This document shows positions 1-64,000 of a DNA stretch of 64,000 bases, piece by piece; the first letter of the stretch is position 1, and every line of letters starts with the position of its first letter. The DNA is from Pseudomonadota bacterium (lineage in GTDB: Bacteria > Pseudomonadota > Alphaproteobacteria > UBA1280 > RI-95), in NCBI GenBank assembly GCA_016125375.1, contig WGLU01000008.1, positions 124,001 to 188,000 of the forward strand, in the 5' to 3' direction. The notes under the pieces are model-generated. The model was not told the DNA's origin, did no database searches, and saw only the letters and a program-made list of their open reading frames with translations. A program made the translations under genes and the position numbers.

Positions 1-1
1 C

Positions 2-454
2 CAACTCACATGGTACCCGCAAGCCTTTGCCGGGGTCATTTTTGGCGGCTGGTCCTGCCTGATGGGTCAGGGTGCCTCCGGCGGCCTGTCGGTTGAGCTG
101 GTATTCCTGTTTCTGGCCGGCAGCTTCTGGGTTGCAGCGGTCGAGACCCTCAAGGCCGACATCAAACGCTCTCAGGACGCCGAAAAAGGTGTCAAATCCG
201 TCGCCCTTGTCATGGGCACATGGCGGATTCCGTTTATGAGCAGCTGCCTCATCGCCACGTTAGTTCTGCTGGTGCTCACGGGTATTGTCATCAGCGCGGG
301 CGGGCTGTTTTATGCAGCATTGATGGCTGCGCAGATGCTGCTGGGTACGGCGTATTACGGCATTCATCTGAACGAACACGCCGCCGCGCGGGCAACCTAT
401 GGCCGTACGGCATTGGCAGGTGCCTTGGTGGTTCTGGCATTTATGCTTTCCTGA
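2..454 (+). CDS. UbiA-family prenyltransferase, 3' part only
   Basis: This reading frame is open from the window edge to a TGA at 452, so the 5' half of the gene lies outside. The visible 150 residues are strongly hydrophobic with several membrane helices. They contain the second Asp-rich segment of the UbiA family (residues around ETLKADIKRSQDAEKGVKS, where UbiA has D-x-x-x-D followed by G-[IV]-K-S). Known family members transfer a polyprenyl chain to an aromatic or haem substrate at the inner membrane. Which substrate is used cannot be told from this half. The next gene starts 68 bases downstream on the same strand. Confidence 0.72.
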   Translation, partial: QLTWYPQAFAGVIFGGWSCLMGQGASGGLSVELVFLFLAGSFWVAAVETLKADIKRSQDAEKGVKSVALVMGTWRIPFMSSCLIATLVLLVLTGIVISAGGLFYAALMAAQMLLGTAYYGIHLNEHAAARATYGRTALAGALVVLAFMLS

Positions 455-521
455 AGGTTGCCCGCCCTGCCGCCAATGCCTATACTGGCCGGATAAGAAT
501 CCCGAGGAGATGCGCCTTATT

Positions 522-2054
522 ATGACACCTCATACCGATGCACTCGTGCGCGCCCTGTCGCAAGATAGTATCTACGCCGACGGCAAAACCCTGCCTGTCG
601 AGCATATCGAGACCCACATCTCCCACGTTTTTCTGCGCGGTGACTGGGCCTACAAGCTCAAAAAACCGGTCAATTTCGGCTTTCTGGATTTTTCCACACT
701 CGATGCCCGCAAACACTTCTGCGAAAAAGAGCTCGCCGCCAATGCCCGCTACGCACCTGAAATCTATGACAGTGTTGTGCCACTGACCTTCGACGGCACG
801 GCCTACCATCTGGGTGGTAAGGGCGAGGTTGTGGACTATGTGGTGAAAATGAAAAAATTTGACCCTACTACCGTTTTTGATGCACTGCTGGCCAAAGGCA
901 AACTGGACGAGCACATGCTCAGTGACCTGACCGACCGCGTGGTGCAGTTCCATGTTGGCGAACCGGTTGTCAAAGGCTTCTGGGCTTATGATGATGTACG
1001 CACCTTTGCGCTGGATAACGTCACCGTGCTGGAAGCAAACCCCGACATCATCCACGCCTCCGACGCCGCACGCCTGCGCGCCCTGACCGAGCAGGCCCTG
1101 CAAACCGTCAAACCGTTGATAGAACAGCGCCAAAAGACCCACGTCAAGGCGACGCACGGCGATCTTCACCTGCGCAACATCTGCCTGCTGGACGACGTGG
1201 CCATTCCCTTCGACGGTATTGAGTTCAATGACCACTTTGTGAATAACGACGTGTACGCCGACATCGCTTTCCTGATTATGGATCTCATCCAGCGCGGGCA
1301 CGAGGATCTGGCAACAGCCGTCCTGAACCGCTACCTCAAACGCGGGGATGACTTTGCAGGCCTGCCCCTGCTGAATTTGTACCTCAGCTACCGTGCCGGG
1401 GTCCGTGCCAAAGTCGCCTGCCTGCAACACGGCGGCGCCAGCGAGAACGAAAAACCCCGCCTCGCCGAAGAGGCCCGTAGCTATACAGCGGCGGCGACCC
1501 GCTTCCTGAACGGCCCCAGACAGAAGCGCCTGATTGCCATCGGCGGCCTGTCCGGCAGCGGCAAAAGCACATTGGGCAAGGAAATCGCGCATCATATCGG
1601 CGCCATTCACATTCGCTCCGATGCCGTGCGTAAGCACATCTTCGGCACACCGGTCTGGGAACGTGCCCCGCAGGAGGCCTATAGCGCGGAGATGACTGAA
1701 AAAACTTACAACGGCTTGCTAGAGCGCGCCGAACTGGCACTTGCCACCGGCCGGCCGGTTATCATCGACGCCGTCAGCGCCCGTGAAAGCGAACGCGATG
1801 CGTTGGAGAAATTCGCCCAGACCCACGGCCTTTCGTTCACCGGCATCTGGTGCCAGCTCCCGGCAGAGGAAGCCCGCAAACGCATTGCCGCGCGCCGGGG
1901 GGATATCTCCGACGCCACCGTCGACGTGTACGAAAAACAGATGCTTTATGATACAGGCCGCATCAACTGGCACCGTCTGGATACGCAGAACGGCATCCAG
2001 TCGGTTACTGACAAGGCCCTGAACATCCTCAAACTGACAGGACAACCCAGCTGA
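522..2054 (+). CDS. Bifunctional aminoglycoside-phosphotransferase-like / P-loop kinase protein
   Basis: A 510-residue two-domain protein. Residues ~1-330 have the fold signatures of phosphotransferases: the catalytic-loop motif HGDLHLRN at ~213-220 followed by a metal-binding D in IPFDGIEFND. Residues ~335-510 are a small AAA_33-type kinase with Walker A GGLSGSGKST at ~342. Proteins of this architecture are common in proteobacteria and their substrate is unknown. The ATG at 522 was chosen because GAGGAG lies 504-509, about 11 bases upstream; an earlier in-frame ATG at 399 would overlap the UbiA gene and encode a Trp/Cys-rich, implausible leader. The stop overlaps the next start by one base (TGATG), so translational coupling with pmbA is likely. 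Confidence 0.8.
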   Translation: MTPHTDALVRALSQDSIYADGKTLPVEHIETHISHVFLRGDWAYKLKKPVNFGFLDFSTLDARKHFCEKELAANARYAPEIYDSVVPLTFDGTAYHLGGKGEVVDYVVKMKKFDPTTVFDALLAKGKLDEHMLSDLTDRVVQFHVGEPVVKGFWAYDDVRTFALDNVTVLEANPDIIHASDAARLRALTEQALQTVKPLIEQRQKTHVKATHGDLHLRNICLLDDVAIPFDGIEFNDHFVNNDVYADIAFLIMDLIQRGHEDLATAVLNRYLKRGDDFAGLPLLNLYLSYRAGVRAKVACLQHGGASENEKPRLAEEARSYTAAATRFLNGPRQKRLIAIGGLSGSGKSTLGKEIAHHIGAIHIRSDAVRKHIFGTPVWERAPQEAYSAEMTEKTYNGLLERAELALATGRPVIIDAVSARESERDALEKFAQTHGLSFTGIWCQLPAEEARKRIAARRGDISDATVDVYEKQMLYDTGRINWHRLDTQNGIQSVTDKALNILKLTGQPS

Positions 2055-3406
2055 TGACCGCCGTAACTCCGCTTGAACGTGCTAAAACCCTGCTGCTTGC
2101 CGCGCAAAAGTACGGTGCCACCCATGCCGAGACCCTTTATGCCGGTGGCCGCGGCACAAGCCTGTCGTTCCTGAACGGCAAAATGGACGCGTTTGATGTG
2201 GCGGATGAAAGTGCCATCGGCCTGCGTGTGCTGATTGGCCGCAGACAAGCCGTTGCCGTAACCAGCGACCTTTCCGACACGGCACTCAACATTCTGGCGG
2301 AGCGCGTCTGCGCCATGGCGAAAGCCGCACCGGAAGATCCTTACGTCACCATCGCCGACCCCGATGCCTTTGCCCGTAACCACATGGAGCTTGCCCGCAA
2401 ACTCGAGCTGGAAGACACCGCAACCGCAACAGCCGAAGAACTGAAAACATGGGCTGCGGAACTGGAAGCCGCCACACTCAACACCAAGGGCATCAGCAAA
2501 TCAGGCGGTGCCGACGCCAGCTACGGAACAGGAACCATTCTGCTCTTGACCTCCAGCGGCTTTGAAGGAGGCTATGGCCGCACCAGCTATGGCCTTTCCA
2601 TTACAGCCCTGGCCGGCAGCGGTACCAGCATGGTCCGTGACTATGCGTATGCCAGCGCCCGCCATAAAGCCGACCTGCGCCCTGTTGCGGAAGTCGCGGC
2701 CGAGGCTGCAAGCCGTACCGTTGCCAAAGCGGGCGCCAAGCCGATGGCACTGGGCGCCGTCCCTGTTGTTTTTGACCGCCGCATCGCCAGCAGCCTGCTG
2801 GGGCATTTTGCTGGTGCCATCAATGGTGAGAGCGTTGCCCGCGGCACCAGCTTTCTGCGCGAAAAGCTGATGCAGCAAGTTTTCCCCAAAGGTGTGCGCA
2901 TCACCGATAACCCGCTGATGGTCCGCGGTCTTGCCAGCCGCCCGTTTGACGCCGAGGGTCTGCCAACAGCAGAGCTTGAGCTGGTTGCCGACGGCATCCT
3001 GCAAAGCTGGATACTGGATTTGACCAGTGCCCATCGTCTGGGCCTTAAGTCCACAGGCAGTGCCGCACGCGGCACAGGCAGCCTGCCCGGCCCCAGCCCC
3101 ACAAACCTGCTACTGCACGCCGGCAAACAAACCCCGGACGCCCTTATCGGCAGCATTGAAAAGGGTCTCCTCGTCACCGGCCTGATGGGCCACGGCGTGA
3201 ATGGCATAACCGGTGACTACTCCCGCGGTGCGGAAGGTTTTTACATCGAAAACGGCCAGATAAAACAACCCTTACAAGAGATAACCATCGCCGGAAATCT
3301 GGTCGATATGTTCGCCAATATCACTCCGGCGAATGACATTGTGTTCGACCGCGCAACCGTAACCCCCACCCTGCGGGTGGACGGGATGACCGTTGCCGGA
3401 CGGTAG
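2054..3406 (+). CDS. pmbA: TldD/PmbA family protein (TldE-like metalloprotease subunit)
   Basis: A 450-residue protein matching the PmbA/TldE family over its full length. The recognisable parts are the N-terminal AETLYAGGRGTSLSFLNG-like segment (the family's 'self-recognition' beta region) and the C-terminal block with NLLLHAGK, LLVTGLMGHGVNGITGDYSRGAEGF and ITIAGNL. In E. coli TldD and TldE form a heteromeric Zn protease that matures microcin B17 and degrades CcdA; TldE lacks the metal site. The TldD partner is not in this window. The start codon overlaps the upstream kinase gene's stop, making a two-gene operon. Confidence 0.88.
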   Translation: MTAVTPLERAKTLLLAAQKYGATHAETLYAGGRGTSLSFLNGKMDAFDVADESAIGLRVLIGRRQAVAVTSDLSDTALNILAERVCAMAKAAPEDPYVTIADPDAFARNHMELARKLELEDTATATAEELKTWAAELEAATLNTKGISKSGGADASYGTGTILLLTSSGFEGGYGRTSYGLSITALAGSGTSMVRDYAYASARHKADLRPVAEVAAEAASRTVAKAGAKPMALGAVPVVFDRRIASSLLGHFAGAINGESVARGTSFLREKLMQQVFPKGVRITDNPLMVRGLASRPFDAEGLPTAELELVADGILQSWILDLTSAHRLGLKSTGSAARGTGSLPGPSPTNLLLHAGKQTPDALIGSIEKGLLVTGLMGHGVNGITGDYSRGAEGFYIENGQIKQPLQEITIAGNLVDMFANITPANDIVFDRATVTPTLRVDGMTVAGR

Positions 3407-3412
3407 ACGCTC

Positions 3413-3441
3413 TTGCCCTGACCTGCGGCCTGTGATAGAAA
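3413..3441 (+). promoter_or_regulatory. Candidate sigma-70 promoter for the 3521 gene
   Basis: TTGCCC (3413-3418), a 17-base spacer and TAGAAA (3436-3441) precede the small membrane-protein gene. Both boxes match 4 of 6 consensus bases. This is a by-eye match only. Confidence 0.3.
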
Positions 3442-3520
3442 TAGCGCGTTTCCAATCGGCTTACAGCCTTGCTGTTTCCTGCCTCCTGCATTTTATGCAC
3501 CATCGAACGCGAGTGCAGTT

Positions 3521-3931
3521 ATGGACATTCACATCCCCTTCGACGGCGGCGCCCTGACGGCGCTGGCCGGTTATATTGCCGCCCTGGTGGTGGCTTTGCT
3601 CTATACGACCATCGGCGTCATCCTCGACCGCGACCCCAAGTCCGGCCTCTTCTACGGCCCCACAGCGGCCGGTGCGGTCGTCTGGGGTATCGTCGTCGGC
3701 CTGGCGCTGGGTGGCGGGTTCTGGATTCCTGTCGTAGCCGGCAGCCTGATGATCCTCTGGTGGATACTGGCCATCGGGCTGTTCGACAAACTGCCCGAAA
3801 AAGCCAACGACGCCATTTCCAGCATCTGGATGCTGGGCATTGCCCTGCCGAGTGCGCCGTTTCTGGCTGCGCCGTTCATCACGGCCATTGCTCTCGGCCT
3901 CATCACGGCCCTGCTGGGCTGGCTGCTCTAA
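3521..3931 (+). CDS. Small polytopic membrane protein, unknown function
   Basis: 136 residues with about four hydrophobic helices (roughly 13-34, 45-70, 71-90 and 103-135) and short Gly/Pro-containing loops. A conserved-looking D-R-D-P-K-S-G loop follows the first helix. No enzymatic motif is visible and I do not recognise a family. The ATG follows a weak Shine-Dalgarno (GAGTG). A strong terminator hairpin follows directly, so this is the last gene of its transcript. Confidence 0.6.
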   Translation: MDIHIPFDGGALTALAGYIAALVVALLYTTIGVILDRDPKSGLFYGPTAAGAVVWGIVVGLALGGGFWIPVVAGSLMILWWILAIGLFDKLPEKANDAISSIWMLGIALPSAPFLAAPFITAIALGLITALLGWLL

Positions 3932-3940
3932 CAATCGACA

Positions 3941-3968
3941 AAGCCCCGCACATCCGTGCGGGGCTTTT
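3941..3968. terminator. Bidirectional intrinsic terminator
   Basis: The inverted repeat AAGCCCCGCA ... TGCGGGGCTT is flanked by a T run on the plus side and an A run on the minus side. It sits between the convergent genes ending at 3931 and 3997. Confidence 0.85.
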
Positions 3969-3996
3969 ATCGTGGGAGGATATACCCTTTTTCGCC

Positions 3997-4872
3997 TTAA
4001 CCGACCTTGGCTGCGGTTGCGGCTTTTTCTTCTTCCAGCAGTTTCAGCGCGCGGATCATGCGGGTCATGCCGATACCACCGCCAAAGCGGGGGAAGAACT
4101 CCAGACTCAGGAACTCTTCCAGTTCGGCTTCCACACGGTCCTTGCCGAAGCGTCCGTACAGGATGTCAGCGTACATACCGCCGCTAATGGTGTGGAACAG
4201 GTCGCGCATTTCTTCCGGGTTGCAGCTGCGCTCGGCGGAGCCGATGGTTTCTACACCGTACATCAGCACGTCGATTTTGCGGGCGACGTCGCCGTCTTTG
4301 CGCATATTCCAGAACGGGCTGGTGCTGTAGGGGAAATGGGTCAGCAGGAAGGCTTTGCCCATGTCCGCGCCGATTTTGGCTTCGGTCTTGGAGCAGATGT
4401 CGGTCACGCCGTACTTGGTTGCCATGTCCTGCCAGCGGCCGTTCGGAATGTGGCCTGCGGTACCAAAACCCAGATGTTCCAGCAGTTCTTCTTCCATTTT
4501 GCGCATTTCGGTCATGTCGCCGTGGCTTTCGAACTCGAACATCGGGAAAATCAGGTCGTGACGGCCCGGCTGGGGATTCGGCTCGTTGCGGTAGCTGGTG
4601 GTCACGGTAAACACGCCCGGCAGCTCGGGATTTTTCAGCAGTTCATGCTCCAGCCACATCTGGCCGGTCTGGGGCAGCGGCCATACCTGACCTGCATAAT
4701 CAAAACCCGCGATGGTGCGCGGGTCTTCACAGGCGGCGAGAATGCTCAAACGGTTTTGGACGTGCACCTCAACAAAACCTTTGGCCAAAAAAAACTCCCG
4801 GAGACGGGAGACGGCGTTGTGAAAATCACGGGGGGCGATCATTGGGATGTTAGGGATGTTTTTTGTGGTCAT
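3997..4872 (-). CDS. Stand-alone class II aminoacyl-tRNA-synthetase-like enzyme (AsnRS/AspRS catalytic-domain paralogue)
   Basis: 291 residues that cover only a class II catalytic core. Motif 2 is visible as TSYRNEPNPQPGRHDLIFPMFEFE (residues ~92-115) and motif 3 as GGGIGMTRMIRAL (~265-277, containing the invariant Arg). There is no OB-fold or other anticodon-binding domain, so it is unlikely to charge a whole tRNA in the usual way. Known single-domain paralogues include archaeal asparagine synthetase related to AsnRS and EpmA/PoxA, which lysylates EF-P. The Asn/Asp-like motif 2 favours amino-acid or amide metabolism, but the substrate is not determined. The ATG follows AGGAG at good spacing, and that Shine-Dalgarno is overlapped by an inverted repeat described separately. 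Confidence 0.75.
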   Translation of the reverse strand: MTTKNIPNIPMIAPRDFHNAVSRLREFFLAKGFVEVHVQNRLSILAACEDPRTIAGFDYAGQVWPLPQTGQMWLEHELLKNPELPGVFTVTTSYRNEPNPQPGRHDLIFPMFEFESHGDMTEMRKMEEELLEHLGFGTAGHIPNGRWQDMATKYGVTDICSKTEAKIGADMGKAFLLTHFPYSTSPFWNMRKDGDVARKIDVLMYGVETIGSAERSCNPEEMRDLFHTISGGMYADILYGRFGKDRVEAELEEFLSLEFFPRFGGGIGMTRMIRALKLLEEEKAATAAKVG

Positions 4873-4882
4873 GGGACACTCT

Positions 4883-4914
4883 CCTGAAAGTGTTAGGGGT
4901 TTATAACTTTCAGG
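4883..4914 (-). promoter_or_regulatory. Leader inverted repeat overlapping the ribosome-binding site of the aaRS-like gene
   Basis: On the minus strand an exact 8-base inverted repeat, CCTGAAAG ... CTTTCAGG, surrounds a 16-base AU-rich loop. The second arm runs into the AGGAG Shine-Dalgarno just before the ATG at 4872. Formation of the stem would partly hide the ribosome site. Whether anything binds it is unknown. Confidence 0.45.
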
Positions 4915-4991
4915 TACCCAGAATACGTTTGCCGCGGTGCAAAAAACAATCTAGTAAATATTTTTTTTATCCTGTAGGGTTAAACTTTATT

Positions 4992-5017
4992 GCTCCGAAA
5001 ATGTTCGGAGCTTTTTT
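4992..5017 (+). terminator. Plus-strand terminator-like hairpin with no gene in front of it
   Basis: GCTCCGAA AATG TTCGGAGC followed by six T residues is a good rho-independent terminator in the plus direction. Flanking genes run on the minus strand, where the downstream side has only a poor T run. It could end a short unannotated plus-strand RNA or serve weakly for the minus gene ending at 5024. Confidence 0.55.
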
Positions 5018-5023
5018 GTGCCG

Positions 5024-5377
5024 TCACTTCTTCTGCTTGCGGGTGTAAAACCCCTGCTCCGGCAGCTCAGGCGGCGCTTCTTTGCCCTGCATATCGCGGA
5101 AACTGGTTGGGGGTGTGGGGGTTTCAAGCACGTTGGGTGTGGTGCCAAAACTGCCGCCCCAGCGACGGCGTTCCGGCTGCTTGCCCATGGCCTTGGCTTT
5201 GAGGTATGCCCATTCGTAGCGGAAGCTCTTGCGCAGGTATTTCTCGTGCTGCCAGGCAAGGCGCAGGTAGTGGAGAACCACCCCGAAAATCAGTACCTGC
5301 CAGACGGCGATACCATCATAACTGAACGCCAGTACCGCCCGGGCACCTGTCCATATCGTATCGAAGAGCGCTTCCAT
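5024..5377 (-). CDS. Small inner-membrane protein, unknown function
   Basis: 117 residues: one or two hydrophobic stretches at ~7-42 (ARAVLAFSYDGIAVWQVLIFGVVLHYL), then a basic, Trp/Tyr-containing segment and a Pro-rich, positively charged tail ending KQKK. The layout suggests a membrane anchor with a cytoplasmic tail. No known family was recognised. It lies 44 bases downstream of the hydrolase gene on the same strand and may be co-transcribed with it. Confidence 0.5.
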   Translation of the reverse strand: MEALFDTIWTGARAVLAFSYDGIAVWQVLIFGVVLHYLRLAWQHEKYLRKSFRYEWAYLKAKAMGKQPERRRWGGSFGTTPNVLETPTPPTSFRDMQGKEAPPELPEQGFYTRKQKK

Positions 5378-5421
5378 ATCCGCAAGGTAGGATTATGTCG
5401 TTCTTTTGGCAAGCCTAAAGG

Positions 5422-6189
5422 CTACCAGACAGGCAGCGAAAAAATAGCCTGTTCCATCAGCGCGAGATCGCCCTCGCGCTTGAAGCGGTGATCTGCATCC
5501 TTGACCAGTTCCACTTTTACGTCGGCACCGCCAAGTTTTTCTGCCACATCAGTGGAAAAATGCCAGGGCACCACGTCATCCGCCATACCGTGGAGCAGCC
5601 GCGCCGGGCAGGTAACCGCCGCCAGCTTGTCGCCTTCCAGCAACATGTGCCGGCGCCCCTCGTCCACAAGGGTGTAACCGATCTGCCAGATTTCGCCCTC
5701 ATCGGCGGGTTCCACACGCACACCGCTGGTTTGCCAGTCCTGCTTCTCTTCGTCACTCAGCGGGTCCCAGTACAGGCGCTCGGTAAAGTCGCAGGCGTTG
5801 GCTACCGTAACAATACCCCTCACCTTATCCGGCAGCGCATGGGCCAGCAGCAACGCCACCCAAGCGCCGGTAGACGAGCCGACAACCACAACCGGACGGT
5901 CGATATGGGCCACTACGTCCTTGGCTGCCTGCAATGCCTGGCCGATGGTAAAATCTACAAACTCGCCATCTGACGCGCCGTGGCATGGATAGTCGAACCG
6001 CACGGCCCCCAGCCCCAGCCTTGCTGCCAGCGCCATGCCATGGATGCACTTGGAGCTTTCCATCCCCGAATGCAGACCGTGCAGGAACATCAAAACGGGT
6101 TTTTGACTGTTACCGGGTACGTAATCGTAGGCAATCCGCGTGCGCAGCGTTTCACTTTGCAGCATTTTTGGGCTAGAGTTGTCAGACAT
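5422..6189 (-). CDS. Alpha/beta hydrolase, ABHD10-like
   Basis: 255 residues with the full hydrolase set. The oxyanion region HGLHSG is at ~36-41 and the nucleophile elbow GSSTG carries the catalytic Ser near residue 103. The catalytic Asp is in HGMADDVVP near 203 and the catalytic His in DADHRF near 234. The loop VRFDYPCHGASDGE and the order of motifs resemble the mitochondrial/alphaproteobacterial ABHD10 family, whose human member hydrolyses acyl-glucuronides and depalmitoylates peroxiredoxin. The substrate here is unknown. The start at 6189 is preceded by AGGAGG about 11 bases upstream; an earlier ATG at 6237 lacks such a site. The gene diverges from the glycosyltransferase at 6245. Confidence 0.8.
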   Translation of the reverse strand: MSDNSSPKMLQSETLRTRIAYDYVPGNSQKPVLMFLHGLHSGMESSKCIHGMALAARLGLGAVRFDYPCHGASDGEFVDFTIGQALQAAKDVVAHIDRPVVVVGSSTGAWVALLLAHALPDKVRGIVTVANACDFTERLYWDPLSDEEKQDWQTSGVRVEPADEGEIWQIGYTLVDEGRRHMLLEGDKLAAVTCPARLLHGMADDVVPWHFSTDVAEKLGGADVKVELVKDADHRFKREGDLALMEQAIFSLPVW

Positions 6190-6244
6190 GGGTATGCGCC
6201 CTCCTAACAGTGATGCAATAAAAACAAGAAGACCCAAACCTTAA

Positions 6245-7438
6245 ATGCCACCGGCCGACTCGTCAACCGTTGCCCCGCTGGGCACCCAGACCTGCGTTTT
6301 GCAGGTGACTGCCGCCTTGGGCGGCGAGGGCGGCGTGGAACGCGGCACACTGGAAATGGCCAACTACATCACCCAGCGCGGCTGGCGCAGCATCGTCGCC
6401 TCTGCGGGCGGTGTACTGGTGGAGGGGGTCCTGCGCGGCGGGTCCGAACATATCGAAATGCCTCTGGCCGCCAAATCCCCGGCAGCTATTTTCGCCAACG
6501 CGCTGAAGCTCAAAAACCTGATTCGCGAAAATAATGTCTCCATCGTCCATGCACGTTCCCGCGCGCCGGCATGGGCGGCCTACATGGCCTGTAAGATGAC
6601 CGGGACCCCGTTTGTGACCACATTCCACGGTACCTACGGCCTGCAAAGCCCGCTGAAAAAACACTACAACAGTGTGATGGTCAGGGGGCGCAAGGTCATT
6701 GCCATCTCCAACTTTATTGCCGAGCACATCATGCGCAATTACGGGGTGCAGCAGCACGACATTCACGTTGCCCACCGTGGCTTTGACCCCCGCGTGTTCG
6801 ACCCCGAGAAGATAGACAACGCCACCATCGAAAACCTTTGGGCACGGTGGAACATTGCCGCCCATACGCCGGTTATCGTCCTGCCGGGACGGCTGACCCG
6901 CTGGAAAGGACACGAGGCGTTTATCCGCGCCCTCGGCACCATGAAGGGCATGGCATGGCGGGCTGTTATTGTCGGCGGTTTTGACCGCAAACAGACCTTC
7001 TACTGGCAGATGCAGGAACTGACCCGCAAGCTGGGTATTGACGAACGGGTTATTTTCCACGGCTCCAGCGACAATATGCCCGCCATCTACGCCGCGGCTG
7101 ACATCGTTGTTTCCGCTTCCATTGAACCAGAAGCCTTTGGCCGGGTCGCCGTTGAGGGACAGGCCATGGGCCGCCCCGTCATCGCAACAGCCCATGGCGG
7201 CTCCCTGGAAACTGTCAAACAGGGCGAGACCGGCTGGCTGGTCAAACCTGCCGATGTGCCCGCCATGGCACTGGCACTGACCGACGCCGTCACCACCGAC
7301 TTGAAAAAGCTCCGTAAAATGGGCGAAAAAGGGCGCGAATGGGTGAGCGGTCACTTTACCACCGAGAAAATGTGCGCGGCCGAGTTTGCCACCTATCAAC
7401 AGATTCTCTCTCCTCAGGAAGCGGAGGGCGCCGCATGA
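6245..7438 (+). CDS. Glycosyltransferase family 4
   Basis: 397 residues with the GT-B two-domain pattern. The N-terminal domain has the glycine loop LGGEGGVERG near residue 26 and VHARSRAPAW. The C-terminal domain has the nucleotide-sugar site: RLTRWKGHEAF, then EPEAFGRVAVEGQAMGRPVIA with the family's E-x7-E pair at ~295-303. Members transfer a sugar from a nucleotide donor to lipopolysaccharide core, O-antigen or exopolysaccharide. The start has no clear Shine-Dalgarno and is uncertain by some residues. The stop overlaps the next gene's ATG (ATGA), so the two envelope sugar transferases are translationally coupled. Confidence 0.86.
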   Translation: MPPADSSTVAPLGTQTCVLQVTAALGGEGGVERGTLEMANYITQRGWRSIVASAGGVLVEGVLRGGSEHIEMPLAAKSPAAIFANALKLKNLIRENNVSIVHARSRAPAWAAYMACKMTGTPFVTTFHGTYGLQSPLKKHYNSVMVRGRKVIAISNFIAEHIMRNYGVQQHDIHVAHRGFDPRVFDPEKIDNATIENLWARWNIAAHTPVIVLPGRLTRWKGHEAFIRALGTMKGMAWRAVIVGGFDRKQTFYWQMQELTRKLGIDERVIFHGSSDNMPAIYAAADIVVSASIEPEAFGRVAVEGQAMGRPVIATAHGGSLETVKQGETGWLVKPADVPAMALALTDAVTTDLKKLRKMGEKGREWVSGHFTTEKMCAAEFATYQQILSPQEAEGAA

Positions 7439-8337
7439 ACCGCGTGCTGGTTATCAAACTTGGCGCACTGGGCGATTTTGTACAGGCTACAGGTGCCTTT
7501 GCAGATATTCGCGCCCACTGCAAAGGGGCACACATCACTTTGCTGACCACCAAAGCCATGCTGCCGCTGGCAGCAAGTGCGCCGTTTTTTGACGCCATCG
7601 CCATCGATGAGCGCCGTCCATTCTGGGACGTGCCCTACCTCATGCGCCTGCGGAGCAAATTGCAAGGGTTCAAGGACGTCATCGACCTCCAGACCAACAG
7701 CCGTACAGGCTGGTACTTCTGGCTGGCCGGCAGACCCAACTGGTCGGGCATCGCCAGCGGATGCAGCCACCCGCACAGCAACCCCAACCGCAACGCCATG
7801 CACACCATCGACCGGCTGGCAGAACAGCTGGAAATGGCGGGCATCGATGCTACACACGCGCCCGACGTGCGCTACGCGGCGGAAGACAGCCGCGAGCTGC
7901 TCAAAAACCATGACCTGAAAAACTTTGTCGCCCTTATCCCCGGCGGCAGCGCCGGCAGGCCGGAAAAGCGCTGGCCGCACTTTGCCGAACTGGCAGCCCT
8001 CATCAAAGCAAAAGGCTATCAGGTTGCCCTTATCGGCGGTCCTGACGAGGCAGACCTCATCCGCGACCTGAGTGTTGCCACCGGTGCCTACAACCTGTGC
8101 GGCAAAACCAGCATCAACCAGCTTGTAGACATGTTTCCCCGTGCCAGATACGTCATCGGCAACGATACAGGACCCATGCACATTGCCGCAGCAGCAGGGG
8201 CAAAGGGAGCCGTTCTTTTCGGCAGCGGCAGCAATCCGGCACTATGTGCGCCGCGCAGTAAACATATCGCTGTTTTGCAGGCGCCTGATATTCGCACCAT
8301 TACCCCGCAAAGCGTTCTTGAAACCCTTAAACTGTAG
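7435..8337 (+). CDS. Glycosyltransferase family 9 (heptosyltransferase-like)
   Basis: 300 residues. The N-terminus RVLVIKLGALGDFVQATGA is the typical GT9 opening. The C-terminal donor site is GGSAGRPEKRWP, LIGGPDEADLI and GNDTGPMHIAAAAG, as in WaaC/WaaF/RfaQ heptosyltransferases. The likely role is adding heptose or another ADP-sugar to lipopolysaccharide core at the inner membrane. The start at 7435 overlaps the GT4 stop by four bases; an in-frame start at 7339 would overlap the upstream gene by 100 bases without reason. Confidence 0.87.
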   Translation: MNRVLVIKLGALGDFVQATGAFADIRAHCKGAHITLLTTKAMLPLAASAPFFDAIAIDERRPFWDVPYLMRLRSKLQGFKDVIDLQTNSRTGWYFWLAGRPNWSGIASGCSHPHSNPNRNAMHTIDRLAEQLEMAGIDATHAPDVRYAAEDSRELLKNHDLKNFVALIPGGSAGRPEKRWPHFAELAALIKAKGYQVALIGGPDEADLIRDLSVATGAYNLCGKTSINQLVDMFPRARYVIGNDTGPMHIAAAAGAKGAVLFGSGSNPALCAPRSKHIAVLQAPDIRTITPQSVLETLKL

Positions 8338-8348
8338 GAGCTGTCCCC

Positions 8349-8582
8349 ATGCGTTTTGTTGCCGCCCTTTGTTTGCCCGCCCTGCTTGGTGGCTGTGTTG
8401 TTGCCGACTTCAAGACCGGCAAACTTTATAAACCGAGCACCTACGCATCAATCCAGCAGTGCAACGGCCAGAGCCATACCCGCCGCATCATGAACCAGAA
8501 CGGAATTAACGAGGATTACATGATGGCCGACTGTGACGGCATCCCCCCCTACCAACCTGCCCAAAGACTCGAAGGCCGCTGA
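8349..8582 (+). CDS. Small putative lipoprotein
   Basis: 77 residues: a short hydrophobic signal and a lipobox LLGGC with Cys at residue 16. The rest is a polar mature part with two further Cys residues (QQCNGQ and MADCDG) that could form a disulphide. It starts 11 bases after the GT9 gene with a good AGGAG site, so it belongs to the same transcript, and it ends inside the terminator hairpin. Function unknown; an outer-membrane location is inferred from the lipobox. Confidence 0.65.
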   Translation: MRFVAALCLPALLGGCVVADFKTGKLYKPSTYASIQQCNGQSHTRRIMNQNGINEDYMMADCDGIPPYQPAQRLEGR

Positions 8583-8597
8583 AATCGCGGCCTTTTT
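8572..8597 (+). terminator. Intrinsic terminator of the GT4-GT9-lipoprotein operon
   Basis: AAGGCCGC ... GCGGCCTT followed by TTT. The lipoprotein stop codon lies in the loop. Confidence 0.82.
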
Positions 8598-8722
8598 AAC
8601 CTGTCAGTTAACTGTCCGACAGGAATTATAATACCTTCCTATAAACATGTACCTAAGCGTTTCCACACCTGTGGAACGTTTGGCGCATGTAAAGACAACG
8701 ATAAACATGAGGGTGGCGGCAC

Positions 8723-9157
8723 ATGTCAGGTACACAGGGCGTCGCGCTGGATTATCTAACCGAAGAAGAAGCAGCCGCGTGGTCTGCGCACGAGGAGTTT
8801 GCCGCTCTGGCGGAAACCTTCCTGCGCCGGTATCACCTGACACCTGCCTTCTTCGCCACACGTTTGGAGCCTGTGCGCGCCAAACCGCTGCAAGATATGC
8901 CGGACGCATCCCTGATTGTATTTATTGACCTTGCCGTATCCGCCATTCACGAGCTCCACCTGACACTGGACGAACTCGACGGCCGTAGCCGTGACAAGAT
9001 TCTCCGTGACGGGTTCGAGGGCAAGTTAATGGCCGCCTTGCGGACAGGTCAACTTTTTGACCATATCGCCCGCGCCCATGCGCAACTGGTAAAAGAAGCA
9101 GAGGAATTGGCAGCGGCCCAAGCCCAGCGGCGCGCACCAACACAAGAGGGGGAATAA
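8723..9157 (+). CDS. Hypothetical protein, alpha-helical
   Basis: 144 residues, predicted mostly helical and acidic, with no signal peptide or membrane segment. The C-terminus is Ala/Gln/Glu-rich and coiled-coil-like (AQLVKEAEELAAAQAQRR). I do not recognise a family. It has a GAGGGTGG Shine-Dalgarno and sits 3 bases upstream of the next gene, so the two form an operon. Confidence 0.55.
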   Translation: MSGTQGVALDYLTEEEAAAWSAHEEFAALAETFLRRYHLTPAFFATRLEPVRAKPLQDMPDASLIVFIDLAVSAIHELHLTLDELDGRSRDKILRDGFEGKLMAALRTGQLFDHIARAHAQLVKEAEELAAAQAQRRAPTQEGE

Positions 9158-9160
9158 ACC

Positions 9161-9592
9161 ATGACACACCGCCGTACCGAAACAGATCAACGCCGTGACG
9201 CCAACATGCGCGACCTGTATCAACGCATGATGGACACCCGCGCCGAAGGCCGTTTCAGCAGTGTGATTGCCCATGCACAGGGCGTGACCAAACAGATTGA
9301 GCAGACCTACCGCAAGAACGGCGTTCTGGACGGTAAGCATGGCGAGGCCGCCTTCCAGACCGTCATGGGCAAATACATGTCCAACGCCAGTCTGGACCCC
9401 GAATATCTGGACAGCAGCAGCCCCAAAGAAGCAGCCCGCTACCAGCACATGGTTTTTGATGCCGATGACAAGGGCCACCTGCGTGAAGAAATCGCCGAAC
9501 AGGCCAAGATTATCGAGCAGGACCAGCAACAAAGCCGTGGCGGAGGCGCCCGCGCCATCCCCGAACGTGTGGCCGCGGGTCCAGAACGCTGA
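9161..9592 (+). CDS. Hypothetical protein, charged and soluble
   Basis: 143 residues, highly charged, with a helix-rich N-terminal part (RRTETDQRRDANMRDLYQRMM) and a disordered Gly/Arg-rich C-terminus. There is no signal peptide. Its start follows GAGGGGG within the end of the preceding gene's transcript, and a terminator closes the pair. Function cannot be inferred. Confidence 0.55.
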   Translation: MTHRRTETDQRRDANMRDLYQRMMDTRAEGRFSSVIAHAQGVTKQIEQTYRKNGVLDGKHGEAAFQTVMGKYMSNASLDPEYLDSSSPKEAARYQHMVFDADDKGHLREEIAEQAKIIEQDQQQSRGGGARAIPERVAAGPER

Positions 9593-9608
9593 AAGGATGA
9601 TTAGGAGA

Positions 9609-9637
9609 AGCCGCCCTACGGGGCGGTTTTTCTTTTG
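9609..9637 (+). terminator. Intrinsic terminator
   Basis: The stem AGCCGCCC ... GGGGCGGTT is followed by a T-rich run. It closes the two-gene hypothetical operon. Confidence 0.8.
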
Positions 9638-9673
9638 TTTGTCAAACAGATATAAAACAGCTAGCCTAACAGA

Positions 9674-9946
9674 ATGGATCCTATTTCGCGCTTTTTTCTG
9701 TCACTGATCGAGGACGCAACCGTCGCCCTCGTCCTGTTTCTGTTCTGGTATATGGTGCTCCATTGGGTACACGACAGCGTGCGCGGCGCTTCCAAACGCA
9801 GCGACAGTACGTTCCTGCTGCTGCCTTTTGTTCTGGGGGGCGGCACTTTTGCGACCCTGTTCTGTCTGTATCTGTATTACGGCATCAAAAAAGCGGCCAC
9901 GGGTGGTTACCTCACGCCGTGGCCGCTGTCTTTCCTGACGGGCTGA
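9674..9946 (+). CDS. Small membrane protein, unknown function
   Basis: 90 residues with two hydrophobic helices (about 12-33 and 46-72) separated by a basic loop (HDSVRGASKRSDS). No motif was recognised and the Shine-Dalgarno is weak. It is convergent with, and directly abuts, the minus-strand gene at 9947. Confidence 0.45.
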   Translation: MDPISRFFLSLIEDATVALVLFLFWYMVLHWVHDSVRGASKRSDSTFLLLPFVLGGGTFATLFCLYLYYGIKKAATGGYLTPWPLSFLTG

Positions 9947-10576
9947 TCAACCGCGGTTGTGCAGCCTTTCCATCAAATCCACCTGTTCTTTAATCTGGCC
10001 AAGCACCGTGTCCGCTTTCTCACCGCACGCGCTTTGCAGGTTTTTCATTTCTCCCGACGCACCCATGAACGGATTGTTCTGACCGGCGCGCATCAGCACG
10101 TTGGTCATTGCCACATCCAGCACCGCGTCCTTGGCCTGCTCACACGCGTCAGACAGCACCTGTTCAGCATGGGCAGATTCTACCTGTACGAATGGCGCAC
10201 TGTAATTAGGGTCCAACTCCGGCCCGTTACTACCGCGCAGGCGGACCGTTTTCTGCTGTCTGGCAGCCGGCAGCTCTTTCAGCAGCTCCCCTGCGGTTTT
10301 TGCCATGCTCTCCACGGCGGCCATATCCAACGGGTTATTCTCATACGGGATTTTGGGCGGTGTCCCCTTCACCATGCCGTCCTTCGGCAGCAAAAGAACC
10401 CCCTCGGAGAAGTTGGCCGGTGTTTCCTTACGGCCTTCAAACTTAATCGCGTAGTCATCGACCAGTTTATAGGTCAACTCGCACGGTTTATCGCCACATA
10501 TCTGCTGCGCATCTTCAGCCGCCCATACAGGCAATGCAACAAGGGAAAGTGCAAAAACAGCCACCCAGGATTTCAT
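9947..10576 (-). CDS. Exported protein, unknown function
   Basis: 209 residues with a clear Sec signal peptide (MKSWVAVFALSLVALPVWAA, cleavage near residue 20). The mature part has four Cys: a close pair (QQICGDKPCEL), then DACEQ and SACGE, consistent with periplasmic disulphides. The middle is Pro-rich and the C-terminal half helical. I recognise no family. It is transcribed alone and diverges from thrS. Confidence 0.6.
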   Translation of the reverse strand: MKSWVAVFALSLVALPVWAAEDAQQICGDKPCELTYKLVDDYAIKFEGRKETPANFSEGVLLLPKDGMVKGTPPKIPYENNPLDMAAVESMAKTAGELLKELPAARQQKTVRLRGSNGPELDPNYSAPFVQVESAHAEQVLSDACEQAKDAVLDVAMTNVLMRAGQNNPFMGASGEMKNLQSACGEKADTVLGQIKEQVDLMERLHNRG

Positions 10577-10694
10577 CAGTTATTTTGCTCCGTTTTACCC
10601 GTATTCCCGCCGCGTTCTTGCGTCGCTTAGGGATTTATGGCGCCGCCCACAACGGCAGCGCAGCAAAAAACTGACGCACCGGGGCGGAATCCTG

Positions 10695-10723
10695 TTGCCA
10701 GCGGCGGCCTTTATCCCTACAGT
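10695..10723 (+). promoter_or_regulatory. Candidate sigma-70 promoter of thrS
   Basis: TTGCCA, a 17-base spacer and TACAGT lie 48 bases before the thrS start. The spacing is ideal and each box has 4-5 matches. Confidence 0.45.
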
Positions 10724-10770
10724 CAAGACCAAGTTGTGTGGTTTTCAACGTTAGATAAGGTACCCCTTCG

Positions 10771-12726
10771 ATGATTCGTATCACCCTGCCTGACAGCTCT
10801 GTTAAAGAATTCAACGCCGCCTCCGTGGATGGCGACGCCATTGCCGCCAGCATCGGCGAAGGCCTGCGCAAGGCCGCCATTGCCATGACCGTGGACGGCA
10901 AACTGGTTGACCTTAAAACCCCCATCACAAAGGATGCGGCCGTCAGCCTGATTACCGCACGCTCTGATGACGGGGTAGAAATCATCCGCCACTCCACCGC
11001 GCACATTCTGGCGCAGGCGGTCAAAGAGCTTTATCCCGACGCGCAGATTACCATCGGGCCGGTTATCGACGACGGTTTTTACTATGACGTGTCGTTCAAA
11101 AAAGCCATTTCCGATACAGACCTTGCCGCGATTGAAAAGCGCATGGAAGAGGTTGTCAGCCGTGACCTGCCCATCACCCGTGAAGTATGGAACCGCGACG
11201 ATGCGGTGAAATTCTTTAAGGCTCAGGGTGAGGCCTATAAGGCTGAAATCATCGGCGACCTGCCGGCGACCGAGGTTATTTCCGTTTACCGTCAGGGTGA
11301 CTTTGTCGACCTCTGCCGCGGCCCGCACCTGCCCAGCACGGGCAAGGCCGGTGTGTTCAAGCTGCTGAAAATCGCCGGTGCCTACTGGCGCGGCAACAGC
11401 GACAACGAAATGCTGACCCGCATTTACGGCACCGCATGGGCAGACAAAAAAGACCTCAAAGCCTACCTGACACGACTGGAAGAGGCCGAAAAACGCGACC
11501 ACCGCAAACTGGGCCGCGAGTTGGACCTGTTCCACCTGCAAGAAGAAGCACCGGGTCAGGTGTTCTGGCACCACAAGGGCTGGACGCTGTTCCTGGGCCT
11601 GCAGGAGTACATCCGCAGCAAGCTGGCCAAGCATGACTATCAGGAAGTGAACACCCCGCAATTGATTGACAGTGTGCTGTACAAAAAATCCGGCCACTGG
11701 GAGAAGTTCGGCACCGAAAACATGTTCATCGTCAAGGACGAGGAAAAAGAGCGTACCTACGCCATGAAGCCGATGAACTGCCCCTGCCACATCCAGATTT
11801 TCAATCAGGCGACTAAGTCGTACCGCGAACTGCCCCTGCGCATGAGCGAGTTTGGCACCTGCATGCGCAACGAGGCAACGGGCGCCCGCCACGGCATTAT
11901 GCGCGTCACCTCCATGACGCAGGACGACGCCCACATCTTCTGCACGCAGGAGCAGATTGAGGGCGAGGTTGTCAAACTCTGTAACCTGATTAAAGAGATT
12001 TATAACGAGTTCGGTTTTACCGACATGTTCGTTAAATTCTCCGACCGTCCGGAAATGCGCGTAGGTTCCGACACCGTTTGGGACCATGCCGAAGCGGCAC
12101 TCCGCAACGCTTGCGAAGCCGCCAAACTGCCGTGGAAACTCAACCCAGGCGAAGGCGCCTTCTACGGCCCCAAACTGGAGTTCGTCCTGCGCGACGCCAT
12201 TGGCCGTGACTGGCAATGCGGCACCGTACAGCTGGACTTTAACCTGCCTGTCCGCCTGGAAGCCTTCTATGTGGACGAGCATGGCGAGAAGAAAAACCCG
12301 GTCATGATTCACCGCGCGTTGTTGGGCAGCCTTGAGCGTTTTACCGGTATTCTGATCGAAAACTTTGCCGGTAACTTCCCGCTCTGGCTGGCACCGACCC
12401 AGCTGGTATTCTCGGGCATTACCGACAAGCAGAACGACCACGTCAAGGAACTGGTTGCCCAGTTCAAGGCGGCAGGTATCCGTGTTCAGGGTGACTTCCG
12501 TAACGAGAAGATCAACTACAAAATCCGCGAACACAGCCACCAGAAGGTGCCGTACATCGGCGTCATCGGTGACAAGGAAATTGCCGACGGCACCGTCACC
12601 GTCCGCCGTTTCGGATCAAACAACCAGACGACCATGACGGTCACGGCCTTCCTTGCCCAATTGCAGGATGAAATCCGTACCCGCGCTCTGCCCCAACCGG
12701 TCACAGGTGCAGAAAACGCGGCCTGA
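10771..12726 (+). CDS. thrS: Threonyl-tRNA synthetase
   Basis: 651 residues, the usual length for a bacterial ThrRS. In order there is an N-terminal TGS domain (~1-62), the editing domain with HSTAHIL and its partner site (CRGPHLPSTG near 183), the class II core, and a C-terminal anticodon-binding domain from ~540. The core carries the zinc/threonine site MNCPCHIQIF and the motif 2 region RNEATGARHGIMRVTSM. The enzyme charges tRNA-Thr in the cytoplasm. An AAGG Shine-Dalgarno lies within a short AAGG-TACC-CCTT inverted repeat before the ATG. The next gene is infC, the conserved thrS-infC neighbourhood. Confidence 0.97.
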   Translation: MIRITLPDSSVKEFNAASVDGDAIAASIGEGLRKAAIAMTVDGKLVDLKTPITKDAAVSLITARSDDGVEIIRHSTAHILAQAVKELYPDAQITIGPVIDDGFYYDVSFKKAISDTDLAAIEKRMEEVVSRDLPITREVWNRDDAVKFFKAQGEAYKAEIIGDLPATEVISVYRQGDFVDLCRGPHLPSTGKAGVFKLLKIAGAYWRGNSDNEMLTRIYGTAWADKKDLKAYLTRLEEAEKRDHRKLGRELDLFHLQEEAPGQVFWHHKGWTLFLGLQEYIRSKLAKHDYQEVNTPQLIDSVLYKKSGHWEKFGTENMFIVKDEEKERTYAMKPMNCPCHIQIFNQATKSYRELPLRMSEFGTCMRNEATGARHGIMRVTSMTQDDAHIFCTQEQIEGEVVKLCNLIKEIYNEFGFTDMFVKFSDRPEMRVGSDTVWDHAEAALRNACEAAKLPWKLNPGEGAFYGPKLEFVLRDAIGRDWQCGTVQLDFNLPVRLEAFYVDEHGEKKNPVMIHRALLGSLERFTGILIENFAGNFPLWLAPTQLVFSGITDKQNDHVKELVAQFKAAGIRVQGDFRNEKINYKIREHSHQKVPYIGVIGDKEIADGTVTVRRFGSNNQTTMTVTAFLAQLQDEIRTRALPQPVTGAENAA

Positions 12727-12748
12727 GCACACCCTTATAGGCAAAATT

Positions 12749-12787
12749 GTTGCCGTACGACGCGAAACACTTGCAAAGTGCGGCAAC
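12749..12787 (+). promoter_or_regulatory. Nested inverted repeats in the infC leader
   Basis: An outer 7-base pair of arms, GTTGCCG (12749-12755) and CGGCAAC (12781-12787), encloses an inner hairpin CACTT-GCA-AAGTG (12768-12780). There is no T run, so this is not an obvious terminator. It lies between the thrS stop and infC and could be a processing or regulatory element. Confidence 0.4.
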
Positions 12788-12842
12788 ATTCGCCATGAAT
12801 AGGGGACAGTTTTATTAAGTTAAACCATTAAAGGGTAAACCG

Positions 12843-13406
12843 ATCACTTCCATGCCTACGGGCCGCGGCAATCCCCGCGGCGGACGCCAGCAAGACAGCA
12901 CACGTATCAACGGCCTGATTACCACAGACCCTATCCGCCTTATTGACGAAGAAGGCAACCAGATTGGCGTCGTTCCCCTGCGCGAGGCCCTGCGCCGCGC
13001 AGAAGTCGCCGAGCTGGATCTGGTGGAAATCTCCCCGAATGCCGAACCTCCGGTCTGCAAAATCCTCGACTACGGTAAATACCGCTTCCAACAACAGAAA
13101 AAAGCGTCGGAAGCCCGCAAGAACCAGGTTACCGTTACGGTAAAAGAAATTACCATGCGCCCCCGCACGGAAGAGCATGACTATCAAGTCAAGCTCAAGA
13201 AAATGCGGGAATTTCTGGCCAAGGGTGACAAACTCAAGGTCACCATCCGATTCCGCGGCCGCGAGCTCGCGCACCAGGAAATGGGGATGGAAATGATGGC
13301 CCGCATCGAGCAGGATCTGGCCGATATCGGCAAGGTAGACCAACGCCCGCGTATCGAAGGGCGTAACATGGGGATGATGCTTTCTCCTCTGGTCGCCAAA
13401 AAATAG
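12843..13406 (+). CDS. infC: Translation initiation factor IF-3, probable AUC start
   Basis: IF-3 of ordinary length (184-187 residues): N-terminal domain with INGLITTDPIRLID, the DLVEISPNAEPPVCKILDYGKYRF linker and the C-terminal KITIRFRGRE-like domain. IF-3 binds 30S subunits and rejects non-standard start codons. The first ATG is at 12852, but the only Shine-Dalgarno (AAAGGG, 12830-12835) is 16 bases from it. The in-frame ATC at 12843 is 7 bases from that site. infC genes elsewhere use AUU/AUC starts for autoregulation, so I placed the start at the ATC; if that is wrong, the CDS is 12852-13406. rpmI and rplT do not follow. Confidence 0.93.
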   Translation: MTSMPTGRGNPRGGRQQDSTRINGLITTDPIRLIDEEGNQIGVVPLREALRRAEVAELDLVEISPNAEPPVCKILDYGKYRFQQQKKASEARKNQVTVTVKEITMRPRTEEHDYQVKLKKMREFLAKGDKLKVTIRFRGRELAHQEMGMEMMARIEQDLADIGKVDQRPRIEGRNMGMMLSPLVAKK

Positions 13407-13421
13407 GATACTCCTCGTATG

Positions 13422-13451
13422 AACAGGCACCTCTCAGGTGCCTGTTTTTTT
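13422..13451 (+). terminator. Intrinsic terminator of infC
   Basis: CAGGCACCT ... AGGTGCCTG followed by a run of seven T residues. It overlaps the 3' end of the convergent gene at 13434. Confidence 0.88.
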
Positions 13452-13892
13452 GCGGTCGGCTACCGCAAACTCCCGGAACTCCTGCACCATATTCATCAGC
13501 GAGCCCTCGTCCGCTTTGGCATCCACACGGCGCATGGCTTTACCAACGTTGATTTCTGCCACATCCGGCGCGCCGAAAAGATCGGCCGCGTTTTCCACCT
13601 TGGGCGTGCAGTAAATCTGTTTATGTTCGCCCTCACCTTGAATCACGCACACAATATCGTAGTGGGCCAAATGGCGCTCATCCACCTCCGCCAAATCAAC
13701 CGGAAACCGGAACGCGTTCGCAAGCGGCGGCAGCTCGGGCGCCTCGCCCGTCATGCCGACCCCGTTCGGTGTGCCCAGTACAATCCGGCATCCGCCGTGC
13801 TGGAATGCCTTGTAAAGACGGGCAATAAAATCCTGGAAATTATCACCCTCCAACCCGTCGGAGGACAGAATCGCTAAGAATACACTAACCAT
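13434..13892 (-). CDS. Hypothetical soluble protein
   Basis: About 152 residues beginning MVSVFLAILSSDGLEG. A beta-alpha-beta-like start is followed by RIVLGTPNGVGM and a second mixed domain with YDIVCVIQGEGEHKQIYC. No catalytic motif was recognised. The start is uncertain: in-frame ATGs at 13952 and 13943 exist, the latter with AAAGGG ten bases upstream, but the intervening stretch is AT-rich and unlike coding sequence here. I therefore took the internal ATG, which is preceded by TTGAGG. The gene overlaps the infC terminator at its end. Confidence 0.5.
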   Translation of the reverse strand: MVSVFLAILSSDGLEGDNFQDFIARLYKAFQHGGCRIVLGTPNGVGMTGEAPELPPLANAFRFPVDLAEVDERHLAHYDIVCVIQGEGEHKQIYCTPKVENAADLFGAPDVAEINVGKAMRRVDAKADEGSLMNMVQEFREFAVADRKKTGT

Positions 13893-14017
13893 CGCCTCAA
13901 CCTTAAATTGGTGTTTTAATTTAATGTCGGGCCTTTCAGTCATTGTCACCATGCCCTTTATGACACATGGTCATGTTTACTTTATGGTTATAGGCACCAT
14001 ACGGACGTCGCCTTTTG

Positions 14018-14046
14018 TTGCAATAGCGCGGTAAGCTCATTAAGAT
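14018..14046 (+). promoter_or_regulatory. Candidate sigma-70 promoter of motAB
   Basis: TTGCAA, a 17-base spacer and TAAGAT lie 69 bases before motA. I saw no convincing flagellar sigma-28 site in the same interval. Confidence 0.4.
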
Positions 14047-14115
14047 AAAGCGGTGCTACCCTGCAGTAGCGCTAAAAAGTTGGCAAAATAACGAAAAAAG
14101 AGCCCGCAACCGACC

Positions 14116-14976
14116 ATGCTATTCATTCTCGGCGCCGTCATTGTATTCGCCTGCGTTTTTGCCAGTTATGTAGCCGCAGGCGGCCACCTTGGCGTGCTTT
14201 GGCAGCCTTTCGAGTTCATTATTATCGGCGGTGCGGCGCTCGGCGCGTTTGTTATTGCCAACCCGGGCGAGGTTCTTAAAAAGACCGGTAAGGGCTTCAA
14301 GCACCTGCTCAAAGGTCAAAAGATCAAAAAAGCCGACTATCTGGAACTGCTCACCCTCATGTTCGTGGTTTTTAAAACTGCCCGGACAAAGGGTATGTTG
14401 GCCCTCGAATCACACATCGAGAACCCGCACGAGAGTACGATTTTCAACAAGTTCCCCAAATTTTCGCATAACCACGAAGCGCTGGACTTTTTCTGCGACT
14501 ACCTGCGCCTGCTGACCATGGGTACCAACGATGTACACCAGCTCGAAGACTTGATGAACGAGGAGCTGGAATCCCACCACAACGAAACACATCAGGTTTC
14601 CGGCGCTATCCAAACGATGGCAGACGGTTTTCCGGCACTGGGTATCGTGGCAGCGGTGCTGGGGGTAATTCACACCATGGGTTCGATTACCGAACCGCCG
14701 GAGATTCTGGGTAAAATGATTGGCGGCGCGCTGGTGGGTACATTCTTCGGTGTGTTCGTATCTTACGGCTTTGTTGCGCCTATCGCCTCGTCGCTGGGGA
14801 ATATTTATGGCGAAGAAGGCCGCTACTTCCACTGTATGAAGGCAGGCATCAAAGCCTTTGTTGAAGGCCACCCGCCTTCTGTTGCCGTTGAGTTTGCCCG
14901 TAAAGGTATTTTCCACGTCTTCCGACCGTCGTTCTACGAACTGGAGGAAGCGGTCAACAATGTACAGATAGAGTAG
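14116..14976 (+). CDS. motA: Flagellar stator protein MotA
   Basis: 286 residues with four membrane helices (two near the N-terminus, two at ~175-225) and a large cytoplasmic loop with the charged residues that contact FliG. Diagnostic stretches are FIIIGGAALGAFVIANP, FPALGIVAAVLGVIHTMG and GKMIGGALVGTFFGVFVSYG. MotA and MotB form the inner-membrane ion channel that powers flagellar rotation. Length and sequence type fit the lateral/alphaproteobacterial MotA. It is followed by motB after 7 bases. Confidence 0.95.
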   Translation: MLFILGAVIVFACVFASYVAAGGHLGVLWQPFEFIIIGGAALGAFVIANPGEVLKKTGKGFKHLLKGQKIKKADYLELLTLMFVVFKTARTKGMLALESHIENPHESTIFNKFPKFSHNHEALDFFCDYLRLLTMGTNDVHQLEDLMNEELESHHNETHQVSGAIQTMADGFPALGIVAAVLGVIHTMGSITEPPEILGKMIGGALVGTFFGVFVSYGFVAPIASSLGNIYGEEGRYFHCMKAGIKAFVEGHPPSVAVEFARKGIFHVFRPSFYELEEAVNNVQIE

Positions 14977-14983
14977 TAGCCGC

Positions 14984-15922
14984 ATGGCCGAAGCCAAGGA
15001 AGGTGGAGCCCCTCTACACGGCGGCACAACCATCATCAAAAAAATCAAGAAGGGCGGTGGCCACGGCCACCATGGCGGCGCATGGAAAGTTGCCTACGCT
15101 GACTTCGTTACTGCGATGATGGCCTTCTTCCTGCTGCTGTGGCTCCTGAACGTCACCACCAAAGAGCAGAAGCAGGGTATTGCGGAATATTTCTCCCCCA
15201 AAGAGACCATCTCTGTCGCCAAGGCAGGTTCCGGCGAGGGTGTTATGGGCGGCCAAACCCCCGACCATGAGCAGTCCATCAGCCAGTCTGCCGTTCCTTT
15301 TGACATGATTGTCACCAACCCTACCGCGGGTGACGCCGATAAAGAAGGACAGGAAAAATACGCCGAAAAAGGTCAGGCCGAGTTCAGTGAAGAGCAACTG
15401 GATGAAGTAACAAAAGAGGCCATCGCTGCCGACGTTGAGGAAAAAGAGTTCCAGTCCGCCGAGGACGAGCTTAAACAGGCCATGCAAAAGGTGCCGGAAC
15501 TTCTGCAACTGCAGGACAGTCTGCTCATCGACCGCACGCCGGAAGGTCTGCGCATCCAACTGGTTGACCAGGAACAACGTAGTATGTTTAACAGCGGTTC
15601 TGCCGATATGGAACCCTACGCCAAACAGCTGATTGCCACCGTCACCAAAGTCATCGCCAAAATGCCGAACAAGATTGCCGTTGCTGGTCATACAGACGCA
15701 ACACCCTACCGTGCAGGTGCGACATACACCAACTGGGAACTGTCCGCCGACCGCGCAAACGCCTGCCGCCGCGAGCTGCTTGCCAACGGCCTGCCGCCGG
15801 AGCGCATTGCCCGTGTTTCCGGCCGTGCCGACCGCGAACTGCTGATGGCAGACGACCCCAAATCGCCCCGCAACCGCCGCATCAGCATCCTGCTGTTGCG
15901 TGAGCACAAGGCAAAACCCTGA
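14984..15922 (+). CDS. motB: Flagellar stator protein MotB
   Basis: 312 residues. After a His/Gly-rich cytoplasmic start comes the single membrane helix WKVAYADFVTAMMAFFLLLW, with the proton-carrying Asp in YADFVTAMM. A periplasmic acidic linker of ~110 residues follows. The C-terminal OmpA-like domain binds peptidoglycan (VAGHTDATPYRAG, NWELSADRANACRRELLANG, RVSGRADREL). Its linker is unusually rich in Glu/Asp. It is the second gene of the motAB operon and ends at an AT-rich terminator. Confidence 0.95.
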   Translation: MAEAKEGGAPLHGGTTIIKKIKKGGGHGHHGGAWKVAYADFVTAMMAFFLLLWLLNVTTKEQKQGIAEYFSPKETISVAKAGSGEGVMGGQTPDHEQSISQSAVPFDMIVTNPTAGDADKEGQEKYAEKGQAEFSEEQLDEVTKEAIAADVEEKEFQSAEDELKQAMQKVPELLQLQDSLLIDRTPEGLRIQLVDQEQRSMFNSGSADMEPYAKQLIATVTKVIAKMPNKIAVAGHTDATPYRAGATYTNWELSADRANACRRELLANGLPPERIARVSGRADRELLMADDPKSPRNRRISILLLREHKAKP

Positions 15923-15944
15923 GAAAATTAAGATTTTCTCTTTT
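15921..15944 (+). terminator. AT-rich terminator after motB
   Basis: A perfect 8-base inverted repeat, GAGAAAAT-TAAG-ATTTTCTC, is followed by TTTT and begins inside the motB stop codon. Confidence 0.55.
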
Positions 15945-15987
15945 CATTGCACATAAATCAGGCAAGAATAAAAATAAAATCCTGAAT

Positions 15988-17673
15988 ATGTGCGGGCATT
16001 ATCGCTTATTCCTTATTGTTTTGAGTATGTTGGCAACATTGCCAACCTTTGCGTTTGCCCAAACGCCGCGCACACCCGGCAGTGCCGACCCGGGCCGGAT
16101 AGACCGCCGTTTGCAGGAGGCTCCCCAGTCGGTGCCGACAGAATCCCTGCTGCCCCGTTCCCCCCTGCCCGAACAAACCCTGCCCAAAGGCGCCGCCGGA
16201 GTTACATTTACGCTGGAGACGCTGGATATTGTCGGTGCCACCCAACTTACCGCTGCGGATATCAACAACAAGGCTGGCCACCTGTTGGGTCAGCAGGTCA
16301 AGCTAGGGGATATTGTCCGCATCGCTGCCGAGCTGACCAGAATTTACCACAGCCGCGGATATACCTTCAGCAGGGTCATTCTGCCCGAACAGGACATCCA
16401 TAACGGCCGCGTTGTCCTGAAGGCTGTGGAAGGATACATCAGTCAGGTTGCTACAGAGGGCACCTACGCCGATCACCCCTTCCTGCTGGCTGCAGCCGCA
16501 CGGTTAAAAGAGCTCAAGCCCCTTCACGGCCCGACACTGGAACATGAGCTGCTGCTCCTGCGCAGCATCCCCGGGCTGGATGTCCGTACCGTACTGGATG
16601 CGGATACCGCCGCAGGACCCGGCGCCCTTAAGCTCACATTCAAAACCAGCACCTCAACCCCCATAACGGTCGCTGCATTCGACACCTACGGCTCACGCTT
16701 TGCCGGCCCCGCCCAGGCCAGCCTGCTCCACGTACAACCGGGCAGTTACCACGCACCGGGTAAAACAGAAGTTCTCTTTTCCTCCGCCGTACCGCAGGAC
16801 GAAATGGTCTTTGCCAGCATAACCCACAGCCGCCTGATGACGGATAGTGGCGGTGTCATGGATATGCGTCTGATGGCAAATGCCATAGAACCGGGTCATA
16901 GTCTGGAGTCTTTTGATATTTTCAGCCGCGCCCAAAGTGCCTCCGTTATGTGGCACCAACCCGTTTACCTGCAACGCGCACGCAGTGTTTCCGCCTTTGC
17001 GGGACTGGATATTCTGGACACCCGCAGTAAATTCAGCGGCGGCACCCTGTATAATGACCGGCTTCGGGTCATCCGTGCCGGTTGGAGCCTGCAAAACAAC
17101 AGTTTCCGCAACAGCAGCCAGCTGGCCACGTTTACCGTCAGTCAGGGGATCAACCTCTGGAACAGCTCCCGCGGGGGCAGCACCAACCTGTCCCGGGCAG
17201 ACGGCAGCGGCCTGTTTACAAAAGTGGAGCTCCAGACCGAACACGTTCAGTACCTGACAGAGGATGTGACACTGGCGGCCAATCTGAACGGCCAATATGC
17301 TTTCCGTGGCCTGCTCTCGTCGGAAGAAATCGGCTTCGGCGGCTCCCGTATGGGCCGCGCCTATGACTCGGCCGAATTTTCCGGCGATAGCGGCATCACC
17401 GGCAGCCTGGAAACCCGTTGGGACATCGGCCAGTGGGGTAAAACAACTGTCGTTCCGTACGCATTTGTCGATGCGGCAAAACTCTGGGAACGCGACGGTA
17501 GCCTGCGTGATGCTTTTGCGGCTTCGGCCGGCGCAGGTGTGCGCCTGTTCAGCGCCGACCGGATGAACATCAACCTCAGCATGGCCGTACCGATAAATCG
17601 CCCGAAGGGGGCGCCCAAACTCGGCAATGGCAAGTCACCAAACGTATACATTGGCATGCAGTTCAAGCTGTAG
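15988..17673 (+). CDS. Two-partner secretion transporter TpsB (ShlB/FhaC/HecB family)
   Basis: 561 residues: signal peptide (to ~AFA-Q, residue 25), a Pro-rich linker and a POTRA_2 domain (~70-145, with RIYHSRGYTFSRVILPEQDIHNGRVVLKAVEGYI). A C-terminal 16-strand barrel domain ends in a Phe/Leu outer-membrane terminus (IGMQFKL). TpsB proteins sit in the outer membrane, recognise the N-terminal TPS domain of their partner and export it. The partner is the large gene 33 bases downstream. A TTGCAC box (15947-15952) shared with the tpsA upstream region may belong to its promoter. Confidence 0.9.
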   Translation: MCGHYRLFLIVLSMLATLPTFAFAQTPRTPGSADPGRIDRRLQEAPQSVPTESLLPRSPLPEQTLPKGAAGVTFTLETLDIVGATQLTAADINNKAGHLLGQQVKLGDIVRIAAELTRIYHSRGYTFSRVILPEQDIHNGRVVLKAVEGYISQVATEGTYADHPFLLAAAARLKELKPLHGPTLEHELLLLRSIPGLDVRTVLDADTAAGPGALKLTFKTSTSTPITVAAFDTYGSRFAGPAQASLLHVQPGSYHAPGKTEVLFSSAVPQDEMVFASITHSRLMTDSGGVMDMRLMANAIEPGHSLESFDIFSRAQSASVMWHQPVYLQRARSVSAFAGLDILDTRSKFSGGTLYNDRLRVIRAGWSLQNNSFRNSSQLATFTVSQGINLWNSSRGGSTNLSRADGSGLFTKVELQTEHVQYLTEDVTLAANLNGQYAFRGLLSSEEIGFGGSRMGRAYDSAEFSGDSGITGSLETRWDIGQWGKTTVVPYAFVDAAKLWERDGSLRDAFAASAGAGVRLFSADRMNINLSMAVPINRPKGAPKLGNGKSPNVYIGMQFKL

Positions 17674-17693
17674 CCTTGTGTTTGGCAGATTTA

Positions 17694-17722
17694 TTGCACA
17701 TACTGAATGCAATTTGTATACA
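17694..17722 (+). promoter_or_regulatory. Candidate promoter between tpsB and tpsA
   Basis: TTGCAC (17694-17699), a 17-base spacer and TATACA (17717-17722). The -10 box lies inside the first codons of the longest tpsA reading frame. If the promoter is real, tpsA translation from that transcript would start further downstream, for example at the GTG at 17749. Confidence 0.35.
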
Positions 17723-20700
17723 AAAATAAGGGGCCCATTATCAAGCATGTGTTGAAAGCTGCCCGCACAGCCACTTTGAGCTTGCTCACCGGGGTTGTTC
17801 TGGCATGCCTGAACACACCGCCTACATGGGCATTGCCCCAAAACGGACAGATTGTCGGTGGCGCCGGTTCAATCCAGAACACAGGTACCGAGCTAACCGT
17901 TCAACAAAACACCGACCGCCTCGCTATCGACTGGGACAGCTTTAATATTGCCAACGGTGAGGCTGTACGCTTTCAACAGCCTTCCGCCGCCAGCATAGCT
18001 GTCAACCGTGTGGCCAACAATCAGGCTTCGCTTATTGACGGTCTGCTGCAAGCCAACGGCAATCTTGTCATCATTAACCGCAGCGGAATGGTTTTCGGCC
18101 CTCACGCAGTCGTTGATGCCGCGGGCCTGATTGCCACCACCAGCAATCTGGACACCGCCGCCTTTATGGCCGGCGGGCCACTCAACTTCCACACCCCCGG
18201 CCTGCCGGATGCAAAAATCGTTAACAACGGCACGTTGACGGTACAAGACGCAGGTCTGGTTGGTCTTGTGGCGCCGACCGTAGAGAACAACGGCGTTATT
18301 CAGGCACGCCTTGGCAAAGTCGCCCTTGCCAGCGGCGATGTGTATACAATTGACATGGCCGGTGATGGTCTGCTCGACATTGCCCTTTCCGATGATGTGA
18401 CCGCACAAAAGATTACGCAAACAGGTACCGTTACCGCTGCCGGCGGCACCATTAACGTGACTGCCGCAAGCGGACGCAACGTCGTGGACAGCTTGCTGCA
18501 ACTGGACGGCGCCATGACTGTCAGCGCTGCAGACAGGCAGGCCGGTACAATTCGTATTCAGGCATCAGGCGGTGGCCAGACCGCCCAAATCGGGGGTGAA
18601 CTCCATGCGGACAGCACCAATGCCGACGGCGGGATTATTCGGATTCGTGCGGACGGTATACACATCCTGCAAGCCAGTAAAATCAGCGCAAATGCGACCA
18701 CCAGCGGCAATGGGGGCGAGGTTATTGTGTATGCCGACGGCAACACGGTTCTTGATGGCGAGATAGAAGCCAAAGGCGGCAGCCAAAGCGGTGACGGGGG
18801 CTTTGTAGAGGTTTCCGGCGCCCGCCATCTGGTCTTTAACGGCCGCGTGAACACCGATGCCCCTGCCGGAACCGATGGCTCGGTCCTGCTCGACCCGGGT
18901 GAAATCGTTGTCTGCCAGTTTGGTGCCAGCGCCAACGCCGCCTGTAACCCGGCAGGTGCGCCTGAACTGACCGGCCCGACTTACGACTCGGGCGCCAACG
19001 CAGTCTCCTATGTCAACATTGGCGCTTCCGGCACCGCAGGCTCGCTCTTGGATACGCTGATTAACAGTTCCAACGTCACCGTCCGCTCCAATACAGCAGG
19101 TGCAGGCAGCGGCGATATCACGATTACCGACGCCATCGACACGACCGGCGTTAACCGCACCCTCACTTTCCAGGCCCGTGGCCAGCTCATCGTCAACGCA
19201 CCGATTCAGGCCCGCACACTGGTTCTTGAAGCACTGGGCGATATCGTCATTAACGCCGCCCTGACCAATACCGGCGGTACGGGCAACCTGACTCTCCGCC
19301 CGTTGTCCAACGCCACAACAGTCGGCGTTGCCGGAGGTGCTGGTACTTTTGACCTCAGTACAGCTGACCTCGCCAATATCACGACAGGCTGGACAAACCT
19401 GATTATCGGCCGAACAACGGCAACCGCAGCCATGAATATCAACGCCTACAGCTGGAACGTACCCGTTCAGTTCGTCACCCAGACGGGCGCTCTGAACATT
19501 GACGGCACCCAGACCATGAACGGCAATAACCTGCTGTTGCAAACCCGCAATCTGAACATCAACGCGGCGATTACAAGTAACGGCAGCGGTAACCTGACCA
19601 TCCAGTCCGATAACAATGCCATCACCACCGGCTTTGGTGATGCAGCAGGCGGTACCCTCAACCTCACCAACGCCGAGCTGGACTTTATCGACGGCCAGAA
19701 CTGGGCCAACCTGCTGCTGGGCAGAACATCCTCTACCGCCGACACGCTTTTAGATGCCCGTACATGGCAACAAAACGTGCAGCTGCGCTCCGGCACTGGT
19801 GTGCTGACCATTAACGGTAACCAAACCATGGCCAATGGCGCTGATCTGCTCCTCGCCACCCGCGCACTCTCCTTGGGCGCTGACCTCATTGGCACCGGCA
19901 CACTGACCTTCCGGCCCGATGCCACCAACCGCACACTTGGTGTCGGCGATGGCGCTGCCGGCGACCTGCAAATCTCCAATGCCGACATTGCCCATATCCA
20001 GCAGGGCTGGTCTAGTGTTGCCTTTGGCCATACCGGCAGTACCGTGGCCCAGACCGTAGCCGCCCAAACGTGGTCACATAACGTTGTATTTCAAGCAGAT
20101 ACAGGCAGCATCAGCTTCGATGGTATACAAAATCTCGGCAACCACAACATGACCGTCAACAATCGCGGCACAGTCGACTTCAATGCGGCAATAAACGGCA
20201 CCGGCACGCTGGAAATTTCCCCCATCGCCAGCAACCGCACACTCGGCCTCGCAGGCGCTGCCGGCAACCAGAATGTTACCGCCGCGTCGCTGGATAATCT
20301 TGCCGCTACCTGGTCGCAGCTCCTTTTCGGCCGGACTGACAGCACAGCCACACTCAGTGTTGCTGCTTACTCAAATTGGCGCAGTCCGGTTACATTCCGC
20401 AGTAATACAGGCGCCATCACCATCTCCGGCGCGCAGGACTTCGGCACGCAAAATGTTATCTTTGAAACAGCCGGAAACCCGGCGATTAACGCCAACATGG
20501 CAGGCACTGGCACGTTGACGTTCAAACCACTTAACCAGAACACTACTTTTGGTCTGGCGGGGGCAAGCGGGACGATAAACCTGACCGCCGCGGAAATGAA
20601 CCGCCTTGTCGGACCATGGGCAGGCATCGTCTTTGGCCGCTCTGACGGGACGGGCCTCATCCGCATCAACGCCTATAGCAACTGGTCGGCTCCGATTACA

Positions 20701-22488
20701 TTCTTGAACGACACCGGGCAAGTCCGCGTTGACGGTGCACAGGATTTCGGCGCCCATGATGTTACCATCCAGACCAACTCCACACCTGTCTGGAATGCTA
20801 CGCTGGCTGGCACAGGCATTTTCACTTACCAGCAAGGTGATATCGGGACACAAATGGGTATGGGCGGCGCGGCTGGTCCCATCAACTTAAGCGATGCTCT
20901 CCTTAATCGTCTCAGCGATGGCTGGAGTGAGCTGCGCTTTGGCCGTACCGACAGTACAACAGCTCTGGATATTGATGCATACACGGGCTGGAAGGATCCC
21001 GTAACCTTCCGCGCGGGCGGCGGTATTAATTTAAATGGTGCACAAATCGCGCAGGCCGCGACGAATGGCGGCTACACGTTCAGTTCTGCCGCAACATTGA
21101 ATGCGGACCTGACTACAGACGGTGGGAATATCCGCTTTGACGCACCACTAACACTTGCTACAGGTGCCCGCACCCTCACCAGTGCCGGTGGTACAGTAAC
21201 CTTTGCCAACACAGCTAATGGGACACAAGACCTGATTGTTAATGCAGGTGCCGGAACTGTTGCCGTACAGGGCATCATTGGTGGCGTTACGCCTATTTCC
21301 TCTTTTGCTGTTACCGCAGGCCTGACACAACTGACCGGCACTGTAACTAGCGTAGGAACTCAGAACTACAACAGCCCCGTCGCCCTGACAGGCAACACAA
21401 CGTTAAAGACCACAGACGCGGACATAAGCCTGAATAACACCGTCAACGGCGCCCACACCCTCATCGCACAGGCAGGCACAGGCACCTTTACAACAGGCGG
21501 TATTGTTGGCGGCACAACACCCCTTGGTGCGTTAACAGTCACCGCTGACAATGTAGCTATCGGGGCCGCGACGACAGTGACAGGTAACATCGCCCTGCAA
21601 AGCGCAACAGCTGGCCGTACAATTGGCCTTGGTGACGCTGGTGGACTGAACCTGAGCGCAGCCGAGCTGGCCAACCTGCATGCCACGCTGGTACAGATTG
21701 GTGCAGCCACCGCCGGCAACCTGACTTTCGGCACAGTTACTCTGCCATCCGCCCTGTTGGTACAAACAGGCGGAACGACCACCTTCAACGGGGTTGTAAC
21801 GGCTAACGCAACGGGGGATGCCCTTGTGGTGGTCAGTGGGGGTAATGTCGTCAATAACGGGGGAACATCGGCGTTATCTTCCCCCAACGGACGGCATCTT
21901 GTTTACAGTGCTGACCCTGCACAAAATACGCTGAACGGCCTGACAGGCTTCCTGCCGCTTTATAACGCCAGCTATAGCGGTACACCCCCATCATCCGTGA
22001 CCGGAACAGATGACCGTTTTGTATATACCTTTGCACCAACCCTGACCGTATCGGTTGCCCCGTCCACACGCATCGAGGGAGAAACCAACCCCACTTTCAG
22101 GGCAACATTCGAGGGATTGCAAGGTGTTGATACTCTGGCACAGGCCGTGACAGGTGAACCCAAATTCATAACAGCTGCAAATGACGGCTCTATACCCGGT
22201 ACCTACAGCGTACTGCCTGCCACCGGTGGTTTGAGTTCACCTCTTGGCTACCGTTTCAACTTTGTTGCGGGGAAACTGAAAGTAACGTTTGGCCCCAAGA
22301 GCGTACCGGGTAACGTCCGTGCCCTGACACAGCTTGCGACCTGGGCCTACAGACCGCAATCCCCTATACCCGGCGGTGGCAACATTGGTAAGGGTGGGTC
22401 CGATTTAGCAGAAAATGTACGCTACAGCGACCGACTGGAAACACTACTTCTGGAGCGCAGCCCGCGCAAGCGCCGTAAGGTAAACTAG
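17707..22488 (+). CDS. Large filamentous-haemagglutinin-type exoprotein (TpsA)
   Basis: 1593 residues. After a signal sequence ending near PPTWA comes the TPS/haemagglutination activity domain (~45-290), with the family hallmarks LAIDWDSFNIANGEAVRF, NRVANNQASLIDGLLQANGNLVIINRSGMVFG and NNGVIQARLGKVALASG. This is followed by six ~101-residue beta-repeats (residues ~520-1120), then degenerate repeats and a C-terminal MBG-like domain (~1440-1525). The tail is basic (RSPRKRRKVN). The protein should be secreted through the adjacent TpsB and form an extended beta-helix used in adhesion or contact-dependent interaction. No obvious toxin domain is seen at the C-terminus. The start codon is uncertain because there is no Shine-Dalgarno before 17707. 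Confidence 0.88.
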   Translation: MQFVYKNKGPIIKHVLKAARTATLSLLTGVVLACLNTPPTWALPQNGQIVGGAGSIQNTGTELTVQQNTDRLAIDWDSFNIANGEAVRFQQPSAASIAVNRVANNQASLIDGLLQANGNLVIINRSGMVFGPHAVVDAAGLIATTSNLDTAAFMAGGPLNFHTPGLPDAKIVNNGTLTVQDAGLVGLVAPTVENNGVIQARLGKVALASGDVYTIDMAGDGLLDIALSDDVTAQKITQTGTVTAAGGTINVTAASGRNVVDSLLQLDGAMTVSAADRQAGTIRIQASGGGQTAQIGGELHADSTNADGGIIRIRADGIHILQASKISANATTSGNGGEVIVYADGNTVLDGEIEAKGGSQSGDGGFVEVSGARHLVFNGRVNTDAPAGTDGSVLLDPGEIVVCQFGASANAACNPAGAPELTGPTYDSGANAVSYVNIGASGTAGSLLDTLINSSNVTVRSNTAGAGSGDITITDAIDTTGVNRTLTFQARGQLIVNAPIQARTLVLEALGDIVINAALTNTGGTGNLTLRPLSNATTVGVAGGAGTFDLSTADLANITTGWTNLIIGRTTATAAMNINAYSWNVPVQFVTQTGALNIDGTQTMNGNNLLLQTRNLNINAAITSNGSGNLTIQSDNNAITTGFGDAAGGTLNLTNAELDFIDGQNWANLLLGRTSSTADTLLDARTWQQNVQLRSGTGVLTINGNQTMANGADLLLATRALSLGADLIGTGTLTFRPDATNRTLGVGDGAAGDLQISNADIAHIQQGWSSVAFGHTGSTVAQTVAAQTWSHNVVFQADTGSISFDGIQNLGNHNMTVNNRGTVDFNAAINGTGTLEISPIASNRTLGLAGAAGNQNVTAASLDNLAATWSQLLFGRTDSTATLSVAAYSNWRSPVTFRSNTGAITISGAQDFGTQNVIFETAGNPAINANMAGTGTLTFKPLNQNTTFGLAGASGTINLTAAEMNRLVGPWAGIVFGRSDGTGLIRINAYSNWSAPITFLNDTGQVRVDGAQDFGAHDVTIQTNSTPVWNATLAGTGIFTYQQGDIGTQMGMGGAAGPINLSDALLNRLSDGWSELRFGRTDSTTALDIDAYTGWKDPVTFRAGGGINLNGAQIAQAATNGGYTFSSAATLNADLTTDGGNIRFDAPLTLATGARTLTSAGGTVTFANTANGTQDLIVNAGAGTVAVQGIIGGVTPISSFAVTAGLTQLTGTVTSVGTQNYNSPVALTGNTTLKTTDADISLNNTVNGAHTLIAQAGTGTFTTGGIVGGTTPLGALTVTADNVAIGAATTVTGNIALQSATAGRTIGLGDAGGLNLSAAELANLHATLVQIGAATAGNLTFGTVTLPSALLVQTGGTTTFNGVVTANATGDALVVVSGGNVVNNGGTSALSSPNGRHLVYSADPAQNTLNGLTGFLPLYNASYSGTPPSSVTGTDDRFVYTFAPTLTVSVAPSTRIEGETNPTFRATFEGLQGVDTLAQAVTGEPKFITAANDGSIPGTYSVLPATGGLSSPLGYRFNFVAGKLKVTFGPKSVPGNVRALTQLATWAYRPQSPIPGGGNIGKGGSDLAENVRYSDRLETLLLERSPRKRRKVN
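19261..21060 (+). repeat. Six in-gene ~305-base repeats of tpsA
   Basis: Each unit encodes a segment with G-R-T-x-S-T, then A-Y-x-x-W and T-G-x-x-x-x-x-G-x-Q. The G-R/H-[ST] landmark recurs at about 19405, 19718, 20023, 20327, 20632 and 20938, a period near 305 bases (101 residues). Units have diverged, so this is an old internal expansion rather than a fresh tandem array. Confidence 0.75.
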
Positions 22489-22493
22489 GCCCG

Positions 22494-22569
22494 TGGCAGT
22501 CCCGCCGGGAATCGAACCCGGATTTACAGCTTAGGAGGCTGTCGTTCTATCCATTGAACTACGGAACCG
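22494..22569 (-). tRNA. tRNA-Arg (anticodon CCT)
   Basis: A full cloverleaf reads on the minus strand. The acceptor GGTTCCG pairs with CGGGACT. There is a D arm GTTC/GAAC, an anticodon stem ACAGC/GCTGT around loop CTCCTAA (anticodon CCT), and a T arm CCGGG-TTCGATT-CCCGG. CCA is encoded at the 3' end. It reads AGG codons. It lies 5 bases after the tpsA stop in the opposite orientation; no integrase or att duplication is visible nearby. Confidence 0.95.
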
Positions 22570-22571
22570 CA

Positions 22572-23072
22572 TTAGAAGCGGGAGAGAAACTCCGGATAGG
22601 CAACATCACCTGTCGGTACGGTGCCAAAGTTTTTAACCAGCAGCGCCGTACCGGGGTAACTGATGCTGCCTTTGATGCCCACATCAGCGGCCGGCTCAAA
22701 TCCGTCATCGACATACATTTCCGGCACGCCGTGCATCAGCACCGCCTTGTAGCCCAGTTTTTTAACATGCTCAATGGCGCTATGCAGAAATGCATTGTAG
22801 TCGAGTTCAGGCTGGTCGGTATCCAGCGCCAGTGGGGCCAGCAAAACAACACCATCCTTGCCTCCAACCTTAACGGGGGTAAACAGGGCATACGCCACGG
22901 GCGGTGTTTCATTATCCAGCTCACCAATGACACCCAGTTCCGGCTTGTATTGGGGCAGGTCGCGCAGCAGGCCCGTCATTTCAATCAGTTTGGCGCCGCT
23001 GGCCAGATAGGTACGGGCGATTAATGTGGCAATCGCACTGCGGTCTGTGGCGGTTTCGTGACGGAGTTTCAT
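22572..23072 (-). CDS. GNAT-family N-acetyltransferase
   Basis: 166 residues of the YhbS-like GNAT type: N-terminal RHETATDRSAIATLI, central VVLLAPLALDTDQPELDYNA (beta4/alpha3 acetyl-CoA region, with the usual Q/RxxGxG loop poorly conserved) and GYKAVLMHGVPEMYVDDGFEPA. Such enzymes move acetyl groups from acetyl-CoA to amines; the substrate is unknown. The degenerate pyrophosphate loop makes activity uncertain. An AGGAG site precedes the ATG. Only 2 bases separate its stop from the tRNA gene, which lies downstream on the same strand. Confidence 0.72.
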   Translation of the reverse strand: MKLRHETATDRSAIATLIARTYLASGAKLIEMTGLLRDLPQYKPELGVIGELDNETPPVAYALFTPVKVGGKDGVVLLAPLALDTDQPELDYNAFLHSAIEHVKKLGYKAVLMHGVPEMYVDDGFEPAADVGIKGSISYPGTALLVKNFGTVPTGDVAYPEFLSRF

Positions 23073-23184
23073 CCTATGTCTGCTCCTGTGATGGCCGGTT
23101 TTTTAGGCTCAATACCCTTATATCATGGCGCGCATCCGATTTTGGTGCAACACGGGTGCGCCACATCTGGTAATGTTTTATCCC

Positions 23185-23961
23185 ATGAAACAGCTACTTT
23201 TGTCATGGATTCTTTTGCTCGCACCACTGGCCTGCGCCGCGCAGGAAAGCCAGCAGGTACACGTATCGCACATTATTGATGGTGACACGTTTGTCACAAG
23301 CAAAGGCGACCACATCCGTCTGCTTGGTATCAATACGCCGGAGAAGGCATCTCCGCGCCGCAAGGCCGAACCCTTCTCAAGCGAGGCAACCGCCGACCTG
23401 AGCAGATTGATTGCAGACAAAGATGTAAAGCTGGTTTTTGACACCCACAAGCATGACCGCTACAGACGCCTGCTGGCGCACGTGTACTTGTCGGACGGCA
23501 CATGGGTCAACCGCCAGCTTGTTGCCGACGGGGTAGCCCATGTTTACACATTTCCCGACAATCGCAGCCATATTGCAGAGCTATTGAGTACCGAACAAAT
23601 AGCCCGTGACAGTGGCAAAGGGTTGTGGAGCTTGCCGCGCTGGCAGACACGTACGGCTGACGACACTTTCAAAAAGTCTGAAATCGGCCGTTTTTACATT
23701 GTCCGTGGCACGGTTAAATCCACGGCCACCGTTCGCGACACCACATACCTGAACTTCGGGGACGACTGGCGGACGGATTTTACGGCCGAGATTCTGCCTG
23801 ATGCCCAACCAATGTTTGCGGCTGCCGGCATTGACCCCCTCGCCTATCAGGGCAAGCGCGTGGAGGTACGCGGCATCATCAAGCCTGTTAACGGTATCAT
23901 GATCAGTGTCAGCCATCCGGAACAGATACAAATCCTAGAGTCACCGCCAGCTACGCAGTAG
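23185..23961 (+). CDS. Secreted thermonuclease-family (SNase-like) protein
   Basis: 258 residues with a signal peptide (MKQLLLSWILLLAPLACAAQ). Residues ~25-130 match the staphylococcal nuclease fold: HIIDGDTFVTSKGDHIRLLGINTPEK (Ca-binding Asp and catalytic Arg), EATADLSRLI and HDRYRRLLAHVYLSDGTWVNRQLVADG, with the second catalytic Arg. These enzymes cut DNA and RNA, here in the periplasm or outside. The last ~90 residues form an extra beta-rich domain (IVRGTVKSTATVRDTTYLNFGDDW, an OB-like pattern). The start was chosen for the clean signal peptide; ATGs at 23125 and 23173 are alternatives, none with a good Shine-Dalgarno. Confidence 0.8.
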   Translation: MKQLLLSWILLLAPLACAAQESQQVHVSHIIDGDTFVTSKGDHIRLLGINTPEKASPRRKAEPFSSEATADLSRLIADKDVKLVFDTHKHDRYRRLLAHVYLSDGTWVNRQLVADGVAHVYTFPDNRSHIAELLSTEQIARDSGKGLWSLPRWQTRTADDTFKKSEIGRFYIVRGTVKSTATVRDTTYLNFGDDWRTDFTAEILPDAQPMFAAAGIDPLAYQGKRVEVRGIIKPVNGIMISVSHPEQIQILESPPATQ

Positions 23962-24068
23962 TAAAAATAGCCCTGTCATTTTTTTGCTCGCGGCCACGCA
24001 CATAATACCCCTGTGAGCCGTATCCGCGGCTTGTGATATTTCGAGCGATAAAAGAAAGACATTTCACA

Positions 24069-24794
24069 ATGAAAAACAAAATGATGTTGTTTTTTTCGGC
24101 CAGTGCTCTGAGCTTTGGTCTGGCTGTGAGCGTGCACGCGCAGGACGTGCCGGACGACAACAACTTTGACAATCGGCAAGATGAGCGGCGCCAGCACCGC
24201 GAAGAGCGCCAGCAACAATGGCGCGACCGCATGGACGAGCGCGAGCGGGCCCTAGAAGAGCAAGCGGCCGACAGTAAGGCCTTTCAGGAAGAGAAGGCTG
24301 CAAAAGAAGACGAAATGCGCCAAAAGATTGACCAGATGCGTGAGGATGCACAAGCAGCCCGCGAGGAACGTCAGCAGAAACGTCAGGAGTTCCGCGAACA
24401 GCTGCGTGAAGACCGTGAACAACGTCTGGAGGATAATGCCCAGCGTCGCGAGGACTTCCGTCAGCAACGCGAGGAACGTATGGGCGACCGTCAGGAACGC
24501 CGTGACGATCGCCGCGATTTCCGGGATGAGCGTCGAGATGACCGTCAAGACATGCGCCGGGACCGTCGCGATGACCGTCGGGATTTCCGCGGTGAACGCC
24601 GCGATGACCGACAAGAAGGGCGTGCCGACCGCCGGGATGGTCGTCAGGACGCGCGGGGCGATCGCCGTGAGGGCCGACATGAAGCCCGCGGCGAGGCCCG
24701 TAGCAACCGTCAAGGTAACAGACAGGAACGCCGTGGTGGCGCCGGCCGCCAGGCCCGTGGCGGTGGAGGTGGCGTAGCACCAGCTGCCCAGTAA
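24069..24794 (+). CDS. Exported Arg/Asp/Glu-rich repetitive protein
   Basis: 241 residues: a signal peptide (MKNKMMLFFSASALSFGLAVSVHAQ) followed by an almost purely charged mature protein. Residues ~35-130 are a long Glu/Arg/Gln helix. From ~135 to 215 there are short repeats of the type DRRxDRRDFR and DRRDxRQ-[DEG]-R, changing to GRADRRDGRQDARG. The end is Gly/Arg-rich (RRGGAGRQARGGGGG). No enzymatic motif was seen. Such sequences can form single alpha-helices or disordered polyampholytes. It is transcribed alone and followed by a terminator. Confidence 0.65.
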   Translation: MKNKMMLFFSASALSFGLAVSVHAQDVPDDNNFDNRQDERRQHREERQQQWRDRMDERERALEEQAADSKAFQEEKAAKEDEMRQKIDQMREDAQAAREERQQKRQEFREQLREDREQRLEDNAQRREDFRQQREERMGDRQERRDDRRDFRDERRDDRQDMRRDRRDDRRDFRGERRDDRQEGRADRRDGRQDARGDRREGRHEARGEARSNRQGNRQERRGGAGRQARGGGGGVAPAAQ

Positions 24795-24798
24795 TGCG

Positions 24799-24826
24799 AA
24801 AAGGCCGGTTTTACCGGCCTTTCTTT

Positions 24827-24829
<3 letters not shown>
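24799..24829. terminator. Bidirectional terminator
   Basis: AAAGGCCGG-TTTTA-CCGGCCTTT with T-rich flank on the plus side. It separates the convergent genes ending at 24794 and 24827. Confidence 0.82.
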
Positions 24830-26881
<2,052 letters not shown>

Positions 26882-26919
26882 CTGCCGCGGGGCTGCCTTT
26901 CGTTCAAATTGACCTATAT

Positions 26920-26939
26920 GTCACACAACCTATTGTGAC
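26920..26939. promoter_or_regulatory. Inverted repeat in the divergent promoter region
   Basis: GTCACA ... TGTGAC, exact 6-base arms around 8 bases, lies between the divergent genes at 26881 and 27045. It could be an operator; the order of half-sites is opposite to a CRP site. Confidence 0.25.
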
Positions 26940-26964
26940 GTATGCAGCCCCCGTGAGGCAAACA

Positions 26965-26993
26965 TTGAAAACACAGCCGGTCCGCCATATATT
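26965..26993 (+). promoter_or_regulatory. Candidate promoter of the M23/TraH-like gene
   Basis: TTGAAA (5 of 6 matches is not reached, 4 are clear), a 17-base spacer and TATATT (5 of 6), 51 bases before the TTG start codon. Confidence 0.5.
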
Positions 26994-27044
26994 TTTATGA
27001 AGGTGCTCTTGCACACGGGACGTAACGTTTAGTGGGGTTTCAGC

Positions 27045-30000
27045 TTGGCAGTCTTTACCGCCAAACATAGGTACCACACGCTGCTGCTAAGCGGCCTTTG
27101 GGCGCTGGGCGGCCTTTTTTATGCGCCGGATGCCCATGCCCAGACCCGCACCAACCGCGTGCAGGACAACGTTCTGCTGCTGGAAGTGTGTACGGGTGAC
27201 GATGCAGGTAAGATCCGCGCGATTGTAAATTCTGCCTTTGGGACCAATGCCGTACGCCTGTGCGATGGCCGTGCCGGTCAGAATGATGATATTTGCGCGC
27301 TGTTGCCGCTCGTGATTAACAAGCCCTACGTCAATCCGGCAGATAAAAAGTATATCGAGCGCTGTTCTTCATCCAACGACATTACGCCCGAAAACCTTGA
27401 TGGTGCCAACGTCCTGAGCGGCGGCTCGTCCGGTGGGAGCAACGCCTTTTCCGGTAGTGGACGTTCCAACTTTGGCGGCGGTGGCGGCGGCTCCGGCGGC
27501 GGTTCATTCGGCGGCGATACAGGGTCGGCCTTCAGCGTTGTGGATACAACAACAGACACCCCCACCAGTAGCGGCGGTACAACATCGTTTGGCGGCAGCT
27601 CCAGTTCTTCGAGTGGTGGGTCGACAACATCATCCAGCTCCTCGTCCGGCGGTAGCAGCGCGTCCTCCTCGTCGAGCAGCTCCTCCTCGGGCAGTTCTTC
27701 TTCTGGCGGCAGTACAACGACAACGACCAGCGGTTTTGGCAGCACCAGCGGTTTTGGGTCAAGCTCCGGCAACGGTAGCACAACCACAACCACCACCAGT
27801 GGTTTTGGCAGTACCAGCGGCTTTGGCAGCAGTAACTCGTCAAGCAGCGGTGGTACCACAACGACAACGACCAGCGGTTTTGGCAGCACCAGCGGTTTCG
27901 GGTCAAGCTCCGGCAACGGCAGCACAACCACAACAACCACAAGCGGTTTTGGCAGTACCAGCGGCTTTGGCAGCAATAGCTCGTCGTCCGGCAGTGATAT
28001 CACGCAGGACACCTGTACAGGGTTCGACATGTCCCTGTCCTATGAGTTCGGCGGTGTGACCAACTGTATGAAAAAAGGCTCCAACGCTTCCGACGGGACC
28101 CTGATTGACGCCACATTGGGTGTGAACGCAGACGGCCTTGACCCCACCAAAATCTTGGGATGTTCGGGGTTGGATATAGGTGAGCTGGTCAGCAAGGAAC
28201 TGGGTGTCGGGGGCGATGTTAACATCGGTAACCTCGGGCAGGAGTTCGGCAACTACCTCAAATCCACACTCGCCCAGCAAGCGCTGACCATGATTTACTC
28301 CGACCCCGCAATTGCGGGTATTCAGGACAACCTCAAGGCCGTAGGTAACATGCGCGCCAAACTGTTGCAGGAACGGTGCAACATTAACGAAATCAAGTCA
28401 AAGTCAGCCAAAAGCCAGCGCCTGAACTCCGAAGCGCAAGAACTGTGTATTCAGGAAAAAGGCCAGACAGGCAGCAAGGAATGTACAGACCCCGAGATAT
28501 TGAAGCCCTACATCCAACAGGTGGCCGAGAGCCCTCGCTGGAAAGAAGACTTCTCCAACCGCATCTGCGACAAGACAGGCAGTGGCGCCAGCACGACCAC
28601 GGATCCCAGCTGCTCGTGGACCACACTGCTGCCTAACTTTAAAACCAAGATCGACGACGAGAACAAAACCGTCATCGGTCCTGACGGTCAGCCTTCGCCG
28701 ACCTCTCAGGAACCCATCACGCCACCGCCAATGACCAACGAAGATGTCCACAGTGTTGCCGCCCAGGCCGCCATGGACATGATGGATGAAAAGCGTAACC
28801 GTGCCGCTGCCTACGTGCGCGAGTTCGGGTACACAGACGCGTTGCAGCAGTCACTGAACCAGACCGCAGACGGCCAGCCTGCCTCGCGGACGACAACAGA
28901 CGGACAGCACGCACAGGGACGTGACTACATTTATGACGTAGCAGAAGCCATTATGGGCGCACAGGTGTGCAAGAACTCGGTCATCGAGGCCCTGAACTTT
29001 GATAAACCGCTTTTCAGCTCCGCGCAGGCGATTCTGAACAGCACCTCCACGTCCGGCGGTACCACATCATCAGCCCCGACAAGCAGTGGTGCGCCAACTT
29101 CCGGCGGAGCCCCTACATCGAGCGGCGCCCCGACCAGCGGCGGTGAACCCACGAGCAGTGGCGGGACACCGTCGTCCGGTGACACATCTGGCGAGCAGAT
29201 TACACGTCCGGTATCCGGCCAAATCACCAGCCCCTACGGTCAACGGGCGATTGCAGTCTACGGCGGCCGACGCAAAATGCACTGGGGTATCGACTTCAGG
29301 GCCGGCGTGGGCACACCAGCACAGGCAGCACATAGCGGCCGTGTCATCAACACACCCAACTCCTCCCGTTGCCCGGGTCTGAAGAGCGTAACTGTGACCA
29401 GTCTGGACGGCAAGTTCCAGACCCGCTACCTGCACGTGAGCAGCTTCCAGAAAGAAAACGGTGCCATGGTCAATCAAGGCGAGGTTGTCGCCATGACCGG
29501 TAACACGGGTGCCCCTGCCTGTACCAGCGGCCCGCACTTGCACTTTGAGCTGAAAGTCAACGGTCAGATTGTTGACCCTTCGCCTTATCTGGGCGAGCAT
29601 CCGCCTGCCCTGCCGCCTGACTTTAAGGCCGACGAGCACGGCGACCGCCCAGCAGCCCTTGCCGTTGTTGGTGACGGCGCGGCCACCAGCCCCTACGCCG
29701 AGCAGTTGCAGGAAGATTTGAACAACATTGGCTCGCACATTCTGGCAGCTACGGAATGTCTGGTTTACCGGCACATCCACCCGCACGTCTACGTCAAACT
29801 GACCACGCTGCCGGAAGGTGTTGCGCAGGGCTTTATTAAAGGCATGGCCGATATTATCGCTGACGAGGCCACGCTTGCCGTGCTGAACGGTCTGGTGTTC
29901 GAGCTTTCCTACGCGATTGCTAAAAAGGGTACCGAGGGGCCAAACGGCCTTAACCCTGACATGAAAGCGTTTGCCGATATTCAGCTGAAGCTGCTTAAAG

Positions 30001-30113
30001 ATATGCGAGACGCTGCCTTGAGCATGAAACAGATACGCGGCGATCTGCGTGAACGGATTGCCAACATGAACCGCATTATCGAGGCAGCCGTGCCGCCCGA
30101 TAGCCGACGTTAA
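27045..30113 (+). CDS. TraH-like secretion-associated protein with Ser/Thr/Gly stalk and M23 peptidase domain
   Basis: 1022 residues from a TTG start; no ATG is available nearby, an in-frame stop lies 15 bases upstream and GGGG precedes it. There is a signal peptide to ~AHA-Q (residue 33) and a Cys-containing N-domain (~35-115). Residues ~125-325 are Gly/Ser/Thr-rich with SGFGSTSGFG repeats. Residues ~325-560 contain GCSGLDIGEL, LQERCNINEI and ESPRWKEDFSNRICD, which align with the TraH-like protein encoded at 59188 (GCSGVDIGGL, LQEKCDANEI). Residues ~721-848 are an M23 endopeptidase with complete zinc ligands (HWGID and HLHFE). The C-terminus (~890-1015, IHPHVYVKL, MRDAALSMKQI) again matches the 59188 protein. 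It is probably a periplasmic peptidoglycan-cutting part of the secretion system. Confidence 0.82.
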   Translation: MAVFTAKHRYHTLLLSGLWALGGLFYAPDAHAQTRTNRVQDNVLLLEVCTGDDAGKIRAIVNSAFGTNAVRLCDGRAGQNDDICALLPLVINKPYVNPADKKYIERCSSSNDITPENLDGANVLSGGSSGGSNAFSGSGRSNFGGGGGGSGGGSFGGDTGSAFSVVDTTTDTPTSSGGTTSFGGSSSSSSGGSTTSSSSSSGGSSASSSSSSSSSGSSSSGGSTTTTTSGFGSTSGFGSSSGNGSTTTTTTSGFGSTSGFGSSNSSSSGGTTTTTTSGFGSTSGFGSSSGNGSTTTTTTSGFGSTSGFGSNSSSSGSDITQDTCTGFDMSLSYEFGGVTNCMKKGSNASDGTLIDATLGVNADGLDPTKILGCSGLDIGELVSKELGVGGDVNIGNLGQEFGNYLKSTLAQQALTMIYSDPAIAGIQDNLKAVGNMRAKLLQERCNINEIKSKSAKSQRLNSEAQELCIQEKGQTGSKECTDPEILKPYIQQVAESPRWKEDFSNRICDKTGSGASTTTDPSCSWTTLLPNFKTKIDDENKTVIGPDGQPSPTSQEPITPPPMTNEDVHSVAAQAAMDMMDEKRNRAAAYVREFGYTDALQQSLNQTADGQPASRTTTDGQHAQGRDYIYDVAEAIMGAQVCKNSVIEALNFDKPLFSSAQAILNSTSTSGGTTSSAPTSSGAPTSGGAPTSSGAPTSGGEPTSSGGTPSSGDTSGEQITRPVSGQITSPYGQRAIAVYGGRRKMHWGIDFRAGVGTPAQAAHSGRVINTPNSSRCPGLKSVTVTSLDGKFQTRYLHVSSFQKENGAMVNQGEVVAMTGNTGAPACTSGPHLHFELKVNGQIVDPSPYLGEHPPALPPDFKADEHGDRPAALAVVGDGAATSPYAEQLQEDLNNIGSHILAATECLVYRHIHPHVYVKLTTLPEGVAQGFIKGMADIIADEATLAVLNGLVFELSYAIAKKGTEGPNGLNPDMKAFADIQLKLLKDMRDAALSMKQIRGDLRERIANMNRIIEAAVPPDSRR
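27714..27984 (+). repeat. 144-base tandem repeat, two copies, in the stalk region
   Basis: Copy 1 starts at 27714 and copy 2 at 27858. The copies are nearly identical at the DNA level for ~127 bases and encode two half-units of SGFGSTSGFGS separated by Thr runs and Ser/Asn spacers. The flanks are further Ser/Gly-rich codon repeats (TCC/AGC/GGC). The high identity points to recent expansion. Confidence 0.8.
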
Positions 30114-30115
30114 GA

Positions 30116-30140
30116 AAAACCCGCCTCAGGCGGGTTTTTT
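30116..30140. terminator. Bidirectional terminator
   Basis: AACCCGCC-TCA-GGCGGGTT with A and T runs on both sides, between convergent genes; it overlaps the last codons of the 30126 gene. Confidence 0.85.
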
Positions 30141-30920
30141 ATTCAGTACTGTCAACAACCCGGTATGGAGTTGCTCCGGTGCGGCGATAATACCGTCCAC
30201 TCGCAGCCCCTCGGTGTTGTAGCGGATCATCCGGCCCGAAAGGTCCGTCATTTTAAGACCGGCGGCACGGCACAGGGCATCACCGGCGCAGATATCCCAA
30301 AAGCTTTTACCGACAAGGCTTGCCGTTGCATCGGCCATGCCTGCGGCAACCAGACCCAGCTTATAGGCAACCGAGCCGACAGAACGCAATGCCAGTTGCC
30401 CCTGATAGGGGGCCCACAGGCCTTTGCGGGTTTCGGACACGCTGATAAGAACATCCATATCGTGCACATCTTCCACCCCGCGCTGACGCACGCCCTGGCC
30501 GTTCATAAACACTCCCTTGCCCACAGCTCCGCTGATGAGGTGCTTTTTCATGGGATTATAAATCACCCCCGCAACGGCCTTGCCGTCCTCTATCAGGCCA
30601 ATGGAAATGGCAAACTCGTGTGTGCCTTCTACAAAGTCACGGGTACCGTCGATGGGATCCACCACAAAACTGCGCGCACGTGTGAGGTAGCTGTCATCCT
30701 TTTCCGTTTCTTCCGACAACCAGCCGTAGTCGGGACGTGCTGCCGTCAGCAGTTCGCGCAGGCAGGCGTCAATGGCCAAATCCGCCTCGGTCAGAAAGGG
30801 GTCGCCGCTGGCTTTGTCTTCCAGACGTTTAAAGCCTTCGGTCTGGAATTTATAGGCAATCTCGCCCGCCTTTTCAGCGGCCTGAACCATCAGCTCGAGG
30901 TCTTGTACAAGTGTGTGCAT
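30126..30920 (-). CDS. Inositol-monophosphatase-family phosphatase (CysQ-like)
   Basis: 264 residues with all Mg-binding motifs of the family: EE in GWLSEETEKDD (~75), DPIDGTRDFVEG (~96-107) and WDICAGDALCRAAG (~215). The sequence LTEADLAIDACLRE and overall spacing fit 3'(2'),5'-bisphosphate nucleotidase CysQ, which removes PAP formed in sulphate assimilation. Histidinol-phosphatase or inositol-phosphatase activity cannot be excluded. The start at 30920 follows AGGAG by nine bases; a longer frame from 30959 would begin in the divergent mutS promoter. Confidence 0.83.
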   Translation of the reverse strand: MHTLVQDLELMVQAAEKAGEIAYKFQTEGFKRLEDKASGDPFLTEADLAIDACLRELLTAARPDYGWLSEETEKDDSYLTRARSFVVDPIDGTRDFVEGTHEFAISIGLIEDGKAVAGVIYNPMKKHLISGAVGKGVFMNGQGVRQRGVEDVHDMDVLISVSETRKGLWAPYQGQLALRSVGSVAYKLGLVAAGMADATASLVGKSFWDICAGDALCRAAGLKMTDLSGRMIRYNTEGLRVDGIIAAPEQLHTGLLTVLNKKPA

Positions 30921-31014
30921 GGGGGTGGCTCCTGCATATGTTGGGTGAGTATTGTGCAAACGGCTGCAAACAGCTTATAGTGCATGCTCTGAAATGTTAA
31001 GGAGAGAAAGCCCC

Positions 31015-33630
31015 ATGGCCGCCGCCGAAACACCGATGATGCAGCAGTATAACGAAATCAAGTCCCGCCATCCGGGATACCTGCTGTTTTACCGCATGGG
31101 CGATTTTTACGAGCTGTTTGGCGACGATGCGCTGACCGCCTCGGGCATTCTCAGCATTACCCTGACCCAGCGCCGCGCCAGCAAGGACGAAGACGGCATC
31201 CCCATGTGCGGCGTACCGTTCCACGCCGCGGAAGGCTATATTGCCAAGCTGTTGGATAAGGGCCACAAAGTCGCCCTGTGCGAACAGGTAGAAACACCGG
31301 AAGAGGCCAAAGCGCGCGGCGGTTACAAAGCCCTCGTCAAACGCGATGTGGTACGACTGTACACCGGCGGCACCCTGACCGAAGACAGCATGCTCCGTCC
31401 GGACAGCAACAACTATCTGGCCGCCATCTGCCAGAGCGGTGGCGACATGGCGCTGGGCTGGTTGGATATGTCCACCGGCGAGTTCTGCACCGCGCCAACT
31501 GGCGAAAAATCTCTGGAAGCCGACCTCTCCCGTCTTGCCCCGACAGAGATTCTGGTCACCGAAAAAGCCGCCACGTCGCTGGCCGCCCCATTGGTTGACT
31601 GGCAGCACCTGCTGACCACCGTGCGCAGTGGCCTGTTTGACACCAAACTGGCCGAAGAGCGCCTGAAAGGGGCTTACGCCGTCGGCACGCTCGACAGTTT
31701 CGCCTTTGATAACACCGCACAGCTCGCCGTTTGCGGCGCCCTGCTGGCCTATGTGGAAGAAACTCAGGCCGGACGGCAGGCCGCGCTCCAGCGCCCGGTG
31801 GTGCAGCGTGCAGACGGCTTTATGCACCTGGACAATGCCACCCGCAGCAATCTGGAGCTCACCCGCACCCTGCGCGGCGAGCGTAAGGGCAGCCTGCTCG
31901 ACGCCCTTGACCGCACCATCACCGCACCCGGTGCCCGCCTGCTGGCGCAATGGCTGAACGCTCCGTTGCAAGAGCGCACCAAAATCGTCCGCCGTCACGA
32001 CGGCATTGCCTTCTTCCTCGGCAACCCCACAGTACGCGACGCCGTGCGCGATCACCTGCGCAGCATGGCCGATATCGGCCGCAGTCTTGCGCGTATCAGC
32101 CTTGACCGCGGCGGCCCGCGCGACCTGCATGCCCTGCGCCAGACCCTGAACGGCCTGCCCCTCCTGATGGACACTCTCGCCACCGCAAAAGACAAACGCC
32201 CCGCGATTGTGGCAGATGTTACCGCAGCACTCACGGGCTTTGGTGCCCTTGCCGACACCCTCCACCGTGCCATGCAGGACGACAACCTGCCGCTCCTGAC
32301 CCGCGATGGCGGCTTCATCCGCGATGGTTTCTGCCCCGAGCTTGACCGCTTCCGCAAGCTCTCCACCAGCGGGCTGACCCTGCTGCAGGAGCTGGAACAG
32401 GACGAGAGCAAACGCACGGGCATCCCGTCGCTCAAGGTCAAATACAACAAGGTGTGGGGCTATTTTATCGAGGTCACCAACACCCATCTGGATAAAGTCC
32501 CTAACGACTTCATCCATCGCCAGACCACCACCTCCAGCCAGCGGTTTTCCACCCCGCGACTCATCGAAATCGAGCGTGATGTCACCCACGCCGGCAGCAA
32601 TGCCTTAGGCCGCGAGACCCAGCTCTTTGCCGAGTTGTGCGCACAGGTTAAAGCACAGGCACCCGCCCTGCTGGCCGCCGCCGAGGCGCTGGCCACGCTG
32701 GATGTGCTGAGCGCAGGTGCCCTGCTGGCCGAGCGTGAGCGCATGGTGCGCCCCACCATGACCGATGACCGTGCGTTTGACATTGTGGCAGGCCGCCACC
32801 CTGTTGTGGCGCAGACGGTGGCCAATTTCATCCCCAACAACACCGACTTGACCGACGGCAAGCTGTGGCTGATTACCGGCCCCAACATGGCGGGTAAATC
32901 CACCTTCCTGCGGCAGAACGCCCTGATTGCCCTGATGGCGCAGGCAGGCCTGTACGTGCCTGCCGAAAGCGTAACCATCGGCGTTGTGGACCGTATTTTT
33001 ACCCGCATCGGCGCGGCGGACGACCTCGCCCGCGGGCAGTCCACCTTTATGGTGGAAATGGTGGAAACCGCCGCTATCCTCAACCATGCCAGCAAGCGCA
33101 GCCTTGTGATTCTGGACGAAATCGGCCGCGGTACCGCCACTTTTGACGGTCTGTCCATCGCGTGGGGCTGCGTGGAGTATCTGGTCAAGGCCATCAACTG
33201 CCGCGGCCTGTTTGCAACCCACTACCACGAACTGACGGTGCTGGAGAAAAAGCTCCCCTCCCTGTCCTGCCACCATGTGGCCGTGCAGGAATGGCAGAAC
33301 GATATTGTGTTCCTGCACGAGGTGCGCAGCGGCGCGTCGCCACGTTCTTACGGCATTCACGTGGGTCGGCTGGCCGGCCTGCCGGCAGCGGTAACCACCC
33401 GCGCCGAGGAGATCCTGAAAAAACTCGACGGCGACGAGAAAACCCGCGACCGCCTGCACATGGCCGACCAAATGAGCATGTTTGCCATGCCCACCCTGCC
33501 ACCTGCGCCCAAACAATCGGAAGTGGAACAGAAAATTATCGGTCTCGACCTTGACGAAATGACGCCCCGTCAGGCACATGAGCTGTTGTATAGCCTTCGT
33601 AAAATTGCCAAAGAAGGAGCCGCCAGTTAG
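31015..33630 (+). CDS. mutS: DNA mismatch repair protein MutS
   Basis: 871 residues, normal MutS length. Domain I carries the mismatch-stacking motif with Phe-x-Glu (MGDFYELFGDDA, ~residue 26-37). The ATPase at the C-terminus has Walker A GPNMAGKSTFLRQ (~622), the signature DDLARGQSTFMVEM, Walker B ILDEIGRGTATFDGLS and the ATHYHELT His loop. It is a cytoplasmic dimer that recognises mispairs and recruits MutL. The start at 31015 follows AAGGAGA. murJ begins 9 bases after the stop, so the two are probably co-transcribed. Confidence 0.97.
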   Translation: MAAAETPMMQQYNEIKSRHPGYLLFYRMGDFYELFGDDALTASGILSITLTQRRASKDEDGIPMCGVPFHAAEGYIAKLLDKGHKVALCEQVETPEEAKARGGYKALVKRDVVRLYTGGTLTEDSMLRPDSNNYLAAICQSGGDMALGWLDMSTGEFCTAPTGEKSLEADLSRLAPTEILVTEKAATSLAAPLVDWQHLLTTVRSGLFDTKLAEERLKGAYAVGTLDSFAFDNTAQLAVCGALLAYVEETQAGRQAALQRPVVQRADGFMHLDNATRSNLELTRTLRGERKGSLLDALDRTITAPGARLLAQWLNAPLQERTKIVRRHDGIAFFLGNPTVRDAVRDHLRSMADIGRSLARISLDRGGPRDLHALRQTLNGLPLLMDTLATAKDKRPAIVADVTAALTGFGALADTLHRAMQDDNLPLLTRDGGFIRDGFCPELDRFRKLSTSGLTLLQELEQDESKRTGIPSLKVKYNKVWGYFIEVTNTHLDKVPNDFIHRQTTTSSQRFSTPRLIEIERDVTHAGSNALGRETQLFAELCAQVKAQAPALLAAAEALATLDVLSAGALLAERERMVRPTMTDDRAFDIVAGRHPVVAQTVANFIPNNTDLTDGKLWLITGPNMAGKSTFLRQNALIALMAQAGLYVPAESVTIGVVDRIFTRIGAADDLARGQSTFMVEMVETAAILNHASKRSLVILDEIGRGTATFDGLSIAWGCVEYLVKAINCRGLFATHYHELTVLEKKLPSLSCHHVAVQEWQNDIVFLHEVRSGASPRSYGIHVGRLAGLPAAVTTRAEEILKKLDGDEKTRDRLHMADQMSMFAMPTLPPAPKQSEVEQKIIGLDLDEMTPRQAHELLYSLRKIAKEGAAS

Positions 33631-33638
33631 GCGTTCCC

Positions 33639-35186
33639 ATGACAGTATTTCGCTCCTCGCTCACCATTGGCACGTTTACCCTCGGCTCGCGTTTGCTGGG
33701 GTTTGCCCGCGACGTGATTATGGCGCAGGTGCTGGGTGCGGGCCCCATGGCCGACGCCTTTTTTGTTGCGCTGCGCCTGCCCAACCTGTTCCGCCAGTTG
33801 ATGGCGGAGGGGGCGTTCAACGTTGCGTTTGTGCCGATGCTGACGCGCAAACTCTCCGACGGGGAAGACCGCAGCGAGGCTGAAAGCTTTGCCAATGCTG
33901 TGTTTGCCTTGCTCTTTACCTTGTCCTTTAGCCTGACCGTACTGGGCATGGTTTTTATGCCTTATCTGGTCATGGCGCTGGCACCGGGTTTTATTGACGA
34001 TGCGGAACGTTTTGACCTTGCGGTCACTCTGGGCAGAATAACCTTCCCGTACCTCACATTCATCGTGTTTGTCAGTTACGCCAGCGGCATTACAAATACA
34101 CTGGGGCGTTTTGCCCTTGGCGCTGCGGCACCCATGTTCCTGAACATCGCCTTCATCTTCTGCCTGTTGCTGCTACCCGGACACGGCGTGAGTGCCGGTC
34201 AGGCCGCCGCGTGGGCGGTACCACTGGGCGGGGCGATGCAGGCCGGTCTTATGCTATGGGCCATTCGCAAGGTCAAGTTTGGCCTGCGGCTGCACATGCC
34301 GCACAAACACCCGGCTTTGGCCACGTTGCTACGCCGTTTGGGCGCCTCCATGCTGGGCGTGGGTGTTCAGCTGTTCAACAGTGTGTTCAGTACGTTTTTG
34401 GCCTCCAACCTCGTTGCGGGCAGTATCTCGTACCTGTTTTATGCCGACCGTTTGAACCAACTGCCGCTGGCGCTGGTCGGCATTGCGATTGGTACGGCGT
34501 TGCTGCCGCACCTGTCCCGCGCGCTGAAAAACGACGATATGAAAGGCGCCAGTCAGGCCTTTGGGCAGGCCATCGTGTTCGGTTTCTGCCTTGCGCTGGC
34601 TGCGGCTGCGGGCCTGTTTATGCTGGCTGACGAGTTGATGCGCGTACTGTTTATGCGCGGCGCGTTCGACGCCAACGCCGCCCACCAGACGGCACTGGCC
34701 CTGATGGCCTATAGCCTTGGCCTGCCCGCGTATATTCTGGTCAAGATTACCGCTACGGTTTTTTACGCGGCAGAAGACACCAAAACCCCGTTCCAGACCG
34801 CTGTGGTGAGCCTGATTGTTAACGTTGTGGCCAGCCTTGCGCTGATTGTCGGCTTTGCCCACGTGGGCCTTGCACTGGCGGGTGGTATTGCCGCATGGGT
34901 AAACGTAGCCGTGCAAGGGTACCTGATCTACAAGCGGGGTCTGATGCCTCAACTTAAAGCCAGCTACCTACGCAGCCATGCCCTGCGGGCTGTGCTGGTG
35001 AATCTTGTGCTGGTTGCCGTTGTGATGGGCTATAAAACGCTGCTGCCCCTGCCCGCTGCGGGCATTTTGGGTGCCGCGTGGCTGAGCGGTGCCATTGTGC
35101 TGGCGCTTGTTACCTTTGTTGGCGGGCTGGTTGTGACAGGCCTGCTGGACAAGAGCCTTATCCGGCGTTTCCGTAACCGCCGCTAG
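33639..35186 (+). CDS. murJ: Lipid II flippase MurJ
   Basis: 515 residues with about 14 membrane helices and the MurJ/MviN signatures: GFARDVIMAQVLGAGPMADAFFVALRLPNLFRQLMAEGAF at the start, LPHLSRAL, and FYAAEDTKTP in the second half. MurJ moves the undecaprenyl-linked peptidoglycan precursor across the inner membrane. Its stop codon overlaps the stop of the convergent SURF1 gene in the palindrome CTAG. Confidence 0.94.
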   Translation: MTVFRSSLTIGTFTLGSRLLGFARDVIMAQVLGAGPMADAFFVALRLPNLFRQLMAEGAFNVAFVPMLTRKLSDGEDRSEAESFANAVFALLFTLSFSLTVLGMVFMPYLVMALAPGFIDDAERFDLAVTLGRITFPYLTFIVFVSYASGITNTLGRFALGAAAPMFLNIAFIFCLLLLPGHGVSAGQAAAWAVPLGGAMQAGLMLWAIRKVKFGLRLHMPHKHPALATLLRRLGASMLGVGVQLFNSVFSTFLASNLVAGSISYLFYADRLNQLPLALVGIAIGTALLPHLSRALKNDDMKGASQAFGQAIVFGFCLALAAAAGLFMLADELMRVLFMRGAFDANAAHQTALALMAYSLGLPAYILVKITATVFYAAEDTKTPFQTAVVSLIVNVVASLALIVGFAHVGLALAGGIAAWVNVAVQGYLIYKRGLMPQLKASYLRSHALRAVLVNLVLVAVVMGYKTLLPLPAAGILGAAWLSGAIVLALVTFVGGLVVTGLLDKSLIRRFRNRR

Positions 35187-35893
35187 TCCTTCCGCCCCAG
35201 TTGAAGGGCCACCCACCAGGTGCCCAAAGCCGCAACGACAGCAGCCAGAGCAAACCATGTGTACATGTACTCCCGATGGCGGGCCGGGCTTGGCAGATCT
35301 TCCAGAAAAGCATGGACGTTGTGGAACGTCCCGCCGTCGGCCTGCACATATACGGGCAAGCGGGGGGTGCCGTCTTTTAACGGGATGATAGAGGGTTCCA
35401 GTTTTAGTAACACGGTCGTTCCCTCAGGCCCCACGCCTGTCACCGGGCCACCCCAGAAGTTCTTGTACAACGGATAGGGCATCACCACACCGTTCACAGC
35501 ATCATCCATCCCGCCCGAACGGTACGGTGCCAGAAAATCCTGCGCCCCGAGGGACCGGTTGACCCAACCACGGTCAACCAGCACTTCCTGCCCGGTCGGC
35601 AGCAGAAGCGGTGTCAGGATACGGTAGCCGACATCGTTGGCCTTGCGCTGGTTTTCCAGCAATACCTCGCGGCTGTGGTCATAGGTGCCATGCAGGTGCA
35701 CGCGGCGCCCCGCATGGTCCGGTGTCAGACCATCCGCTGTCACAGGCGGCAGGCTACGGAGCATGCTCAGGTGGGTGGCCATCTCCTCCTTCTGGTGCAT
35801 ACGGTCCATCTGCCAGATGCCAAGCCGTGTTAAACCTGCCACACACAGGACCAGAAACACCACCGGGAAGGCTATTCTTTTAAGATTTGCCAT
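35183..35893 (-). CDS. SURF1-family cytochrome oxidase assembly protein
   Basis: 236 residues with the family topology of two terminal membrane helices (about 6-24 and 206-228) around a periplasmic domain. SURF1 signatures are LGIWQMDRMHQKE, HLHGTYDHSREVLLENQR and EVLVDRGWVN. SURF1 helps insert haem a into the aa3-type oxidase and in bacteria is typical of alphaproteobacteria. The start at 35893 follows GAGGT. Other oxidase genes are not in the window. The gene is convergent with murJ and divergent from the efflux operon. Confidence 0.88.
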   Translation of the reverse strand: MANLKRIAFPVVFLVLCVAGLTRLGIWQMDRMHQKEEMATHLSMLRSLPPVTADGLTPDHAGRRVHLHGTYDHSREVLLENQRKANDVGYRILTPLLLPTGQEVLVDRGWVNRSLGAQDFLAPYRSGGMDDAVNGVVMPYPLYKNFWGGPVTGVGPEGTTVLLKLEPSIIPLKDGTPRLPVYVQADGGTFHNVHAFLEDLPSPARHREYMYTWFALAAVVAALGTWWVALQLGRKD

Positions 35894-35990
35894 GGTTTTA
35901 GGCACCTCTTTCCTTGAAAAAACGATAAACTGGACTATACCGTACAGAGATAGCCCCAACAACGCCTTTGAACGAGAGAAAACCCCTGCC

Positions 35991-37082
35991 TTGAAACAGC
36001 TCTGGTCCTCCCTCAACCCCAACATCCGTTACGCCGCCTATGTGACCGCTGCATTTGTGCTGTGGATGATGACGGGTATTTTTTCTTCCAGCGATGCCAC
36101 ACCCGTGCCGGAAACCGAAAAACCCCGCCAGGTGCGCATCCAGCCACTGACCCAGCAGCCTTATCAGCGAATTGTGACCCTGATGGGCCGCACACAGGCC
36201 GACACACTGGCCACCGTTGCTGCCGAAGTGGATGGCACGATTGAATCCCTGACCGCCGACAACGGCGATACGGTCGCCGCCGGCGCACCCCTCGCCCAGA
36301 TTAATTTAGGCAGCCGTCCCGCCCGCCTTGCGGAAGCCAAGGCACGCCAGAAGGAAGCCGAACTGCTGCTTAACGCCGGACGCAAGCTGAACAAGGAAGG
36401 TTTTCAGGCCGATACGCAGCTGGCAACACGTCAGGCCGAGCTGGCTGCCGCCAAGGCCGCTCTTGCCCAGATGGAAAAGGAAATTGCAGACAGCACTGTT
36501 AAAAGCCCTATCGCCGGACGGGTGGAAAACCGCCACGTGAACGTGGGGGATTTTGTCTCTGTCGGTACACCCTTGTTTGAGGTCATCACGCTGGATAAGG
36601 TCAAACTCATCGGCTACGTTGCCCAGACCCAGCGCAACCTGCTGACCATCGGGCAGGATGCCATGGGCCTGACTGTTGATGGCCAGAGTGTGCACGGCAC
36701 CGTTACCTTTGTGGCAGACAACACCTCCGGAAGGGCAAAAACGTATCTGGTTGAAGTGACAGTAGACGCCGAACAGGCACCACTGCTCAAAAGCGGTATG
36801 ACGGTTGAAATCCGCATCCCGACAACTGTCCGGACGGCTCATTTTGTTCCCCATGCGGCTCTTGTGCTCAACGATACGGGTGATCTGGGTGTGATGGCTG
36901 CCGAAGAGGGCAAAGCGCGTTTTTACAAAATCACCCCGCTCAGCGATGCGGAGGACGGCATATGGGTCAACGGCCTGCCGGACAAGGTAGACCTTATCGT
37001 AACCGGTCAGGCAACGCTGGTTGACGGCGTGACGGTAACCAGCCAGCTTAAACCCGGTGTTGCAAGCGGAGAGCGCACATGA
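35991..37082 (+). CDS. RND efflux periplasmic adaptor (membrane fusion protein)
   Basis: 363 residues from a TTG start (LKQLWSSLNPNIRYAAY). An N-terminal membrane anchor (~16-34) is followed by the lipoyl half-motifs (TVAAEVDGTIESLTADNGDTVAAG and VKSPIAGRVENRHVNVGDFVSVG) around an alpha-hairpin (~110-155), then beta-barrel and membrane-proximal domains. This part docks the inner-membrane pump to an outer-membrane channel. The in-frame ATG at 35892 lies on the divergent surf1 start codon and is rejected. The stop overlaps the next ATG (ATGA). No outer-membrane factor gene is present. Confidence 0.86.
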   Translation: MKQLWSSLNPNIRYAAYVTAAFVLWMMTGIFSSSDATPVPETEKPRQVRIQPLTQQPYQRIVTLMGRTQADTLATVAAEVDGTIESLTADNGDTVAAGAPLAQINLGSRPARLAEAKARQKEAELLLNAGRKLNKEGFQADTQLATRQAELAAAKAALAQMEKEIADSTVKSPIAGRVENRHVNVGDFVSVGTPLFEVITLDKVKLIGYVAQTQRNLLTIGQDAMGLTVDGQSVHGTVTFVADNTSGRAKTYLVEVTVDAEQAPLLKSGMTVEIRIPTTVRTAHFVPHAALVLNDTGDLGVMAAEEGKARFYKITPLSDAEDGIWVNGLPDKVDLIVTGQATLVDGVTVTSQLKPGVASGERT

Positions 37083-38164
37083 AACCGTGGCAGCTCTGGA
37101 GCGGAGTAGCCCTGTTCTCTGCCCTGTTCTTCTACACTCTATCGCCGATTCTGTTGCCGTTCGTGCTGGCTGCCGTTGCTGCGTACCTGCTGGACCCCGT
37201 TGTTGACAAATTTGAAGAACGAAGCATTGACCGCGGCCTTGTCAGCGCTGCTTTTGTCGGCGTTTTTCTGGCTATCATTGTCGCTATTTTCGCCGTACTG
37301 GTGCCCGTGCTGGTGGACCAGTCCACCCGTTTTGCCGGAGCGGCCCCGGCCTATGCACAGGATGCCCTGCGCGTACATATCCTGCCCTTTCTCGAACAGA
37401 AGCTCCACCTGACGTTGAACCGCGATATGGTTATGAGCCAACTGAGCGCCTATGGTGAAAAAGGGTTGAACATTGCCCTGTCTATCCTGCGGAAAACGGC
37501 GCTTTCCACCGCCGCGTTTATGGACATTCTGTCCCTGTTGCTGGTGACGCCACTGGTAATGTTCTACCTGTTGCGCGACTGGGACCGCATCAAGGAACGG
37601 CTGGAGACTCTGATCCCCCGCCGTAACAGCAAAAAAATCCTGACAGTTACACACAAGATTGACGGAGCTTTGTCAGCTTTTCTGCGCGGGCAGTTTGCCG
37701 TGTGTCTAGCGCAGGCGGTTTTCTACGCAACGGGCCTCTGGCTCTGCGGGCTGGAGATGGGTGTTATCATCGGCCTTGCCACAGGCATGTTGGCCTTTAT
37801 TCCCTTTGTCGGCATGACGCTGGGGATGGTCAGCGCCTTCACCGTTGCGGTTATTCAATTCCAGTTCGACAGCTTTTTGCCGTACATCCTCATCGGCGGC
37901 GTGTTCGCAGCAGGTCAGACACTGGAAGGTTTTGTCCTGACCCCGAAACTGGTGGGCGACAAACTGGGACTGCACCCTGCATGGGTGATTTTTGCACTGC
38001 TCGCCGGTGGTCAGCTGGGGGGATTCCTCGGCGTACTGATTGCTCTGCCCATGACGGCCATCGTCAGCGTGCTGGTGCGAGAGGGGATAACAGTCTGGCT
38101 GCAAAGCGCCTACTACAAACAACCCGCAAAAGCCCCCGCTAAAAAGGCCACCCGCAAGACATGA
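37079..38164 (+). CDS. AI-2E / PerM family transporter
   Basis: 361 residues with about eight membrane helices: N-terminal LSPILLPFVLAAVAAYLLDPVVDKFE, the central amphipathic/cytoplasmic stretch, and C-terminal ATGMLAFIPFVGMTLGMVSA and GVFAAGQTLEGFVLTPKLVGDKLGLHP, which are family hallmarks. Members are described as AI-2 exporters, Na+/H+ antiporters or permeases of unknown cargo. Here it is locked between the adaptor and pump genes by ATGA overlaps on both sides, suggesting a role linked to the efflux system. Confidence 0.88.
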   Translation: MKPWQLWSGVALFSALFFYTLSPILLPFVLAAVAAYLLDPVVDKFEERSIDRGLVSAAFVGVFLAIIVAIFAVLVPVLVDQSTRFAGAAPAYAQDALRVHILPFLEQKLHLTLNRDMVMSQLSAYGEKGLNIALSILRKTALSTAAFMDILSLLLVTPLVMFYLLRDWDRIKERLETLIPRRNSKKILTVTHKIDGALSAFLRGQFAVCLAQAVFYATGLWLCGLEMGVIIGLATGMLAFIPFVGMTLGMVSAFTVAVIQFQFDSFLPYILIGGVFAAGQTLEGFVLTPKLVGDKLGLHPAWVIFALLAGGQLGGFLGVLIALPMTAIVSVLVREGITVWLQSAYYKQPAKAPAKKATRKT

Positions 38165-41100
38165 GAGAGCTTATTGCCACCTGTGTAGAACGCAGCCGTA
38201 CCATGGCACTGATTCTGGTGCTGATTTTTGTTGCGGGTATTTACGCCTACATCGCCATCCCCAAGGAATCGGAGCCGGATATTCCCATCCCGATTATCTA
38301 CGTCAGCATGCACCACGAAGGGATTTCACCGGAAGATGCGGTGAGTATGCTCATCAAACCGATGGAAGTGGAACTGCGCAGCATTGCGGGGCTGGACGAG
38401 CTCGAAGCCACCGCCTATGAGGGTGGTGCCAACGTGTTGATGAAGTTCGAGGCCGGTTTTGACAACAAGCGTGCACTGGATGACGTGCGCGCCAAGGTGG
38501 ATATTGCCAAGGCCGACCTGCCGGACGAAACCGACGAGCCGACCATTACGGAAGTGAACGTATCGGACTTTCCGATTCTGACAGTCATTCTGTCCGGCCA
38601 GTTGCCGGAGCGTGCGCTCAAACGCATAGCCGAAACCTTGCAGGACTATCTGGAATCTGTACCTGGCGTACTGGAAGCCAAGGTTGTCGGCGCACGGGAA
38701 GAACAGGTCGTGCTGGAAATCGACCGCGCCAAACTGGAGTCCTATGGTATTACCCTGCAAGACATGTACAACGCCGTGTCGCTGGGCAACAAGCTGGTAG
38801 CCGCAGGCAGTCTGGAGATGGGTTCGTCCCGCTATCCGGTCAAAATCCCGGGGCTTTTCCGTACACCGCAGGAGCTGCTTGACCTGCCGGTCTACGCCGA
38901 CGACCAGCGCACCGTGCTGGTACGGGATATTGCCGAGGTCAAACCCACATTCAAAGACGCCACCGCCGTCACCCGCGTCAACGGCAAACCTGCGATTACG
39001 CTGGAAATCCGTAAACGTATCGGTGCCAACATCATCAGTACCGTGGACGGCATCAAATACGTGGTGGACACCTTTATGAAACAGGCCCCCGAAGGACTGA
39101 GTGTCAGCTACACGGGGGATAAGTCCGTCGGCATCGCCCGCATGCTGAACGACCTACAGAACAACGTGCTGATTGCGATTTTCCTTGTCATGGTGGTGCT
39201 GATTGCCGCCATGGGCATCCGCCCTGCCTTGCTGGTGGCCTTTGCCATTCCCGGGTCGTTCTTGCTGGGGATTCTGGTGCTGTTTTCCACGGGTTTGACG
39301 GCAAACATCGTGGTGCTGTTCTCGCTGATTCTGTCGGTGGGTATGCTGGTTGATGGCGCCATCGTGGTGGTGGAGCTTGCTGACCAACGCCTGCAAGCGG
39401 GGGACAGCCGCAAGGATGCCTACGTTTACGCCGCCCAGTACATGGCATGGCCGATTATCGCCTCGACCGCAACAACGCTTGCCGCCTTTATGCCGCTCAT
39501 CGCATGGCCGGGCATCGTTGGCGAGTTCATGAAGTTCCTGCCGATTACGCTGATTTACACCCTGTTAGCCTCGCTCCTGATGGCACTGCTGTTCCTGCCG
39601 ATGGTCGGTGCACGCTTTGGCGGCGTGAGCAAATATGCCGTGCCGATTGCCAACAGCGCTCTCATCAACTGGTACACCCGCAAGCTGGAGGCCGCCATTG
39701 CCGCCCCGGGCAAAGTGCTGCGCTACATGATTGTAATGTTCGTCGGCAGCATTGTGCTGTACGGCTTTTTGGGCCGTGGTGTGGAGTTTTTCCCGAACGT
39801 GGAGCCCGAGCGTGTTCAGCTCAAGGTGCATGCAGCCGGTGACTACTCCCTGAACGAGCAGGACAGTATGATGAAAGAGGTCGAGGCCCGCATCCTTGAC
39901 CTGCCGGAGATTAAAACCTTCTACGTGGTGACCGGACAGAACAGCCGTCAGGGCGATGCAGCCGAAGACCAGATCGGCACCGTGACCATGGAGCTGAAAG
40001 ACTGGGAGGACCGTGACCGCACAGCGGACGAGGTGCTGGCCGATGTGATGGGCCGTACAGCGGATATTTATGGCGTGCGTGTAGAAACCGCCAAGGAACA
40101 GGGCGGGCCGACACAAGGTAAACCCATCAAGGTCGTCATCAGTGGCAGCAACATCCAGGACCTGCTGGATGTGACGCGCCAGATTCGTGCCATGCTGGAA
40201 AAAATCCCCGGCACCATGAACGTGGACGACACCCGCCCCCTGCCCGGTATTGAGTGGAACATCCGCTTTGACCGCTCCGAAGTCGCCAAAGCCGGTGTGA
40301 CAATTGACATGATTGGTACAGTTATCCGCCTGGCCACCAACGGCGTTATTCTGGATACCATCCGCCCCGAGGGCGTTAAGGACGAGGTTGACATTACCGC
40401 GCGCTTTAAAAGCGATAACCGCACCCTGTCGGTTATAGACGACCTGACCATCGGGACCGAGGCGGGACAAATACCTATCAGCCACATGGTTACCCGCACG
40501 GCCAAACAGAAGGTCAGTACCATCAAGCGCCTTGACCAGAAAAACGTTTTCTATGCCGAGGCAGATGCCACACCCGGCGTACTGCCCGATGCGGTGATGA
40601 AACAGCTCAAGGAAGAACTGAAAACCCTCAAACTACCCACCGGTGTTACCATCGACTTTAAAGGCGAGGACAAAGACCAGCGCGAAGCTGCCGAGTTCCT
40701 GCAAAAGGCCTTTATCGTCGCCTTGTTCATCATGGCGATTATTCTGGTCACGCAATTTAACAGCTACTGGCAGACGTTCATCATCCTGTCAGCGGTGATC
40801 CTGTCCACTACAGGGGTATTGCTGGGACATATTCTGACCATGGAGCCCTTCGGAATTGTGATGAGCGGCCTTGGCGTGATTGCCCTAGCGGGGATTGTGG
40901 TCAACAACAACATCGTGCTGATTGATACCTTCAACAAACTGGTCACCGAAATGCCGGACTGGCGCGAGGCACTGGTCGAAACAGCCCGCAGCCGCCTGCG
41001 CCCCGTTATGCTGACGGCCGTCACCACCATGATTGGCTTGTTGCCCATGGCGGCTAAAATCAACATCGACCTGATTGCCCGCTCGGTGGTCTATAACAGC

Positions 41101-41277
41101 CCATCCACCCAGTGGTGGAACCAGCTGGCAACCAGTATCATTTTCGGCCTCGGCTTTGCGACGGTACTGACCCTGATTGTGACCCCGGCCATGATTGCGC
41201 TGGGCATGCAACGGGCTGAGCGTAAAAAGGCCGCGCAGGCACGTGCATCTGCACCGTCGCCCCGCGTACACGCCTAA
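38161..41277 (+). CDS. RND-family efflux pump permease
   Basis: 1038 residues, standard length for the HAE/AcrB class, with 12 predicted membrane helices. There is an N-terminal helix, a first periplasmic domain (~35-330), helices 2-6 (LIAIFLVMVVLIAAMG ... ), a second periplasmic domain and helices 8-12. In TM4 the usual Asp-Asp/Asn pair reads LVDGAIVVVE, so one of the two proton-relay positions is Gly. The export substrate is unknown. It is the last gene of the three-gene operon, overlapping the PerM gene by four bases. Confidence 0.92.
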   Translation: MRELIATCVERSRTMALILVLIFVAGIYAYIAIPKESEPDIPIPIIYVSMHHEGISPEDAVSMLIKPMEVELRSIAGLDELEATAYEGGANVLMKFEAGFDNKRALDDVRAKVDIAKADLPDETDEPTITEVNVSDFPILTVILSGQLPERALKRIAETLQDYLESVPGVLEAKVVGAREEQVVLEIDRAKLESYGITLQDMYNAVSLGNKLVAAGSLEMGSSRYPVKIPGLFRTPQELLDLPVYADDQRTVLVRDIAEVKPTFKDATAVTRVNGKPAITLEIRKRIGANIISTVDGIKYVVDTFMKQAPEGLSVSYTGDKSVGIARMLNDLQNNVLIAIFLVMVVLIAAMGIRPALLVAFAIPGSFLLGILVLFSTGLTANIVVLFSLILSVGMLVDGAIVVVELADQRLQAGDSRKDAYVYAAQYMAWPIIASTATTLAAFMPLIAWPGIVGEFMKFLPITLIYTLLASLLMALLFLPMVGARFGGVSKYAVPIANSALINWYTRKLEAAIAAPGKVLRYMIVMFVGSIVLYGFLGRGVEFFPNVEPERVQLKVHAAGDYSLNEQDSMMKEVEARILDLPEIKTFYVVTGQNSRQGDAAEDQIGTVTMELKDWEDRDRTADEVLADVMGRTADIYGVRVETAKEQGGPTQGKPIKVVISGSNIQDLLDVTRQIRAMLEKIPGTMNVDDTRPLPGIEWNIRFDRSEVAKAGVTIDMIGTVIRLATNGVILDTIRPEGVKDEVDITARFKSDNRTLSVIDDLTIGTEAGQIPISHMVTRTAKQKVSTIKRLDQKNVFYAEADATPGVLPDAVMKQLKEELKTLKLPTGVTIDFKGEDKDQREAAEFLQKAFIVALFIMAIILVTQFNSYWQTFIILSAVILSTTGVLLGHILTMEPFGIVMSGLGVIALAGIVVNNNIVLIDTFNKLVTEMPDWREALVETARSRLRPVMLTAVTTMIGLLPMAAKINIDLIARSVVYNSPSTQWWNQLATSIIFGLGFATVLTLIVTPAMIALGMQRAERKKAAQARASAPSPRVHA

Positions 41278-41336
41278 GCGCTTTATAGCGGCGCGCAGGT
41301 TGTGTACACTGGAGAAAATAACCGGAGCAGCCCAGG

Positions 41337-41606
41337 ATGAAACAACGCCAGACCTACATTGTGTTTGTTCGTGATAACACCACGGGCGGCGAGTTCATCC
41401 ATACTTATGCGGAAAGTGCCGGGCAGCACCACAGGGCCATAGAGGCCACACGCCGTAAATACGCCGAGCCGCGCTACACCGTACACACCGCCTATACACT
41501 GGATGAACTGGAAAACATGACCAGCACCATACGCCGTTGGACTGCCCAACCCAAACGCACCGAGCAACTGGCCATGCCGGACTTTTTGCAACTTGCCAAG
41601 GCCTAA
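41337..41606 (+). CDS. Small hypothetical protein
   Basis: 89 residues, soluble, basic, Thr/Arg/Glu-rich, beginning MKQRQTYIVFVRDNTTGGEF with a beta-strand/loop pattern and ending in a helix. No family recognised. It starts 59 bases after the efflux pump and is followed by a terminator, so it may be the tail gene of that operon. Confidence 0.5.
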   Translation: MKQRQTYIVFVRDNTTGGEFIHTYAESAGQHHRAIEATRRKYAEPRYTVHTAYTLDELENMTSTIRRWTAQPKRTEQLAMPDFLQLAKA

Positions 41607-41617
41607 GGCCTGTACGT

Positions 41618-41647
41618 AAAAAACCCCCGCTGTGCGGGGGTTTTTTT
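41618..41647. terminator. Bidirectional terminator
   Basis: AAAACCCCCGC-TGT-GCGGGGGTTTT with A and T runs on both sides, between convergent genes. Confidence 0.87.
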
Positions 41648-42230
41648 ATGCGGCGCGGTTGCGGAATCTGCGGACAATCAATGCGTCCAGACTGAGTGTT
41701 CCGGCACCGGTAAAGAACAGCGACAGCAACATGATGAAATAGGTAGCGGCAAACTCTATCCCGTTATTCAACAGCACCAGCGGCCCGTGGCGCACCAGCT
41801 CCTGATATTGCGGGTAGTCCTGTGCCCACTCCTTGAACTGGGTCAACGCAGTCGCCCCTTCCATCATGCCGAACCAGTAGGAGTCTGACGCGGCAATCGC
41901 CAGCCAGCCATTACCCAGATGGACCGAGAAGATGGCAACCAGCATCGTCACCATCAGGGGAACCGTCGCCCAGCGTGTGGCCACACCGGCCAGCAGTGCC
42001 ATTGACCCGCCCAGCTCGGCCATTATGGCCATAACTGCCATCAGCGTGGGGAACGGCAGCCCCAGACTGTCCCCAAACCAGGACACCGTATCCGGGAAAC
42101 CCCTCAGCTTGTTCACACCTGCCTCCCACAAGGGCAGAAACAGATAAATACGCATCAGCAGTGGTGCCAGACCGTCGGCGATACGTGTTTTGTCCAACAG
42201 GTCCTGCGCGTGGTTGAGGAGTTTGATCAT
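41646..42230 (-). CDS. DoxX-family membrane protein
   Basis: 194 residues with four membrane helices and the DoxX signatures: LLMRIYLFLPLWEAGVNKLRGF near residue 22 and MAELGGSMALLAGVATRWA near 68. The family (DoxX/YphA-like) is linked in some bacteria to thiosulphate oxidation, disulphide stress or membrane redox balance; the role here is unknown. An AAGGAA site precedes the ATG. The EAL gene lies 62 bases upstream on the same strand. Confidence 0.8.
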   Translation of the reverse strand: MIKLLNHAQDLLDKTRIADGLAPLLMRIYLFLPLWEAGVNKLRGFPDTVSWFGDSLGLPFPTLMAVMAIMAELGGSMALLAGVATRWATVPLMVTMLVAIFSVHLGNGWLAIAASDSYWFGMMEGATALTQFKEWAQDYPQYQELVRHGPLVLLNNGIEFAATYFIMLLSLFFTGAGTLSLDALIVRRFRNRAA

Positions 42231-42292
42231 GTCCGGGGGTTTCCTTGGTTAAGTGCCTTCGGGAAAGGGATTCGTGGCCCCTTGGGAAAAGG

Positions 42293-43120
42293 TTACACGT
42301 TACCCAGCGCCTCGGGCGCTGCCATGTTCACATAGATAATGCCGAACTCCTGAAACAGTTTTTCTGCCGCGGCCAGCGACGGTGTGTGTTCGGCAATCAG
42401 CGTTAGTTGACGGTCATCACAAATCGCGAGCAACTCTTCCTGTTCATGGGGGTCAGGGTCAAGAAAACGCTCGACCACATGTTCCGACAGTTTGACAAAA
42501 TCCAGCGGGAGCTTGCGCACGTGCTCCAGCGTGTGGTGACCGTCGCCATAGTCATCCAGCGCCCAGCGGTAGCCCTGCTCCTTGAGAGTATCCATAAAAT
42601 CCACCAGTGCCATGTTGGCCGGCAGGTATTCGGTTTCCGTAATTTCCAGAATCACATAAGCAGGGTCACCGCCCATTTGCTCGTAGTGACGCAGCACCTC
42701 TGCCACGCGGTCACGGTGCGGGCCGTCTCGTAACAGTGCCGGGGGCACGTTAATGCTGATATGCCGCCCCAGCCTGTGCACGTGGGTCAACTGTTCGACC
42801 AGCAGGTAAGGGATGACTTTCGGGAACAGTTTCAGGTCCTGTACCGCCATCAGACTGTCAAATACGGGGAGCGGTTTACCTGCATCATCAAAAATCCGCA
42901 GCAACATTTCGGAAAAAAGCTCTGTGCCCGTCCGGCTGTTCAGTACCGGCAGAGTGACGAATTTGACGGTCCCGTTGCGCAACGCATCGATAGCCCCCTG
43001 TGCCAGCAAGCGCTGGCTGCGGGCCTGCGCTTGGCTCTGACCGCCCTGAATCAGCGCATCCACCCCCGCATCCAGCAGGGAGGTGACTTCGTCTATCGGG
43101 GGCAGGGCAAAGCGGGTCAT
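42293..43120 (-). CDS. Degenerate EAL-domain protein
   Basis: 275 residues with a C-terminal EAL-like barrel from ~70. Visible family points are SEMLLRI at the EAL position, HISINVPP with the metal Asn, ILEITETEY, ALDDYGDGHHTLEHVRKLPLDFVKLS and LIAEHTP. The EAL triad itself reads EML, the DDFG loop reads DDYG, and the downstream Glu-Val-Glu segment is lost. True EAL enzymes hydrolyse cyclic di-GMP; this one may be weak or act as a c-di-GMP/protein-binding regulator. There is no GGDEF or membrane part. Confidence 0.75.
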   Translation of the reverse strand: MTRFALPPIDEVTSLLDAGVDALIQGGQSQAQARSQRLLAQGAIDALRNGTVKFVTLPVLNSRTGTELFSEMLLRIFDDAGKPLPVFDSLMAVQDLKLFPKVIPYLLVEQLTHVHRLGRHISINVPPALLRDGPHRDRVAEVLRHYEQMGGDPAYVILEITETEYLPANMALVDFMDTLKEQGYRWALDDYGDGHHTLEHVRKLPLDFVKLSEHVVERFLDPDPHEQEELLAICDDRQLTLIAEHTPSLAAAEKLFQEFGIIYVNMAAPEALGNV

Positions 43121-43173
43121 TTGTTATCCGTCGTGTTAAAATCCTCTACTAATATACGCATTCCCTTGCTTTT

Positions 43174-43205
43174 CGCCAAAAAAAAGCCGCCCCGAAGGGC
43201 GGCTT
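43174..43205 (-). terminator. Minus-strand terminator of the nuclease-candidate gene
   Basis: Reading minus: AAGCCGCCC-TTCG-GGGCGGCTT then a run of T residues. Confidence 0.85.
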
Positions 43206-43210
43206 GACGC

Positions 43211-43912
43211 TTATTGGAAGAACTGGGCCACCATACGGCGGCGCCAGCCTTCGAGCTGTTGGGGAGTCACATCCTCGGTCACCAGATGGACCTGCAAAGG
43301 CGTTGCAGGGGTCACCTTGTCGCGGATGAACACCAGATAGCCGACGGTGATGGGCTTCATCCGGCGTTTCAGTTCCTTCTTGAAGCGGAACCGTGCGCCG
43401 AAAGCGTAGCCGAGCAGCTTGTCGATCATGTTGGTGGGGCTGCGGCGGATGGTGCCGTCATCGTCCACGTACATGGCCGTGGAACTGGCGTTCTTGTAGT
43501 CCAGCACCATATAGCGCTTGCGGACCTTGCCGTAGGCAACCAGATCCGGCTCGCCCAGATGGGTGGCGATGCCGGCAGCTTCGTCCAGATAGACGAAAGG
43601 CAGCCCCCACTCCTCGCGGAACCAGGAGATGTCTTCCTTCTTGCAGAAGGCGTCGATCCAGTCCACGCCGGCCAGCACCCAGGTGCGGATCTCGGCTTCG
43701 GTCCAGTCGCCCACACCCACGGGATCGCCGTCGGCGACCTTGAGCAGCTTGCGCATGGCGACGAAATGGTTGTCGAGCTGGAGTTTCACCCAGTCGCGGT
43801 AGTGGCCGGACATGCGGGTGCGCTTGTTGTAAAAGTAGAGCTTGAGTGCCTTGTGCAGACGGTCGCCCAGATAACTGGGTACCGACACCGACACGGTATG
43901 ATAGAGGGTCAT
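43211..43912 (-). CDS. Candidate PD-(D/E)XK-fold nuclease, phage-like
   Basis: 233 residues, soluble, starting after a near-perfect AAAGGAGGGG ribosome site. At ~118-143 it has GEPDLVAYGKVRKRYMVLDY followed by KNASS. This has the spacing and hydrophobic pattern of the PD-(D/E)XK core (acidic residue in P-D-L, then hydrophobic strand, D-x-K), as in RecB/Cas4-like exonucleases. An upstream acidic/His residue and a downstream basic helix (ARFRFKKELKRRMK) are compatible. It is therefore a candidate DNA nuclease, not proven. Lysine is nearly always AAG and GC is higher than in neighbouring genes, as in the divergent gene at 44221, pointing to a shared foreign origin. Confidence 0.6.
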   Translation of the reverse strand: MTLYHTVSVSVPSYLGDRLHKALKLYFYNKRTRMSGHYRDWVKLQLDNHFVAMRKLLKVADGDPVGVGDWTEAEIRTWVLAGVDWIDAFCKKEDISWFREEWGLPFVYLDEAAGIATHLGEPDLVAYGKVRKRYMVLDYKNASSTAMYVDDDGTIRRSPTNMIDKLLGYAFGARFRFKKELKRRMKPITVGYLVFIRDKVTPATPLQVHLVTEDVTPQQLEGWRRRMVAQFFQ

Positions 43913-44220
43913 ATCACCCCTCCTTTGGTCGAATGGGGCAGAATGAAAGGGAAATAAGGGATAAAAGGGCAAAAAAGATGCGCCGTGTAACATCAGGCGT
44001 TAGAAGGGTTATCTCACATTCTTTACTTGGTTGTAAATGATTGACAATCATCAAGACCGGCTGTAATCTCTGGACAGCTCAAAAGCATCTTGCTTTAACT
44101 TTTCTCGAGTGCTCGTTTTTGCACTTGCGGATTTCCCCCTTTTTTCTCTTCGTCAGCTCTCTTTCTTTAGTCGTCAACACGACACAAAGGCATGTCCGGG
44201 AGACCGGGCATGAAATCCCC
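43913..44220. other. Divergent regulatory region of the phage-like islet (308 bases, no gene)
   Basis: The region is AT-richer than both flanking genes. It holds a strong minus Shine-Dalgarno (AAAGGAGG), a 15-base palindrome overlapping a TTGACA box, a long plus-strand leader with pyrimidine tracts, and a hairpin before the 44221 ATG. I see no open frame worth calling. Confidence 0.6.
44037..44069 (+). promoter_or_regulatory. Promoter with overlapping palindromic operator
   Basis: A perfect -35 box TTGACA (44041-44046), a 17-base spacer and a weaker -10 TAATCT (44064-44069). The exact inverted repeat ATGATTG-A-CAATCAT (44037-44051) covers the -35 box, the classic place for a repressor operator. 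Confidence 0.5.
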
Positions 44221-44223
44221 ATG
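44186..44223 (+). promoter_or_regulatory. Shine-Dalgarno separated from its ATG by a bridging hairpin
   Basis: AAAGG (44186-44190) is 30 bases from the ATG at 44221, too far for initiation. Between them lies a 9-base-pair hairpin (CATGTCCGG, loop GAGA, CCGGGCATG, 44191-44212; one U-G pair). When it is folded, only 8 bases remain between the Shine-Dalgarno side and the ATG. No other ribosome site is present. Phage T4 gene 25 is a known case of such a hairpin restoring spacing. Confidence 0.5.
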
Positions 44224-45906
44224 GCTAACAAAAAGTCCCGAAAGGTCAGTAAGGCCTCGGACTACACTTCCCGTAGCCACTACGAGAAGTTTGCCGAAGT
44301 CTACAACAACTGGCAGGAATACCCGACCGACGCCGACGTGGCGAAGCAGTTCGGCATTGCGTCCGAACGCGTCAAGAACCGTCTGCGCAACTACCTCGGC
44401 ATGCAGAAGCGCCATCCCGAGATGGACCTGCCGCCGCTCCTCAACCGCAAGGACAGCGACTTCGAAAAGGGCTTCATCGTCTACTTCGAAGACTACCTCC
44501 GCGCGGAAGAGTACCGCATCGACATGAAGACGCTCGGCGGCAAGGGCCGCTACGTCATCACGTCGGCGATGTACAACGGCGACCTCTGCCGCGAATGGTG
44601 GACCACGCTGAAGCGTTACGCCAAGGACCGCGATGCCACCCTGGTGGTGCTGCCGACCAAGTACGGCACCAGCCTGGAGCAGCTGCCCGATCAGCTGAAG
44701 GGCTACGTGTGTTTCGAGGACGCGATGCTCAACGAGGTTTTCCGCATCAACGCGACGGCGCACATCCGCCCGACCACGCTGCACCCGCTGCGTCAGGTCC
44801 GCGCGACGCGTCGTAACCTCAGCGAAATCATCGCTTCGCCGAAGGTCGACCTGAACTTCATCCCGGTCAGCAACAACGCGCTGCCGAAGGTCACCATGAC
44901 CACCGGCTCGTGCACCTTCCCGAACTACAATCCGGGCATGGTGGGCGCCAAGGCCGAGAAGCAGCACCTGTTCGGTGCCGTGGTGGTGGAGATCGTGGAC
45001 GACACGACCTTCCACTTCCGTCAGCTCATCGCCGACGACAAGTTCGGCGTGTGCGACATCAACATGAAGTACTACCACCCGCACGGCATCCGGCAGATCG
45101 ACTCGGTCGATACGCTGGTGACCGGCGACTGGCACGTGTGGCAGACCTGCCCCGTGGTGCGCGAGGTGACCTACGGCAAGGGCGGCATCGTCGACCTTCT
45201 CAAGCCGAAGTTCGTCATCAAGCACGACCTGATGGACAGCACGTCCATCAGCCACCACAACCAGCATGACCGTGTCCTGCTGGCGCAGCTGTCCGCTGCC
45301 GGCCACCTCAGCCTCAGGGCTGAGCTGGAGGCCAACGTGGACGAAGTCGTCTACATCCTCCAGTCGTCCGGCGATGCCGACATCGTGGTGGTGCGCTCGA
45401 ACCATGACGAGCACCTCGACCGCTACCTCACCGAGGCGCGGTACATGAACGATCCGACCAACTACCGGATCGGCCATGAGCTGGTGCCCCCGATGGTCGA
45501 CGGCGAGATGCCGTTCGCCTGGTATGTGCGCAAGCGCATCCTGGAGCGGATTGCCGCCGGTGAGCTCAAGATGGATGGCGACGTGGCGATGAAGCGCCTC
45601 AAGTTCCTGGTTCGGGACGAGGACTTCTACCGTCACGGCATTCAGCTGGGCATGCACGGCGACAAGGGTGCCAACGGCGCCCGTGGCTCGCTGCAGCAGT
45701 TCCTGAAGGGCGTCGGTGCGACCGTCACCGGTCACAACCACACCCCCATGATCGATGGCCCGAACTGGGTCGTCGGCACGGGTACCCGCCTCAAGCTGGC
45801 CTACACCAAGGGCCTTTCGAGCTGGTGCAACTCCCACGTTGTCATCTTCCCGAATGGTCAGCGCATGATGATCAACATCATCCAGGGCGCCTGGCGTAAG
45901 GTCTAA
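44221..45906 (+). CDS. Mre11-like metallophosphoesterase, phage-type nuclease candidate
   Basis: 561 residues. The N-terminal ~65 residues contain a helix-turn-helix-like stretch (TDADVAKQFGIASERVKNRL). The C-terminal half has the dimetal phosphoesterase pattern in order: GDWHVW (~302, D-x-H), HHNQHD (~345), RSNHDEHLD (~392, N-H-D), GMHGDKG (~477) and TGHNHTP (~504, G-H-x-H). The large size and divergent sequence recall phage proteins such as T5 A1, which is implicated in host DNA breakdown; that relation is my inference. Lysine is almost always AAG and Ser/Leu/Val codons end in C or G more than in neighbours. It is divergent from the PD-(D/E)XK candidate and followed by its own terminator. 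Confidence 0.72.
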   Translation: MANKKSRKVSKASDYTSRSHYEKFAEVYNNWQEYPTDADVAKQFGIASERVKNRLRNYLGMQKRHPEMDLPPLLNRKDSDFEKGFIVYFEDYLRAEEYRIDMKTLGGKGRYVITSAMYNGDLCREWWTTLKRYAKDRDATLVVLPTKYGTSLEQLPDQLKGYVCFEDAMLNEVFRINATAHIRPTTLHPLRQVRATRRNLSEIIASPKVDLNFIPVSNNALPKVTMTTGSCTFPNYNPGMVGAKAEKQHLFGAVVVEIVDDTTFHFRQLIADDKFGVCDINMKYYHPHGIRQIDSVDTLVTGDWHVWQTCPVVREVTYGKGGIVDLLKPKFVIKHDLMDSTSISHHNQHDRVLLAQLSAAGHLSLRAELEANVDEVVYILQSSGDADIVVVRSNHDEHLDRYLTEARYMNDPTNYRIGHELVPPMVDGEMPFAWYVRKRILERIAAGELKMDGDVAMKRLKFLVRDEDFYRHGIQLGMHGDKGANGARGSLQQFLKGVGATVTGHNHTPMIDGPNWVVGTGTRLKLAYTKGLSSWCNSHVVIFPNGQRMMINIIQGAWRKV

Positions 45907-45917
45907 GCCAACGAACG

Positions 45918-45947
45918 AAGAGCCTCCCGCAAGGGAGGCTCTTTTTT
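45918..45947. terminator. Bidirectional terminator
   Basis: AGAGCCTCCC-GCAA-GGGAGGCTCT plus T run. It separates the phage-like gene from the end of the secretion cluster. Confidence 0.88.
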
Positions 45948-45960
45948 CGTCTGTATAGCT

Positions 45961-46815
45961 TTATTTTTTGGCGGTTTGCGGAGCTGGTTGCAACGTAACT
46001 TCGGCCCACAGGCGGCCGCTTTCGGGCATCACTTCCTGCTCGGCTTCTGCCGGTTTGCGGGCGTAGGCCTGACCGCCCAGCACCTCCGGCTTACCGATAT
46101 TGACGGTACCCTGTGCCTGCAAACCCCGCTCCCACTGCATCGGTACCGGATTCAGGAATACACGGCCGTCGTCAAACAGGAGCTGTTCCTCACGTGTGGT
46201 ATCTACCTGCAGTTCCTGCGCGCTCAGCTCCATCTGTGCCTTGCTGCCATCCAGCGCGCGGAGGGTCAGGGTCACTCTAAGGCCACCTGTCACGTCCTGC
46301 CGGGTGGTGGTTTGTTCGAACCCGCCCTTGGCACTAAGCGCAGCCCTGTTAAGCAGAAAACTAACCGGCTTCTGGTGGTCAATTGTTTTGGTCTCGCCGA
46401 TTTCAATCGGAGTCTTTTCGTTCATCAGTTCACGCGCAGGCAATTTGCCGCAGGCCGGATGGCTGATGAGTTTGCTTTGCACGGCCTCCCGCAGCTCTTT
46501 AGGGAGCTTTTCCTTCTTGTCCTGAGACTCACATGCCAAAATGCGGACGGACGCTTCAAAATGCTCGTCAAAGCTTTCTTCGATCGGGGGGATAAGACGC
46601 GAAATCCGGTTAGACCTGTTGGATGGCCCGCCCTGTATGCGCGAGACGCGGGCATTAGGCACCGCAGGTTGTAATGCCGGTGCGGCAGGAACGGAGACAT
46701 GTTCTTCTACGAGCGGCGCAAAAGCAGGCTGCTCCATTTCGGCACGGGCAAAAGCCGGTGCCAGAACAACCAGAAAAGCAGTCAGAACTTGCAGATTAGA
46801 GGATAACCTGTTCAC
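45961..46815 (-). CDS. Periplasmic protein, last gene of the type IV secretion cluster
   Basis: About 284 residues from a GTG start that lies inside the end of the NusA-like gene (20-base overlap). There is a signal peptide (NRLSSNLQVLTAFLVVLAPAFARAE). The mature part has a disordered Pro/Ala/Val N-terminus, then a domain with two Cys (ILACESQ, HPACGK) and a beta-rich C-terminal domain (GGLRVTLTLRALDG, LFDDGRVFLNPVPMQ, LWAEVTLQP). I recognise no family; the position suggests a periplasmic or outer-membrane-associated T4SS component. A longer frame from 46872 would start well inside the upstream gene. Confidence 0.6.
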   Translation of the reverse strand: MNRLSSNLQVLTAFLVVLAPAFARAEMEQPAFAPLVEEHVSVPAAPALQPAVPNARVSRIQGGPSNRSNRISRLIPPIEESFDEHFEASVRILACESQDKKEKLPKELREAVQSKLISHPACGKLPARELMNEKTPIEIGETKTIDHQKPVSFLLNRAALSAKGGFEQTTTRQDVTGGLRVTLTLRALDGSKAQMELSAQELQVDTTREEQLLFDDGRVFLNPVPMQWERGLQAQGTVNIGKPEVLGGQAYARKPAEAEQEVMPESGRLWAEVTLQPAPQTAKK

Positions 46816-47686
46816 GCTCAGGCGCGATCTTTTGCAACATGGATGTGAACGTACGCAGTTTGCGCGGATCATTACTGTCCATCGGTGTGTGAATCACAAT
46901 CCGGTTCGGGGAAAGCTCGGCGATTTTGCAGGCCTTCCAGGCGTTGTTCACAAAGTGACGGATTTCGCTGTCGCGGGATTCCTGTTCGGTCTCGCCGTTG
47001 CCTTCCGGAATCAGGGTAATCCGGCGGATGCCCAGAACCTGCTGAAGGTGGCGCACGTTCACGCCGCCGTTTTCCAGCCATTCGCTCATCACATCGGCTT
47101 TCATACGGATAACCGCCCACGAGTTGGAGGCGCCCATCCAGATGGAAGAGATACATTCGGGGTAGTGACACTCCATAACCGATGCCACAAATTCTTTGCC
47201 GCGGCGGGTCGCCTGACGCATACCGGAACTGTTATCACGGGTTGCGCACATGGCCAGAACCTGTTTGTCGCCCAGTTTGGGTCGGCTGTGATAATCCGAC
47301 ACGGAGAGCAGATTTTCCGGCACATAGACCATGTTGTGGGAAACGCGGTAAATCACACCGCCATCGCGGTAACCAACCACAGTGCCTTCCATGACGCGGC
47401 CCGGGGAACCGTCACCCCACTGCTGCATCTCCAGCACGGACATGAACATTTTAATGCTGGGCATGATGGGGCTGCGGATATCCACCCACACACCACGGTC
47501 ACCCACACCGCTACGACGGCGGCAGGTAATCGTACCCATGGCCATGTTGACGTCAGCCTCGACCAGCATGCCGCGTTCGGCATAACAGAGGCGGATGGCA
47601 TTGGACAAAGCGTTCTCAATGGTTGGTTCATCCCAACCATACTCTTCGCCAATTTTGCGTACGTACTCGAGGTCAGCGATCTGCAT
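46796..47686 (-). CDS. NusA-like protein (NusA-N + S1-like + KH-like) inside the T4SS operon
   Basis: 296 residues whose domain order follows transcription factor NusA. The N-terminal helical region (~1-50: EYVRKIGEEYGWDEPTIENALSNAIRLCY then VEADVNMAMGTI) resembles the RNA-polymerase-binding domain. An S1-like beta-barrel (~95-145: GRVMEGTVVGYRDGGVIYRV, VPENLLSVSDY, LGDKQVLAMCA) and a KH-like part (~160-275: RRGKEFVASVMECHYPECI, NVRHLQQVLGIRRITLIP, FVNNAWKACKIAEL) follow. The usual GxxG loop of KH1 reads ENGGVN. It is shorter than NusA (~500). It overlaps both neighbours by 14-20 bases. An operon-specific antitermination or RNA-binding role is inferred. Confidence 0.6.
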   Translation of the reverse strand: MQIADLEYVRKIGEEYGWDEPTIENALSNAIRLCYAERGMLVEADVNMAMGTITCRRRSGVGDRGVWVDIRSPIMPSIKMFMSVLEMQQWGDGSPGRVMEGTVVGYRDGGVIYRVSHNMVYVPENLLSVSDYHSRPKLGDKQVLAMCATRDNSSGMRQATRRGKEFVASVMECHYPECISSIWMGASNSWAVIRMKADVMSEWLENGGVNVRHLQQVLGIRRITLIPEGNGETEQESRDSEIRHFVNNAWKACKIAELSPNRIVIHTPMDSNDPRKLRTFTSMLQKIAPEREQVIL

Positions 47687-49601
47687 TTTTCAACGACAAA
47701 ATATATTTACGGTCTCCAAAACGGAACTCTGCATACATATCACGTACAGCGACAAGTTCCCAGCCCTCAAAGGTATCGCCCACAAGCAGTACCCCCTCAC
47801 GCCCCTTGCTTACACCAATAAGACCATAGTTAGGAACTAAAGATAAAACTTCAAGTGATGGAAAGTCAGCTGCACTCAAACGGGGCTTAAGACCACGCGG
47901 CATCCGGACGTGTTCACCGTTCGGTTCGAACATCTCCACATCAAAGTCGGCCATATTGCGAACCTCTGGCTTTTTGGGCGTATTGTCGGCCACTGGCTCA
48001 CTTACAACAGGGTTATTACGTGCATCCGGAGCGGGCTTGGTTGTCGCCACGGGTGTCGGCACACCGTTGTTATTAAAAAATTCGCTCGGACGGGGTTTCA
48101 GTGCCGGATTCTCCGTCTGGCTGAGTGCTTTACGGTAGGCTGCCAGCTCGTCTTCAACGTTGTTGATGACTTCAGCATTCCGGACAGTCCGTTCGACCGG
48201 GTTCAACTCCTCAGGATCAAGATCCTGCGGCTCATCCGGTAGTTTTGCCGAATCGTTCTGCCGCTTTTCCTTACGTTTTTCGGAAATCTTTTCCATCAGC
48301 TTGGCGAATGCGTTCACGTCTTCGGGCATATTTTCGGAGCCGTCAGCCTCAATTGGCTTTTTGGCCTCGTCCGGTGTGACGTCGGCAAACTCGACAATGG
48401 CACCACCAGCTGCTGCCGCAGCCTTACCATCACCGGCGGCCTGACCGTCCTTGGGACCGTCACCACCGTTATCGCCTCCGCCATTGCCACCCTTTTTACC
48501 GCTATCGGCAGTTTTTGTTTCCACCGCCGGTGCATCCGTTTCCGGACGGTCGAGGTTCAGGGTATCCGCATCGACAACAACAGCGGAAGATGCGTTTTTA
48601 TTAATGGCAACAGGCGGCTCGACCGGCAGGTCCTGCGATACCTGATTCAGGGCGCCGGTCCAGCGGGCAACCATCTCGCTGACTTTATCAAAATCCTTAT
48701 ACACCATGTAGATACCAGCAACCAGACCGCCCAGAACCAACAGGCTGCCAGCGGCGCCGACAACGCCGCCCTTGCTCGCCGAACCGGGACGTACCGTTTT
48801 GTTCGGGATGGTGGGGGCCTCGCGCTTAGGCGCTGCGTCGGAGGTTTTGGCTGAGTGCTTCCAAGGCGGCTGCTTCGGCGAATCCACCTTTGGCGATGTG
48901 TAGGGTGTGTTCACCTCTGGCGCCGCGCCATAAACGCCGGAAACCGGTGCAACGGGGTCAGCAGAACTGGAATTGGACGGCCCTTGCACATCCACCAGCT
49001 CTTCCAGGTCCCACGAGCCTTCGTTCGCTTTGGCAGGTCCCATGTCCAGCTCGTCAGCTGTGGGTGCATAGGGCGGCGGTGCCATGGGTTTTTGTGGCGG
49101 TGCCATCATTTCGGTATCTATTTCGTCATCATGCTCTTCGGCAAACGACGGTGGCGGCACAATACCTGCAGAAGCACTGGTCCGCTTGGGCGGCGTTGCA
49201 GACGGCGCATCGTAAGACGGAGCCGGCGGCACATTCTCGTGCTCAAAAGACGCAGGGGCACTTGGGCGCGGTGCGCTAGGGCCTGTACGCTTGGGCGGTG
49301 AGGCCTCGTTATCCATAGTCGGCGCACTGCTTTGCTTGGCAGGAGCAACACCCAGAATATCATCCAGATCAATAGACTTGCGTGGACGGGCAGATTCCGC
49401 CATTGGCTCTTCCACGGACGGGCCGGATGTGCCGGCCTGAGGAGACTCGAAATCGGCCTCAAAGTCCGTCGACTGGCGACTTTCCTTATGCTGCTGGGCG
49501 GGCGCACCTGCCTGAACAGGGGCTTCATCCTGCGGCGCAGGTGTACCTTCAGAGGGTTTAATATCCCCTGTACGCGAAGGAAGTTTCCGTTTCAGCACCA
49601 T
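47673..49601 (-). CDS. Large bitopic membrane protein of the T4SS cluster
   Basis: 642 residues. Residues 1-270 are Pro/Ala/Ser/Asp-rich and probably disordered in the cytoplasm. One membrane helix follows at ~275-300 (GAAGSLLVLGGLVAGIYMVY), then a Gly/Asp-rich periplasmic linker and a helical region (~425-475). A compact C-terminal domain (~590-642: VPNYGLIGVSKGREGVLLVGDTFEGWELVAVRDMYAEFRF) resembles the small beta-domains of PilP/GspC-type scaffold proteins. It may link the inner-membrane ATPase platform to periplasmic parts, comparable in layout to DotF/IcmG; homology is not established. Confidence 0.6.
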   Translation of the reverse strand: MVLKRKLPSRTGDIKPSEGTPAPQDEAPVQAGAPAQQHKESRQSTDFEADFESPQAGTSGPSVEEPMAESARPRKSIDLDDILGVAPAKQSSAPTMDNEASPPKRTGPSAPRPSAPASFEHENVPPAPSYDAPSATPPKRTSASAGIVPPPSFAEEHDDEIDTEMMAPPQKPMAPPPYAPTADELDMGPAKANEGSWDLEELVDVQGPSNSSSADPVAPVSGVYGAAPEVNTPYTSPKVDSPKQPPWKHSAKTSDAAPKREAPTIPNKTVRPGSASKGGVVGAAGSLLVLGGLVAGIYMVYKDFDKVSEMVARWTGALNQVSQDLPVEPPVAINKNASSAVVVDADTLNLDRPETDAPAVETKTADSGKKGGNGGGDNGGDGPKDGQAAGDGKAAAAAGGAIVEFADVTPDEAKKPIEADGSENMPEDVNAFAKLMEKISEKRKEKRQNDSAKLPDEPQDLDPEELNPVERTVRNAEVINNVEDELAAYRKALSQTENPALKPRPSEFFNNNGVPTPVATTKPAPDARNNPVVSEPVADNTPKKPEVRNMADFDVEMFEPNGEHVRMPRGLKPRLSAADFPSLEVLSLVPNYGLIGVSKGREGVLLVGDTFEGWELVAVRDMYAEFRFGDRKYILSLKNADR

Positions 49602-49630
49602 TGTCGTTAAGTCCTGCTACCCTTTTATCG

Positions 49631-52264
49631 TTAAGCCACGCGGCTGCCTTGTTGGGCGGCGCGCTGGCGGGCGGCTGCCTGTGCCGCACGAACACCGTGC
49701 GGGTACATTTGCGAGAATTGAATCGCGGCGCGCCAACGGTCACCGCCGTTTTCGCTTGCCAGTCGGTTCAGCTCCGCCACGTCATCCGGCGTCGTGGTTG
49801 CCAGTGCGTAGGTCAGTTTATCCGTCAACAATCGGCAGATTACCTCGCCGTGGGGCGACATCAGGTAAAACTCCGAATAGAAGCCGGGCTTGGTATCCAG
49901 CGAGCCGATGTTCTCGGCGTGACGCTCCGAACGCAGACCCAGCGATTGCATCAGCAGCGGAATCATCTCGCGTCGGGGCTTGAGGATCATCCGTTTGGTA
50001 ATGTTACCGATAATGGCCTGACCGACCTCTGTGGTCAAATCCTCTTCGTTCTGGGTGGCAATGCCGCACATACAGTTCAGCGAGCGGTACGTACGGAACG
50101 CACGCTTGAGCTGGTTGGCCACCTGCTGGCCGCCCTGTGCAGACACCATGGAGATCATCTCGTCCACCAGAAGGTGTTTCTTCTCGCCACGGTCACCCAG
50201 ATACATGATGTTGTCGAGCATTGTGAAGATGGAGTTCACAATCACGTCGGAGATTTTTTCCGACAGCACGTTCTGGAGGTTAAACACCACCAGCTGGTCT
50301 TTTTCTGTAATCGATGGCGGGCCGTCAAACAGCTTGCCGTACACGCCGTCATGGCAGTACGAGCCGATAATCTCGGCGCTCTGGAAGCCAATGTTACGCT
50401 GCTCGGTGCTGGTGTACGGGAAGCGCATGTAGGCTTCGCGAATCCAGCTCGGGCGCAGGCAGTCATCTTCCGGTACCAGTTCATAGGCAAACTGGACAAT
50501 CTGTTCGACCAGGCGCGCTTCCTCGCGCTGAGGCTCGTAAGAACCGCCACGCATCAGCATCAGCTCCAGCGCAACCGACCACTGCTGCAGGCGGTGCTTG
50601 GTCATTTCACCCGTAAACGGGTTAATGCAGGACTTGGGCGCGTCCAAATCGATAATGATCAGCTTGCCCATGGTTTCGGCAAAGCGGTCATAGTCGTCCT
50701 TAATCGTCATCAGGTACTGCTTTTTAATGCCCGCAGCGAAGAGCTGGAGCGTCAAGTCAACCACCGCAAACGATTTACCCGAACCCGAGGTACCCGTGAT
50801 GGCGTAGTGCCAGTTCACAAAGTCCGGGTGGGTATGGTCGAAGAAAGTAATTTCCCCGTCACGGTTGACGTACACGGCCTGTGGAATCTCGTGCCCGCCC
50901 CAGTGGCCGTGAATCGGCACCAATTCGCACATATCGTCGGACAGAACGCGGCGCGTACGCGCAAATGGCTTGGTAAAGCGGTTACGCCAGACCAGCGGCC
51001 AGGAGTAGATAATCCCTTGCAGGCACATGGAGCGTTCCATATCCGGCACAACGGAGAGCTTTTTAAAGGCCGAGTTAACGCGCAGGAGGCGTTCCTCCAC
51101 TTCGCGGCGGGAGTATCCGTGCACAACAACACCCAGCATCATAAACATGATACGGCGGCCGTTCACCATCCGCAATTTTACCTGTGAGGCTTCTTGCGCC
51201 ACAACGGCGGATTCCTCACGCGAGAAAATCGTCGCCACACGCTCACGCAGGGCGGCCTGTAGCGTGATCGCCACTTTCTCGACTGCCTGGTTGGCCTGTT
51301 GCATATTGCAGAAGAAGGTGTACTGCGTGGCCAATGTCCGGCGGATAATACCCAGATAGTCCGGACCCACGGCGTCAGGCATCATAGCCATCATAATCAG
51401 GCCATGGTAGTCCTGCCCGATTTTAATCATGTCGCCATCCTGCTCGATCGGCAGAGGGAAGAGCTGCTCGTCGTAGGAAATCATCGGGTCAACTACGATG
51501 CGTTGTCCGGCCTCGCGGTAGGATGGGCAAAAAGCGTTCCAATAGTGCTCTTTCAGCTCCTCCAGATTCATCCGGTGGATATTGAACATACTGGTCAGTG
51601 TGCTCTCGGCCGTCATCACGGCCTCATTAAATTCGGCCAGCGTCGCCTTCATGGTATTGTTCAGGAAGTTGCCCATGATTTTTTCAATCAACGGCAAACC
51701 AACCAGACCGCCTACAAAGCCCAGCACAACCGTAACGGCGTTAAAGGCAATAGCAAAGTAACCCAGAATATCCTGCTGTTCCGGGGTGCGCATGGTGATA
51801 ATCATGTAGGTATCGCGCAGCATCGAATAGCTGGTCGGCGAGACCTGATATCCGTTGAAACCCGCATCAAGCAGTTTTTCCGCACGGGAGTGGCGCAAAA
51901 TCTGGCCACGCTCGGATGTTGTGGATTTTTCCAGATAGAAGCGCATCTTTTTGGAAAGGTCGTTCGTCGATGTGATGCTGACCTGCACCTCGTAGGAGTT
52001 GTGTACGCTCTCGATAAACGTCTGGAACTCGCGAATGGTTTGCAGGTGACCGTCGTCGTACGAATACGAAGGCGGAACAGGTGTTTTCCACGCCACGCCA
52101 AGCGAGCCATCCTTCATCAGATGGACGCGGAACAGGTTGCTATTGTCGTCTTCCTCGAACTCAAAATAGGGCAGCTGTTCGCTCAGGCGAAAGCCGCGGG
52201 AGGGTACGTAAACGCTACCGTGGTCTTTTTGCGGAGTAGTGTTGTTATTGTTGTTGGCCGCCAT
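49631..52264 (-). CDS. T4SS ATPase, VirB4/TraC-like
   Basis: 877 residues, the size of VirB4/TraC/DotO-type ATPases. Residues ~1-430 form the N-terminal domain with a hydrophobic stretch at ~165-190 (YFAIAFNAVTVVLGFVGGLVGL), unusual for TraC. The ATPase half has Walker A GTSGSGKSFA (~490), a strand with LIIIDLD, Walker B HLLVDEMISM (~698) and GIATQNEEDL, the conserved Gln motif. It powers substrate movement or pilus assembly at the inner membrane. Its start lies 20 bases inside the lipoprotein gene. Confidence 0.88.
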   Translation of the reverse strand: MAANNNNNTTPQKDHGSVYVPSRGFRLSEQLPYFEFEEDDNSNLFRVHLMKDGSLGVAWKTPVPPSYSYDDGHLQTIREFQTFIESVHNSYEVQVSITSTNDLSKKMRFYLEKSTTSERGQILRHSRAEKLLDAGFNGYQVSPTSYSMLRDTYMIITMRTPEQQDILGYFAIAFNAVTVVLGFVGGLVGLPLIEKIMGNFLNNTMKATLAEFNEAVMTAESTLTSMFNIHRMNLEELKEHYWNAFCPSYREAGQRIVVDPMISYDEQLFPLPIEQDGDMIKIGQDYHGLIMMAMMPDAVGPDYLGIIRRTLATQYTFFCNMQQANQAVEKVAITLQAALRERVATIFSREESAVVAQEASQVKLRMVNGRRIMFMMLGVVVHGYSRREVEERLLRVNSAFKKLSVVPDMERSMCLQGIIYSWPLVWRNRFTKPFARTRRVLSDDMCELVPIHGHWGGHEIPQAVYVNRDGEITFFDHTHPDFVNWHYAITGTSGSGKSFAVVDLTLQLFAAGIKKQYLMTIKDDYDRFAETMGKLIIIDLDAPKSCINPFTGEMTKHRLQQWSVALELMLMRGGSYEPQREEARLVEQIVQFAYELVPEDDCLRPSWIREAYMRFPYTSTEQRNIGFQSAEIIGSYCHDGVYGKLFDGPPSITEKDQLVVFNLQNVLSEKISDVIVNSIFTMLDNIMYLGDRGEKKHLLVDEMISMVSAQGGQQVANQLKRAFRTYRSLNCMCGIATQNEEDLTTEVGQAIIGNITKRMILKPRREMIPLLMQSLGLRSERHAENIGSLDTKPGFYSEFYLMSPHGEVICRLLTDKLTYALATTTPDDVAELNRLASENGGDRWRAAIQFSQMYPHGVRAAQAAARQRAAQQGSRVA

Positions 52265-52655
52265 ACGTGCCCCCCCCTACACCGTCATCAACCGATTTTT
52301 CGTTTGCGGGCAGCACCCACTCGTACTTATCGGTCAGGAAGATGGTCGACCAGTTGCCAAATACGCGGGTGTTATCTTCGGTCACGTGGGGATAGGTCCA
52401 CACCAGCAGTGTCTTGGGCGGAGCTACAACTGCCAGTTCTTTTTCCGGGATATAGCTTGGGCGGTCAAACTTCGGCCGCGCCAGAATAATTGGCTTACCA
52501 TCCGGCCCAAGCATAGGGGCACGGTTAGCGGATTTATCCAGAGCTTCGTCCATGGATACCGGGTTATCCGGCGGCAGAGCGCCACCGTAGTATTTACAGC
52601 CACCCAGCGACAACGCTGTGGCACACATCACGAGAGCAAGACGCGTAGAAACCAT
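52245..52655 (-). CDS. T4SS-associated lipoprotein (TraV/VirB7-like position)
   Basis: 136 residues: signal peptide with lipobox LSLGGC (Cys at residue 20), then a Pro-rich, Tyr/Trp-containing mature part (LLVWTYPHVTEDNTRVFGNWSTIFLTDKYEWVLP) and a Gly/Gln tail. Lipoproteins at this place in F-type clusters (TraV) anchor the core complex to the outer membrane together with TraB; sequence similarity to TraV is not evident. AAGGAAG precedes the ATG. It overlaps the ATPase gene. Confidence 0.7.
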   Translation of the reverse strand: MVSTRLALVMCATALSLGGCKYYGGALPPDNPVSMDEALDKSANRAPMLGPDGKPIILARPKFDRPSYIPEKELAVVAPPKTLLVWTYPHVTEDNTRVFGNWSTIFLTDKYEWVLPANEKSVDDGVGGGTYGGQQQ

Positions 52656-52664
52656 GTTTCTTCC

Positions 52665-54041
52665 TTATCCTTTTTTATCTGCGTCAAACAACAGGGTCCA
52701 GGCGTTGCCTTCCGAGCGCAATTCCGTGCCACTCAGCAGAACAACGTGGATTTTACGTGTCGCGTCGATACGGATGAACGGCGATACCCGTTCCGCACGT
52801 TCGCGCAAGTAGTCCGTCAGGTCCGACAAGGCATCGTTGGCACCGCCGGCGATCGAGGCGCGGGCCTCGTTGCCTGTCAGGAACTGTTGTGTATTGCCAT
52901 CCGCACCGGTAACGGTGGTTTGCTGGTTCTCGGACACGATACCTGCAAGACCGGAAGCAAACTGGGCGGCAATCGACAGTGCGATACGGCCTGAATCGCC
53001 CTCAAAGAACACGCCGGGAACGCCTTCCACACCATCCTCAGCATCAACCACGTAACCGGCAACGTCATAAGTAACGGCGCCGCGGTCGGGGTAGATACAC
53101 GTCATGCGCGCAGGCTTGCCGCGTGCACGCTCTGTGGAGATAACGCCCTCGAACTCAACCAGCATGAAGCACCCATCCAGAATAACGGTGGAGTTCATGG
53201 CAGTTTTGTAAATACCGTGCAAACGCACCAGCGCCGGCGTGGCCTCACCACCGTCGGCAATCGCATCAATACCGTTCAGCAACGTACCCTTTACAAAGCC
53301 CAACGGCGGAATAAACGGCTTACGCTCGACGTCGTCCTGCCTGTCGATGCCCAAGGTCTGACCTGTGGTGGTTTGCAAAACGCCCTGCAACAGCGCCTGG
53401 TTGGAGCCGACATTTGGCGCCCCACCCACGCTACCTAAAGGGGTTTGATTAATCCTCTGCTTAGGCCGACGGGTAACCTGTCCCTGTTGACCTGTTGTAC
53501 CCGCACCGGCGCGCAACCCTTGACGACGGGCCTCCTCTGCAAGGCGGGAAATCTCTTCACGCTGACGGGCATTTGCCTCTTCCATCAGGCGCATCTGCTC
53601 ATTCAGGGTGTTCAACGTCTGCTCCAGACGCTGCTGCACACCCTGCATTTCCTTGGTGCGCTGCTCAAATTCGGTACGTTGACGCTGTGCCTCATCACGC
53701 AGGTCGTCACGCAGGTTCTGAAGGGCGACCGTTTGTTGTGTTACAAAGCCGCGGCGCAACTGCTCGGAGTTGGTTTGAACCGGCGCAAAAGGATCCTCCC
53801 CGTCCTGAGGGGTTGGCGCGGAGTCATCAACTTGTGTTACCAGCGGGGCCCGTTCAACAACGGCGGGTGGGGGTGCCGAGTCATGGCCACCAGAGCGGAA
53901 CAGCAGAATAAGGAACATAAATGCAAAGAGGCCGAGGATAGCCATCTGCCCATTCTTGGGCAGCCGCTGGAAATTAGCGACGGCAGTGCGCAATCCCCCC
54001 TGATCCGTCCCACCACGTGGGTTCTGTTCGAAATCAGACAT
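52665..54041 (-). CDS. traB: T4SS core protein TraB/VirB10-like
   Basis: 458 residues with the F-type TraB layout: short cytoplasmic start, membrane helix at ~33-50 (MAILGLFAFMFLILLF), Pro-rich segment and a coiled coil (~100-170, many Gln/Glu/Arg). The VirB10 domain follows from ~245, with PFIPPLGFVKGTLLNGIDA, GCFMLVEFEGVISTERARG, GYVVDAEDGVEGVPG and a final PFIRIDATRKIHVVLLSG. VirB10/TraB bridges inner and outer membranes and forms the core channel with TraK/VirB9 and TraV/VirB7. GAGGAG precedes the ATG. No VirB9/TraK homologue was recognised beside it. Confidence 0.87.
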   Translation of the reverse strand: MSDFEQNPRGGTDQGGLRTAVANFQRLPKNGQMAILGLFAFMFLILLFRSGGHDSAPPPAVVERAPLVTQVDDSAPTPQDGEDPFAPVQTNSEQLRRGFVTQQTVALQNLRDDLRDEAQRQRTEFEQRTKEMQGVQQRLEQTLNTLNEQMRLMEEANARQREEISRLAEEARRQGLRAGAGTTGQQGQVTRRPKQRINQTPLGSVGGAPNVGSNQALLQGVLQTTTGQTLGIDRQDDVERKPFIPPLGFVKGTLLNGIDAIADGGEATPALVRLHGIYKTAMNSTVILDGCFMLVEFEGVISTERARGKPARMTCIYPDRGAVTYDVAGYVVDAEDGVEGVPGVFFEGDSGRIALSIAAQFASGLAGIVSENQQTTVTGADGNTQQFLTGNEARASIAGGANDALSDLTDYLRERAERVSPFIRIDATRKIHVVLLSGTELRSEGNAWTLLFDADKKG

Positions 54042-54226
54042 CGACTATGCTCCTCAGGCTCAAACGTTACCTACAAACCAAGATCGGCCCTTAGCCACAG
54101 CATCTTGGAATGAGCGCCCACCCATCACAGATAAAAACACAATATGTGGGTACTCTACGTCAGCATAACCCGTTGCTGGCCGGAGTGCAATACTACCAGA
54201 TAAGAGAGGGGAATTTTTCGGGCCGG
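54042..54226 (-). other. 185-base gap inside the T4SS cluster
   Basis: The stretch between the 685-residue gene and the TraB-like gene shows no clear gene, terminator or repeat. It contains the TraB-like ribosome site (CTGAGGAGC) and could hold an internal promoter. Confidence 0.4.
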
Positions 54227-56284
54227 TTAAACGTTGCCCACACCCATGGTGGCAGCACGAGGCAGACTTGCGCGCTTGTCCTTTTCGCCACCAACCAGGG
54301 ATGCCAGCGTTTCCGGCGCTGCACCCGACCACCATGCCATGACATAATCGTCGTAGTGGTCAACAAACAGTTTTTGGCGCAAAGCGCTGCGTTCGGCAGC
54401 ACCGGCATCCATAAAACGCAGTTGCTGATAGAGTGTCGGGAAGGCGTTCTCTACCTGTTCAAAGTCCCGCGGGTCGTACTCAATCTGCCCGGTTGCCGTC
54501 ACATTGTCCAGATACTGGTATTCCAGATGGATAAAGCTCACAGATTTAATGTCCGCCAGCGTCAGCTGACCGCGGTACCTGTAAAGCTGCGGATAGTTCT
54601 CCACCGCTACTGTACGCGGTACCTGCATATGCTCAAACGCTGCAATCCATGGAGCCTCTTCCGGCGGGTTTACAACAGCCGTATATTCCTGCGGCGTGGT
54701 TTTTGGCGTAACAACAGGGACGACACGGTCTTCCAGTTTGAAAGAAAGCTCGCCAATGTGGCGGTTTGCCGGGTGAAGAGCCGGGAACCACCAGTTGTCC
54801 AGCTCATATTCAAACTGAAGTGGCAGCGGATGGTAACCCACATCACAGGAAAACTTCCCGTCATCGAAACGCTTCAGCATGGTCAGCGGGTTGATTTTGT
54901 CGTTGCGGCGACGCTCCAGCTCATCTTTATCGGCGACATCAAAGCCGCGCATTTCCACAGCAGGATAAAAACGCAGACGCATTTCCTCCGGCACAGAAAC
55001 CAGCCACTGGTTATCCGGCAGCAGGCGGTTCTCATAGGAGGCAAGAACCTTATCTACCGACGCGTAGTAGTAGTGGAGCGGATCCCAGACCGGGCCGCGC
55101 ATCTGTACAAAGTGGCCGCTATCCTCTTCCCAGCCCCATATCGCCGGTGCCTCGAAGTGTTTGGGTGCCGTCGGCAACCAGCAAGAGCCCCACTTGACCG
55201 AGCTGCGCTGGTGTGGAAGGCGGATGTCGATGACCCGCGGGTCAGCATCCTGTTGGTTGGATGACACGTATTGTGCACCATCACTCACAGCAACCTTGGC
55301 CAACTCTATCCGGTGCCCCAGAGCATAGCCCGGTGAAAGAACCTCCAGAATCGTCCCCTCCGGCGCATCACTGGTCCGACGCTCTGCAATATCGTGCAGG
55401 CCTTTGACGGCCCGACCGGGCCAATAGTCTTCCAGCTCAAAGCCGCGGCCAACCTTGTTATAACCGTTGCAGGCCTCTACCGTTGGAATAAGCGTACAAC
55501 CTTTGTTAAACAGGCCATCAAAATAAACCTCTCCCAAAGACTCATAAAACGCTTCGTAACTTTGCCCTTCCGGACGTTCCGCCCAGCGACGCATCAGGTC
55601 GGCCCCGGCTTCCTCCGCCCCGCGCGACATAACACCGTCAGTCTGCACGAACAACATCTGCGTCTGGGGCAGGCGCCACCCGTCGATGTAAAAAGTGTCC
55701 AGACGCATTTTGTACGGATACAGGTTGGGCTGTTCGTAAAAACCAGCCACGGCGTTGTACGGGTCATCAGCGGGATGGCCACTGAACCCTTCGGACATAT
55801 CCAGAAAGCGGAAAGACGTCAGGAAAACATTTTCCAGCAGTTCCGCGCCTTGCACATTTTCATCAACAACACGGCATTCCTTGGGGAAAAGCACATCACG
55901 GTTGTTCGCCGTCCAGTCTTTTTCCCCCACCGTGGCCTGCAAACCGGTATAGACAATACGGCCGGCTAGATCTTTGACAAAAAGTGGCGAAAGGCAGACC
56001 GGATAAAGTTGCGGCAGTAGCGCCTGATACCCCACATCCGTTGCCAGATTATGTCCGTAAATATTGCCAGTAGGGCTTACAGACAGACCGCTGTAAGGGC
56101 CGTCGTAACGTATATCTTCAAAGACACGGCGCTGTTCGGATTTAAGGACGTCCATATTCGGGTTAACCAGCGCCGGGTGTTCACCAGAACCGATTTCCCA
56201 TCGTTGTTGTGCTGCAACCAACCTCACCCGGGGGAGAAACCCCTGTCTCTCCCCAAAGTAAGACTTGTAACCGTATGTATCCAT
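54227..56284 (-). CDS. Unknown 685-residue protein of the T4SS cluster
   Basis: No signal peptide and no membrane helix; rich in Tyr, Trp, Pro and Asp, with short conserved-looking blocks such as YSGLSVSPTGNIYGHNL, LYPYKMRLDTFYIDGW, WEEDSGHFVQMRGPVWDPLHYYY and ELDNWWFPALHPANRHIGELSF. Six scattered Cys. It reads as a large beta-rich domain protein, possibly a substrate or a cytoplasmic/exported structural part. I recognise no family. It lies between the TraG-like and TraB-like genes on the same strand, so a link to the secretion machine is inferred from position alone. Confidence 0.6.
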   Translation of the reverse strand: MDTYGYKSYFGERQGFLPRVRLVAAQQRWEIGSGEHPALVNPNMDVLKSEQRRVFEDIRYDGPYSGLSVSPTGNIYGHNLATDVGYQALLPQLYPVCLSPLFVKDLAGRIVYTGLQATVGEKDWTANNRDVLFPKECRVVDENVQGAELLENVFLTSFRFLDMSEGFSGHPADDPYNAVAGFYEQPNLYPYKMRLDTFYIDGWRLPQTQMLFVQTDGVMSRGAEEAGADLMRRWAERPEGQSYEAFYESLGEVYFDGLFNKGCTLIPTVEACNGYNKVGRGFELEDYWPGRAVKGLHDIAERRTSDAPEGTILEVLSPGYALGHRIELAKVAVSDGAQYVSSNQQDADPRVIDIRLPHQRSSVKWGSCWLPTAPKHFEAPAIWGWEEDSGHFVQMRGPVWDPLHYYYASVDKVLASYENRLLPDNQWLVSVPEEMRLRFYPAVEMRGFDVADKDELERRRNDKINPLTMLKRFDDGKFSCDVGYHPLPLQFEYELDNWWFPALHPANRHIGELSFKLEDRVVPVVTPKTTPQEYTAVVNPPEEAPWIAAFEHMQVPRTVAVENYPQLYRYRGQLTLADIKSVSFIHLEYQYLDNVTATGQIEYDPRDFEQVENAFPTLYQQLRFMDAGAAERSALRQKLFVDHYDDYVMAWWSGAAPETLASLVGGEKDKRASLPRAATMGVGNV

Positions 56285-56340
56285 ACCTGCCGCCCGTCAT
56301 TTTTTTGTTCTTCTTAATCCGGTGTGACCGGATGTATGCA

Positions 56341-59133
56341 TTACGTTTTTTTCGTATTGATGGTGTTAATTGCGGCTTTCAGTTTATCAACGTCACCAAG
56401 AGAGCGCATGACATTTTCGCCCCGGGTTGAGTCGATCTTAAGCTCTACCTGTTTACCATCAGGTGTGTTGTAGCTGGCTTTGACCGCACCGGTCGACATC
56501 AGTTTGTTAGCGATACGACCAGCCTCTTGCAGACCCTTGCCCAACTCCCTGCCGATGGCCTCGGCCAACTGCAGGTTGGCAGGGTCGGCCTGTACAGTAA
56601 CCATCTGACCGTCCTCGGTTTGACGCTGGTAGGTCTTACCATTACGGTCAGCACCGCCAACGCCCATACCCTTACCTTGCAGGTTGATTTTCTTCTCGGC
56701 ATGGTCCTTTGCCATAGCCGAGGTTTCAAAATCGATATCCTCGGAGCTGTCCAGCTCGATTTTACGCAAGAGCTGGGCACTGCGGTTACGGTCCCTACGA
56801 CCCTGTTGCGAGTCACCTTTAGCGTTGGTGAAGGTATCTGCATACCCTTCCGCAATGGAGCCAACCACGCCCTTGGTTGCAACGTCCTCTACCGTACCGG
56901 CAACGGCACCCAGAGCTTTAACAGCCGCACCACCGGGCAGGAAGGCCGCTGCCATCTTACCGGCGGCCAGCACACTACCAGCCATTTGCAGGGCTTCTTG
57001 AGCGGAAACCTTGGCCAGACTGTCCACTTTGCCAGCGATACCCTGAATCAGGCCAGCAGGGTTGCGCAGACCGAACAGCAACACCAGCGACACTGCGAAG
57101 GCAGATGTATAGGCCATACCCAACAGAATGTCGTGGAAGTTCTGGAGATTGCTTTCCAGCTTGCCCGTATGGCTGTCGATGCCGGATATCACCCGGAACA
57201 TGCCCTTGATAAGGACGAAGGACAGCTCCACCGACTTGAAGTAAATAACCCCGATAATCGGCGTCATCAGAACACCCATCGACCACTGCGGGACAACAAG
57301 ACCAATCATATAGAGGAACGGTGTCGCCACAATCGTCAGGCCCAGGAACCATGTCAGCAAGTTAGGCATAATGGCCGAGTAGGTACCCGCCTGGAAACCA
57401 CCAAACAGCGCGGTAAAGAAGATGACAGCCGGTGCCAAACCTTCACTGATACTACCCGCAGCGTTACGGAAGGACGAGAAGTATCCGTCAGCACGCCCCG
57501 CACGGGCAACAATCGCCTCTGTCTCCGGCATCGCATTCGTCATAGCAGCCGAGAGCATATAGTTATGGATACGCTGCAGGTCCTGCCTCAGTCGGGCAGC
57601 CTCTGCCGCGGAACAACCTGGAATCTCCACAGGCATGCCCCCGGCACCGGCTGCAAGTGCCAGCATAACCGAGTTATCGGCCGCGCACCCGGCTGTGGCC
57701 TGAATCTCTTGCAGCAACACGTCGTAGGCAAGGCGTGCGCGCTCCGGTTGGGTCAAGTCCTCTACGCTCTTTGGCTGTCCTTGCAAGCGTTGCTGAATAA
57801 CATCACCAATGCTGCTGTCAAACCGGCCCTGCGTCAGGATTGCATCCTGGAACGACCCGGAAACTTTTTTCTGGAACTGTGCGCAGTTGACCACCCGGCC
57901 ATCGTCACCCCAATCAGACCCGAGCAGACTGTTAAGCCAGTTGGAGTCATCTTCTATGGTGCCAGCATCCTTCATACGCGCATGACGGAAAGGAATCTCG
58001 ATACGGCGCAGCATTTCGGGCACACCATCGGGCTGGTTCTGGATAGCGACCTTAAGGGCTTCTACGTTCGTGTGCGCCTTAAGCGGATCTTGAATATACT
58101 GGGCAAACTGCCACGAGCTATCTTTGTAGAAAATTGTCTTGGTTATCGGCAGTCGTTCGCAGATTGCGCTCAAGTCGCGCACACTGCCATCCTGCGCCGT
58201 GACAGCTTTACACTCCTGGCTGAGTTTGCTCTGGTCTTTCAATACACCCAGAACAGGCAAGCCGAGCGTTTGAACATAGCGTACACCCGCCTGAGCCTGA
58301 GTCGTCTGTGCAGGGGCGCTAGGCTGGATACGGTTACGCTCCGCCCAGTAAAAATCGTGTGCGTCCAAAATGTCGCCGAGTGTAATCTTGGCGCCTTGCA
58401 ATTGCGCCTGCAGTTCGCGGAACTCAGGTGTCTGCTGCCCGTCTTTCGGGGTCAGCCAGACAGCCGAATTAACCCATTCCGGCGTGCTCAGGGCCGGTAC
58501 TTTGCGGCCACACATCTGCATGAACAAGGCCATGTCGTAGTGCGGGCGATAGTCCAGCACGTTCGTGGACTGGATCATGCGCAGTGCCTGAAACCGTGTA
58601 GACAGGCCATCACGGGCCAGCCCCTCAAAAATCTTTGCAAATTCGGCACGCAGAATGTTGATGAAGTGAATTGACCAGATTTGCGGGCTGAACATCAGAA
58701 TGCCCTTATTGCTGGACGCGCCTGCCTTTTCCGGCGATATCCCATCTGCCGCGAGGTCTTCTTTTGCAGTCTGCAAGGTTACCGGGCACGAAACTGCCCC
58801 CTCTACTGCGCAATATGGGCTGTTCAGCCAGTTGATATTAGATTCCAGAGGCGTAAAAAACAGCGTATCGCTCACATACCCTGTCACTGTAATCAGGAAC
58901 AGGATGCACCACGCGATAATCGCGTCGAGTTCAATTTTATTGAACAGCCAGCTGATGATCATAATGGTGAAGCCAACCAAGCCAGCGGCCAGAACAAGGT
59001 CGCTCAACGTATTACTGCTATCGCTGAACTTCTCAAAAATAATCGTCTGGTGCGCAAAAGCACGCAGGAGCATTGTGGCCTGATCAACCGCGTTGTCGGA
59101 GTTCAGAGACAGGTACGGAAATTCATACGCCAT
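56341..59133 (-). CDS. TraG-like T4SS inner-membrane protein
   Basis: 930 residues. Two membrane helices near the N-terminus (~44-64 and ~69-95) are followed by a large periplasmic domain (~100-555, with several Cys) and then four or five helices at ~560-690 (LAPAVIFFTALFGG, WFLGLTIVATPFLYMIGLVV, FHDILLGMAYTSAFAVSLVLLFG). A cytoplasmic charged tail ends it. This matches the topology of F-plasmid TraG N-terminal domains; DotA/TraY of type IVB systems is the alternative. TraG acts in pilus assembly and mating-pair stabilisation. AAGGAA precedes the ATG, and it begins 54 bases after the TraH-like gene. Confidence 0.7.
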   Translation of the reverse strand: MAYEFPYLSLNSDNAVDQATMLLRAFAHQTIIFEKFSDSSNTLSDLVLAAGLVGFTIMIISWLFNKIELDAIIAWCILFLITVTGYVSDTLFFTPLESNINWLNSPYCAVEGAVSCPVTLQTAKEDLAADGISPEKAGASSNKGILMFSPQIWSIHFINILRAEFAKIFEGLARDGLSTRFQALRMIQSTNVLDYRPHYDMALFMQMCGRKVPALSTPEWVNSAVWLTPKDGQQTPEFRELQAQLQGAKITLGDILDAHDFYWAERNRIQPSAPAQTTQAQAGVRYVQTLGLPVLGVLKDQSKLSQECKAVTAQDGSVRDLSAICERLPITKTIFYKDSSWQFAQYIQDPLKAHTNVEALKVAIQNQPDGVPEMLRRIEIPFRHARMKDAGTIEDDSNWLNSLLGSDWGDDGRVVNCAQFQKKVSGSFQDAILTQGRFDSSIGDVIQQRLQGQPKSVEDLTQPERARLAYDVLLQEIQATAGCAADNSVMLALAAGAGGMPVEIPGCSAAEAARLRQDLQRIHNYMLSAAMTNAMPETEAIVARAGRADGYFSSFRNAAGSISEGLAPAVIFFTALFGGFQAGTYSAIMPNLLTWFLGLTIVATPFLYMIGLVVPQWSMGVLMTPIIGVIYFKSVELSFVLIKGMFRVISGIDSHTGKLESNLQNFHDILLGMAYTSAFAVSLVLLFGLRNPAGLIQGIAGKVDSLAKVSAQEALQMAGSVLAAGKMAAAFLPGGAAVKALGAVAGTVEDVATKGVVGSIAEGYADTFTNAKGDSQQGRRDRNRSAQLLRKIELDSSEDIDFETSAMAKDHAEKKINLQGKGMGVGGADRNGKTYQRQTEDGQMVTVQADPANLQLAEAIGRELGKGLQEAGRIANKLMSTGAVKASYNTPDGKQVELKIDSTRGENVMRSLGDVDKLKAAINTINTKKT

Positions 59134-59187
59134 AGCAGACCGTATTCCTTGGTTTCACTGTTAAACCTATCAAGAGCGCGAAACAAA

Positions 59188-60645
59188 TTAACGTGCGTCG
59201 GGGAATGCAGCAGATGCATCCCGGTCCGCCCGGTCAATTGCTTTGTTCAGTGTAGCTACACGCTCAGAAATATCTTTGTAAGACTGCAACGTCTGCACGA
59301 GGGCATCCCGCATGCTCTTGAAGTTCTCAATCTGCATCAAGGCAAAGTCGCGCATGTCTTTGTTCATGGTGTTGGCACCGTCACCCTCGGCACTGCCTTT
59401 GGTGGCCAGCGTCTCAGCCATTTTGAAAATAATGGCATTCATCACGTTCACGCTGGCGCGGGCAGCAATCGCCTGCGACAGGCTGCGAATCATGCCGTCT
59501 TTTTTCTCGGGCGAGAGCAGGGCAATTTTCACATCCACGTGGGGGTGAATTTCCTGGTCCACAATGCACTTGGCCGTACCCTCGATAATTTTGTTGATGT
59601 TACCGAACGCATCACCAGGGTTGTTGCCTGAGAGCATGGCTGTCACATCCGTCAGCGAACGCCCGCTTTCTTCGTCAATACAGGCGTTACCCAAAAGCTG
59701 TTGCCATGCCAGACTGTCACCGCCGCCGGCTGTTGTGCTGCTGTCACCAGCCGCACCGGCTGTCACAACACCATCGCTAGCTGGTGCAACGGAGGCAGGA
59801 TCTGCATCGTCGGTAGAACCTGTCAGCGCTTCCATCGTCTCGGTCACGCCTTTTTCCTTAATCATATTTTCCGTCTTGGTCACACGGTCACGCAGGCGGT
59901 CACCGGCGGCCTGATCGGCGCGGTCAAACAACTGGGTCGGCCCCACAGCGGCAGCGGCTGTTTTACCCTGATTATCGCCAAGGTCGTAGGCGAAGTTAGG
60001 CATCAGCTTCAGCCAGTCGCAGTTTTCCTTCGAGGAGTCGCACAGGAAGTTGTGCAGCGTACCCGACCAGCGCTGGGTCTGGGATACTTCGGTGATATAA
60101 GACGACAGATTGCTTGGGCTGTCACAATACACCTGATCGTGCTCGGCCAAACACTTCTGGTAACCCTCACTCCGCAGGCGGCGGTTACGGGCGTTGGCCA
60201 TAATTTCGTTTGCGTCACACTTTTCCTGCAAAATACCCGCACGGGCGTGACCCACGGCTTTCAAGCCGTCAAGCACCGCAGACACGGCCGGGGAGGAATA
60301 CACAAGTGTCAGAGCTTCTTTTGCCAAGCTGGTTTTCAGGTAGTTGGAGAACTCGCTACCAATGTCGCCGACGTTGAAGGTATTTTGAATCAGACCACCA
60401 ATATCGACCCCGGAACATCCGAGGATAGAATCCGCTTCGAAGCCAAGGTTAATGTCGACGATATTCGCTTCATCCCCGCCCGACTGAGTGCCGGTATCCT
60501 TACCGATATTGGGTACACCGCCAAGGTTGTAGTAGGTACTGTAGTCTACTACCAGACCCGACTGGTTTGCGTCCAGCGCCTGAACCCCGCCCGGCATGGC
60601 CAGCAGAGCCGTTGCAAACCCCAGTAAAAGTGTTTTGATCTTCAT
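59188..60645 (-). CDS. TraH-like periplasmic T4SS protein
   Basis: 485 residues with a signal peptide (MKIKTLLLGFATALLAMPGGVQA). The block GCSGVDIGGLIQNTFN followed by a helical stretch ending LQEKCDANEI parallels F TraH (GCGGID ... then a Cys-containing helix); the C-terminal ~120 residues are helical. Both ends align with the protein at 27045, making the two paralogues. TraH acts in the periplasm with TraF and TraW during pilus assembly. The start at 60645 is preceded by GGGGAC; the in-frame ATG at 60672 would add nine residues before the signal peptide. First structural gene after the regulator. Confidence 0.68.
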   Translation of the reverse strand: MKIKTLLLGFATALLAMPGGVQALDANQSGLVVDYSTYYNLGGVPNIGKDTGTQSGGDEANIVDINLGFEADSILGCSGVDIGGLIQNTFNVGDIGSEFSNYLKTSLAKEALTLVYSSPAVSAVLDGLKAVGHARAGILQEKCDANEIMANARNRRLRSEGYQKCLAEHDQVYCDSPSNLSSYITEVSQTQRWSGTLHNFLCDSSKENCDWLKLMPNFAYDLGDNQGKTAAAAVGPTQLFDRADQAAGDRLRDRVTKTENMIKEKGVTETMEALTGSTDDADPASVAPASDGVVTAGAAGDSSTTAGGGDSLAWQQLLGNACIDEESGRSLTDVTAMLSGNNPGDAFGNINKIIEGTAKCIVDQEIHPHVDVKIALLSPEKKDGMIRSLSQAIAARASVNVMNAIIFKMAETLATKGSAEGDGANTMNKDMRDFALMQIENFKSMRDALVQTLQSYKDISERVATLNKAIDRADRDASAAFPDAR

Positions 60646-60677
60646 GGTCGTACGTCCCCAAAATACCTGCACGAAAG

Positions 60678-60700
60678 TCTATGCATGTGTTCTTATGCAT
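60678..60700. repeat. Paired TATGCAT boxes upstream of the T4SS structural genes
   Basis: [TC]TATGCAT occurs twice (ATGCAT at 60681-60686 and 60695-60700), 14 bases apart, in the 115-base interval between the regulator gene and the TraH-like gene. They are candidate operator half-sites. Confidence 0.35.
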
Positions 60701-60760
60701 ATGGTATCAAATTATGCGCCAAACAACCCCTGACACCGCTCAAAACCGAAGGTTTTCCGG

Positions 60761-62869
60761 TTATCCGACCTTTTTGGCAACACCCAGCTGGGCACCACGG
60801 TTGTGGATTTCCAGCCGGAGGGCATTCAGGTTTTTCTCCAGCGCATCCAGCAGGCTGACCAGTTCGATCACCTGATTCCGGCGCAGCTCGGTGCGACGTA
60901 CGGCCTGAGCGGCGCTGTCCATGCCTTGCAGGGCACCAGCCATGCGCTCGCTTATCTGGTAGAACTGACGGACCTGTTTAATTTCGTCTTCGATGGCTTT
61001 CGGATTACCGAATTTCATCAATTCAGACGCATCCAGCTCGCGCTTGAGCATATCCGCTTCCGTGCGGGTCTGATTCAGCTGCTCGCGCTGGCTGTTGATG
61101 ACTGCCTCGCGCTGGGCCGCCCAAACCTCGGCATCCTTCAGCGCTTTGGCGTATGTTTCCAGCTGTTTCTCCAACGCCTCAAGCTTGCGGACAATATTAG
61201 GATCGGCAGGACCCGTTGCAGAAGCAACGGCAGGCTTGGCCGATTTACCGCCTAACGATGCCTCCAGTTCCGCAATCTTGTCTTCCGCAGCGGCGGCAAA
61301 GAGCTTGTTGAACTTTGCGCCTTTTGACCATGCCATGCCGTGGCGGCGGATAAAGGCCGCAATCTGCGCCTGGATATCCTCGCTCAGGTCAACACACGCG
61401 CTGGCGTTGGTAATCTGTACGTAGCCGTCTTCAAACAGTGCGCGCAGGACCGGACTAGCTTTGTCCCGAACCTTGCAGTAAACAAGCACGTTCGGCCGGC
61501 TGGTTCCCAGGTGGTCGGCAATCTTTTGCTGGCTGAGACCGAGGCTGCTCAAAGCACGAATTGCGTAGTACATCTCGATCTTGTTGGACTTGTGCAGCCG
61601 CATGTTGAGGACAACACGCATGAGCTTTCGGTCAAAGTCTTGCCCAAACTTGCGTGTGAGGCACAGATATTCTGTTTTCCCTTTGGCTTTGGCGGCACGC
61701 AGGCGGCGCTCGCCGTCAATAACGTAACCTTCTTCAGAAACCACTATCGGGTATAGCGGGCTGTTCTCGTCAAAAGAACGCACAAAGGCCTGAAACCGTT
61801 CTTCGTCCTCAGGTGGGCGGAACTCCAGCTCCAGCAACTTCAGGCTAGAGATAGGGCGCAGCCCGACTTCCAGCAGGGCAAAGCGCTCGTTTTCCTTCTC
61901 CGTGAAAATCTCTTCATAGGCAGGGGGCGCATTGTCCTCTACAAAAGCTTCTTCCGGACCTTCGTCAGCATCATCGGCCACCGTTTTCTTGGCGGCATCC
62001 TTAGCCATCTTTTTGATATCCGGATAGGTGGCCAGGAAGATGTTCGTTATCTCGCTGCGCCGTTCCTCATCGGCATTCTCTACCGATTCTTTCAGCAGAC
62101 GCAGGACGCGCTTTTCGTTGAACTTGAGTTTGCGGAAGTCGTACTCCACTGCCTCAAGGTCACCGTCAATCAGGCGCTGGACGTAAAAGGCATCCATCAG
62201 CTCGTTCATGACCTGGCTGGCGCGGGAGTCGGTCACGCCGAAGTGATACGCGATTTCCTGGAAGTTATAGACACCGCCCACCTTGACGTGCAACAGGGCG
62301 GCCTGTTTCTTCTCGTCCTTTTCGCGGGCAACCAGTTCGGACAGTTTACGGTCAAAAAAGCTGTCGCGCATGATTTTAAAGCGGATGTCTTCCCGCGCAC
62401 TTGCTCGGGCCATCGACACCTCGCGGGAGAGGTGCTCCTGCATGGGGCTTTCGTGGTCAAGGTGTTGCACCAGAAGCGGCGGGTCGGCACGGAAGCGCTC
62501 TTTCTCCTCCGCGCTCATCCCTTCTGTCACAGCCTGGCGTGCTTGGTATTCAGGGTCACGGTTACGCATTTCCATGGCCCGGCTTTCCAAACGGTTGCCA
62601 AAGAAGGTATTGAACTGCACCTCGATAAACTTGCCCTCTTCCTTTTCGTAGATGGGCGTATAGTCGCGCAGACACGTCAACAGAACCTCGTAAGACTCCT
62701 GGAACAGTTCTTCAGGGTCGAGGCGATATTTGCGGGCAATGTTAAAGGTAGCCTGACGGCGGCTTTGCATATAGTTGACAGCATCGTCCCGGGCAGCAAC
62801 AAAGCCGTCATCAGCTTCGCGCAGCTTCTGGAGTTCTTTCGCAGTCGGTTTTTTTTGTTCTGCGGACAC
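60761..62869 (-). CDS. Sigma-70-like / ParB(KorB)-like fusion regulator
   Basis: 702 residues from a GTG start preceded by AGAAGGTG. Residues ~45-105 resemble sigma-70 region 2 (FNIARKYRLDPEELFQESYEVLL ... FNTFFGNRLESRAMEMRNRD). At ~203-225 there is a region-4-like helix-turn-helix (NFQEIAYHFGVTDSRASQVM). Residues ~335-395 are a ParB/Srx domain (LRPISSLKLLELEFRPPEDE, YVIDGERRLRAAKAKG) and ~440-463 its helix-turn-helix (LSQQKIADHLGTSRPNVLVYC). A coiled coil from ~520 ends the protein. The likely role is transcription control of the downstream T4SS genes, perhaps with DNA partition-like spreading. ATGs at 62932 and 62890 lack ribosome sites. Confidence 0.7.
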   Translation of the reverse strand: MSAEQKKPTAKELQKLREADDGFVAARDDAVNYMQSRRQATFNIARKYRLDPEELFQESYEVLLTCLRDYTPIYEKEEGKFIEVQFNTFFGNRLESRAMEMRNRDPEYQARQAVTEGMSAEEKERFRADPPLLVQHLDHESPMQEHLSREVSMARASAREDIRFKIMRDSFFDRKLSELVAREKDEKKQAALLHVKVGGVYNFQEIAYHFGVTDSRASQVMNELMDAFYVQRLIDGDLEAVEYDFRKLKFNEKRVLRLLKESVENADEERRSEITNIFLATYPDIKKMAKDAAKKTVADDADEGPEEAFVEDNAPPAYEEIFTEKENERFALLEVGLRPISSLKLLELEFRPPEDEERFQAFVRSFDENSPLYPIVVSEEGYVIDGERRLRAAKAKGKTEYLCLTRKFGQDFDRKLMRVVLNMRLHKSNKIEMYYAIRALSSLGLSQQKIADHLGTSRPNVLVYCKVRDKASPVLRALFEDGYVQITNASACVDLSEDIQAQIAAFIRRHGMAWSKGAKFNKLFAAAAEDKIAELEASLGGKSAKPAVASATGPADPNIVRKLEALEKQLETYAKALKDAEVWAAQREAVINSQREQLNQTRTEADMLKRELDASELMKFGNPKAIEDEIKQVRQFYQISERMAGALQGMDSAAQAVRRTELRRNQVIELVSLLDALEKNLNALRLEIHNRGAQLGVAKKVG

Positions 62870-62916
62870 GTCGCACCTTCTTGGAAGCATAGTCAGTTTT
62901 CGGGTAAAGCTCAGGG

Positions 62917-62940
62917 CATACCTTAAAACCATACCTTAAA
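62917..62940. repeat. Tandem 11-base direct repeat upstream of the fusion regulator
   Basis: CATACCTTAAA at 62917-62927 and again at 62930-62940 (13-base period), 48-71 bases before the GTG start. The arrangement suits an autoregulatory operator. Confidence 0.45.
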
Positions 62941-62972
62941 TTACTGGAAAAGATAACACAAAAACCGCACAC

Positions 62973-64000
62973 CTAGGCGGCATGACGGGGCAAAACAGCC
63001 TCAATATCCCGCAAATACGGCGATGCCTCGCCAGAATAACTGACAATCAGGGCGTTTTTGGCGCGTGACATGCCAGTAAATAATAATTTACGCTCATTGC
63101 GATCCGGGTTGTCCAGAACCTTCATCGGCATCGGGTAGGATTTGACCGTCACCATGGGCATAAAGACCGTATCGAACTCCATGTTGCGGGATTCCCGAAC
63201 CGGTGCAATCAAAACCATAGCGGTGGGATCCGGTGTTTCGTAGTCACGAATCTGGTCGAGCATCTGGGTTAAGCGGCCCTTCAGGCTTAACAGCTCATCA
63301 AGACCATGCAGCGCATCGGTGCGGTCATCATCGCGAAAGTTTTGGATCATATCGAATGCGGCAGCTTTGAAAGTATCCTTGGGACCGACCTCACCCATCA
63401 TTTTGTAGTAGCCCTGCAAGCGGCGTTGCAACGTGCCAATAGCCCGCATGGTTGTGCTAGGCAGTTCAGCTTCCAACCCTTTGGGCAGCGGTGCACCACG
63501 CCCCAGCCAGGTATCGGCCACCAACCCGTGATAGAACAGCGCATCAATAGCCTGCCGTGACAAACCAAAACCCGCAAAAACGTTCTTGAGGCGGTCATCG
63601 GTACTGCGGTTAATCAGCACCTCCAGCAGGTCAAGCATCAGAATCGCACCCGGTGTTTCCCATACAGAGCGGGCGAAGTTGGTTGCAGGAATATTCTGCG
63701 CGCGCAAATAGCGCTCGACACGGCGCGCCTGCAGGTCGTGGCGAACAATAATGCCAATCCGCCCTTTTGGATTCCTCTTCAGCGCCTGAGAGACGTTCTC
63801 TGCCAGTTGAGAGAGCTCTTGCTCCATCGTCTGCATACCCAGCAAACGAACATCCCCCCCCTCACCACGGGCGGCGGTCGCCTTTTTGGACAGACGTTGT
63901 GTAATTTTGCGGGATACTGCCGCACATGCCTGACCAATCGCTGCGGTTGAACGGAAGTTCTTCTCCAGCACATAACGGGGCAAATCATTGAGTTCTTCAA
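62973..64000 (-). CDS. UvrD/Rep-like DNA helicase, C-terminal part
   Basis: The frame is open to the window edge, so the N-terminal ATPase half lies outside. The visible ~342 residues include motif IV (LEKNFRSTAAIGQ), a motif-V-like segment (APVRESRNMEFDTVFMPMV) and motif VI (ERKLLFTGMSRAKNALIVSYSG) of superfamily 1 3'-5' helicases. The usual H-x-x-K-G-L-E of motif V is altered to R-E-S-R-N-M-E. These enzymes unwind DNA in repair or plasmid replication. It is upstream of and co-oriented with the sigma/ParB regulator, 103 bases away. Confidence 0.8.
   Translation of the reverse strand, partial: EELNDLPRYVLEKNFRSTAAIGQACAAVSRKITQRLSKKATAARGEGGDVRLLGMQTMEQELSQLAENVSQALKRNPKGRIGIIVRHDLQARRVERYLRAQNIPATNFARSVWETPGAILMLDLLEVLINRSTDDRLKNVFAGFGLSRQAIDALFYHGLVADTWLGRGAPLPKGLEAELPSTTMRAIGTLQRRLQGYYKMMGEVGPKDTFKAAAFDMIQNFRDDDRTDALHGLDELLSLKGRLTQMLDQIRDYETPDPTAMVLIAPVRESRNMEFDTVFMPMVTVKSYPMPMKVLDNPDRNERKLLFTGMSRAKNALIVSYSGEASPYLRDIEAVLPRHAA

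Follow-up and report, generated by a model that had tools for sequence, protein, structure and literature searches.

The 702-residue protein encoded on the minus strand at positions 60761-62869 of the window (the whole stretch of 64,000 nucleotides that was analysed) joins a sigma70-like half, a ParB/KorB-like half and a coiled coil in a single chain, and we consider it rather likely that this sigma-ParB protein serves as a regulator dedicated to a chromosomal F-like type IV secretion system (T4SS), binding DNA and controlling its own gene as well. Such a regulator, with a sigma factor as its scaffold, accounts for the linkage, the DNA sites and the sequence constraint described below; computation establishes the architecture and homology of the protein, its strict association with the T4SS and the conservation of short TGTCAG sites, through which it probably controls the T4SS and its own gene. 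The gene, which is single-copy in its genome, starts with a GTG at 62869 and ends with a stop codon at 60761-60763. An alternative in-frame ATG at 62932 would give a product of 723 aa; the GTG is preferred because homology to the relatives sets in near residue 6 and because there is an AGAAGG-type ribosome site 5' of it. Along the chain, with all coordinates on the minus strand, profile matches and alignment delimit a sigma2-like segment (residues 38-115; 62525..62758) and a sigma4-like helix-turn-helix (HTH) segment (residues 171-236; 62162..62359), sequence and fold searches delimit a ParB/Srx nucleotide-binding-fold domain (residues 318-425; 61595..61918) and a ParB/KorB-like HTH domain (residues 426-535; 61265..61594), and the predicted structure adds a C-terminal coiled coil (residues 557-701; 60767..61201) with helices at 557-617, 623-657 and 664-701, the predicted models being of medium confidence (pLDDT 70, pTM 0.37-0.43). 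The same layout in one frame had been proposed in a preliminary description of this DNA, and profile matches, Foldseek and the model bear it out.

Several comparisons bear on the ancestry of the N-terminal half, and while no single one is decisive, in combination they make its origin from a sigma factor very likely: 1) The window protein alone matches TIGR02937 (sigma70-ECF) over residues 38-225 of the 702-aa numbering with E 0.19 and Sigma70_r4 with E 0.013, both under the curated cut-offs. In seven of nine relatives TIGR02937 is matched by sigma2 and then sigma4 over nearly the full model (best E values 6.8e-8 and 1.6e-7), every match of the family lying below the curated cut-off of 42.9 bits. 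2) Relatives match phrog_351, annotated as "RNA polymerase sigma factor", at 2.5e-7. 3) When hhalign sets the N-terminal profile against 23 sigma factors of the same class, the score is 41.1, compared with at most 21.2 for column shuffles (setting aside two scores near 133, which are edge artefacts of 7-11 columns) and at most 34.0 for 12-column block shuffles (apart from a single untraced outlier of 147.8). 4) Foldseek with the AlphaFold2 model of this half (pLDDT 70) retrieves mostly sigma factors among the top 50 PDB chains (sigma-S, sigma-A, sigma-28), the best E being only 0.07, and a fold search of a viral library returns several phage sigma factors (best named E 0.01). Searching PDB sequences with this N-terminal profile gave no sigma chain, the sole match being a designed protein at E 0.39; hence, the sigma homology rests on the family models, hhalign and the fold search. 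The outcomes that the preliminary description had named as refuting, a lack of sigma matches in residues 40-230 or a prediction with an unrelated fold, were not obtained.

Alignment by eye with RpoD of the same genome places Q57 and E58 against the QE of region 2.2 (DLIQEG / LIQEG), both residues being invariant wherever the region is covered, FNTFF against FSTYA of region 2.3, and an invariant phenylalanine at the place of Y430. In sigma factors the QE residues of region 2.2 bind the beta-prime clamp helices. The region 2.3 tryptophans are missing and an insertion separates regions 2.2 and 2.3. Sigma factors of RpoD type and RpoH type are also encoded in the genome, along with two short ones.

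In the remainder of the chain the window protein matches TIGR00180 (E 3.9e-10, below that model's cut-off), ParB_N (E 0.007) and, in a PDB sequence search, Spo0J (5e-6), while Foldseek with the whole model finds Noc/ParB at 4e-7 and KorB at 2.4e-5 (8qa9, TMt 0.69); by sequence and fold alike the protein thus combines a ParB fold with an HTH domain. A comparison of the nucleotide-binding motifs showed that: 1) the GxxR of Box II is kept, with G386 and R389 invariant in 13 of 13 sequences and DGxxR invariant as a whole. 2) In Box III the asparagine (N422) is retained, the glutamate of ENxQR is replaced by I, L or V, and QR is gone. 3) The QP of the C motif has lost its glutamine and retains the proline. 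The genome's own chromosomal ParB retains QP and all residues of ENxQR. According to a survey of the ParB fold, nucleotide binding requires the GxxR arginine, orphan ParB proteins often diverge in Box III, and a fusion with Sigma70 bound ATP (PMC12704722). Given the retention of DGxxR and of the Box III asparagine, the loss of the QP and ENxQR residues and these survey facts, nucleotide binding by the sigma-ParB protein is plausible and ParB-like hydrolysis doubtful. Constraint is unevenly spread over the chain: mean pairwise identity falls from 0.79 in the sigma4-like HTH, the most conserved part with 39 of 66 positions invariant, through 0.65 in the sigma2-like segment (31/78 invariant) and 0.58 in the ParB HTH, to 0.41 in ParB-N and 0.39 in the coiled coil. 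A descending order of sigma4-like segment, sigma2-like segment and ParB HTH is what would be expected if contacts to DNA and polymerase are the constrained parts.

The gene lies between a UvrD/Rep-like helicase gene (62973..64000, minus strand, the whole gene reaching about 64715 in the contig), which is the adjacent upstream gene in most relatives, and further T4SS genes. The next gene downstream (59188..60672, minus strand) encodes a 494-aa protein without a family match, which takes the place of a TraH-type protein. Further along the same strand, a block spanning 49631..54041 comprises genes for a TraC-type ATPase (49631-52264; TIGR02746, 3.8e-53), a small protein (52245-52655) and a TraB-type protein (52665-54041; PRK13729, 7.9e-24). 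The parts recognised in the cluster as a whole are TraB, TraC, VirB8, a VirB2/TrbC pilin, a transglycosylase, a prepilin-peptidase domain and a pseudopilin-like protein; a T4CP-type gene lies on another contig, and the type of relaxase searched for, TrwC, was not found in eight genomes. The preliminary description had set the gene at the head of a secretion cluster. It does belong to such a cluster, but not at its head: other T4SS genes flank it on either side, and the cluster continues beyond the window end as far as the contig end. Pilus parts are combined in this cluster in an unusual way, as a 189-aa prepilin-peptidase N-terminal domain and a pseudopilin-like protein (L045:13606-16544) occur together with the VirB2-type pilin. 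Elsewhere in the window, a 1022-aa frame (27045-30110, plus strand) resembles, over one region and at about 33-35% identity, the secreted protein whose gene directly follows that for sigma-ParB; genome G005 has a similar pair. In addition, a gene for an HvfX-family copper-binding RiPP maturation protein (41649-42230, minus strand; E 4.6e-54) adjoins one for an EAL-domain protein (42296-43120).

The order of genes around the sigma-ParB gene is kept in most relatives, across several families. The protein is present in six of six genomes of the order and in nine of 385 genomes sampled from the class, and a neighbouring 244-aa T4SS protein occurs in exactly those nine; with co-occurrence in the same 9/385 genomes and synteny, the fixed T4SS linkage looked for in an F-type T4SS regulator is found here. 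The link to the T4SS is stronger than had been claimed from the sequence at first sight, as the two co-occur strictly, their synteny is kept and they share DNA elements. The 244-aa protein (L045:9635-10366 = C5:189635-190366, past the window end) is secreted, has no Pfam match and is among the most conserved of the cluster, at 58-72% identity. The phylum sample yielded the sigma-ParB protein in one of 398 genomes, its own. Searches of plasmid and phage collections gave ParB-only matches and no full-length match, and one ParB-only relative was found on viral contigs; a plasmid or phage origin was set aside, as neither collection yields a full-length match.

De novo search of the regions upstream of the sigma-ParB gene in ten genomes returned TGTCAG/CTGACA as the top 6-mer, with 15 sites in nine of the ten regions. 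Dinucleotide shuffles of these regions give an expectation of 0.6 sites, and the local intergenic rate (13 of 112 other upstream regions of the same neighbourhoods) an expectation of 1.3; the corresponding Poisson P for 15 against 1.3 sites is about 1e-11, a value that ignores shared ancestry, the regions compared coming from related genomes that are not independent. The window's genome has no TGTCAG directly upstream of the sigma-ParB gene; two copies precede the SLT gene, which is located outside the window, two genes further up the apparent operon. In the interval that separates the sigma-ParB gene from the next T4SS gene, a TGTCAG element (60730..60735, minus strand) lies immediately upstream of the -35-like box of a putative sigma70-type promoter of that downstream gene (60698..60726, minus strand), in which TTGTTT (60726-60721) and CATATG (60703-60698) are separated by 17 bases. 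The relatives have TTGAWA-N16/17-TATAMT at the same place, a sigma70-type promoter in several genomes. TGTCAG is found downstream of the sigma-ParB gene in only 5/12 genomes, directly upstream of the promoter in four of them and nearby in the fifth. The pattern CTGTCAGGANTTG has exactly three exact matches in nine genomes, all directly behind the sigma-ParB gene; as it was taken from those same sites, the informative point is that there is no other exact match. The genome-wide census of sites covers one 13-base pattern, and the other counts cover about 350 kb of neighbourhoods.

Some sites form dyads, such as CTGTCAG-N16-CTGACAG in locus L033 and TGTCAGTTTTT...AAAAACTGACA in L053, and in L031 and L037 sites adjoin promoters and lie close to the start codon. 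Sites face both ways and their distance to any -10 varies. A role of TGTCAG as a -35 box was set aside on this variation of orientation and spacing. Since orientation and position differ from site to site and ordinary sigma70-type promoters adjoin them, the sites look like operators, a better fit than -35 boxes, and the earlier proposal that the protein could recruit RNA polymerase to the T4SS operon as a sigma factor stays conjectural. Their position suggests the sigma-ParB protein as the binder, although footprints beside a gene are not proof that its product binds them. An intergenic dyad in the window at 8595-8640, CCTGTCAG...CCGACAGG, is followed by a TATAAT-like sequence, precedes two small genes without a family match and may be a further site of this kind. 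One relative has three TGTCAG/CTGACA sites outside the T4SS cluster, grouped in about 320 intergenic bases (G087 C7:447719-448043).

In the model that we favor, a sigma70-family ancestor would have given rise to the N-terminal half, with sigma2 and sigma4 joined by an extended linker, and a ParB/KorB-type domain, its HTH and the coiled coil would make up the rest of the chain. Dimers, held together by the coiled coil and possibly closed through nucleotide binding in the ParB fold, would bind TGTCAG half-sites beside sigma70-type promoters of the regulator's own operon and of the downstream T4SS operon, and thereby tune both, the sigma-derived half probably contacting promoter DNA and/or RNA polymerase. 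Dimerisation, nucleotide binding, polymerase contact and the sign of regulation are elements that we infer. A sub-case of this model, which it includes rather than excludes, is a KorB-like repressor whose sigma-derived half is no longer linked to polymerase and serves only as an extra DNA-binding module; we regard it as a tentative possibility. The KorB domain among the fold matches is consistent with it, KorB represses transfer genes via clamp sliding (PMC11790492), and sites that adjoin promoters and lie close to the start codon, as in L031 and L037, are what repression predicts. But the strong constraint on the sigma2-like segment, which exceeds that on ParB-N, would be unexpected of a mere spacer.

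The protein could instead be a working alternative sigma factor, its sigma2/sigma4 half binding core RNA polymerase and guiding it to the promoters of the T4SS, and its ParB half, depending on nucleotide, gating or tethering it. The ordered match to nearly the whole TIGR02937 model, the invariant QE and phenylalanine assigned by eye, and the predominance of sigma factors among the top PDB and phage fold matches all point this way. The missing tryptophans, the insertion between regions 2.2 and 2.3 and matches that stay under curated cut-offs argue against it, as do sites in both orientations at variable distances from any -10 and a downstream promoter of ordinary form that a housekeeping sigma would use. 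A working sigma factor is thus possible, though the observed promoters do not require one, and we hold this reading to be doubtful. Less likely is a true sigma factor that carries its own ParB-type nucleotide clamp. It would load polymerase at T4SS promoters or keep it in their vicinity, and could also close around DNA and slide along it; if true, this would couple nucleotide state to promoter choice.

The steady presence of genes for helicase, transglycosylase and the T4SS around it might also suggest that the protein is an accessory of the T4SS in DNA processing or substrate handling, partnered with the adjacent UvrD-like helicase. Such a role appears very unlikely, given that the protein has no detected nuclease or relaxase domain, that a search of eight genomes yielded no TrwC relaxase and that promoters are where the DNA sites are located. 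The ParB fold and HTH would also agree with a ParB relative that acts in partition or nucleoid organisation and holds or segregates the DNA around the T4SS. This is highly improbable, because the canonical parAB of the genome is a separate pair, its motifs intact and a parS-like site adjoining it, whereas the sigma-ParB locus lacks the neighbouring parA and parS of a canonical ParABS system, with no parA beside the gene and no match to a parS-like site within the window.

The regulator that we favor would represent a family, fixed in the chromosome, that unites a sigma-factor scaffold and a ParB clamp in one chain, and the short conserved DNA element makes the idea testable. The host is a small-genome alphaproteobacterium whose relatives carry the same protein, among the sampled genomes solely with one chromosomal T4SS. 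If the sigma half still binds polymerase, the family would represent a new coupling of a nucleotide switch to promoter choice; if it does not, it would be an example of sigma domains reused as DNA-binding modules. Either way it offers a handle on the control of secretion in an uncultured lineage.

The pairing of ParB and Sigma70 is not unprecedented: Kaljevic et al. 2025 report, in one sentence, a bacterial fusion of the ParB-CTPase fold with Sigma70 that binds ATP (PMC12704722). Like the sigma-ParB protein, it has both domains in one bacterial protein; the main text associates it with neither a T4SS nor a DNA site. A Pfam-based survey would probably have missed the present family, as both its parts score below the Pfam cut-offs. 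The statement of the preliminary description that no standard family joins the two must therefore be softened, fusion as such being on record; as far as found, in a literature covered thinly for subscription journals, the architecture, the T4SS linkage and the TGTCAG element have no published description. With the sigma70-family factors (TIGR02937; FliA-like region 4) the protein shares sigma2 and sigma4 in order and the fold matches, but it differs from them in being fused to ParB and a coiled coil and in scoring below the curated thresholds. VirB of Shigella is likewise a ParB-family protein that regulates transcription of secretion genes, but it is an antisilencer without a sigma part, and its genes and sites are different (PMC10770331). 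KorB of plasmid RK2 resembles the sigma-ParB protein as a ParB-fold and HTH regulator of transfer genes, to which the fold match 8qa9 and the shared GxxR arginine and Box III asparagine attest; N146 matters in KorB (PMC11790492), and N422 is its counterpart in our own alignment. Unlike KorB, the sigma-ParB protein is chromosomal, has a sigma-like N-terminus and a long coiled coil, and is associated with TGTCAG half-sites.
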